Shown here piece by piece: positions 1 through 64,000 of a DNA stretch of 64,000 bases. Below the pieces are notes generated by a model. The model saw only the letters and a program-made list of their open reading frames with translations, did no database searches and was not told the DNA's origin. This DNA is from Prosopocoilus inquinatus (Eukaryota > Arthropoda > Insecta > Coleoptera > Lucanidae), in NCBI GenBank assembly GCA_036172665.1, contig CM069872.1, forward strand, positions 50,454,101 to 50,518,100. Reading direction: 5' to 3'. The translations under genes and the position numbers were made by a program. How positions within the stretch are numbered: the stretch's first letter is position 1; each line of letters begins with the position of its first letter.

Positions 1-95
1 ATTCCAGTAGAATAATTATTATAAACGAAAAAATAATATCATGAATGTGTTATAGCATGTGAGTGCATCGAGCTTTCGGATTTTAAATCGAAAAA

Positions 96-191
96 ATGCA
101 TCTGCATTTCGAGAGGACTATAAATGCAAAGAGTGACTGCTCTATACTGTCACTTACCTGGATGGGGAAAGTGCCAGATGAATTACCTGAA
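96..191 (+). CDS. Tusp: Tusp first coding exon
   Basis: Listed separately because it lies 18.8 kb from the next exon. It encodes 32 residues ending [14 protein letters not shown], which aligns with the start of vertebrate TULP4 (ILCLSWKGRVP). The exon ends in phase 0 at a GAA|gtaaga donor. The acceptor at 18994 (ttttcag) opens exon 2 in phase 0 with [16 protein letters not shown]. An alternative downstream start cannot be excluded without transcripts. Confidence 0.82.
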
Positions 192-3100
192 GTAAGAAAA
201 TTAATTCTTTTTCTTTTCGTTTCATTTCACTTTTTCAATGGAAAATTCAGACAAATGTTCTATTCGTTTAAAGCAAGTATAAATCGTATAATATGCAGAA
301 ATATAATTTGATATACATTTAACTTTCAGAACGTATTAATAAAAATTGAAAAAAAAAAAAAAATAAATCGTTTGGAAATCCTTCGATTAATATAGTATGC
401 GAGGAGGTCATAACCACACAAGAATAGATTTAAAAAATGTGAATCAAGAAGAGTTATTCTGCTCTTCTGATAAAACTGCATCATCCTGTATTACACCAAC
501 AATTAGTTATTCTGCTCTTCTAATAAAACTGCATCATCCAGTATTATACTGAGTTAAGAAATTTAAATACCTAAATATAAGTTTATAATACCCCGATTTT
601 TTTTATTTATTCTACTAATTACTTTAGAGAATTAAGTACTTTATTATTATTTTTTTTGTAAAGAAAAGAAAGAAGAAGAAAAAGCTGCACTCAAGTAAAC
701 TGCATGAAAATGTAATCACATAAAGACTCGATTTTTTTAAAATTTAATTAAACCAGACTCGTATACACGTAACAGGTATCTTATAAGAACGACGTTTTAT
801 TTTTTATTTTATTTTCCTTTCCGTATTAATACGAAAACTATTATAAGTGGGAACGTTTTTTTATTGCAAAATGCAAATCATTAGATTCTACAATTCTGTT
901 TTACTTAAACTATATTATAAAATTCCAATAAACTATAATAATTGCTTAAACAGCGACATCCTACGATCGCTTTTTGACCACCTAACATTGCATTAGGAAC
1001 TCTCGGGCTACGCTTCTGCTGATGAAGCCCCGAATAGGGCTGAAACAGCTGTACAGAGACTGCTCGAGGGATTCATTGGCAACAAACATCTTATAAGGCC
1101 CGATCTTTCCAGCTCCATATAAATTTATCTCCTAGATAAGATACTACGAAACTATTATCGACACAATGGTTTCCAAGGATATTACCTAGCAGATAATTTT
1201 ATTAGGAGGTGGAAAGACTGGGCCTAAGAACGAGGTTTTATTTTTTCTATTTTCCTTTTCGTGTTAATTCGAAAACTATTATAAGTAGGAAAGTTTTTTT
1301 ATTGCAAAATGCAAATCATTATGCTTTACAATTCTGTTTTACTTGAACTACATTATAAAATTCCAGTAAACTATAATAATTGTTTAAACAGCGACATCCT
1401 ACGATCGTTTCTTGACCACCTAGCATTGCCTTAGGAACTCTCGAGCTACGCTTCTGCTGATGAAACCCCGAATATGGCTGAAACAGCTGTACAGAGACCG
1501 CTCGAGGGACTCACTGGCAACAGGCATCTTATAAGGCCCGATCTTTCCAGCTTCAGATAAATTTATCTCCTAGGTAAGATCCAACGAAACTATTATCGAC
1601 ACAATGGTTTCCAAGGATATTACCTAGCAGATTATTTTATTACGAGGTGGAAAGACTGGGCCTAAGAACGAGGTTTTATTTTTTCTATTTTCCTTTTCGT
1701 GTTAATTCGAAACTATTATAAGTAGGAACGTTTTTTTATTGCAAATTGCAAATCATTAGATTCTACAATTCTGTTTTACTTAAACTATATTATAAAATTC
1801 TAATAAACTATAATAATTGTTTAAACAGCGACATCCTACGATCGTTTCTTGACCACCTAGCATTGCCTTAGGAACTCTCGGGCTACGCTTCTGCTGATGA
1901 AGCCTCGAATAGGGCTGAAACAGCTGTACAGAGACCGCTCGAGGGGTTCACTGGCAACAGGCATCTTATAAGGCCCGATCTTTCCAGCTCCAGATAAATT
2001 TATCTATCTAATATCCTAGGAAAATATTATCTACATAATGGTTTCCAAGGATATTACCTAGCAGATACTTTAATTAATTAATTAAACTAATATTGAAACG
2101 ATATTTTAAACAAAATACACTGTGAACAACAATGCTAGGTAGAACAATATTTTATTACATGCATGGGAAAATTTATAATGACTATAAATAAGTTTGCTTT
2201 CAAACATTTTGCATCAGAATCTCACTTTTTTATTATCTTATAAAATAATTAATAGTTAATTCATTTCATAATCGAACTAAAAGAGATTTTAAAATAAAAG
2301 TCACAATCTCATGTAGAAATAATTACGTTTTCGCATCGTTTTTGACATATGACTGTGACTTTTATTTTAAAGTCTCCTTTAGTTCGATTATGAAATCGGG
2401 CCTAATTCGGTTTAATAAATTGGAAATTGACATGTTTTGGCAAATGCAATAAAGAAGGTTATTATTATTATTATTTAATTTTTTTGATCTAGCAAATTTA
2501 TGTTAAAAAAAAATTCTTCTGTTATCCAACGAAACAGAAAATATTAAATATTTTATCTTACTTAGGTAATGTGTATTCAGTGTCGCCGATTGAGTACCAT
2601 AAACGGGGTGTGTGGTGGGGGGGGGGCGAGCATTTGCTATTATAAAGGGGGTGGACTATAAATAAAAAGTGTACTGTCGCGAGCAACAAACTTCAGTCGC
2701 AATTGAATCTCAAAGATTCGTACCTGACTTATACTTAATTAAAAATAAAGAAGTTTAATGTCTTCCTTTTGAATACTAAAAGATCTGGGTAGGGGGTAAT
2801 TGGCCCCCATGGGCCCCCAAACCGCTGCCACTGTGTGTACTAATACAAAGTAAGCAATTTAGGGCACATCATGGACATAATTAAATTATTTTGGCAATCA
2901 ACAATTAAGTACATAGTTGTTAATATTGGTCCTTACAATTAAAATTAATCAATTAATTAATTAACTGCAACTGGGAGTTTCTATGATTCTATGATCATTT
3001 AATTGCGAACTAACGGTTAATTTTAAAGGTAGTTTCCGTTTTTGAACCATTTTTTAACAGCATGTAGTTTGATTAAATACATATAACTACAATCACCAAT

Positions 3101-6100
3101 TAATAATTAAATAATAGCAATTATTTAATTAGTTAATTGTAATTGTGAGTTTCTACGACTACAATTAACTGTCTTAATTAACAAAAGAAAGTCCTTGTTA
3201 AGCAGGAATTGTGTTTTCTTTTTCATAAAATGAAAAGCTTCTTGAAAAATGCAAATGCCAGATTTTTTTTTATGGAATTTGGCAACGCCCTCTACTTTTA
3301 TGTACGAAACAAAAGAATCTCGGAAATTGGCGATCTCGGCGAACGGGGATTCCCATCCCTACTTTCAAAGATTTTTTTCTTTATTTGGCAACTCGTCTGA
3401 ATTGAATCGTGTCAACCTGGCTTAAGTATATTTTTGTGAAAAAAAAGTGTAGGTACACTAACACTCAAAAGTACACGATGGCAATTACATGTACGCCTGA
3501 TTTTTTTCACCTCCTGATAGATTTATCTGCCAGGTAACTTCCTCAGAAACTATTATCGATACAATGGTTTCCAAGGCAGATAAATTTATTAGGAGGTGAA
3601 AAAATCGGGCCCTACTATGGAATTGAGGACGACCTGTTGATTCAATCATAAAAATAATGTAACACCTATGATTTTGCAGAAGCTTGGCAACGTAGCTTGA
3701 ATTTTCCTTTTCGCAAAACAAAGAAGATTTGCACATTTTCAAATTATTCTTTTTTTGAAATTTGGCTATGCGTCTGAATTTTTTCATAAAACAAAATAAT
3801 CGCGGAAATAGAAACTTCCACTGTATTTTTAAAGATTTTTCTGAAATTTGGCAACACTCTTAAAAAACAAAGGAATCTCCAAAAATAGTGATTTGCGATC
3901 TGCATTTTGAAGAACTTTATTTTACAGAACGAAACCATTTCGATTTCGATTTGTACGCAATTCTCAAATTTTTCCTGAAACTTGGCATTGCGCTTTTCTT
4001 TTTGTCACAAGATAAAAGGACGCGGGGATTCTGATTTGGAAATTCCAGTAATTTTTCTGAAATTTGGCAATGTGGTTTGAAGGATTTCCGCAAAACAAAA
4101 AAGGATCTCTGGGGGAACGGTATTTTAGAAAAGGCTGTGTTGCCAGATTTAATAAAAAATCCAGGAAATTGGGATTTCATCCTCAAACAATTCGATCACA
4201 AAAATAATAAATAATCCGCATTTGTGTTTTCCAAGAACTTATTTTACGAAATGAAAAAAATGTGAATTTCGATTTGAAAATTCCAAAAATTTTCCTGAAA
4301 CTTGGCATTGCGTTTTTCTTTTTCACAAAATGAAATTATGTCAGGATTTTGATTTGGAAATTCCAGTGATCTTTCTTCTGAAACTTGGCAATGCGGTTTG
4401 AATGATTTTCACAAAACAAAAAAGGATCTCTGAGGGGAATGGTATTTCAGAAAAGCTATGTTGCCAGATTTAATAAAAAAATCCACATCATCGTGAAACA
4501 ATTGAATCACAAAAATAATAAATAATCCGCATTTGTGCTTTCTAAAAGCTTTATTTCACAAAATAAAAAAAAAATGTGAATTTCGATTTGTAAATTCCAA
4601 AAATTTTCCTGAAACTTGGCATTCCGCTTTTCTTTTTCACAAGATGAAAGGTCGGGATGATTTTGATTTGGAAATTCCAGTGATCTTTCTTCTGAAACTT
4701 GGCAATGCGGTTTGAATGATTTCCGCAAAACAAAAAAGGATCTCTGAAGGGAATGGTATTTCAGAAAAGGCTATGTTGCCAGATTTAATAAAAACAATCC
4801 AGTTCATCGTGAAATAATTGAATCACTAAAATAATAAATAATTCGCATTTATGTTTTCTAAAAGCTTTATTTTACAAAATAAAAAAATGTGAATTTCGAT
4901 TTGTAAATTCCAAAAAATTTCCTGAAACTTGGCATTGCGCTTTTCTTTTTCACAAAATGAAAGTATGTGAGGATTTTGATTTGAAAATTTCAGTAATCTT
5001 TCTTCTGAAACTTGGTAATGCGATTTGAATGGTTTTGGCAAAACAAAACGGGAATATCGGGGAGGAATGGTATTTAAAAAAAAGCTATGTTGCCAGATTT
5101 AACAAAAAAAATCAGGAAATTGGGATTTCCCTCCGAAATAATTCAATCGTAAAAATAATAATAAATAATCCGTATTTGTCGAGATCTTTTCATTTTGTAA
5201 AAATGGCAGCCTGTTTTACGTCTGGCTCGGCTTTTACTTTGATCGAAGTGACCTCGTTTCCGCCGTTTACTTTCACGTTGTTCGCGTATGTCACTTCCAG
5301 GACGGACGGTGGAATTGAAGATTATTTCTGATTCCAGGGACATTTTTACACACAATTGAATTTTCAAACAAATAGAATTTTCTTGGGTTTAAATTACAAC
5401 ATAACACAGATTTTGATATTTTTCCTCCATATCTAAAGAATTGAGATAGGCAAAACAGTAAATAGTGTACTTTTTTTAATCTGGTGTCGAAGTTGGCTGT
5501 GAAAGTTTAATTGTGAACCATCATCAAAATAATAGTTGTCAATTTGACATTTGAAATTATCACTACGTCATACCTAACCTAGCTTTTCGAGTTCAAATCA
5601 GTGTATCGAGAAATCGTTGGCGAAATTTTTCCAAACGACCTTGACTCCATCACCAAAATTTTTTGTACTTGCGAGAAAGCCATTTCATTCGAAAAAACTA
5701 TTTTTATTTCAAAACTCAAGGCAATTGACAAATGTCAGATGTTTCAAAAATTGTTTTGTGTTCACGATAAACACACTACCGCCAACAAATGTTGTCAACT
5801 ATTGCTAAACTTTTTACTTCAAATCCTTTATAAAAATACACTAGACTTTCACCAGATCCATTTTCCAGAAGATATTTAAACACCAGATATGTCTGAAATG
5901 TAGCCCAAATGGGGGAATTTTGCCCAATCTGGCAACCCTAGCGTAGTTCGACTTGGAAGTCAAGCCGCTCGCCAGACTATTTTCAAAAGGATTTGGGAAT
6001 AAAAGCAAATTAAAAATATTTTTGTCACTTTTTTTAATAAACAAACCACTCGACTCTCTTTTGACGACGTCAAAATATGTAACCCCGATGGCTGTTTATA

Positions 6101-9100
6101 AGATAACCAAACCAAATTGACGTTTGTTTGAAACTATTCTTCTGCGTCTGCCAATGTCAGCAACTGTCACACAACAAATAGAATTTTTCTGTGTTTAAAT
6201 TACAACTTAATTTGACAGATTTCGATGTTTTTCTTCCATGTCTGTAAATCAGAATAAGAAAAATAGTAAATAGTGTACTTTTTTTTTAATCTGGTGTCGA
6301 AGTTGGCTGTGAAAATTCAGTTGTGAATTATCATCAAAATAACAGTTGTCAGTTTGACATTTGAAATTATCACTACATCAGACCTAACCTTGCTTTTCGA
6401 GTTCAATTCAGCGAATCGAGAAATTGATGGCGAAATTCTTCAAAACGACTTTGACTCCAACACGAAATTTTTTTATTCTTGCGAAGAAGTCGTTTCATTC
6501 GAAAAAGAAAGACTATTTTTATTTCAAAACAATTCAAAGCAATTGACACATGTCAGATATTTGAAAAATTGTGTTGCGTTCACAATAAACACATCACCGC
6601 CAACAAGTGCTGCCAACTATTTATAAACTTTTTACTCCAAATCCTTTATAGAAATACACTAAACTTTCACCAGATCTATTGTCCAGAAGCGTACTGTGAC
6701 TTATAATCACAGAAAAAAAAGTCTCTAATAAAAAAAACAGTTTGAATTTGACGCCATAGTTTAGAGTGCATTTCACGTTTTGAATGTGACTACGACATGC
6801 TACGATCAAATAATATTGTTTGTTGATTAAATTTCGTCAATTTTGAGTTTGAAAAAGTAAATGCTAGTGACAGAACCGGTTGTTGCCAACGTAATGACAA
6901 TCTAATGCGGCGCGGCCGGTATATTCAAATTTCCTCAGTTATTAAAAATCACACTGTACACGACCTACACATTTCTTCAATTTCTTTAGTGTTTTCCTAT
7001 TTCGATCGAACCAGAACCAGAACTTCGCTTTTTTATAAGAAATGTAATTAACAGAAAGAAAAAAAGAAACTAACAATACTGCAAAATTTCTTCGTCTGAA
7101 AATCACTAGAATTTGCACCAATTGTCATATAGACGCATTAAAATTTACACCATACACCAAAAGCTTTATTTTTATCACCAAGTGGTTGTTAAATACACTG
7201 GATCCACCAAGTTGGCAACACTGCCGCCAAAGTTACGTCACGTCGTCTGAAAATCACCAGAATTTGCACCAAATGTCATATAAACTCATCAGAATTTATA
7301 CCATACGCCAAAAGCTTTATTTTTATCACCAAGTGGTTGTTAAATCTACTAGATGTGGTGTAAATTCCATCAAGTTGGCAACACTGCCGCCAACTTCGAC
7401 ACCAAATTTACGTCACGTCGGCTAAAAATCACTAGAATTTGCACCAAATGTCATATAAGCGCATCAGAATTAACACCATACACCAAAAGCTTTATTTTTT
7501 TCACCAAGTGGTTGTTAAATACACTAGATCTGGTATAAAAGCCACCAAGTTGGCAACACTGCCGCCAACTTCGACGCCAAACTTACGTCACGTGTCCCGT
7601 GTAAGACATTTTGGCGCACCGGTCTGTTCAGAAACGTTTTTTTTTCTTTAAATTGAATTGTATTGTTTTTGATTCACATAGAGAGTGTAATTGTCATAAA
7701 CTTGAAATGGAGGGCGAAAGTCTTTAGAAACTTTTGTTTTCAAAAAGGTCGTTCGATGCTTAAACAAGATTGGGAATCCCTGGATTTTACTAAAACAGAA
7801 AGCAAATGAAAACAAAATAAAACAAACAACAAAAAATAACGTAAACAGGTGCTTCAAAATGAATGCAATGAATGATTAAGGACCTAATGTAAAAACTGAA
7901 CATTCCAGGCACATCTATAAAAACAAATGAGGAAAATTTGAATCAACACAGCTAAGCAAATAGAATAAATCTGGAATTCACTGTTTGTCTTGCGCTCCTC
8001 ATATTTATTGTCCGTATTTAGTTAGCAGAAAAGGCCAACTATTGATAAACTTTTTACACCAAATCCTTTATAAAAATACACTAGAATTTCACCAGATAGA
8101 TTTTTCAGAAGCACACTGTGACTTAACAGGTGCTTTCTTTCGCTCACAAAGTCGTGATCCAAACGTGTTTTGATTCAAAAACAGACATCCTTTTCTTTGA
8201 ATCTCTCTATTTTTAAAACTTGTTTGGATTGAATTATGGTTATTTACAATTGAACTGTCAATAAAAACATTCAAGTCAGGTGTTTTTTTTGCAACAACTA
8301 CGAAACTCAGGTCCAAACTATTCGAAACACGGTTCAAACTTTTAAGCGAAAGAAAGCACAGAAAAAGAGAGCTTTTAATTACAAAAAACAGTTTGAATTT
8401 GGCGCCATGGTATAAAGTGCACTTCACTTTTCGAATGTGACTACGACATGCTATCATCAAAGAATTGTTGTTGACTAAATTTCGTCAATTTTGAGTTTGA
8501 AAAAAGTAAAGGCCCGTGACAGAACCGGTAAGCGTAACCAACGTAATGACAATCTAATGCGGCGGCGGTAAATTCAAATTACCTCAGTTATAAGAAATCA
8601 CACTGGACACGACCTACACATTTCTGGACTTTCTTGTTGTGTGAGGAAAGATTTCTTACCTCAAACGAATGTTCATTTCTTGAATGAAAAATGAATTCGA
8701 GTTAAAACATGAAGTTCGTTTGTTTTCGCAAAAATCAGCAACCAACAGATGGCGCTTTCGATAACGTTATTTAACTATCATTCATTTTAACCTCTGTTCT
8801 ATTGGATCCGTTAAAGTTTTTGTTGGTTTTATTATAATTGTGTGGCAAATTATGCCAAGAGTGAGCAAGCGTCACACATAAATTACTCAATTTAATATTT
8901 TTTTGTAGGTTAACCAAATGTCACTCCAATGCTTTCCTTATTGTAGGGGTCCTTCACAAAACTTCCCCTAGATGTCAGTCACTACTGATGTCTTCAAGCG
9001 AGAATTTGCAAATTTCTTTTTATATTTAGTATGCTCAGTTAACAGTTTCTCGAGCAAAGTTGTTTTTTTCTTGTTTTGGCCTTTGGAAATTGGGTTGTTA

Positions 9101-12100
9101 AGGGGTTCCCCGCTTGGGGGCCGAAAGTCTCAAAGACTTTTGTTTCTTTTGTTATACCGGGGCGCTCAAATTTTTCGCCGTGGAAATACGCGTTTGGAAA
9201 CATGCAATTTCCTTTTTCGCCGAAACAACCAACCATGCGCCGGCCGTAAATTTAGCATTGCGACCATTTGTGTTTTCTGTGCTTATTTTTACGACTTCTA
9301 AACATGCGAGCCCCGTACAATTATTCTCGCGCAGCGTGTATTATAAATTATGCGCGTGCATAAACACGCTAATTGTGCTCGATTATTTTGAAATGTCGAA
9401 GGCATTACGTTTGATATGTTGACGTAATAAAGCCCGTGTTAAAATAATACGTAAACGTTTCTCCGTCAACGATTCTATGTAAATCCCCGGTATTAACACA
9501 ACACACCACACTCCGACCTTTTCTGCTAACTAAATACGGGCAATAAATATGAGGAGCGCAAGACAAACAGTGAATTCCAGATTTATTCTATTTGCTTAGC
9601 TGTGTTGATTCAAATTTTCCTCATTTGTTTTTATAGATGTGCCTGGAATGTTCAGTTTTTACATTAGGTCCTTAATCATTCATTGCATTCATTTTGAAGC
9701 ACCTGTTTACGTTATTTTTTGTTGTTTGTTTTATTTTGTTTTCATTTGCTTTCTGTTTTAGTAAAATCCAGGGATTCCCAATCTTGTTTAAGCATCGAAC
9801 GACCTTTTCGAAAACAAAAGTTTCTAAAGACTTTCGCCCTCCATTTCAAGTTTATGACAATTACACTCTCTATGTGAATCGAAAACAATACAATTCAATT
9901 TAAAGAAAAAAAACGTTTCTGAACAGACCGGTGCGCCAAAATGTCTTACACGGGACACGTGACGTAAGTTAGCGTCGAAGTTGGCGGCAGTGTTGCCAAC
10001 TTGGTGGCTTTTATACCAGATCTAGTGTATTTAACAACCACTTGGTGAAAAAAATAAAGCTTTTGGTGTATGGTGTTAATTTTGATGCGCTTATATGACA
10101 TTTGGTGCAAATTCCAGTGATTTTTAGCCGACGTGACGTAAATTTGGTGTCGAAGTTGGCGGCAGTGTTGCCAACTTGATGGAATTTACACCACATCTAG
10201 TAGATTTAACAACCACTTGGTGATAAAAATAAAGCTTTTGGCGTATGGTATAAATTCTGATGCGTTTATATGACATTTGGTGCAAATTCTGGTGATTTTC
10301 AGACGACGTGACGTAACTTTGGCGTCGAAGTTGGCGGCAGTGTTGCCAACTTGGTGGATCCAGTGTATTTAACAACCACTTGGTGATAAAAATAAAGCTT
10401 TTGGTGTATGGTGTAAATTCTGATGCGTCTATATGACAATTGGTGCAAATTCTAGTGATTTTCAGACGAAAAAATTCTGCAGCATTGTTAGTTTCTTTTT
10501 TTCTTTCCGTTAATTACATTTCTTATAAATAAAGCGAAGTTCTGGTTCTGGTTCGGTCGAAATAGGAAAACACTAAAGAAATTGAAGAAATGTGTAGGTC
10601 GTGTACAGTGTGATTTTTAATAACTGAGGAAATTTGAATATACCGGCCGCGCCGCATTAGATTGTCATTACGTTGGCAACAACCGGTTCTGTCACTAGCA
10701 TTTACTTTTTTCAAACTCAAAATTGACGAAATTTAATCAACAAACAATATTATTTGATCGTAGCATGTCGTAGTCACATTCAAAACGTGAAATGCACTCT
10801 AAACTATGGCGTCAAATTCAAACTGTTTTTTTTTTATTAGACACTTTCTTTTTCTGTGATTATAAGTCACAGTACGCTTCTGGACAATAGATCTGGTGAA
10901 AGTTTAGTGTATTTCTATAAAGGATTTGGAGTAAAAAGTTTATAAATAGTTGGCAGCACTTGTCGGCGGTGATGTGTTTATCGTGAACGTAACACAGTTT
11001 TTGAAACATCTGACATCTGTCAATTGCCTTGAGTTTTGTAATAAAAACAGTCTTTCTCTTTCGAATGAATCGAATGAAACGACTTCTTCGCAAGAACAAA
11101 AAAATTTCGTGTTGGAGTCAAAGCCGTTTTGATGAATTTCGCCATCAATTTCTCGATTCGCTGAATTGAACTCGAAAAGCAAGGTTAGGTCTGATGTAGT
11201 GATAATTTCATATGTCAAACTGACAACTATTATTTTGATGATAATTCACAACTGAACTTTCACAGCCAACTTCGACACCAGATTAAAAAAAAGTACACCA
11301 TTTACTATTTTTCTTATTCTGATTTACAGATATGGAAGAAAAACCTCGAAATCTGTCAAATTAAGTTGTAATTTAAACACAGAAAAATTCTATTTGTTGT
11401 GTGACAGTTGCTGACATTGGCAGACGCAGAAGAATAGTTTCAAACAAACGTCAATTTGGTTTGGTTATCTTATAAACAGCCATCGGGGTTACATATTTTG
11501 ACGTCATCAAAAGAGAACTAAGTGGTTTTTTCTTTTATTAAAAAGTGACAAAAATATTTTTCATTCGCTTTTATTGCCAAATTATTTTGAAAATAATCTG
11601 GCGAGCGTTCCGACTTCCAAGTCGATTTACGCCAGGGTTGCCAAATTGGACGAAATTCCGCCATTTGTGCTATATTTGGCGTTTAAATATCTTATTTGGC
11701 GCCTGGCGCCTGATTGGGGCTCCTTTCATTGCTATCTTCACCTAACGGACACTCGGCTACCTATTATATGACGCGAATACTTTGTGTATTGTTTTCTTTT
11801 GTTTTTTTGTTAATTTCTCTTTTTTTTTATTTTAAAGTGTTGATGTTTGGCATTTTATTGACGATTCGTTTGTTTTATTTTTGGTTCGTTTGTTTCCTGC
11901 CGGTTTCTTGATTCGCAAAAGTTTATGGCCGTTTTTTCATCTAGTATTTGTTTTGTCTATCCGTTCTTCTTTTGTTTCTCCCCCCCCCCTGCCTGTTTTT
12001 CGCATTTTTCTTCTTTTTAATCCAAGTGGTTTTCTTATTTTGTTGAACGACTCCTTTTTATATTTATTTTGTTTCCTACGCGTTTGTTTTTTTTTGCAAA

Positions 12101-15100
12101 ATTTTCGCTTGCGATTTTCATTTGTTTTGCCCATCTTAGTATGCCTTTCTCTCTTTACGATCTCGTATTTCTCTTTCGTTTATTTTTACCAAATTGATTT
12201 TTCGTATTTTGTTGACTGATAAACTGACGCTTTTTTTACGGTTGTGTTTTGTTTTCTGCTAGTTTTTTCGTCTAGAGATTCATTTGTTTTGGTTCGCTTA
12301 AGCGCCGGTATTTCAGTCATTGATTAACTTTAAGCTTCACTTTATTCCCACGTCTACAATAATTATTAAGCCAATTGTTTCTATGGGAATAAATCAAAGC
12401 TTGAAGTTAATCTGCGACTAAGAGCCAGTTGCGCCAAATATTTAAGCCTAGCTTAACTTTAAGCGCCGCTTAGAATGTGAGTTACGTAACCTCAAATATC
12501 TAATTATAAACAATACTTAAATTTAAGCTCGGTTTAAATGTTTTTGCAACTGGCCCTGAGGCCCGATTTTTTTCACCTCCCTGATATATTTATCTGCCAG
12601 GTATTATCCTTGGAAATCATTGTATCGATAATAGTTTCCGGGGAAATTACTTGGCAGTTAAATTTATCAGGAGGTGAAAAATTGGGTCTTGGTTATCAAA
12701 TTTCTTTTGTTTTTTCTGTTCTTTATGCTTTCATACAATGGATTGTCATATTGGTTTTTCGCATTTTATCGGCGCTTCTTCGTAGTTCATCGTTTTTCAT
12801 TTGTTTTGTGTCCACCACAGCTGTGATCTTTTGTTTTACGCACTGCATTTCGTCGTTTGTTTTTTCTTATAGTTTGATTTATTTTGATTCGTCCGAAAAA
12901 CTGTTGCTTTATCGTTCGGCTCGCTGTTATCGATCTTCTTTTGTTTTTCTTTTTCGCTTTGCGCCTCGTATTTCGTCGCTGTTTCTTTCATTTCTCGTTT
13001 GTTTCTGATTTCTTTGCAAGTTAATTTTTTCGATTTTTTATGGTTTCTGATATTCTAAATCGGCGAGTTTTTATTTGCCCTTTTTTATTCCTTCGGTATT
13101 TATTTAGTTTGTTTTATTATTGCGTAAAATTTACATTTTTTTTTTATTTAAGGCCCCTAATATTTCAAATGATGTGGTACAATTAATCAATGTTTTTTTT
13201 TACACTTCGAAGTTGTTTGTTGTAACACGTTTCGCTTTATTTTTCAAGAAAAATCTGGCAACCCTGATCTACAGAAACGCTTTATAATATCAGTAGAGAA
13301 TAGAGCATCAATAGAGTACGTCATTCATATGATGACGTCGAAATATGTGATTCCGATCACTCCTTATAAACTACAAGCAAATATTAAAAATATTAATTTG
13401 GAGGTTATCTTTTAATTTGTACGTGCTGTATTCACTTAAGCGAATTGGAAGGGAAAACGCGCGCTAATAATAAAAAGAAGAAAACAAAAGAAACTTGGTC
13501 AATTCCGGGCAGCTACCAATGACAAAGCTCGTTTTTAGCGCCAAAATTTCAAAGTACGCCTTCGAAATAAAAAACACAGTATACATACAAGTTTCTTTTG
13601 TTTTCTTTTTATTATTATCGAGCGTTTTCCCTTCCAATTCGCCTAAATGAATACAGCACCTCAAATTAAAAGGTAACCTCCAAATTAATATTTGCTTGTA
13701 GTTTATAAGAAAATACAGGGTGTTAAAAAAATTCGTGAACCTGTGTGTACATATTAATTCTGAGTAAACGATATGATATGATAATATTATGTATTACTGT
13801 CAAGTGTAATTCGAAGGATACGTATTTAATATTTAACTGTAGGAAAATATTTCATTCGTCGAATAGTCGGTGTAAAGAAGGGTCGTTGACACGAGGGTAA
13901 ATCTAACTGATAATTACCCACGCGTGCTTCCCTCGCACGGCTCGGGAGTAAATCCTTATACTTACCAGGATACAAATAATACAAATGCTGCCACCACACC
14001 GCCGCCACCCGTCCCAAATAAGTATCAGTGTGTAGTACTAATAACCGCAAGTCTATTAAAAACTCGTAAGAACCTCGGGATACCGACGCAGCTGTCACGT
14101 GCCGATAATTTATTCGAGGTTTCCACCCTTTTGTGCGCTCCCTCGCATTTCTTCCCCCGATTACGCAAACAACGGGGTCTCAACGCGAAACCCGAATCCG
14201 CACGCTTTAGACTTATGCTCGTCGGATTGCAGGTCGACGGTGATATATCATTGTCGCCACCTGTATCAAGGAAAATAAGAATTTCAAGTTGAAGAATTTC
14301 ATTTTTCACGTTCTGTTTATTTACGTAAGGCCTTCGTAACCGATTGTATATCACGTGACCGTGATAGTCAGGCAACCAAGAATGAGTCGATGAAGGATTT
14401 TATGAAGTTTTTCCGACTGTTAGGTAATCGGTTTTGTAAGATGTATGTCACGTGGGATACAAGATTAAATGAAGACACGATATTAGTTTAGATTTAAAAA
14501 AATATTTGATTGCAGTGAATCCCTGAATCCTCTGCACAGCTATTTCGGCCCTATTTTGTCAATTATAATGCAAAGCCAGGAACACCCTGTATATTGTTTG
14601 CTGAGATGAAAAACTATATTTTCCTGATTTCAAAAGTATATTATACGTTAACATTTGGTGGGACTGTTCATCATGTATTTAAGTTTAAAATCTCAGCATA
14701 ATGACGTTTAAAAAAGTCAAGACGGCCTGGAAAGGTGCTTACAAAACTTCTAAATGGCTGTTTCAGGTAGCAAAAAACAACAGAAATTCGAATACACAAT
14801 TAATTAATAATAAAAAACAGAACAGAAATCAGGAAAATATGATGTTTCATCTTGGCAAACAGTATACAGGCTGTTTCATTAAAAAAAAAAACAAATTTAT
14901 ATTTTTTTCTCCAATTTGCGATGCGCTTTTGTTTCTTATGATAACTCTAAAAGATAGTACGATTAAAACCCTACAACTTTCGCGTTTAAAGTTTTTCTCT
15001 AGCTCCTAAAATAAACCCTCTAGATAAGGTGCAAAATATAAAAAAACCCTGTACACATAGTGTCTTCAGAAATAGTTGACAGTCACGTAACTGGCAGTTA

Positions 15101-18100
15101 TAGGCAACCTAATATACTCCAATACCATAGGAGACACGGTAACCTTAAAGTGCGCAGTTACACGTTACAAACAAGCGCCAACAGAAAAAAAAACAAACAA
15201 AAAAGAATAACCTTTCTTTGTCGAATGTAACATAAAAAAATAACTGGATTAGAAGAAGTTAAAGAAAGCTTGATAATAAACAACGAAGTGTGAACAAGAA
15301 CAAACAAAAGAATGGGGGACTTTTCGGAGTGGGGTAAATCAAATCGCCAACAGAAAACAAGAAACTGTGTTATTAGAACGACACAAAAAAAAAACCTAAA
15401 ACTAATGAAACAGAAGTGAAAAAATAAAGATAAGTGTCGTAGTTAATCTTCTTTGTAGAAACGAGACGTACCATCGCGGCCAGAAAATACCGGGATAAAG
15501 CAGATGTCATTATTGACGGAAATTTAGCAAAATGTTGCAATTTTGAGCAAAAGTCAAAATGAAATTCTTTTTAGTTATTCCTATTTCGTGGATGATTGTT
15601 CGTATTGTGACGATCTAATGCGTGACGAACTAGTCTTACATGCGTCAGAACCTGGCGTGTCACGTCTCGACGCTTGGAGAACATCTGTCTGCTTCGCGCC
15701 ACGGAATTTTCTCGGCGAGGAAAATTCGATACACTATCTGTCGTCGCACGGCCTCGAATCTTCGTCAGCCGGGATATTTAAGCGATCGGCCGGGAAGTCC
15801 GACAACAGTTCGTATTGAAGTTAACAACCGATCGTTCGACTTACATTTAAATGCATTACTATGCCGTGTTAAATAAATTAGTGGGTCGTTTTAAATATGT
15901 TAGTATAACGTTAGAAATAAATTAGTTTAACGTTTTAAACAAATTAGTGTAATGGTTTAGATAAATTAGTGTAACACTTTAAATAAATTAGCGTAACGTT
16001 TTAAATGAATTAGTGTAAAGTTTTAAATAGATTTAACAAACCCTAAATTCGTAACAGTATGATGACTAATGACTACAGAACGGAATTATATATTTCGTTC
16101 GGTTTATTTCGAGCGAGGCGGCAACGAGAGCGTGTGCATTCGCGCGCCACTGCAACGTTATACGTTTGCCGCCTCGTTTGTAATTAACCGAACAAAATAT
16201 ATAATTCCGTTCCCTGCTGATGACACTTTATACGAGTATAATTTGGCAACACCGCGTCTCATTCTTCGTATAAGCATGAAATCTTCCAAATAATTATAAA
16301 TTTTTGCGGGAAAACGTCATTAATGACAGTCCATTTTATTTAATTAATGAAGTACCATGCGATCAACGGAATTTATAATTAGAGCAGGCTGTGATGTTTT
16401 CCAAAAAGTTGGTGACGCAGGCTTACAGATTGAAATTAAAAATTTTAAGTGTCAGAATTGTGACATTTATTTTTTCTTAATGATTGATAATAACCGGATT
16501 TATCTTCTGGAACTCTCCATAATATTTTAAAAAAAGGGTTTAAAACAATATCCAGACAAAATAAAATAACTAAATAAATATTGTGTAAAGCGCGAGCATA
16601 ACCTCAAATATGACAACTGTCAACTTATTATTTATTTCTCTTTGTGTCCAACCACACAGCATAAAATAGCACCAATCAGAGCCTCCTCTAATTATGAATT
16701 GCATTGATCACCTGGTATTTGCTTGTTCCAGTATTTTGTGATCGCGATGGTACATACCATCGGGTACATAGAAAAGTGAACGATTTTAATCGCTTTTGCA
16801 TGTCTGGCATTGATTTACTTATGTGGATAACGGACTCACGTTACTTGATTGCCAAAAATAATTGTCAAAAAATACAGTGAAGCTTGTTTTACAAAACTAA
16901 AATAATGAAAAATTCCCTTGCTTGGGTCGGGAGTCGTTTCCTTTTATTTGCATTCGATAGTACTTTGAAAAATTTAATAAAATTTGATGTTCTAATTCTA
17001 AAACTAGAACTACGCAATCGATTATTAAATACGTTAAATACTGAAGCACAAAATTACGTTTAACTAAAATTGTCTTCCGTGATATTTACAGTTTCCTGTA
17101 ATTTTTTCTTCCTCTAAAATCATAGTCCAAAATGGTACGACACGATCACAGATTTTACAAAAGTTTCAAACCTGAAAGCTCTCAAAATTTTTAAGCGTCA
17201 CCTGGACTTAAACAGGACCATTTTCAATCAAGAAAAACTACAGAGAACTGTAAAACTGTAGGTAAATGTCTACAATTTTTTTTTAATGATGGCCAACTGG
17301 AGTATTTATTTATTAGATTAATTAAAATTTTCTTTCAAGTTGTGAAAAGCACTCTGACGTTTAAGTAATTGGATGGATTTTAGTTACGCGATCAGAATAT
17401 TTTCTTCACAAGAAAATTACGAACTAATTAAGAAGGTACTTACGTATATAGAGCACCTCCAGCGCCACCTACCTGATATTACGCGGCCTACTTAATTAAA
17501 CAATTAATTAAAGTTCATCAGAATATGAGTTTGCAACGCGCAATGGCGATCAATCCGACGCTGAAAGCACACGAAGGAGGCGGCAGAAACGGGGCCGGCA
17601 ACATTGGCAAGTTAATTACCTTCGGTAAATGAGTGTCAGAGATGTTACTTGTTGCGGAAATTGCGAACGAATTACGGCGAATGAGCAACGCGAGCAATCT
17701 CGGAATATTGGGCCGGGAAAATTCGGTTATTTAATGATTTATTTTCCTGGGAAATCATGTTGCAGGGCTAATAGGGTTGTTGATTTTATAGCAGCAGCAG
17801 CAGCAGCAGGAGCGGCTAAATTAGATTTCCTTTGCAAAAGCGAAACGCGAAACTTTTTCATTTTAAGGCAATTTCCCCAAACCCCAATTGACTGTCTAGA
17901 ATATTCGAATACCAATTTCCAACAAAGCCCGCGAGTCCTACGAGATCACCAAAATTAGGCAACCAAACTTACACTAGCGATAATTTTATGCATAACACAG
18001 CAACATTCAGAGTATTCCCATCTTGCTTTAACCACATATAAAAACAAGGGATGGAGATACTCTCAGAATGCTCTGGAGTCATGAACTGAATATACTATTA

Positions 18101-21100
18101 TTGTTAGTGTCATAATAAGTAGTTTTTGTCATTAAATACACTCACTATAATTTCCAACGCCTGATAGGATGTTTTTCACAACTTGACCAACTTTTCCTTT
18201 GCAAAAGTTTGTGCAGAGGCTATCGAGTCACCCTGTACACTCGAACAACCCCGAGTCATCTCAAACAAAACCAATCAATTGATCGAACACCTATTAAGTC
18301 GTCTGTTACAGTTGTATGTACGAAACCCCAGTCGAATCTTCGTATGTCCCCCTTGAGCCCTGTTATCAGTTTTCGCCCTCAACTCAACTAATGGGAGGAG
18401 GAGCAGTTGCTCGCTCCTGAAAAAACATGGGGGTTGTGATGATTTAATCGGGCGCGTAGCGATTTATTAGCCGGCTTCGGAATCTCGTTGCGAAATCGGA
18501 ACGGATTCGTTCACCCAGTAATTGGATGATGACTTGGCTTTACAACTGAAAGGGGGGTAGAAAAAATTGGGACTGCGGGGACGGCCTTGCGCTATTAATA
18601 GAAATAGAATCGATAATTTAATGACAATGGAACGCGGTATTACAGGAGTAAAATATTAATCATCAGGTAAAGAAAAAGTCCATCATTGAAAAGGAGAAAA
18701 TTCTTCAAACTCTGCAAAAGCTGCAGGCTATCAAAAGTTTGCGTGTAGGTATATCGTTTCGGAACTTCAGGGGGCGCAGACTATTAGAGTTTAAGGCCAA
18801 ATATTTAAATAATAAACCAATGTTATTAATTTCGAATTATTTTTTAAGGAAATAAGTCACTCAAAATTAGGCAACCAAACTTACACACAAGTTGAGTTTT
18901 GTAATTGTACTGTTTCTTAGGTAAAACGATTCGCCTATTATTAGCAAATTCAACATTCCGGGGATCACCCTAATGCACCTGTCTTTGTTTTCAGGATGAG
19001 GGATGGAAATTGAACAGGACGAATTACTATCAAGAAGGCTGGCTGGCGACTGGAAACGTGAGGGGGATCGTGGGTGTTACGTTCACGACGAGCCATTGCA
19101 AGAAAAACGTCGATTTTCCTTTAAGAACGAATTACAATTTGAGAGGGCATCGATCGGAGGTGGGTTTGTACACTTATCGTGTTCCCAATCGTGCATGTAA
19201 ATAAAACACGCTTGGCATTCGTCGTTTATAATGGTCCTATTAATAAAGTTGTTGGATAAGCTGTTTATTTAAATAAATTGGACAGAGTGAAGCTAAATTA
19301 AAACAGATATTCCTTTCATTTTTATTTTCGTCAGTCGAGTCGTAATTAAATCATTTTACGCCGCGCCTTAAGAATTTAAGGTAGGCAACCCATTATACTT
19401 CCGTGCTTGCACTACGTCTTATTTATTTCTGACTTGGTCAATTGATTGCCTATTCGAAAGTCTTCAAGATCACGATTTACGATGAACATCCTGTATATAT
19501 CCGTAAATATCTTCGTTTTTAAGAACTATAATTACGTTACGAATTTATTTGTCGCGTTACATTATTTTCAGTAATGATCGGAGCTTACCCCTCTCCTCTG
19601 TCCCTGAAAAATATTTGTAATACCTACTTCTTAAAAAAATCGAGTCCGACTCTGAGTCGCCTTTATTCTGTATAAATATCAATTCCAAAAGTTTGTAGTT
19701 TGTTTTATTAAAGTTAGTAGTATAAGATATTTAAAAAAAGAACATGAATTATTAATAATGATTGCGAAATTGTAAGTGCTCAGAAGCTTATAAGTTTTAG
19801 CAAAAACGTTCATTCTAGAGTCTGAGGAGACTGAATATAATGCTAAAGTTAATAGGTATTGGGCCCAGGCACGCCGGCGTTTCCACACAAAGCTGCCTTC
19901 CGTAGTTACGTTAAAAATAAATAAATATTAATCACATTTTATAGTATTTCAGTCAATTTTGAACGAAATGAATTGTTTTTATCTCTTTTAACTTTGTATT
20001 TAAGAGCACAGACATAAATTGATCTTTGTCGTTGAAGTACTTGGACACGACGTAGGACATTCAATTTAACGTGTACTGGGCCCAGGTAGGCCCTTGATGA
20101 TTAGGCCCTGTACGACTAATATAAAACTAGTTTTAGTGTAAACGTTGTTAATACTAATTCTTAAGTTAGGACAAATTAGATAATAAATTTATTATAATAA
20201 AAAAAGAAGAATTGTGCGTAGTCGATTCTTATTCGCATTTTTCTGTTCGCTTCAGTCCTTTTATTGAGTTAAAACTCCAATCGTAAGATCGTAATAATTC
20301 AAATACGAACTATTTTTAAATTGGGCGTTACGTGTAAAATATTTAATCGATAACAAGTTTTCAAGGTTATGTATAATTATATACGCAGTGTTAATGGATC
20401 AACCCAATAAGTTAAGAGCCAAATTTTTTTTGAGAGAATCCGATTTGCCCCACGTTGGGCGCCAAATTTATACGTCACAGTCTGTTTGTTTATCGGGATT
20501 CCTTTTTTCCTCAAAATTTTTGCTTGGCCTCTTCCGTGCTGTTGCCTTTTCTCATTTATTAGGAGTATTTTTTTTAATCATTTAATAATTTATTGTTTAA
20601 TTAATATTTCTAAAAAAAAATCTGTATTTTAAACCATTAAAAATGTAGGAATATAGGCAAGGCGCGTTACATTCCGTTGTACGTCATTAGTTAATAATGA
20701 CGTCAGACTCTTGCTGTGTTGTAAATATACTTATTTACTTAAAATACAATATACATACCTTAAGATTTGTTATAAAACTAAACATACAAGGTAAAAATTC
20801 CTTTCCATTTTAAGTATTTATCAACACAGCATGCGTCTGACGTCATTGTTAACGAATGACGTGCAACGGAATACAGAGCGCCTCGCCTATATAAAGATAA
20901 CCCGCCGATGAACGTCAGTCGGCCATGTTATGACGTCATACTATTCGTCGAACAGGGGTGCGTTCGAAAACTAGCTATACACAACAAGTAGATAAACTAC
21001 AGTTTCCTGTAATCATTCTTTCTCAAAATGCCATAGACTAAAGACGAATTGACAGTTTTTACCAAAGTTTTAAACTTGTTAATTTTCAGAGCTTTTAACA

Positions 21101-24100
21101 TTTTTAAATGTTACCTGTGAAGTCGCCTTTAATCAGTACCATTTTCAGAAAGAATGATTACAGGAAACTGTACCTAATTTTTTGTCTACTACTTTAAAAA
21201 TTTAATGATCGATAGTAACGCGTGTTCAATAAAAAAACGGCCAAGTAGGCTGCAGCAGGCTTTTGTCGTCGGAAACGCATGTCGTGATTAACATCATTTG
21301 AATTTCAACTTTGACAAGTTGACGGTTAACCTAACCAACAAAACTCGAAGGCTGCTCCTGCAATTTCTTTTCTATTATTTATACTTAATATAAATATTCG
21401 GTAATTAGCGTTTATTTCTGAAATGTCTTCTTTGAGTTAAAGTGAGGTTAGAAATGCAAGTGACGCTTCACGCCAGTCGTTTGAAGAACACTACGCCAGA
21501 CGTTCAGAATAAATTCGTGGCTAGCTAGACCGTTTTTTTTAATTGAACACTCGTTATAAATTTATAATAAGGGCGAGTGCGAAAACCAAAACCCGACGAG
21601 CTTCTGCTATGGCTGAGGTACATTTTAAGATTCGTGTGTGTGTCGTCACATAATTCTGCTATGGCTGAGGTACATTTTAAGATTCGTGTGTGTGACGTCA
21701 CATGAACATGGCGCGTTACAAACGTACGATTGTTACAGTATTTAAATTTAAATAAAAGTGTATATTGCAGGTAATAATGGTAAAGTGGAACGAACCTTAT
21801 CAGAAATTGGCATCGTGCGATAGCTCAGGTATAATATTCGTTTGGATCAAATACGAAGGACGGTGGTCAATCGAGTTGATCAACGATCGAAATACACTGG
21901 TGACTCATTTTTCTTGGTCGCACGACGGCCGAATGGCCCTCATCTGCTATCAGGTGAGTGCAAAAAATTGTCGTCCCCAAAATTTAGTTTTCTGCTCAAT
22001 TAAAGGATGGATTCGTCTTGGTTGGATCTGTGGCGGGTCAACGGTATTGGTCCTCGATGCTGGATTTAGAAGCGACCATAACGTGTGGTATATGGACTCC
22101 GGATGACCAGCAAGTGTATTTCGGCACCACGTCCGGACAAATAATAGTGATGGACGTGCACGGTGCCATGGTATCACAAGTGCAGCTTAGTTCGGATGTT
22201 GGGATATCCTCGATGGCCTGGTCTTGCGAGAAATTCAAAATGGAAGAGGGCGACGATAGTGACCCAGGCGTCACAAACGCAGGTGAGCCACAATCGGTCA
22301 TGTAAAAAGAAATTGATTGCCATTTGGACGGATTTGGGTTTTGCAGCCGAGCGGAAGTTCGTGCTGGCCGTAAGTCTTCAGAATGGGTACATTTTCCTTT
22401 TGAAAACGTTCGATGACGTCTCGCCCATTCAAATCGATACGGGCCTTCAAGGTCCCGTCTGCATGGAATGGAGTAATTCCAGGGAATTACTGGCAATCGC
22501 CGGCGTCATTCTGGACAACCGAAGTATCGGCTCGCAAGCTGAAACCACAAACATGCTGAAATTTTACAACGAAAAGGGTGTACTCTTATATTCCACCGTA
22601 ATTCCATTCACGCAAGTACATTTGGCAACGGTGTAATTTTCTCGCTTTTTAACTTTTTATTTGCAGGCGCCCATATCAGCTTTGACCTGGGGTCACAACG
22701 ACAAGCGTCTCTTTCTAGCAACAGGTACACAGATCCATATAGCGTGGATTTCGAGGCGAATTGCAACCCTCCAACTTCTATGCAGACTGAAAATTCACAG
22801 CACCATCCACCACGAATCTCAGCTATCCGCTTTGCCTCTTCCGCCCAGAATACGAAACCTCATCGGAAACTTATTTGCTCAAACTATAAGGGTAATTAAA
22901 AAAAGGGGGGAAACGCAGCCCAGGAACCATGCTTTGTTTCTTTTAGTGTTGCGTGCCGGAGCCGAGCGCCCTTCGAGATTTCGTATCGCGACCCCCCATT
23001 GGTTCAGTTAGATTGCACTGCACGATGATACGCCACGACGAAGATAACAACCATATGTCTTCGGGAACGTGCTATACTTTATACTTAGAATATTTAGGTG
23101 GACTAGTGCCTTTGCTGAAGGGGAAAAGGACGAGCAAGATTCGGCCGGAATTTGTTATCTTCGATCCACAAGTCGAAGGTCATTATAACAATTTAATTTA
23201 AGGATTTTAAATCAATTATTTGTCTGTAACGTGCGGACACGTGTTGTTGAAAAGGTGTGCTACCTACCCGTGCACAAGCAAAGATATTGTGCCGTGGAAA
23301 TTAACTTCGGCACAGCGCCAGCATCTCAATCGTGACGGACGTGAGAATTGATATACGCGAAGAATTGGAAGCCACTTAATTTTAACCAGAAATTATGAAA
23401 GGAAATTTCTCAGTTTATATACAACAGCGCTTTATTCGTACATAAAAACAAAGGAATAAGTCACAAACGGGCCGTAATAAACTTTAAAAAAAATAAATTA
23501 AAGTGCAAAGCTTAATTTAAAACAGCAATATATCCGAAACAAAATGACGCAAACGGATCCGCTTTCGCTTACAAATCGCACCCACCTGTTACGTGGCGTT
23601 GCCACGTAACAGGTGGGTTCGATTTGAAATAATTGTAAAACTTTCTGTGTATACAGAATTTCGGTTTCTTACACGTCTCTTTTAATGGAACACGTTAGTT
23701 TTCTTTTATTACATTTGCAGAATTCAACTTAAATTTCCAATGGTCCCCTGATTCGAAAAGTTCAGGTTCGTCCAGCCAATCAACGAGCGGCGGTAATTTG
23801 GCCAGTGACTCTTCGGACAGCGATCGCGAAGACGGTTGCACCGGTTCGCCTCGAATGCAACGAAGAAGAAAAAAGAGAAACAAGTCGCAATCACAGCCGC
23901 ACTCCGAAAAGCACTCGGGTCAAAGCTCAGGCGACGCGGAAACGGAAGATCTATCCTACGTGGACACGCTACCTGAGGTAAGGAAAAAAGGAAACAGCAA
24001 TCTTGGGGGAACCCCTTCTAAATCAAAGTATTCCAGCACGTCCGCTTGGTCGAAGTAACATCGAATATTTGGGGAACAAAGTTCAAAATACACGGGCTGG

Positions 24101-26783
24101 TAAGCTCGGTCCCTGCGAATCTGGGGCAGGTGACGTACAAGACGTCCTTGCTTCACCTTCAACCTCGCCAGATGACTTTGGTCATGACGGAATTAAGAGA
24201 CGATTTCCCGGTTGTACCCGACCCTAACTTCAACCCCAATTTGTTTTCGGAAGATGAGGAAGACGTAAGCCAACCGGAAGAGAAGGCGCGGTTGCAAAGA
24301 GCGTCTCTTGACAATAGCCCCCCAATAGCGCCGATGTCCCCCCGAGGGGGCAGATTTAACAGGCCCAAATCGAACCAGTATCTAACTCCGGAATCCAATT
24401 CAAGGAACGTCCCCGTTTTGGCGAAAGCCGAGTCGTACGAAGACGAGTTTCCGTACGTGGAGCTTACCGAGGTGGTTGGCTTTTGCGATTCAATCCGTCC
24501 CCACGCTTCAACGGCGCCTGTAAATAATAACCAACCTAGAACCACCAGTTCGAGTTTCGTGGGGCAGTTCGGAAGGGGTTGCTCGACGAACGCCCCCGGT
24601 CAAAGACACGCCATCTCGCCTTTGTGTTGTGAGGGATCCGTTCCTGCGCTTCAATCGCCGAAGAACGCGGTGGCCCCCAGCGATATCATTTTCGACCGAC
24701 CCCCAGCCCAGACGTTGATTTCCTATTCCACCAGCGACTACTCCAACACACCCAACAACATCCAGCAAGTCAAATCCAACATAATAAACGAGCACAATAG
24801 GAATGGGATCGCGTTGAGTTTGAATTTAAACAGTGACCAACAGAAGCCGATAGTGATGAGGAAATTAGATGTGACGATCGAGAATTACAATAAATTATGT
24901 AACGGCAGTGATTACAACACAAACACCAGGAGTAACATGAGTGAAACGTGTAAAAGAAAAGATAAGATCAGGCTCAGTCCAAACAGTCAAGTGGGGGTTG
25001 TAAATGGTAACCAGGTGGGTGCGGGAAAGGAAATTTTGTTTATCGATGATGAACAGCAGGTGGCGGCGGCGGCGGCTGCGGCGGTTTCTGCTGTTGCTAC
25101 GGCCGGGCCTTCCTCTGGTGGTGTAAAACCCCCTAATTCCGTTCGAATCCCCGATTCGATGATACGCAGCTGTAGCGTTGGATACCTTGATCTGGTCGAC
25201 GCCCAAATGGTCCCCAACGACGTTGCCCTCTTGATGCTTCGCAAGGATGCTCCAAAACGCTTAGTTCTAGTGAACAGGAAAAACAAGCAGAGAAGGGGAA
25301 ACAGGCGGCAGGCGCACGAGAAAGATTCGGGCAACCTACTCAAGTCGCCCAAGTTAAAAAACTGCGGAAAATCGAAGAGCTTGGATTCCACCGATATATT
25401 TCCCTGCGGCGAGAGCAGCTTGAAGAACGTGGACAAGAAGGAGGCCATACCGGAGAATAAGCCGCACGTTGTAACAACGGTAACCAACGAGTCTAACAAC
25501 AGCGAGGGCAACAACAGCAAAAAGGAGAATTCCAGGCTGAGCATTTTTGGGGCAAGGTCACCGTTGGCGAAGCGGAAAGCGCCAGCAGAAAGCGAGAAGG
25601 CGACGAGCGCGTCCGCTGAGAAACCAAAAACGAGGAGCAGAAGTAAGCAGAAGAACGTGACCAAACAGCAAGTGGAAAGCCCTATTTTGAACAACTCCAA
25701 AGCAAGCGTTTCGCTGCACACGCACGCCTTGGCCACCTTGGAAAATTTATTGACGAGATTAAGAGAGGATGATAACAAGCGTACTCCTCCGGCATCGCCA
25801 AGGTTACCGCGAAGTTCACCGGCTTCCCCTGCGCTCAGCAAAAAGGGTAAGTTCTTCAAGTGCATTCATGAATTCCACTCGAGGGTGCAGTTTGTAAGAA
25901 GAAATCATCTGAGGTAGGTGAGGTACTAAGTCTTGGTTTACCCCTTTTGTCAATTCTGTTTCCCAATTGATCAAATTATTCCCCATGTCGGAAATGTCAA
26001 GGTAACCAGTTTGTATAAATGAGGGGGGTGATAAAATCATTTTGGTCAGCTGTTGGAAAAAGCGAGCGAGCGAGGAAGTGAGAAGAACGCACTAATATAC
26101 TGGGTGAACCCAACGGCTTTGCATATTATAATTTTTACCTTTCCATCTTAGGAAAACGACCACAATCAGCCTCCCCAATTAGAAAACACATCTTATCATC
26201 TCCACTGCTAGGAAGAAAGTATCGCAAGAATAAAACGTTGGAAAGTTCAGACGATGAGTGCACCGCCTCCGGGGATGAAGTTTTCAACGGAACCAACTAT
26301 AAAGATCTGGAGACGTTCCAAAAAGCCCAGCTGAGGCAAAAGGTAGGTAATCTTGGTATAAGTTTCCACCAAGGGGGAAGAAAAACCGTGTATCCCTTCA
26401 GTTGCAGCTAAAACGTGGAAAAATTGAACCGAACGGCGGCAACAACTGCAACAGCCAGCCGGTCCAACAAAGACGGGAATTCGTCATGCATAACAAGGCG
26501 CCGATGTGGAACGAGAACAGTCAGGTGTACCAACTGGATTTTGGGGGAAGGGTGACGCAGGAATCAGCCAAGAATTTCCAAATCGAATTCCGAGGAAAAC
26601 AAGTAATTAATTTCCCCTAGCAAACGATCCTCTAAATCTTCTAACCAAAACAAAAAAAAATTTCAGGTGATGCAGTTTGGACGTATCGATGGGAATGCGT
26701 ACACCCTCGACTTTCAGTATCCTTTCTCGGCCCTCCAGGCGTTCGCCGTCGCTTTAGCAAATGTCACGCAACGACTCAAGTAA
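96..26783 (+). CDS. Tusp: Tubby-like protein 4 (TULP4/Tusp), 12 coding exons
   Basis: Coding exons read from frame and splice sites: 96-191, 18995-19159, 21771-21953, 22006-22282, 22347-22615, 22667-22891, 22947-23178, 23721-23977, 24037-25846, 26152-26342, 26402-26602, 26667-26783. All phases match and give 1340 aa plus stop. ATG 96 is chosen because an in-frame TAA lies at 84-86. Order: WD40-type N-terminal region (motifs [39 protein letters not shown]), SOCS-box-like segment near residues 375-405 ([11 protein letters not shown]), then a tubby domain. The tubby domain starts near residue 573 ([12 protein letters not shown]), is interrupted by ~600 low-complexity residues including poly-Ala, and resumes at the C-terminus ([18 protein letters not shown], then [15 protein letters not shown]). 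This split tubby domain is typical of TULP4. TULP4 proteins are thought to be substrate receptors of cullin-RING E3 ligases. Intron 1 is 18.8 kb; most others are 51-64 bp. Confidence 0.93.
1003..1067 (+). ncRNA. Hammerhead ribozyme motif, copy 1 (type I)
   Basis: Core CTGATGA 1019-1025, stem II AGCCC 1026-1030 pairing GGGCT 1037-1041, GAAA 1042-1045. Stem III is the two pairs A1045-T1052 and C1046-G1051 around AGCT. The predicted cut is after GTA at 1053. Stem I forms between TTCTG (1014-1018) and CAGAG (1054-1058), with an outer helix TCGGGC/GCTCGA. All invariant core bases of the hammerhead family are present. The 8-nt ACAGCTGT around stem III is self-complementary, as in hammerheads that cleave as dimers. 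It is on the sense strand of Tusp. Confidence 0.82.
1441..1505 (+). ncRNA. Hammerhead ribozyme motif, copy 2 (stem II damaged)
   Basis: Core CTGATGA 1457-1463 and GAAA 1480-1483 are kept, and the outer stem I TCGAGC (1441-1446)/GCTCGA (1500-1505) pairs perfectly. Stem II has two changes relative to copy 1 (A1465 opposite C1478, C1468 opposite T1475), leaving about three pairs. Predicted cut after GTA at 1491. Activity is probably reduced. Confidence 0.72.
1878..1942 (+). ncRNA. Hammerhead ribozyme motif, copy 3 (type I)
   Basis: Core CTGATGA 1894-1900, GAAA 1917-1920. Stem II is AGCCT/GGGCT, with one G-U pair replacing G-C. Stem III is again a two-pair stem around AGCT. Predicted cut after GTA at 1928. 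Stem I is TTCTG/CAGAG plus the outer TCGGGC/GCTCGA helix. The core looks intact. Confidence 0.8.
2263..2396. mobile_element. MITE-like palindrome, TTTCATAATCGAACTA family
   Basis: Imperfect inverted repeat: 'atttcataatcgaactaaa' at the left is mirrored by 'tttagttcgattatgaaat' at the right, with arms running through an internal 'aaaataaaagtcaca'. A second copy of the same family is at 50570-50712 in FASN intron 2. Confidence 0.65.
2578..2833. mobile_element. hAT-type non-autonomous element with 8-bp target duplication
   Basis: Ends are CAGTGTCGCCG on the left and, reversed, CAGTGGCAGCG on the right. They are flanked by TGTGTATT (2570-2577) and TGTGTACT (2834-2841), a 7/8 match that fits the 8-bp target site duplication of hAT elements. 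The 256-bp interior has G- and C-homopolymer runs and no coding potential. Confidence 0.6.
3494..3612. mobile_element. MITE, GGCCCGATTTTTTCACCTCC family, TAC target duplication
   Basis: Terminal inverted repeats 'gcctgatttttttcacctcc' and its mirrored 'ggaggtgaaaaaatcgggcc', flanked by TAC on both sides. The 3-bp duplication fits PIF/Harbinger-type MITEs. Relatives are at 1098-1224 (inside the hammerhead unit), 12560-12688 and 52666-52790. Confidence 0.7.
3890..5190. repeat. Tandem array of ~315-bp units
   Basis: Successive copies of a module restart at about 3895, 4211 ('ataatccgcatttgtg'), 4522, 4840 and 5166, giving periods of roughly 311-326 bp. Each copy contains 'cctgaaacttggcattgcg', 'ctgaaacttggcaatgcgg' and 'tgttgccagatttaataaa'. 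Copies differ by many substitutions, so the array is not recent. The short reading frames in it are not conserved between units. Confidence 0.8.
5360..6690. repeat. Direct duplication of ~510 bp (5360-5870 and 6170-6690)
   Basis: Both copies share 'atagtgtactttttttaatc', 'tggtgtcgaagttggctgtg', 'aattatcactac', 'cgagttcaa..tca' and 'ccgccaacaa' in order, with scattered substitutions. The second copy is part of the left arm of the giant palindrome; the first lies just outside it. A further partial copy of the distal end lies at 8030-8150. Confidence 0.7.
7091..7592. repeat. Three ~153-175-bp tandem units inside left palindrome arm
   Basis: Units start at about 7091, 7244 and 7418 with 'cKtctgaaaatcacYag' and contain 'tttgcaccaaatgtcatata', 'ccaaaagctttatttttatc' and 'aagttggcaacactgccgcc'. 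The same block appears reversed at 9965-10470. Confidence 0.8.
9965..10470. repeat. Mirrored tandem units in right palindrome arm
   Basis: Reverse-strand counterpart of 7091-7592: 'ggcggcagtgttgccaactt' occurs three times, at about 9982, 10157 and 10332. One unit keeps 'ggcgtcgaagttggcggcag' that the left arm lacks, so the arms have diverged by small indels since duplication. Confidence 0.8.
12322..12412. mobile_element. Short palindromic element
   Basis: 'gattaactttaagcttcact' plus 'ttattccca' mirrored by 'tgggaataaa' and 'caaagcttgaagttaatc'. 91 bp, no coding potential. Confidence 0.55.
12425..12553. mobile_element. MITE with CCAGTTGC termini
   Basis: Left end CCAGTTGCGCCAAATATTTAA; right end reversed reads CCAGTTGCAAAAACATTTAAA. 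Interior is rich in 'taagc' steps. About 129 bp, embedded in the T-rich repeat. Confidence 0.65.
12560..12688. mobile_element. MITE, GGCCCGATTTTTTCACCTCC family
   Basis: 'ggcccgatttttttcacctc' mirrored by 'gaggtgaaaaattgggtc', with internal 'taaatttatc'. Same family as 3494-3612 and the insert in the hammerhead units. Confidence 0.68.
13363..13709. mobile_element. Foldback element with ~125-bp arms
   Basis: Left arm 13363-13492 begins 'cttataaactacaagcaaat'; right arm about 13588-13709 is its near-perfect reverse. The arms share 'ggaagggaaaacgc' and 'aaaagaagaaaacaaaagaa', with about 95 bp between them. No coding potential. Confidence 0.75.
13714..14591. mobile_element. Non-autonomous element with TACAGGGTGTT ends
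   Basis: Starts 'tacagggtgttaaaa' and ends 'ggaacaccctgta', the terminal motif shared by many insect DNA elements. The 878-bp interior has short frames on both strands (13826-14375) with no recognisable domain. A decayed hammerhead-like fragment lies at about 14511-14565 on the minus strand. Confidence 0.45.
15580..15850. other. GC-rich island in Tusp intron 1
   Basis: Clearly richer in G+C and CpG than its surroundings. Two overlapping frames (15543-15818 and 15640-15876) cross it but show no known domain. It may be an alternative promoter or a conserved regulatory block of Tusp, but nothing in the sequence decides this. Confidence 0.3.
15869..16040. repeat. Minisatellite, ~24-26-bp unit
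   Basis: About seven degenerate copies of 'ttttaaataaattagtgtaa' plus 'cg', e.g. 'cgttttaaacaaattagtgt' and 'cactttaaataaattagcgt'. Confidence 0.8.
16078..16213. mobile_element. MITE-like inverted repeat, AACGGAATTATATATTT ends
   Basis: 'aacggaattatatatttcgt' mirrored by 'aaaatatataattccgtt', arms continuing through 'gaggcggcaa' / 'ttgccgcctc'. About 136 bp. Confidence 0.7.
17087..17254. mobile_element. MITE, ACAGTTTCCTGTAAT family (copy 1)
   Basis: Left 'tacagtttcctgtaattttt'; right reversed 'tacagttctctgtagttttt'. Contains the family signature 'cagattttacaaaagttt'. Other copies at 20998-21172, 42959-43207 and a fragment near 40433. Confidence 0.65.
17520..17815. other. Unique, GC-richer block upstream of Tusp exon 2
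   Basis: Non-repetitive stretch with higher G+C than its neighbours and a run of six GCA/CAG triplets at about 17790-17810. A frame at 17629-17958 crosses it without a recognisable domain. A further similar block lies at 18420-18540. These could be conserved regulatory DNA; that is a guess from composition only. Confidence 0.25.
20652..20892. mobile_element. MITE with ~90-bp terminal inverted repeats (Tusp intron 2)
   Basis: Left begins 'taggcaaggcgcgttacatt' and holds 'atgacgtcagac'; the right arm is the reverse, ending 'cagagcgcctcgcctata'. Ends abut TATA, consistent with a TA-targeting element. Confidence 0.7.
20998..21172. mobile_element. MITE, ACAGTTTCCTGTAAT family (copy 2)
   Basis: 'tacagtttcctgtaatcatt' mirrored exactly by 'aatgattacaggaaactgta'; arms continue as 'ctttctcaaaatg' / 'cattttcagaaag'. 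Best preserved copy of the family here. Confidence 0.75.
21216..21556. mobile_element. MITE with TAACGCGTGTTCAATAAA ends
   Basis: Left 'taacgcgtgttcaataaaaa' and 'ggccaagtaggc'; right reversed 'taacgagtgttcaattaaaa' and 'ggtctagctagc'. About 340 bp. Related termini are found at 29274-29624. Confidence 0.6.
21602..21708. repeat. 53-54-bp tandem duplication with CRE-like site
   Basis: 'ttctgctatggctgaggtac' followed by 'attttaagattcgtgtgtgt' occurs twice in a row just upstream of Tusp exon 3. The second copy ends in a perfect palindromic TGACGTCA; the first has the one-base variant TCGTCA. Confidence 0.85.
23581..23617. repeat. Perfect 15-bp-stem hairpin in Tusp intron 7
   Basis: CACCTGTTACGTGGC, a 3-nt GTT loop, then GCCACGTAACAGGTG. 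The arms carry E-box (CACCTG) and CACGTG-like ACGTG motifs. No flanking repeat makes it look like a MITE end. Confidence 0.8.
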
Positions 26784-26888
26784 TATACTGTTGTTACATA
26801 TCCAAAATTAATATCTAGTGCCGCAAGTGCAGGAAGAAGAACGTTGTAAATGGTGCCAACCTCAGCATCTAGTTTAAAAACAAAAAAA

Positions 26889-26894
26889 AATAAA
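26889..26894 (+). promoter_or_regulatory. Candidate Tusp polyadenylation signal
   Basis: AATAAA 106 bp after the Tusp stop codon, in an A-rich tract. It is the first canonical hexamer downstream of the stop. Confidence 0.4.
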
Positions 26895-27134
26895 ACATGT
26901 TTCCAATCATAAGATAAGACGAACACTGCGCAGGAACAGAACGAAACATTTGAAAGAAATGTCCATTTTATATGTGTCTATGTTTTGTTTTCGATATGGT
27001 TTGCGAGCACGCATGTTTAGGCTGTTTCAGATAATTATTATTTTTTATGCATTCGTCGCGCAGAAGTAATGGAAGATACATTTAAACGGTTGAATTAAAT
27101 AGACACCAAATTACCCCACCCAATTCCTTCCAGG

Positions 27135-27302
27135 GGCCGTATTCTCGAATCGCGGGGGAAGAAACTCAAAACGGAAGAGATCGTGACGTCAAAATGACGT
27201 AGCGACTCTCATACGAAACTGCATAAATCGTAAGACCATTACGTCATTTTGACGTCACTTTCTCTTGCGTCTTGAGTTTCTTTCCGCGATTCGAGAATAA
27301 GA
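27135..27302. mobile_element. MITE, GGCCGTATTCTCGAATCGCG family
   Basis: 'ggccgtattctcgaatcgcg' and 'gaagaaactcaa' mirrored by 'ttgagtttctttccgcgatt' and 'cgagaata'. Central arms hold 'gacgtcaaaatgacgt' and its reverse. Confidence 0.75.
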
Positions 27303-28069
27303 ATGAGGATCGTAATATTTATGAAAGGAGAAGAAACAATTTGAGAAAATAACTAAAAAAAATTTAAAGAAATACAAATTATTAGTGCGATTCAGTCTTC
27401 TTTTAAAACGGCATCAACGACAAAAAAAAAATTAGAAAGTGACAGAAATGTTTGAAGATGAAAACAAATGAAAAGTAGAATCTGAACGCGTTTGCGAACT
27501 TTAAGGAAACAGCTGTCGCTGCAGGAAGCAGTAAACTTAGGGCAGAAGAAGAACTATTTACTCGTTTCGATTTGCCTAATCGCAATCGCAATGGAGGAAG
27601 AATCTCAAACAATAATTCATAAACAAGTGAAGATCGCGTTACATTCGAAGACAGCGTTACAAAACTAACGAAATTCGATTTTCTCTTAAAAAAAAGGCAC
27701 GAACTTCGAAATTCGAAAGGTTGGCAACACTGCGTCTCATTGCTGCAAAGTGCATCAAAGCGCAAGGTTAAATTCTTAACGGTTGATACTGACCCCCCCC
27801 CCCCCCCCTCTTCCCCCAAGGGGTGCTTCGGGAATCAAGGAACTTTAGTGGCCGAACTATTAGACTCTGACTGGGAGTCGATCTATTTTTTTATTTTTTT
27901 GTTTAATTTTTTTAATACATTACAGTGAAACGAAACCCCTTCTCTTTCCATTGAAAAAAAAAATAGTTATTAAAAAAAAGATCCAATTTTTTTCAAATTA
28001 AATTTTAAGGCAAAACAAAATCGATGAAAAAGTCAACGATGAAATATTATTTAAAATTCGATGCAAAAA

Positions 28070-28470
28070 ATAAGTTTTTCCTTTTGGCTAAGAGATGGCG
28101 CTTTGAATGATTTCCGGTTTTTTTTTCTTCCTATTACGCCAGCTTGTGATTACTGTGATTACATATTTCGATATTTAATTTTGAAATTAAAATCATTGCG
28201 AAGGCAGGGCTTCGAATTTTTGTTAAAATAGTTTACCCACGTGCTCAAGAGATGGCGGGCGCTTCCAATATTTTCTGTCATGCTGCAAATTTGTGTTTTG
28301 AAATTCAATTTTGAAATTAATGTCGTTGTAAAATTGGAAGGAGGCGAGGAATCTTGTTAAGAACGTCGACGTACCGAAAAAAAAAAATTGTTTTAGGAAA
28401 TTCAATTACTACAGTTCTCACTTTTGGACAGGAGATGGCGTTTTAAATGACGCTTACGTGTCGGAACTTT
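28070..28470. repeat. Degenerate ~170-bp tandem repeat
   Basis: 'gagatggcg' recurs at about 28090, 28250 and 28430, each preceded by a T-rich tract. Two of the three intervals contain 'tttaattttgaaattaa'. Two to three diverged copies. Confidence 0.5.
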
Positions 28471-29273
28471 TATATTTTCAATTTAATTTAGGTAAAAGTA
28501 TATATAATAAGTTACTCACTCTGAATTACGGAATCCCCTACGAACTTTTTGCTAAAAACAGAGTAAATTAGTTTCCTATTCAACCGCGAGGGTTCGTAGG
28601 ACCCATTAAGTGCACAGGGTTGTACTCATACACTTCACTCTACGGTCACTTTCAGCGAATATTGCTGTCTCCCTCTCGCATAAGCGAGTTTAAATATTTT
28701 GTATCACAAATTCTAAAAAAGAATAAATAAAATAAATCAAGCATGGTTTTCACAGCAAAAGAAACTTTTACATTTTCTCGTCCTACATAAGATTAGGGTG
28801 TGAAAAGGTAACCCGTTGTCTTGGAAATAAAACAAACATGAGATTTCTTGAAACAGGCGAGGTGAGCGAGACGCAAAATACGTTAAACATCGTGAGTGAG
28901 AAAGATGTGAGTATACCCCAAAGTGCACCCGAAGGTGTAGTTTATGAACGCAACCCTAGACGATAAAATCTTTTACCCCTACAATCGAGGCTAATATAAC
29001 ACGGCATAAAACCAGAGTTATTAATTAATGACGCCTTGGCTAATTGTTGAATTGTTGAAAATTATTGAAACATCCAAAAAAATAGTATCTTCCATTATCT
29101 GCAACTGCGATTTCTTTTTGTGTTTTGTATTGTTGTTAAGTACAATAATTCTGAGATGACATAGCTATTGTTAATATTTTAATATATTTTTTCAATCTTA
29201 ATCTTTTACAAGAAATTTGGTAATTTCCATATTTGGTTAAAAAGACGTTCTCGAAAGCAGACGAGCAAATTTA

Positions 29274-29624
29274 TAACGAGTGTCTAAATAAAAACCTGGT
29301 CAAGTAGGCCGTGACTGGGAATTTGTTCGTGCAGCGAAGTATGTCGTTTCTAAGTTCAACTGCGAAGCTGTAACGTCAAAATTTGTTGTTGATTAATCAC
29401 GTTTTCCATTGCCTTTTCTTAATTTTTTTTTTTTTTATAAATGAGAACGTGTTAATTTTTGGGAACCTATTTTAAAGCTTAACACAGAAATGACATATTT
29501 AATGAATTACTATATGGGGGTTTGTCTTTGCTAAAGGTATGAAATTATCTAAGACGTACAGACCTTGTTTGTGAATTTTCCACAGCCTGCTTGACCAGTT
29601 TCTTTTTTATTTAGACACTTGTTA
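29274..29624. mobile_element. Element with TAACRAGTGTCTAAATAAAAA ends
   Basis: Left 'taacgagtgtctaaataaaa' and 'cctggtcaagtaggc'; right reversed 'taacaagtgtctaaataaaa' and 'ctggtcaagcaggc'. About 350 bp, non-coding. Termini related to 21216-21556. Confidence 0.68.
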
Positions 29625-31698
29625 CATAAACTTTTTTCAAATTTGGTATTTATTTATTATTAATGCGAATTGATTCTTTTGATTACTTTAACAATATTGA
29701 ATATGTTTCTTTTATTCGTTTATATTTTGCATGATACTTTTAACGAGGTATGTACCTATTTAATTTCGAGCTGAACTGCAATATTTCGGATGATGTGTAA
29801 AATTGGTTGCCTAACTTCGCTCTTCTTTATTTATTTCGCTTTTTGCCTTCGCTTTCGTTTTTTTTTCTGTTTATTTGATTTACTGAAATTATTGAAAATT
29901 TTCTTCTTGTAATCTATGCTTCTCAGAACACTTAATATGTACAGGATGGTTCACAACTTTCTGCATATCTAAATAATTTTAATTTTAATCTAGCTATATT
30001 TTTAATTCATTCCGTTAGGTGCTTAATTATTACACGCGCAAAGCATACACAGAAAGCAGTGGTATTAAAACAAAAACAGCTACGAAAAAGAAAACTACAA
30101 TAATAAATAACAATAATAATATCCACTGCCTATTTGCTTATGTTCGTTTTTGTTTTTTAGCTTTAAGGCTTGTATGACACGGTGACATTTCTTGTGAAAA
30201 ACTCACAGAGAAGTGCCGAATTATCAACCAATAAGCGTTCACTATGACAACCTGTCTCTGTCACTTTGTAACAATTTTTTTTACAAAAATTATTACCGTG
30301 TCCCATGGCTTTAAGTACATTAAATATTGTGAACAAATATTTGAATTAGTTTCTTGACATTATTTTTTTTTTTTTGCTTTATGTGTAGATTTGCTAATAG
30401 TAGTACGACGCACACTTATGCTTACGAAATGGATTTCCCCGAAACATAGCCTGTATTGTTGCCCCACATATTATATATGTATATTTTTTTAAAGTAATAC
30501 GTAATTTCTACAAAGAATCCATCAAATTATCGTTAGATACTAAACCGTCCGTACTTTAAGTAGATTTCAAGTATTAAAGTCGACATTATTTATTATAAAA
30601 AAAAAACCAACAAATCAAACAACGTTTATTCTATTGTTATACACCCAAGTACAACATCTCAAATTTTAAAATGACGGTCAAACATTTATACATATAACAA
30701 TAATCAAACAGGAATAGATGAATTATTATAAATTACATTCTACAATAGCAGCAGGTAATTAATTCGTTAATTATTTTGATTAATTTTAATTTTAATCTTC
30801 ATCAATAAATAAAGTCAGTACAGAGAAAATGCATACATATTTAAATAAATAATTACAACTGAGAGAGGTTTAGAATCTACTTAAAAAAAATTAGGTACCC
30901 TGTCTATTCTATATTTTCCCAAAATATGTATTGATTGTAATTATTAAGAATATTTCTTTTTTCTCTTAAATTACACCAAAAAAAAAAAAAGAAAAAAATC
31001 ATAAGATCTCTGCCTTCGAATTTCTAACTTTCAGAGAAAGTACTTGTTGAAACTACTTCGTCAGATTTATTAACTAACACTTATACTAACTAACGGTGCA
31101 TTATTGCTTTTATTACTGTTATTTGTTACGTGCATAATTAACTTTTGTGTGTGTTTTTTGTTTCATCGAACACAAATGGAATGTTAATTGGTTTGTTAAG
31201 ATGTAAAATTCCTTTAACACTGTAATTAATGTTCGTGTTATTATTATATTTGTATACTACTATATTATATAAATGTGCTATGTGCAGAAATACAGTGCTT
31301 TTTACTTATCCGAAGTATATTATTCGCGAACAAAAAAAAATACAGAAGGGATCGTTCTACCGCTGGATATGATCGGTATTTGAATACCGATCGTTTCACT
31401 GATACTTGAAAAAAGGAGGAGACAGACAAGAAGGGACTATGTCAAAAATAAAGCGCCGACTTTGTTTGTTCGCTAAGGCAGAAGTGGAAAGTGTGAACGA
31501 GTCCGACTAAAAATTAAACATACGGTATATGAAAAAATATATTTCGCAGGCGTTCCGGCAGAAAATTAAAAAAAAAAAAATAATAGAATTTTCAGCTAGA
31601 GAAAATACGAGAGAAAACGTACAATGGTGCTCACTTAAAACGAGCAGACTGGTCTCTTAGGGCAATGATGAGACGACCAGACGTCTGGGCTTTGCCAT

Positions 31699-31914
31699 GG
31701 TTATTAACAGGGAAACGAATTCGGGCCACTTGTTCCGCGAACAGCACGAAAATCTAGTACTGAGATTGTATTAGCCCCGCGCAAATAATCTCTGCGAAAT
31801 GTGAACACTCGCACTGCACTCCTTCCTCTCCCACTCAATAACAATTCGATGCTTGGAGCCGAGGGAAAGCATCCAACACTAAGTGGCCCGAATTCTTTTC
31901 CTTGGTTATCAACC
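31699..31914. mobile_element. MITE with GGTTATTAAC...GGGCCACTTGTT ends
   Basis: 'ggttattaacagggaaacga' and 'attcgggccacttgtt' mirrored by 'aacactaagtggcccgaatt' and 'ccttggttatcaacc'. 216 bp. Confidence 0.72.
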
Positions 31915-32262
31915 AATGCTTCGAAATAGAAACACTTGTTTGCAATATTATTAACTTTAACTATTTGATACAGTTTTTGAAATGTGTTTGTTTATTTAAT
32001 GTTCCGTTTAGTTGATAGTTGATTATATGAAATAAACAATTTATTTGAAATAAATAATAAATAAATGTGACGTCAAGGAAAAGTTCATAAATGAGATAAG
32101 TAATAATATAATAATAATATATATTAATAATAATAAGAGAGATAACAATTTTGTAATATTTAAACACTGAAACGCTTTTTAAATTATTTTTTTCATTTTT
32201 TAGTTTTTTTTTTTAATTAAGACGCTGATCTGATTTAACAGAGACTATTTAATAGATTAATA

Positions 32263-32789
32263 TACAGGGGGTTTCATAACAAATGAAGAAAAATGAATTC
32301 TCATGTACAAAATCTTATTTTAAATTAAAATGAAAGAATAAAAATATTTCAAATTTTGCTTAGTTTCGGAGTTACCTGAGTTTGAAAATACGAACTGAAA
32401 TAATTTATTTAGTTCTAATAAGGTTAGCCTTGGAAAAAAAAATTACCCACAAATCAAAGTAACGTCATTTTTTTTTTTTAATTTTTAATGCTGTTCAAGA
32501 GATCCAGAATAGACAGATTTTACGGTAAGTGTACAACTCTTAAATAATCCGATGTGAAAGCTGTATACGTCATCAAGGTGGACACTTTGAATAATTTTAT
32601 AATTTCATTTAATTTATGTTATATTTTTTTATGTTTCTGTTTAATGTTTTAAAAAATTTTGTTGCAGTTAGGTCAAAAAGCGATCCGAAACTAAGCAAAA
32701 TTTGATTTTTTTTTAAATTTTTTTATTTTAACTTAAAATGCGTTTGAAATTTCAGTTTTTTTTTTCGCCTGTTATGAAATACCCTGTAT
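32263..32789. mobile_element. Non-autonomous element with TACAGGG(G/T)NTTTCATAAC ends
   Basis: Starts 'tacagggggtttcataacaa' and ends, reversed, 'tacagggtatttcataacag'. Internal mirrored segments 'caaattttgcttagtttcgg' and 'ccgaaactaagcaaaatttg' also form an inverted pair. 527 bp, no coding potential. Confidence 0.65.
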
Positions 32790-33010
32790 TTCAATTTTGA
32801 TTTTAATAAAATTAAAAATGAAAGGCGAGTTGAAAATTGTGATGAATGAAAACTTTATCTCGCTTGACACCAGATGGCGCTACATATTTACAGAATTCGA
32901 AAACCTTTCAAAATACTGAAGAAAATCTGAGAAAAAGAATTCATTTGACCGTAAAGTAGAAAGATTTTAGAAAAATTTTGTGCAAATCGTTTTTGATTGC
33001 AGTGAGAACC

Positions 33011-33075
33011 TCGAGCAGCCTCTGGACAGCTGTTTCAGCCCTGCTTGGGGCTTCTTCAGCAGAAACGTAGCTCGA
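33011..33075 (-). ncRNA. Hammerhead ribozyme motif, GUC cleavage site (type I)
   Basis: On the minus strand: core CTGAAGA (33059-33053; base 7 of the core is variable in the family), stem II AGCCC/GGGCT, GAAA 33036-33033. Stem III is two pairs around AGCT, followed by GTC with the predicted cut between 33025 and 33024. Stem I has seven pairs near the core (two G-U). A perfect six-pair outer helix TCGAGC/GCTCGA follows, separated by a small internal loop. This is the best preserved copy in the window and has the optimal cleavage triplet. It is not in a tandem array. Confidence 0.82.
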
Positions 33076-33140
33076 CATTCCCACTGCAGACCAAAAACGA
33101 CTTGCCCAGTTTATTCGCAAATGCGATGTAAGAATGATGA

Positions 33141-33316
33141 ACATATAAAATAGCGACATCTTACTATAGCTTTTTGACCTAACATTGCAGTAAGATAGAC
33201 AAATTGAAGCGGGATTTGCATGGGGGACTCATTAGGAGCAAATCCCGCTTCAATTTGTCTATCCTACTGCAATGTTAGGTCAAAAAGCGATAGTAAGATG
33301 TCGCTATTTTATATGT
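33141..33316. repeat. Hairpin with 79-bp arms (two mismatches), 18-bp spacer
   Basis: Arms 33141-33219 and 33238-33316. The arms contain 'tagcgacatcttactatagc', 'tttttgacctaacattgca' and 'gaagcgggatttgc'. The first part corresponds to the leader segment of the hammerhead tandem units (compare 952-994), so this hairpin derives from the same family as the neighbouring minus-strand hammerhead. Confidence 0.85.
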
Positions 33317-33712
33317 AAAGTAGAAAGTATTTAAAATTAAAAAAAAAATTTTAGAGGAAATTTATTAATCTGTCATTCATTTTATACTTTATATTTCTCT
33401 TTGTTTATTTTTATCTAATTGATTTTTTCACATTTTGTTGGTTGACGCTTTTTTTACAGTTGTCTTTTGTTTTCTATTAGTTTTTTTTCTGTCTGGAGAT
33501 TCATTTGTTTTTAGTTCATTCATCTAAGCAGTCGATCTTCTTTTGTTTTTTACAGTTCTTCCTGCTTTTGAAAGATGTATTTCACTTTTGTTTTTGACTC
33601 CTTTTTACAGCGTTTTCTTTTTATTTGCGAAATCTTTCAACGATTTTTATTTTCTTGGTCATCTTAGTATCGTTTACTACTTCTATTTTCTTTTTTAAAT
33701 TCGTTTTAGCAC

Positions 33713-34042
33713 GGCCAGCTGAATTGCAGCAATGTCATATGCGGTCAGTCCAAAGAGCCTAAAAATGTGTTCCAGTAAAGCAAGCCATGGAGCGTGTCAA
33801 CGTGCGCCCTCTAACACTCATTAATTAGGCGTTACAATGGTTACGATACCGACGCTTATTTTGACAACTTAAATTTCAAGACGAATTGACATTACACATA
33901 ACCAAATATTTCAAGGCGACAGTAATTTTGACGTTAGTTTTGAATTTGAGGGAGCCACTTCACACTCGCTTTTCATTTTTTTCAAAAACATTTTTTAATG
34001 CTTTTTGGACTGGCCGCATATGACATATCAATTCAGCTGGCC
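33713..34042. mobile_element. Element with GGCCAGCTGAATTG ends nested in T-rich repeat
   Basis: 'ggccagctgaattg' and 'tgtcatatgcggtcagtcca' mirrored by 'tggactggccgcatatgaca' and 'caattcagctggcc'. About 330 bp, non-coding. Confidence 0.72.
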
Positions 34043-34486
34043 ATGGTTTCAGGCTGACGTATTTCTTCGTTTGTTTTTTTTCTTGTGTTTTCATATTATG
34101 TTGTATTCTTCTTACAGATTTTTTTATAGAATTGTTTTTGCGCATTTTATTGATGTATGTTTGTAGTTCGTCGTTTTTCATTGTTTTAAGTATCATATTT
34201 CGTTTCCTTTTTGTTTTTTTTTTTTAATCGTGTTCTCGAGTTTGCTTTAATTTTCTACGAATTGGTGTTGTCGATCTTGCTTAGTTATTTCTTTTTTTTG
34301 GTTCACCTCACGCCTTGTATTTTGTCGCTACTGCTTTCATTTCTGACTTTTTGTCAGGTTTCATTTGCTTTTTCTTAATTGTTCTGATTTCTTATGTCGA
34401 TTTTTTGCCTTTTTTGTTTATGACAGGTGGTTTCTTTCGCTCACAAAATGGTGATCCAAACATGTTTTGATTCAAAAACAGACATT

Positions 34487-34623
34487 GGGCGCGTTCAAAG
34501 ACGCTCAGCGGCTTAATTGCGTACCCAGCAATCGTTTGTGATTGGCTCACATTAAGATAACAGCCAATCACAGTCGACTGGTGAGTAAGCAACTCAGCCG
34601 CTGAGCGACCGCTGACCGCGCCC
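34487..34623. mobile_element. 137-bp MITE with an empty-site counterpart in the window
   Basis: Ends 'gggcgcgttcaaagacgctc' and, reversed, 'gggcgcggtcagcggtcgct', both running into 'agcggc'. Flanked by ATT on each side. The related sequence at about 8185-8200 ('cagacatccttttctttgaa') lacks the insert, which fixes its boundaries. Confidence 0.78.
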
Positions 34624-35021
34624 ATTCGTTTCTTTGAATCTCTCTATATTTTTATTGTTATTGTTTGGATTGAATTATGGTTGTTTACAAATCAACTGTC
34701 AATCAAAAATTCAAGTCAGGTGTTTTGTTGCAACAACTACGAAATTCGAAACACGATTCAAACTTTTAAGCGAAAGAAAGCACCTTTTATGAAAAGAAAA
34801 ATGGCGCCTTTTGGCTATATTTTGTCAACAAGTTGGCGATATTGCCTGCAAAAAAATCTGACAACCCTGATTGGCTACCGCCTCGTTCACATAAACATTT
34901 TTTTTAAAGAACTAATTAATAACATAACCAAGCCATGGTTGGCATTACCCTTTACCATTAAAACCTAGTGAAAAAAAATGTGTTTTTCACCTTGACGGCA
35001 ACAGAAAGTTCCTCGTGAGAA

Positions 35022-35957
35022 ATGTATTCGTTATGGTTGTACATTACGTACATTTTCCGACCCATAATCAAATGGTTCTTGCGGAAAACGACTGGACTTT
35101 GTGAACTGCAACGCATTTGCTATGGGGAAACAAGCGGTGCTCCGAGAATAAAAGCCGTGGAAAGATCCTTGAATCTATCGCGTTCCCCGCAAATAAAACA
35201 GCTAGTGATTAATTTAAACAGTTTAAGTGATAACAGGCGGATGACCGGGGCGAACGAACGCGAGATCTTGCGCGGAGCAGTTAACACGGTCTTGCTGGTC
35301 AAGCAAATAAATCCCAAGATTCATTTTCAGTTTGTGAGGAGCTTTGGGAAGTGCGTGGAACAGATTTGGGGCTACCGCCAGTTGGTGGCTGAAGTTGAGG
35401 TCCTCAGGAGGATACGGTACGATGCCGATAATATCGAGCACGAGCAAAAGCTATACGAATTATGGGAGACGCTAATGCCGAATGAACCTCTGGAATCAAG
35501 GATTACGAAGCAGTGGCAAGACATCGGGTTCCAAGGTGATGACCCGAGAACCGACTTTCGAGGCATGGGGTTGTTGGGATTAGAAAATCTGCTGTTCTTT
35601 GCAACCGAGTACAAAGGGGCTGCGTTACACGTGCTTGCCCATTCGCATCATCCAGTGTACGGGTATGCCTTTGCTATAGTCGGAATTAACTTGACTTCAA
35701 TGGCTTGGAACTTATTGAAAAGCGGCGAAGCCAAAACTTACGTCTATAATGTCTCGAAGAGCCTGCCCAACATACATCTGTTCCATCAGTTTTATAGTTA
35801 CTTGTTCTACGAGTTTGATCGTTACTGGATTGAATGCAAGCCTAAAAATATCATGGAGTTTTCAAACATCCGGGAGCGATTCGAAGATAACGTCAAACTT
35901 AGCTTACAAGATCCAGCCTCGGTTTTTCGAATTAATATATCGGTCGATACCGTTTAG
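35022..35957 (+). CDS. ELMOD2: ELMO domain-containing protein 2
   Basis: Single-exon 311-aa protein. ATG 35022 follows an in-frame TGA two codons upstream. N-terminus WLRKTTGLCELQRI-like (FLRKTTGLCELQRICYG) matches ELMOD1/2. The ELMO domain covers about residues 125-290, with the family signature KQWQDIGFQGDDPRTDFRGMG split as 'KQWQDIGFQGDD' and 'PRTDFRGMGLLGLENL', then 'YGYAFAIVGINLT' and 'FHQFYSYLFYEFDRYW'. ELMOD proteins act as GTPase-activating proteins for Arl2 and Arf-family GTPases through a conserved Arg in this signature; that Arg is present. Intronless, unlike vertebrate ELMOD2, which may indicate intron loss or retroposition. ELMOD1 versus ELMOD2 is not fully separable by eye. Confidence 0.93.
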   Translation: MYSLWLYITYIFRPIIKWFLRKTTGLCELQRICYGETSGAPRIKAVERSLNLSRSPQIKQLVINLNSLSDNRRMTGANEREILRGAVNTVLLVKQINPKIHFQFVRSFGKCVEQIWGYRQLVAEVEVLRRIRYDADNIEHEQKLYELWETLMPNEPLESRITKQWQDIGFQGDDPRTDFRGMGLLGLENLLFFATEYKGAALHVLAHSHHPVYGYAFAIVGINLTSMAWNLLKSGEAKTYVYNVSKSLPNIHLFHQFYSYLFYEFDRYWIECKPKNIMEFSNIRERFEDNVKLSLQDPASVFRINISVDTV

Positions 35958-37221
35958 TGTGTTTTAGATGAAATTTTTTTAATTGTGTTTGTGCTTCTTT
36001 TTTTTTATAAATGTATATGTGATATGCTTCAAGCAACTTTAACAGGTTGATGGTTAATGGTAGATACACCAAAGGTCATACAGGTTAAAGGGCTAATTTA
36101 ATTTTTTTAATTTTAAAAGGCATGGCTAAGTTTGAATTTATTTTTTTATACAATTAACTGTTCTTCAGTCACCACGTTTTTTTTTAGCGAATTTCTACAA
36201 ATTCCTTTAATCAAGTCTTTTACTTGTATTATTCATAAACTCTCTGTAATTGACATGCAATTTAAAATAACAGTCACCATGACGGTGGTTTTTCTTCTTT
36301 TGAGGAAATCGAATTTTTTATGTTTTGGTTTGTTACATGTCTGAAACTATTAAGAGAGTTCAGCTCATCATGTTGACAATGCCAAGCAAGAAGTGAGCTG
36401 TCTATTTTAACTGTCTGAGCTTAAACCCTACAAGACACTCATTTTTATAGTTACCCCATTCACTGAAACTTTGTGATCTTTTATTTACCACAATTGGATA
36501 GCAATCTCGATTTCTCTTCTCATACACTATTGCTTCTTTCAACATATCGTCTCTTTAAATAAAATCTCTGTTTTCCACCTCGATTTTATTGCAATCTTGC
36601 CACAATTTACTGCTACATATCTCTGTGAAGAATTTTATTCAGCATTCTAATACGAAAGAGTTTTCATAACTTCACAGAAAATGTAGTTAATCGATTGAAT
36701 TTATTGTTAGTTTAGTAAAGTGCGTGATGCATATACTTTTTAAGTCATTAATTATAATTAATAGCAATTATACTTCCTTATTAGGAGAACTCATTTTTAA
36801 TTAATAAAAATAACGGGGATCGTACTAAAAATTTTATTGTTTTTAATATTCTCACTAAAATTTAATTAAGAAAATATATATGTGACAAATACCTACCTAA
36901 AACTTCTTAGCCAGAACATTATTAATGTTTAATAATAAAAAAAAAAAGAACGAAGCTTCATTACATGACATTTAAATTATTTTCTTTTTATTGCAAATAA
37001 GTACTTAGGTAAAAATATTAAGGATGTTTTATGTGAACGCGTCATTGCTCATTCCATCAAGATATTACTTAAGAAAAAGAGGGATGTAAGAAAGGCACGG
37101 TTTTGTAATTCACATTAGTATTAATTAGCACATGCAACGCAGGCCTTAATTTAATGAATGAATTATAAAAAAAAGAAGATAAATGCATTAGTAAAATTCT
37201 TGTTTCGACGTATCACTGTGT
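35958..37221. other. Intergenic region between convergent ELMOD2 and thioredoxin-like gene
   Basis: AT-rich 1.26 kb between two genes that point toward each other. It should hold both 3' untranslated regions. One canonical AATAAA occurs near 36557 on the + strand. The frame at 36132-36344 has no recognisable domain. No repeat seen. Confidence 0.5.
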
Positions 37222-38493
37222 TTATTTTTCCTTTTTCTGCTTTGGTTTTTCTTGAGGTTTAGGTTCGGCTGCTACTCGTCTCTTGCTTAACAGAGAAACA
37301 ATGATGCCTACACAAAACGTTCCCAAACCCACCAACCACAGCCAGGAGTTTTGTTTCAAGTAATTTGCTATGAGAGACGTTAGATCATCACTAAAAACAC
37401 AAATGTGATCAGACTTAGGATCTTTCAATTATTGCCATGGCTACACATAGTTGTGAAATGAAAAAAATTAATTCGCCGGCAATCAAATACATAGGAGTAC
37501 ATAATATACTCACAATGGACTTTTAGGAAGTGGAACTCTTTCCGGAGTAACATTCTTATACCAGTCTTGCGCAAACGACACAAAAGATGCCACATCATAC
37601 TTCTGAATCTGGTATCGGTACATTTTCCCTTGTTTGAACCTGCAAGGGTTCGCATAAAACAAAGTGGTTACAGAACACTCAATTTTAAACTTGCAATATA
37701 AATGCTGGCACGTAAAAAACATCAAAACGGCGTGCCGTTTTTGCACCGGTAGTTCCGCGATTGATCCTCGCTACATTCAGTCTCGACTTTAATTTGGCAC
37801 CGACGGCTTCTAATCTAGCTTGAAGCCTTTGACAATCTATACAATCATTGTTGTAGCTATAAAAGATTGAGACTTCTGCATATTTCAAACAAGACGACGA
37901 GGATCATTACTTAAGCACTTACAACATGATGAACCAATCACCGGTAGTTGCCCCCGTCGCTGCCTGAGTTAAATGCTCAAACGTATCGTCAGTAAGCTCT
38001 TTTACAATCGGTTCCTTGTTGTCCGTCAAGGTATGTAAAATAATCTCGTCGTTTACAGGACCTGAAATTTCTTCCTTAGCTCAGTTCGGTAACTAAGTTA
38101 TTTAACTTGCCATCGTACAAGAGGGGGACCCCATGCCTGAAGAATACAAGTGCCGGTTCTTTCGTGGGGCTGTAAAGCCTGGTCATCTGACTATTCACTG
38201 CTTTCACAACCCAGGCGTTTAAATTGTCCACTAGGTCTTCCCTTAGGCTGATCAGTTCATTCTCCAAGTTATCACATGATTCACAATCTCTTTTAGCTGC
38301 ACATGTATGCTATTTATTAATAAGCAGGTTTTTTTTTTTTAAATAAATTATACTTACAAAAGAGTACTACAACGTACTTTTCTGTTCTGATTAGGTTTAA
38401 TAATTCATCGTCGTTGACTACTTCTAGGGCGGCCCTAGTATTCGAGATTGAGGTTAAGGTGATGATGGCTATTATAAGTATTTTGTAATGCAT
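37222..38493 (-). CDS. ER-membrane protein with two thioredoxin-like domains
   Basis: Minus-strand exons: 38358-38493, 38111-38296, 38061-37923, 37856-37695, 37639-37514, 37390-37222 (305 aa plus stop, all in phase). Residues 1-21 form a signal peptide ([11 protein letters not shown] core). The first thioredoxin-like segment carries CESC at residues 50-53 and '[16 protein letters not shown]'. The second carries CIDC at 159-162 and '[20 protein letters not shown]'. One membrane helix lies at about 266-284 ([19 protein letters not shown]), and the C-terminus ends KKEK, a dilysine ER-retrieval signal. Together these suggest a type I ER membrane oxidoreductase or chaperone, with the role inferred. 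Two introns (38062-38110 and 37640-37694) need GC-AG boundaries to keep the frame. The exact family name is not recognised. Confidence 0.83.
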
Positions 38494-38675
38494 GTTGCCT
38501 TAGTATATTGGAAAGGAAATTTGATTTTGCTTGTGCTATTGTGAACTTAAATGAGTATAATTCAACGTTTAACAGCAAGCAGAACACATCATCACATCAC
38601 CACCTTCGGCTTTTTGACAATCAATGTAGCCAACACAAAACATAAGTCAGTCTGTCACTGGACTGGTCACCAGCG

Positions 38676-38802
38676 GCGCGTTCAGAAACTGCACCGCGAG
38701 TGCACTCTGGGCGTTTAAAATGGAAAGCAAAATGCGCAAAATTACTTGCATGAGAGAGAAAGAATATTACCCAGAGCACGCTCTTTTTTCATTTCAGAAC
38801 AG
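38676..38802. mobile_element. Weak inverted repeat upstream of the thioredoxin-like gene
   Basis: 'gttcagaaactgcaccgcga' and 'gtgcactctggg' roughly mirrored by 'cccagagcacgctc' and 'atttcagaac'. About 127 bp; arms are imperfect. The frame 38746-39033 starting in it is not recognised. Confidence 0.35.
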
Positions 38803-39099
38803 GCCCTAAAAGTGTACACCGTAACCGCAGAAGTAACCGTAAAAAACCCAAAACCCATTAAAAAACGAAAATTTTCTCGAACTATAATCGTAACCCAAAC
38901 CGAAATTAGTATGCCTGAAGTAACCCTAGTCGAAATCGAAACCTTTATTAATTTCTCGGTTAATTTCATTTCGATGTCGTTTCTTTATACCATGTTGGGT
39001 TGGTTGACAAATTCCCCCGCCCACTTGCGATAAGGAAAGATGTTTATATTCTTTGTATTTATTATATGGAGTAGAAAAATACTGAAGCTTAACAAATCC

Positions 39100-39800
39100 C
39101 AAGATCAACCTAACTCAACTGAACAGAATGAACAGAATTCAAACTAATTGCATTCAATTGAAGCAAAAAATTAAAATTCAAAGAATTAAAACAAAAGTTT
39201 AAGAAAGCGATTAAAACGAAGTTCGACCATTGTCAAGGTTAACCGAAAGCGACCGAACAACTGAATCAAAAAACAATAAAAGAAATTGATGTTAACAATT
39301 AAATGGAAAAGAAATTTCGACGTCAACCCAACCTAATTCCAATCCAAGTAAAAAATTATACTCCTATCATATTGCACTCCATTCTACACAAGTAAAAAGC
39401 TAAAAAAAAATATTTAAAAAAACGTTAAAACTTATACACGCAATAAAGTTGGGTTAAACAAATTTCAAGGTCAATCTAATCCAACTGACATCAACCAAGC
39501 TTCATCTAACATAAGTAAAAGATTAAAAATCACGAGAAAAAGTAAAAGTAAAGATTAAAAAAAATATATTAAAAATCAATTAAAATGAAGTTTAACTGAC
39601 GTCAAGGTCAATCCAACCCAACTTCTCTCGATCTAACACCATTTAACACAAATAAAAATTAAAAATCGCAAAAAAAATTAAAATGAAAAGAATGAAAATC
39701 GTTAAAAATTAAAAATCAATTAAAATGAAGTTCAACCAATCTCAACGTCAACATAACTCAACCTCGTTTTGTTCAGCCCAAGCAAAAAATAAAATAAAAA
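39100..39800. repeat. Degenerate A-rich tandem repeats (~150-190 bp)
   Basis: 'attaaaatgaagttYaac' followed by 'tcaaggtcaatcYaacc' recurs at about 39218, 39460, 39575 and 39716, separated by 'agtaaaaaattaaaa'-type tracts. Strong A over T bias on the + strand. Old, highly diverged array. Confidence 0.6.
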
Positions 39801-40715
39801 TATTAAAGAAGTCCGTTAAATGCCATAAACCAATTTTTTTCGTACTTTAAAATTGTCACTCACAACAAAATAAAGATTAATTCGGCGATAAATCGCCACG
39901 GTTGGCAGCCTGTCTGACTCTAAAATAGTATACGTACGCAATTTTTGAAAGAGGGGCCCCAATTATTGTTCACATTATTTAAATTCTACAGAAAGGCAAA
40001 AAAATTATTGCCGGCTATAAAATCTAGTCCTCATACAACAGATGTTATTCTTGGAATAAGAGCAGGTCTGAAATGTTGTTTCCTAGAAATCTGTTTTTTT
40101 TTTTTGGACTGCAACTGAATAAGCTTCTAATAAGTTCAGTTTATACAGATATGTAAATATTTCCGGATTTATATGATTGTAGATTTTATGCTGATTTTAG
40201 ATAATCTGAATTCTGATTGAACTGTCATAGGTTAAAAAATTGCAAATGGCGCGAATGAATATTTAAGTTTCAGGAATGAAAAATGTAAAGTCTAGAAATT
40301 ATAATATGTTTAAATGTTCACAGATTAATTTGTAAAGGCAAATTTAAACTTTTTGAATGCTTTTTCAGATAATTTCGAATGCAAAGGACATCAAGCCACA
40401 TCGCCAAGGCATTTTTGCACATTTTATGCAAGAAAAATTACAGGAAACTGTAATTATTTATTCTTTTTATGAAATCTGTGCATCTTTTTTTCTTAGGAAT
40501 TAGAAATTGTCATAATTTTCTCTAAGTTTTATTTAAGTAAGCAACAAATTTTCTTGCGTGAATATACACTGCGAAATACATTTTAATTGATAAATGAAAC
40601 TTTACTTTTATCACATTTATATTGTTAATTAAAACCGTTTAGTGAGCAGCCTGCTATATCAGTCCTTGACTCACTGAATCAATACGAGTAAAAACTGATT
40701 ATTAAGTATTTCTCA

Positions 40716-41852
40716 TCAATACATGAACGTAGATAACTTATAATTGGCCATCTTTTGGACAGGACGCTGGAGCGGGTGAGATAAAAGCTTCGCCGCGGCT
40801 TGGTGTAATTCTACGGAACTTCTAGATACCGGAAAGAAGTACGCAAATCCTTTCTTATCCAAATCTTGCAGTTTCTTAAAAATCATACCGCATTTATTAC
40901 TGGCATCAGGCGTTTCATGCGTCATCAGTACATCGAACGTAAAGTAGGGCGAATCTAAAAGGTTGCTTATCTCGTCGGTCATCTCGATCTGCGGCATTGT
41001 GAAAGAGCGTCCGTACGTGAATATCGTTCGTGCGACGAAAGGTGGCGGTATTATTAAATTACTCTTTACGCTGGGCAGGCAGATTTTCTCTTTGATTATA
41101 TCAAAGACCGAATTCATGTTGAAAATATCTTCAGTTTCGCATTCTTCGATATCGTCGAACTTGTCAATTATGCTGTTGATGTCGTTGGTGAAATCGTGCA
41201 GCCACGTCGCCGAATTCTCGTTTAACACCATAAATGCGTACTCGTGTTTCGAGTCGAACGTGCTCTTGCTGCTCATGAAAAATAATAGCGCTTGTTTTAA
41301 CATGAAGAGCGGCTCGAATTTGCAAACTCCGTTCAATTCGAAGTGCGTAAAAATCTCATCTCTGGCTCTGTCTAAGACGAATATTATTTTCTCTGGCACA
41401 TTGTAAGGGGGCAACAACTGTTGTGGCATTTTAAATTTGCTAATACATTCTTCTTTGATTTTTTCCTCGTCATTATCGGTGGTTGATGATGATAGGGTTA
41501 GTTCCTTCACAGACGTGCATATCTCGCTGCCTTCACTCGAATCACCGTTCTCTTGCTGCAACGGGCTACTACTGTTGGTGCTACTTGTTGCCTTTGCCAA
41601 AGACAGTCTTTTGCTTTCGCTCTTCGGCATCCTGGTCTTTGTTTCTACCTTCTTAGGAGTTCGTTCACTGTCTTCTGTATCCACGGAGGAGCGCACCTTG
41701 TTTTCCAACGATTGCTTCATCTCGCTTTGCTTGCTCGTTTCCGGCGTGCCTTGATTACTGTTCCCATCGGTTAGTGTTATGGGTATTACGCGTTCGACGG
41801 CTTTTCTGTTCACGCGAGGAGACTTCCTCAAAGTATTTGGTTCACCTGACAT
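40716..41852 (-). CDS. BABAM1: BRISC and BRCA1-A complex member 1 (MERIT40)
   Basis: Single-exon 378-aa protein. Residues 1-150 are Ser/Thr/Lys-rich and probably disordered (SPRVNRK near the start). From about residue 155 there is a VWA-like domain with the MERIT40 motifs 'PEKIIFVLDRARDE', 'LFMLKQALLFFMSSK' and 'HEYAFMVLNENSATWLHDFT', then 'RTIFTYGRSFTMPQ' and 'FDVLMTHETPD'. MERIT40 is a scaffold of the BRCA1-A DNA-damage complex and of the BRISC K63-deubiquitinase with BRCC36 and BRE. It is longer than the ~330-aa human protein mainly in the N-terminal tail. The start is the first ATG (41852) with MSGEPNTLRKSPR following. Nothing looks broken. Confidence 0.92.
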   Translation of the reverse strand: MSGEPNTLRKSPRVNRKAVERVIPITLTDGNSNQGTPETSKQSEMKQSLENKVRSSVDTEDSERTPKKVETKTRMPKSESKRLSLAKATSSTNSSSPLQQENGDSSEGSEICTSVKELTLSSSTTDNDEEKIKEECISKFKMPQQLLPPYNVPEKIIFVLDRARDEIFTHFELNGVCKFEPLFMLKQALLFFMSSKSTFDSKHEYAFMVLNENSATWLHDFTNDINSIIDKFDDIEECETEDIFNMNSVFDIIKEKICLPSVKSNLIIPPPFVARTIFTYGRSFTMPQIEMTDEISNLLDSPYFTFDVLMTHETPDASNKCGMIFKKLQDLDKKGFAYFFPVSRSSVELHQAAAKLLSHPLQRPVQKMANYKLSTFMY

Positions 41853-42140
41853 TTTGAAACTTTCCCTTTTTTGAGGTTAGATTTAAAGAGTCAGTGCAGC
41901 CAAACTATTTCTAAATTTCTTAAAATTTCATGCTAAATTATTTTCAATTATTCATCGGCAAATTAATTTGTATTCGCAGAATAATGCTTATGTTAGTTAT
42001 ATAAATGGCTACAGGTTTAACCTAAGAAATTAAAACGAGTTACGTCTTAATTCTTAATTTAAAAAATGACGCTGTGACGCTTAAAGCCCCCAGATGCATA
42101 AAGTACCGCGAATTCGCCACCATTTTGGAGTGAATTGAAT

Positions 42141-42150
42141 GGCGGGAAAT
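42141..42150 (-). promoter_or_regulatory. Candidate E2F site upstream of BABAM1
   Basis: GGCGGGAAAT reads ATTTCCCGCC on the minus strand, matching the E2F consensus TTTSSCGC, about 290 bp upstream of the BABAM1 start codon. E2F control would be plausible for a DNA-damage gene, but one short match is weak evidence. Confidence 0.3.
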
Positions 42151-42958
42151 TTAAACGGTTTCATATGATTTTGCGGTACAAATTATTTAAGATTGCATTA
42201 AATTAGACACCCAGAAATGACTTTTATTCAACTTGCGTTAGCTCATTTGTAAGCTCTCATGATTTCAAAAGGTAACCGTATTTTTGTCCTTCGATTTGAA
42301 GAGAAAAAGGTCTTTCTCTCTCTAACAGTGACGACTTCAAGGATGTTAAGGACGTTTTCTGTAAATCGCCATTTGTTAATATCGATGGAAATTACGAGGT
42401 AAATATGGGACATTCAAATTTGAATTAAAAAAATTAGGGAAGGCATTACTGGATTATTCAGCGTAATACGGAAAATAAAATAATACCGGGTAAGTAAGAA
42501 ATATAGTCGCCTGTTTGAATTTTCCACAAATTCCAAAAAAGAGTCGTTTTAGCACCACCTACATATATCTTGTTTGTAACAGTATTACAGCGGTTCAAAA
42601 ATAAGGAAAATAAAAATTTGTTGATTAATTAATCGCTAATAATAAATTTAACGTGTTCGCCAACTGTCTCTTATAAAAGATATTAAACGGACTTCAATGA
42701 AATTCAAACAGTAATTAAAAGAGTAAAAGTAAGCAAGCAAAAGTGTATAATGTATACTCGTAAAATGTTCTTGTTATAAGGAAAAAGTTTTTAATCTTAA
42801 TCCGGACAAATTTATGAAAGAAAAAGCATTCAACGTTGATAGCTTCTTTAGGAGTGAAGCTATCAATCGATAATGAAACCTTGAGTGCTTTTTAATCTTT
42901 TAATCTTAAAATAAAATTGTCATTATTATTACAATCGAAAGCAAAAGTAGTAAACAAT

Positions 42959-43207
42959 TACAGTTTCCTGCAATCTTTCTTTCTTCAAAACGATACTGTT
43001 TAAATGCGGTTTCACAGATTTTACAAAAGTTTTGAGCTTGTCACTTCTAATCGTCGTATTTAAACAGTACAGTCGCGATCATCCTAATCGAGACCGCTGT
43101 ATAAGCTAACAGCGCCTGGTACTAGGGGTTACAGATCTCTCAATCAGTATCGATTAGCTTAATCGCGATGTACTATTTTGAAGAAAGAAAAATTACAGGA
43201 AACTGTA
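42959..43207. mobile_element. MITE, ACAGTTTCCTGTAAT family (copy 3), interrupted
   Basis: 'tacagtttcctgcaatcttt' mirrored by 'aaaaattacaggaaactgta', with inner arms 'actgtttaaatgcg' / 'cgtatttaaacagta'. The right inner arm is split by the insertion at 43070-43170. Confidence 0.78.
43070..43170. mobile_element. 101-bp TA-flanked MITE nested in another MITE
   Basis: Begins CAGTCGCGATCATCC and ends, reversed, CATCGCGATTAAGC, with TA at 43068-43069 and 43171-43172. Removing it restores the palindrome of the outer MITE ('tttaaacagta' joined to 'ctattttgaag'). The TA duplication and CAGTCGCGA end suggest a Tc1/mariner-like source. Confidence 0.78.
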
Positions 43208-44297
43208 AATGTAAAGTGTAAAATTTCCATCAGTTTCATATTACTTGAATATATCACACTATCATTATCAGTACATCTGTATAAGAATTTGATGAACACA
43301 TAAATGTTTCTACTGTCATAATCAGATGTCGGACGAAAGTATGGAATTCAATGTCATTCTCATAAGCGGCAAGTTAAGTAAGCGCATGATCGGCAGTATC
43401 CCGATTGCGTATTTGCGCCTTGCTTTCAGGAGACTGTGAATATTCATACAAACGTCCGAAGTTTGGCCATATCACCATATTTATTAAATTTTGATGGAAA
43501 TTTTGATTAAAATATCCTACTTAAATGTAAATAGCTGGATAAAATCTACCTTGTAGTTTGATAACACGGGCACCGGTTCTTTGTTTAGGAAAGATAACTG
43601 GCATGACGACAGTGTATGCTTTAATTTAATTTAATTACTTTTACAATTATATGTATTTTTTTTTGGAAAGCTTTCTATTCGATTTTTTGTTTTTTAATTA
43701 AAATTTCTTTCTCAATCACACGAAACATGTGCAAGGTTGTTGCCTTATAAATAGTTGATGATTTTGTTGTTTTCAATTTTTTCTTAGAACTGGACAAGGT
43801 ATACCTACTTACCTAATATAATTAAAAATAACAATGCAGGTAGGTATTTGACCTTGCACCTTTGAAATCAAATCGACAAACAAGACAAGAATAATGTTAT
43901 AAATTTTGATTATTAACTAGACGCTTTGGGCGAAGATATTCCAAAGGAAACATTTAAAAAATGATGTAAATCTTAATGAAAATAATTATGTACGTATGTA
44001 CAGTTGAGGGCGGAAAAATCGAGTACACCGAAAATACCCAGAGTGGGAACTTTTTGATTTTTAATTTTTTCGAATTCTGAAGTCTTATTTTCAAATAATA
44101 ACGTCTGCGTTACGCCAAAGACAGCGTTTTCACAATAAAAATATACGTCAGTTTGAGTTCAAAAGTCAAAAATATCTGTCACGTTGATTACAAAAGTCAA
44201 AAATATCGGTCACGTTGATATGAAAAGTTATTACGCTGACACGAACGAATTAAATCAGAAAAAATCAACTGTACTCGATTTTTTGAAATTAATTGTA

Positions 44298-45382
44298 CAG
44301 TCGCGAGCCCAGAAAATGGAACACTATATTTTTTTTCTCGATTGCGTCCATATTTAATTGGCAGATTCCAGTGTGGGTCATAACGTCAAAATAATCAAAC
44401 TTCGATAAAGATTATTCATAACATTTCATATAAAGAGCACAGCTTTAATGGATACAATAATTAATAATTAAAAGTTTAAAAAATAAAATGGATGGCATAA
44501 TGACATTTCAATGGTGGCAACAATTTTCTGTAAACAAAAAGTATGATCCACGCAGCTAGATTTATATTTTGGCGCCCTCTGACGATGAGGGCATGCAAAA
44601 ATGGGCAATTATCAAAATTATTTTAAAAAAATGATAACCAAAAAAAAAATTGGAAAAAAATGGAAAAATTTTTAAATACGAGGGACACATTATTTAAAGC
44701 TTTCCTACTACTTTTAAAACATTTTCCTTCACTTTTCTAAACATTTTCCTTCACTTCCTTTCAAGTTCCTAGCAATGTAAGTGGGCGGAGCCCGCTTGTT
44801 ATTAACACCTTACATAATTAATTTTTTTTTGTAACAAATAAAATTATTAAATGCATTAAATTTTTAATGAAAAATGAAACTTACAAAAATTAAACTTTTC
44901 TACTTTTAATTGCCGCAGCAAACTGTCCTATTTTAGTCGATGTTTTGCCGTGAGTTTGACGGCTTTATCAAGACAGTTCAGTCTCGTGGATTTAAGCTTG
45001 GAATTTGTTGTGGTTTCTTTATTTTGGGGTTTGTACATTTATTTGAGCGTGTTTGGATGGGAATTGTATTTTTTTAATGATTTAATCTAAGCTCCCTCAA
45101 AAATATAAAAATTATTCTTATATAAATACACTGATTTAATCAAAATCCCCTTTTAATTAATCTTAATTTAATTTCTAATAATTTTTACCCGACTCTTACT
45201 AATTAATTTCTTGTCAAAAAAAATTACAAAATATGTCCAGTGGTAAAAAAGAGGTTAATTGCCGCCCCTTAAAAATGGCGCCCGTGTGCACTGCAGGCTT
45301 TGCACATATGGTTACGGGAGCCCTGGATTTTGGGACTCTTTTTTAGTTTTAAGACATGACCCGTTTTATACGCTCGCGACTG
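44298..45382. mobile_element. 1.09-kb element with CAGTCGCGAGC terminal inverted repeats
   Basis: CAGTCGCGAGC at the left and its perfect reverse GCTCGCGACTG at the right, followed inward by A-rich tracts on both sides. TA abuts the left end; the right flank reads TG, so one copy of the duplication is mutated or the element targets differently. No transposase frame remains. Confidence 0.6.
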
Positions 45383-46884
45383 TGCATTTTAACTTTTTTA
45401 CATAGAATAACATTCGACGTCAGCGGGCGTAATACAAGCAAAAAGTAATAATCATTGAAGTATCGGTAATGAATTTTAACACAGCAGATGTGCGTCAGTT
45501 GAATTTTCATAATACTTTCGAAATCTGGAAAGTTACTTCTCAGTTCAATGGCGTAACCAGAAGTCAAGTTGTCGAGTTTACAAAACTTTTACACTACCTG
45601 ATTATTCACATGTGACGGAAGCTTTTTTTGTTAATCTAAGTTGTTTTATTATTTAGCCCCCTCCGCGAAATTTTTGGTGGCAGTGGTGGGATCTTCAACA
45701 GAACTTTTTACTCTCTATTATACCAAAGTCTTTTGGGTTTCTTACGATAGTAACAATTACATATAAGGAAAAACACTTGTAGTTTGTTTGTTGATATTTT
45801 AATTTCTTGGCTTCGGTAGGGTACGAGAGGGAAGGCGCCGGGTTGCTTTATAATCCCCATAACTACGTCACTGTCTTAGTTATTGCTGAAAGAGTCGACG
45901 TCAACGATTTATTGAGATTTCTTACATCAAACTTTTTTTTTTAATATAATTTGATAATCGTTTCAAATTAAAAGATAATTCTACCTCGAGTTATGATAGG
46001 TGCAACAAAATTTCGTGGGCCCCTGAAAGAATTAATAAATGAATAAAAAGGTTGCCTGCCTTAGCACGCACGAAATGTTTGTAAATTGTTGAAAATAAAC
46101 CCGTCTTTGAGTTATCGGCTTTAAACTTTCCGAGTTTTATTGTATGGTAAATAAGTTGACATAATCACTTCTCTTCCTGAGGATTTGGAATCAGACAGTC
46201 ATTGTTTTTCTACGTCAGATTTCTTATTTACTATTTAACATTTTTTTACATAAACGCCTAAACGCGGTGAATAAACTCCGTTCGTGATGCCTAAGGTGAA
46301 ACCGATTGTTAAATAAATAAACGCTGATACTCTAATAATCTCAAACAACTTTTTAATTCTAATTTGTTAAATAAACATAAATGTTTTATATGTGTACTTA
46401 CCCTTAACTAAAAAAAAAAAAAAAAATATGTACTATATACAGAGTATTCCAATTCTCGTGGAATTTTACGTACACGTCGCAATAATTTTTTGTTTTACGA
46501 TCTGTGGAAGTTAATATATAAATCAGTGTGTAGAAAGTAAGTGAGTAAGTCTTCTTCTGTAGGTTATAAAATAGGAGAGTATATGACAGAAACGAGTCAT
46601 TTATTATAATTATTTTTAATATACTATTTATTTCTGCCCAATGTTTATTTGATTCATTGTTTGTTTTTTTGTGTACATTTCATAAATGTAATGAATGTTT
46701 AATATAATCGGTAAGGTCATTGAATAATTGTTCCTACGGACTGCGTTAATAATCTTCATTTGAATTCTTTGGAAATTTTACATAAAAACATGAGACATCT
46801 CGTAAATCAAAAGGGCATACGTAATTTGCTACAATGTTATAAATATCGGGGATTACCGCGAAGAATAATAGAAGAACGTAAACC

Positions 46885-61714
<14,830 letters not shown>

Positions 61715-64000
61715 TACAGTTGCATTTTGTAATGAATCTTAACTTATGAAAATTTAAAATGTAAAAGTAAAGAATGATTTTTTAAAATTGAATTTTTGTC
61801 ACCTATTCACCCGCTCAGCAGAAATGAGAGGCGTTGCGCCAATTATGCAACTTACCTCGGCCCAGAAGTTAGGTCGGTCGTCCTTTCGAAAACGAGATGG
61901 AAAATCAGAGTTGCGTAACGGTGCCCACTCAGTGGATACGGCGTGGGATATCTCTAAAGATGTTACGGAAAAGGGCGTCACCCAGCGGTGGTTACGCAAC
62001 CCAAAAGATGTCAAAAACTGTGTGTTCTTAAACGTTCTCGTCAAGGGCAACGCCCTTGGACTCGTTTACTCGACAGCGTACCCCTGAAGGTGGTGAAGGC
62101 ACCTGCCTCCCCAAAGGTAGGTCAATCCAAGGTTATTGAATAGAAACCCAATAAATGAACCAAGCTCTTTACGGTCAAAAAGAAAGCAATTCATTTGAAC
62201 CGGCAAGGTTTGGAACACAGTTCACAAAAGTCATAAAGACACCCTGAAGAGGTGCTCGGGCGAATCTTAATTATCAAAATAGCTGTAAATAGAAATACAA
62301 AACCCAAAATAGGGAAACCTTTGCTTCAGCAAGAGTACTCTGGCGTCTGCGCATAACAGCGTAACATATAACAGATGGTAACGGAAGTTCTATTTGTAAC
62401 AACCGCTATAGCACACGAAAAACAAAAAAAAGCAACACGTGACGCGTGAAGTGCGATAACGCAAAAATCATTTTAAAGAAACGAATAATAAAAGCGATGC
62501 TAAATATAAATCCACAATCGTCAAATTTTAACAAGTGAAAAACGATACAAAATAAATAACAAAGAGTAAGCTGGACTTCAACAACGGTAAAACTATTCGG
62601 AGAACTAAAAAAAAAAATTATATAATCAGGCAAAACGGTAGAGGTTGCCGCCGCAAAAAAAATAAATCCGTAAGTTCACATCCGTGCCGCAAAAGTCGAC
62701 GTCACACCCTGCGTAATGCCGAAGTCGGGGCTTAGTCGATGAGAGGAAAAAAAGTCAGAAATGGTTGGAGCTTACGTGGTTGTTATAAAAAGACGATTTT
62801 ACACGATCCAAACGGGTCACTTCCCGGACGTTCGAGTTTTGCCTCTCTAGGGCGTTGATTGTGCCGACGTTAGGAGCAAAAAATATGACGGCCAGCCAAA
62901 AAGGCTGAGCAGCGGCGGCGTCAGATTCCTCAATTTGACGTCAGGAGCAAAAAAAAAACGGCTAGCCGAAAGGGCTGAGCTACGGCGTCGGATTCCTCAA
63001 TTTGAATCGACAGGGTTCCTCACGAACGGTGGAATAGTGTGTAGGCCTCACACAGGTTGCTTTAACAACAGCAAATTAATAAAACGCCGCAAACAACGAA
63101 AACGTGGTCAGCAAATGGCGGTCGTACAAGAGACGGAGAGAAGAAAAAAAAATGAACTCTCCTCTTGCAAAGTACACGAGCAGCATCGCCGCATTTCGCG
63201 GCTTCAACAGCAATGAAGAAAACTTCCTTGCATTGCAAAAGCCCGAAGAAAAACGGGGGTCTAGAAAACGGAGGTCAAAAGCGACCAACACTGCAAGCGA
63301 TGTGCGTAAGTCAAGTGAAGCCAGCGCGCGCGCCTCTCAAAAGTACGCACGATTCCCGTCTCAGACGGGACGTGCTCCGCGATCTTACGTTCAACGTCCG
63401 GACTCGCAACAAAAATTAGAGACACCTTCCCCCAACGCAAAAAGAAAACTGTAACATTTTACTGACGTAAATAATAGGAGTAATTTTTATTGACCATAAT
63501 AAAGCTGTATGACAAGACGGAAAACCGGATGTAGTCGTAGTTTTGGAAAGTCATAAGCAAAACAAGTCCAACGCGACCAAAAAAAAAAAAAAAATTGAGA
63601 AATACTGACAATGACACAAAAAGATGCAGTGATTGTACATAGCCAATGATCCTAACTTAAGCAAATAGCAAAACCTAGAGATCTTGAGCCTTATTGAAAA
63701 GAAGTTTGAAATTGTAAATCTACTTGTAGATCGATTAGTACAAATGCTATTGACATTGGGGGCGTTTTCGATAATTCAACGGGACTAATCTGGTTACTGT
63801 ATTTTTCTCACTCTTACATGCATTGAAACAGAATTCTTCTCTCTCTCACATTTCTATCGCGGTTATGCATCGGATACTCACAGTTATGGCATTCCTTAAA
63901 ATAAAATACCCCAAGTACAATTGCAGTATAATCAGCAAAGCGAGGATTAAAAAGTCCCTTCGTGCAGCGTTTCTCGATGCGATCGGATCAGGTGCGCCGC
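61715..64000. other. Region downstream of FASN, no recognised gene
   Basis: Candidate AATAAA at about 62149. Frames at 61788-62087, 62935-63216 and 63104-63454 are short; the last two are very basic, overlap, and match no family I know. A ~70-bp direct duplication lies at about 62867-63004. The segment may belong to a transposon or to the start of a gene beyond the window. Confidence 0.4.
62867..63004. repeat. ~70-bp direct tandem duplication
   Basis: 'gacgttaggagcaaaaaata' ... 'cagattcctcaatttg' repeated as 'gacgtcaggagcaaaaaaaa' ... 'cggattcctcaatttg', both with 'ggctgagc' and 'gcggcg/tacggcg' inside. Confidence 0.8.

Follow-up and report, generated by a model that had tools for sequence, protein, structure and literature searches.

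A hammerhead ribozyme array, most likely of local origin, and dispersed hammerhead elements with Penelope-like insertion scars in the beetle Prosopocoilus inquinatus

The window analyzed in this study, a 64,000-nt stretch of the Prosopocoilus inquinatus genome (contig CM069872.1 of assembly GCA_036172665.1), contains a tandem array at 784-2076 on the plus strand, whose units carry type I hammerhead ribozymes with dispersed relatives in the same genome. We favor, with a probability of about 0.7, a reading in two layers, in which the array arose by local duplication, and the hammerhead family consists of non-autonomous elements inserting by a process of the Penelope-like element (PLE) type. For the array itself, the likeliest origin is the tandem duplication, in place, of host DNA holding a hammerhead element and a MITE; the retrozyme insertion that had been proposed by a reading of the window from sequence alone (the sequence-only reading) is improbable. 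All genomic evidence comes from a single assembly.

Tandem Repeats Finder describes the array with a period of 438, 3.0 copies, and 92% matches, in agreement with the three head-to-tail units of about 438 bp noted earlier. The array junctions are marked by ATCTTATAAG, which starts at positions 778, 1088, 1526, and 1963. Since the first junction lacks the MITE, the junctions are 310, 438, and 437 bp apart, and the final unit is truncated; the units are not uniform, the first junction lying at 778-793. The unit is composed of three unrelated parts, that is, an AT-rich segment (788-944, 1228-1383, and 1666-1820), a hammerhead element (945-1086 on the plus strand in unit 1, with ends seen in other copies), and a palindromic MITE (1097-1224, 1535-1662, and a truncated copy, 1972-2076, at the array end). 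The identity between units is 93-95% in the AT-rich segment, 92-96% in the element, and 89-95% in the MITE, so that divergence is similar across the parts.

The MITE has the terminal inverted repeat GGCCC..GGGCC and TAA on both sides (1094-1096 and 1225-1227 in unit 1), and from these two features we take it to be Tourist-like. The junction ATCTTATAAGAACG at 778-793 (plus strand) reads ATCTTA-TAA-GAACG without the MITE, and represents an empty site matching the TAA-MITE-TAA of the later units. Both MITE ends were located by a script in 14 of 26 copies, and ten of these 14 are flanked, by eye, by equal 3-bp duplications (TAA or TTA). Tourist-like (PIF/Harbinger) MITEs likewise have the terminal repeat GGCCC..GGGCC and a TWA duplication, whereas the MITE considered here is captured within a tandem unit. 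The same MITE is also present at 3504-3611 and 12559-12690 of the window, with further copies genome-wide.

A genome search for the unit had been suggested as a check, and it separated the parts of the unit: the hammerhead part is dispersed, whereas the AT-rich part is confined to the array. For the latter, a DNA search of the 650-Mb beetle genome with one 159-nt query gave three matches, all of them in the array. Because this search skips very common words, the uniqueness was rechecked with one 34-nt pattern allowing up to three mismatches, which has three matches genome-wide, every one inside the array. Thus the same unit was not found at several loci, its AT-rich part, by these two probes, being present at one locus only. 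The hammerhead part (945-1086) has at least 42 matches in the genome, three of which are the array itself (40 scored of 3,346 first-look candidates).

Dispersed relatives of the array element, referred to below as family A, were sampled at 27 loci outside the array (L034-L060). In their alignment homology to the array usually ends at fixed positions, the 3' end being different or missing in L042, L043, L049, L056, and L059. Both probes of the duplication test matched 26 loci, and 25 were tested after L049, a duplicate of L043, had been dropped. Flanking direct repeats with a score of at least 8 were found in 16 of the 25 loci, compared to 2.2 expected from swapped flanks, and those with a score of at least 10 in eight loci, compared to 0.44 expected. 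Given the flanking duplications and the fixed ends, family A copies are interpreted as solo insertions of about 165 bp. Since the hammerhead part of the array shares the family A ends, we interpret the array as a stretch of host DNA that had received a single insertion of this kind and was duplicated later. The window also contains, at 50988-51054 on the plus strand, a decayed hammerhead element, to which the family model assigns 49.4 bits.

The hammerhead parts described in the sequence-only reading were all recovered in the array: the CTGATGA cores at 1019, 1457, and 1894, GAAA, a self-complementary stem III formed by the palindrome ACAGCTGT, GTA, and a bipartite stem I. The predicted cuts, after 1053, 1491, and 1928, are indeed 438 and 437 nt apart. 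The expectation of a complete hammerhead in every unit failed, since the type I hammerhead is intact in two units of three. Hammerheads 1 (1000-1070; 94.4 bits with a family model built partly from this very copy) and 3 (1875-1945; 88.0 bits) are intact, whereas hammerhead 2 (1438-1508; 86.2 bits), all three on the plus strand, has a stem II of AACCC and TGGCT with A.C and C.T mismatches and only three of five pairs. A structural descriptor requiring CTGANGA, GAAA, and UH, together with 4 bp at the base of stem II, a stem III that is paired or palindromic, and 4 bp in stem I, found three sites in the whole window, at 1019 and 1894 on the plus strand and at 33059 on the minus strand, and is failed by the copy at 1457. 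As only three matches arose when the whole window was dinucleotide-shuffled 300 times, about 0.01 per window, an accidental origin of the motif was rejected. Judged from sequence, the motifs of the array are genuine type I hammerheads.

The Rfam covariance search, proposed earlier as a check, detected no hammerhead in the whole window at the gathering threshold, and below it the array has only a match to HH9 (15.7 bits, E 1.7). Among six dispersed relatives, two reach Hammerhead_1, with 21.2 and 20.7 bits against a gathering score of 34. With zero matches at the gathering level, Rfam was not retained as the arbiter. RNA folding had been proposed as well. For single motifs, the hammerhead fold is never the optimum (-23.6 against -29.6, -13.6 against -24.0, and -21.2 against -29.7 kcal/mol), whereas predicted double hammerheads of the intact copies, formed via ACAGCUGU, come within 2-2.5 kcal/mol of it: -59.5 against -61.5 kcal/mol for copy 1 with itself and -57.1 against -59.6 kcal/mol for copies 1 and 3. 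Double hammerheads involving copy 2 are predicted at -49.5 against -54.1 and -47.1 against -54.8 kcal/mol, and the 33-kb copy with itself at -47.4 against -56.0 kcal/mol, a gap of 8.6. The array could possibly release unit-length circles, for which the predicted folds are 63% paired (438-nt unit) and 62% paired (437-nt unit).

Conservation of the ribozyme core was assessed in 59 distinct copies, obtained from 70 motif hits in 52 of 53 sources, with identical sequences, L049, and L064 excluded; the hits were selected by similarity, allowing up to 20 substitutions. Within the core, free variation is confined to N7 (T27 A22 C9 G1) and H17 (A42 C13 G2 T2; n=59), and all other positions are conserved in 56-59 of the 59 copies. 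N7 and H17 are the hammerhead core positions that tolerate change. Since the copies are related and were chosen by similarity, this conservation is supportive and not independent. In the covariation test, 90.4% of the cells were paired, compared to 88.9% in shuffles, with five pairs showing double changes (3.4 in shuffles) in 23 cells (12.4 in shuffles). As 19 of these 23 cells fall in the outermost pair, compensatory change is at the subfamily level. The covariation signal, comprising five pairs, is weak, and it was rejected as a proof of the ribozyme.

The second population of hammerhead elements, family B, is represented in the window by a retrozyme-type insertion at 32964-33314 on the minus strand (L064). 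It consists of an inverted arm without a hammerhead and a hammerhead-bearing arm, the two outward ends being site 1 and site 2, and is flanked by a 13-bp target-site duplication, GTAAAGTAGAAAG (33315-33327, plus strand, the other copy at 32951-32963), well over 4 bp in length. Its intact type I hammerhead (33008-33078, minus strand) has the core CTGAAGA, the cut triplet GTC, and a score of 96.2 bits with the family model. This hammerhead at 33,059, better than those of the array, is absent from the sequence-only reading. The window copy itself is not a direct tandem.

A DNA search started from the 33,059 hammerhead scored 25 candidates and gave at least 26 matches including the window, with loci 79-99% identical; this search skips common words, hence 25 candidates compared to thousands in a pattern search. 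For instance, L072 contains three direct units spaced by 311 bp, and L066 contains two units at a 312-bp spacing together with 304-nt arms that are 99% complementary. Genome-wide, 7,197 + 7,174 = 14,371 exact cores were counted, with none in the reversed-pattern control. The pattern represents one exact core form with a fixed stem II and a partly fixed loop II, and therefore leaves out the array copies (loop CGAATA). At a spacing of about 312 nt, 1,578 + 1,740 = 3,318 exact tandem junctions were counted, again with none in the control. These thousands of junctions identify a retrozyme-type population by layout; in this sense family B is retrozyme-like, and the proposal that the genome contains retrozyme-type elements is borne out. 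Among the matches listed, 12 consecutive exact junctions with a 312-nt spacing, corresponding to at least 13 units, are seen at C1:13287530-13291268. By eye, families A and B have the same pair of ends, the 5' end of family A being an inverted site 2. The MITE-less 310-bp unit of the array was considered as a homolog of the family-B unit and rejected, the common part being, by eye, the element only.

The hammerhead elements have a characteristic style of insertion. Among the first 100 listed exact cores, all on C1, there are 22 pairs of neighbors closer than 1 kb (chance alone would give 1.6 close pairs, whatever their orientation), 17 of them head-to-head, none tail-to-tail, and five on the same strand, with spacings of 311, 312, 312, 312, and 624 bp. 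The fetched loci together with the window contain seven head-to-head, no tail-to-tail, and eight same-strand pairs, two of the latter being the array. Duplications around whole composites were analyzed in 27 loci, namely the 25 family-B matches, L047, and L048. With a score of at least 9 they are present in nine loci, compared to 0.36 expected, and no clear duplication was found in the remaining 18, including the three-unit tandem L072. In seven of the nine duplication-flanked elements one end is site 1 (GATTTGCACAAAATTTTT) and the other is site 2 (GATGTCGCTATTTTATATGTT), and in L077 and L084 the script recognized one end only. Both features expected of a PLE derivative, head-to-head copies in one duplication and two different outward ends, are therefore present in the samples.

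The PLEs of the same genome were characterized through their GIY-YIG domains, of which 150 were scored among 2,232 first-look candidates, all over the cut-off, with open frames of up to 788 aa; 130 of the 150 share the identical score of 33.4 bits. Among these copies, neighbors closer than 12 kb form 47 head-to-head, one same-strand, and no tail-to-tail pairs. Each of the seven shortest-spaced pairs is surrounded by a single duplication of 11-14 bp, and in 42 control trials with swapped flanks no value above 9 was obtained. By eye, each of these pairs has one end (a), CTCACTATTTA, and one end (b), GCTTTGTGATTA. One additional PLE has a 13-bp duplication. We consider the GIY-YIG PLE family to be probably young.

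The two classes nonetheless differ in some respects. Direct tandems are more common in the hammerhead elements (5 of 22 close pairs) than in the PLEs (1 of 48), and the hammerhead elements differ in having a bipartite stem I. No sequence similarity was found between them and the fetched PLE stretches L090, L091, and L099-L101, which represent two PLE types, and the family model scores at most 9 bits on L090, L091, L092, and L099-L101. A PLE carrying the array-type hammerhead was sought, and these six stretches contain none. Four of them (L090, L091, L099, and L101) have, by eye, a minimal hammerhead of their own, CTGAAGA..GAAATACGTATT, and no hammerhead is visible in the 601 bases of L100. Given the lack of common sequence and the more frequent direct tandems, we describe the hammerhead elements as working like PLEs and not as members of them. 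At 48613-48799 of the window, two minimal hammerhead-like motifs of the PLE type (CTGAAGATGGCAGCATAGCTGCCGAAATACGTA on the plus strand) form an inverted pair inside a 91-nt inverted repeat, with the minus-strand motif on the left and the plus-strand motif on the right.

The layout of described PLEs is similar. In PMC3846280, head-to-head is the arrangement most often seen, with an optional tail at one end, and duplications are of 8-10 bp in several described copies and missing in others, compared to 11-14 bp in the PLEs of the beetle genome; its authors favor self-priming. According to PMC11167929, a PLE protein cleaves both strands of the DNA and, starting at an internal position, extends them. 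With the PLEs of these two reports, which have hammerhead-bearing pseudo-LTRs, the beetle elements have in common the head-to-head arrangement, short duplications, the tail at one end, the hammerhead near an end, and the palindromic stem III.

Metazoan non-LTR retrozymes are the other relevant system. In the report of Cervera and de la Pena 2020 (PMC7229834), insects are named among the hosts without detail, and the mobility of animal retrozymes is left open, PLEs being proposed on the basis of shared hammerheads, tandem copies, and co-existence. As these retrozymes are presented there, family B fits them well, with a type I hammerhead, short low-GC tandem units that are presumably LTR-less, and co-occurrence with PLEs. 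Compared to the same description, many beetle copies are solo or head-to-head within one duplication and with two fixed outward ends, and the window array, although short in unit (438 bp) and low in GC (35-37%), is single-locus and contains a MITE. The open-licence literature, covered at the level of titles and abstract openings, offered nothing on beetle hammerhead elements or head-to-head retrozymes.

On this basis we suggest the following scenario. A solo family A element would have inserted into unique AT-rich host DNA, a Tourist-like MITE would later have entered a neighboring TAA, and AT-rich DNA, hammerhead element, and MITE would then have been duplicated together head to tail, yielding the array. 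A transcript of the array could cut itself at sites 1 and 3, presumably better as double hammerheads via ACAGCUGU. The hammerhead family, comprising family A, which is solo, and family B, whose tandem unit measures about 312 nt, would be non-autonomous. Its hammerheads would be expected to self-cleave and to give rise to circular RNA, and the elements presumably use the machinery of PLEs, with the PLE protein as the catalyst by analogy. Target-primed reverse transcription that starts on both sides of a staggered cut, or alternatively self-priming, would join two copies head to head. A single target-site duplication of about 9-13 bp would enclose the joined copies, whose outward-facing 3' ends would differ between the two sides. 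If self-cut RNAs were copied starting at both edges of the same staggered cut, the head-to-head, two-ended insertions would be explained. It is rather probable, in our opinion, that the approximately 14,000 beetle hammerhead elements, including the tandem retrozymes with their unit of about 312 nt, live as parasites on the Penelope-like machinery.

For the array, a different history can be considered, in which it is an old degenerate retrozyme: a circle of about 310 nt was reverse transcribed to a tandem, the MITE was gained later, and other copies of the lineage were lost. The location of the hammerheads in tandem units, the GC content, the length of the MITE-less unit (310 bp, near the 312 nt of family B), and a 10-bp direct repeat flanking the array, TTAATTAAAC, are all consistent with such a history. 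This repeat, however, is AT-rich, and 46 of 1,980 random pairs are equally good, a chance level of about 2%; the left (5') edge of the array is no more like a hammerhead cleavage product than chance, as 113-281 of 2,000 shuffles align equally well, so that setting of this edge by a cut was rejected. Moreover, the AT-rich part is found at a single locus, and the match to other copies breaks off where solo elements usually end. Together with the separate insertion of the MITE and the damage to the middle ribozyme, these observations speak against the array as a retrozyme locus, and we find the old-retrozyme history doubtful. That the likeness to hammerheads is accidental, or marks a dead relic without catalytic use, would agree with the broken copy 2, the weak Rfam scores, and a free-energy optimum that differs from the hammerhead fold; it is nevertheless very improbable in view of the 14,371 exact cores, the restriction of free variation to two permissive core positions, the expectation of 0.01 descriptor matches per window, and the near-optimal double hammerheads of the intact copies (the gap of the 33-kb copy being wider).

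As to the mobility of the hammerhead elements, they might be moved by a LINE-type retrotransposon, with head-to-head copies produced by LINE twin priming or template switching. Short target-site duplications also occur with LINEs, one end of L077 runs into eight A, and none of the PLE stretches fetched shares sequence with the hammerhead elements. Yet close pairs include no tail-to-tail arrangement in either the hammerhead elements or the PLEs, both classes show a single duplication enclosing the composite, together with two distinct ends at fixed positions, the ends of the duplication-flanked family-B elements have no consistent poly-A tail, and the genome contains an abundant PLE family, all of which makes the LINE vehicle unlikely. 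We therefore retain the two-layer reading of local duplication and PLE-type insertion. The PLE-like insertion scars support the published proposal that PLEs mobilize animal retrozymes (PMC7229834), and, if correct, our reading would provide genomic evidence both for this proposal and for two-sided PLE integration. Since the hammerhead elements and the PLEs are found in one assembly, in thousands of copies and with matching scars, the proposal is testable, by counting and by the existing in vitro assay of a PLE protein (PMC11167929). At the same time, the array indicates that plain duplication can yield a hammerhead tandem repeat, which is a warning for motif-based retrozyme surveys.

Another insect sequence of this kind is pDo500 of Dolichopoda cave crickets, reportedly a satellite DNA with a hammerhead; the window array differs from it in being a single locus of three units. 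The insect host assumed in the sequence-only reading is confirmed by an ELMO-domain open frame at 35019-35954, which by protein similarity points to a beetle. Its identity to database proteins reaches 80%, and its first ten named matches are nine beetles at 72-78% and, as the tenth, a wasp (Cotesia) at 54%. A foldback MITE-like sequence at 2263-2396 (57-nt arms, 88% complementary) resembles, by eye, the one at 50602-50678 (24-nt arms, 83%). Finally, 175-bp tandem repeats were observed at 7227-7593 and 9957-10469, 2.4 kb apart, and in their stop-to-stop frames closely similar strings are encoded on opposite strands.
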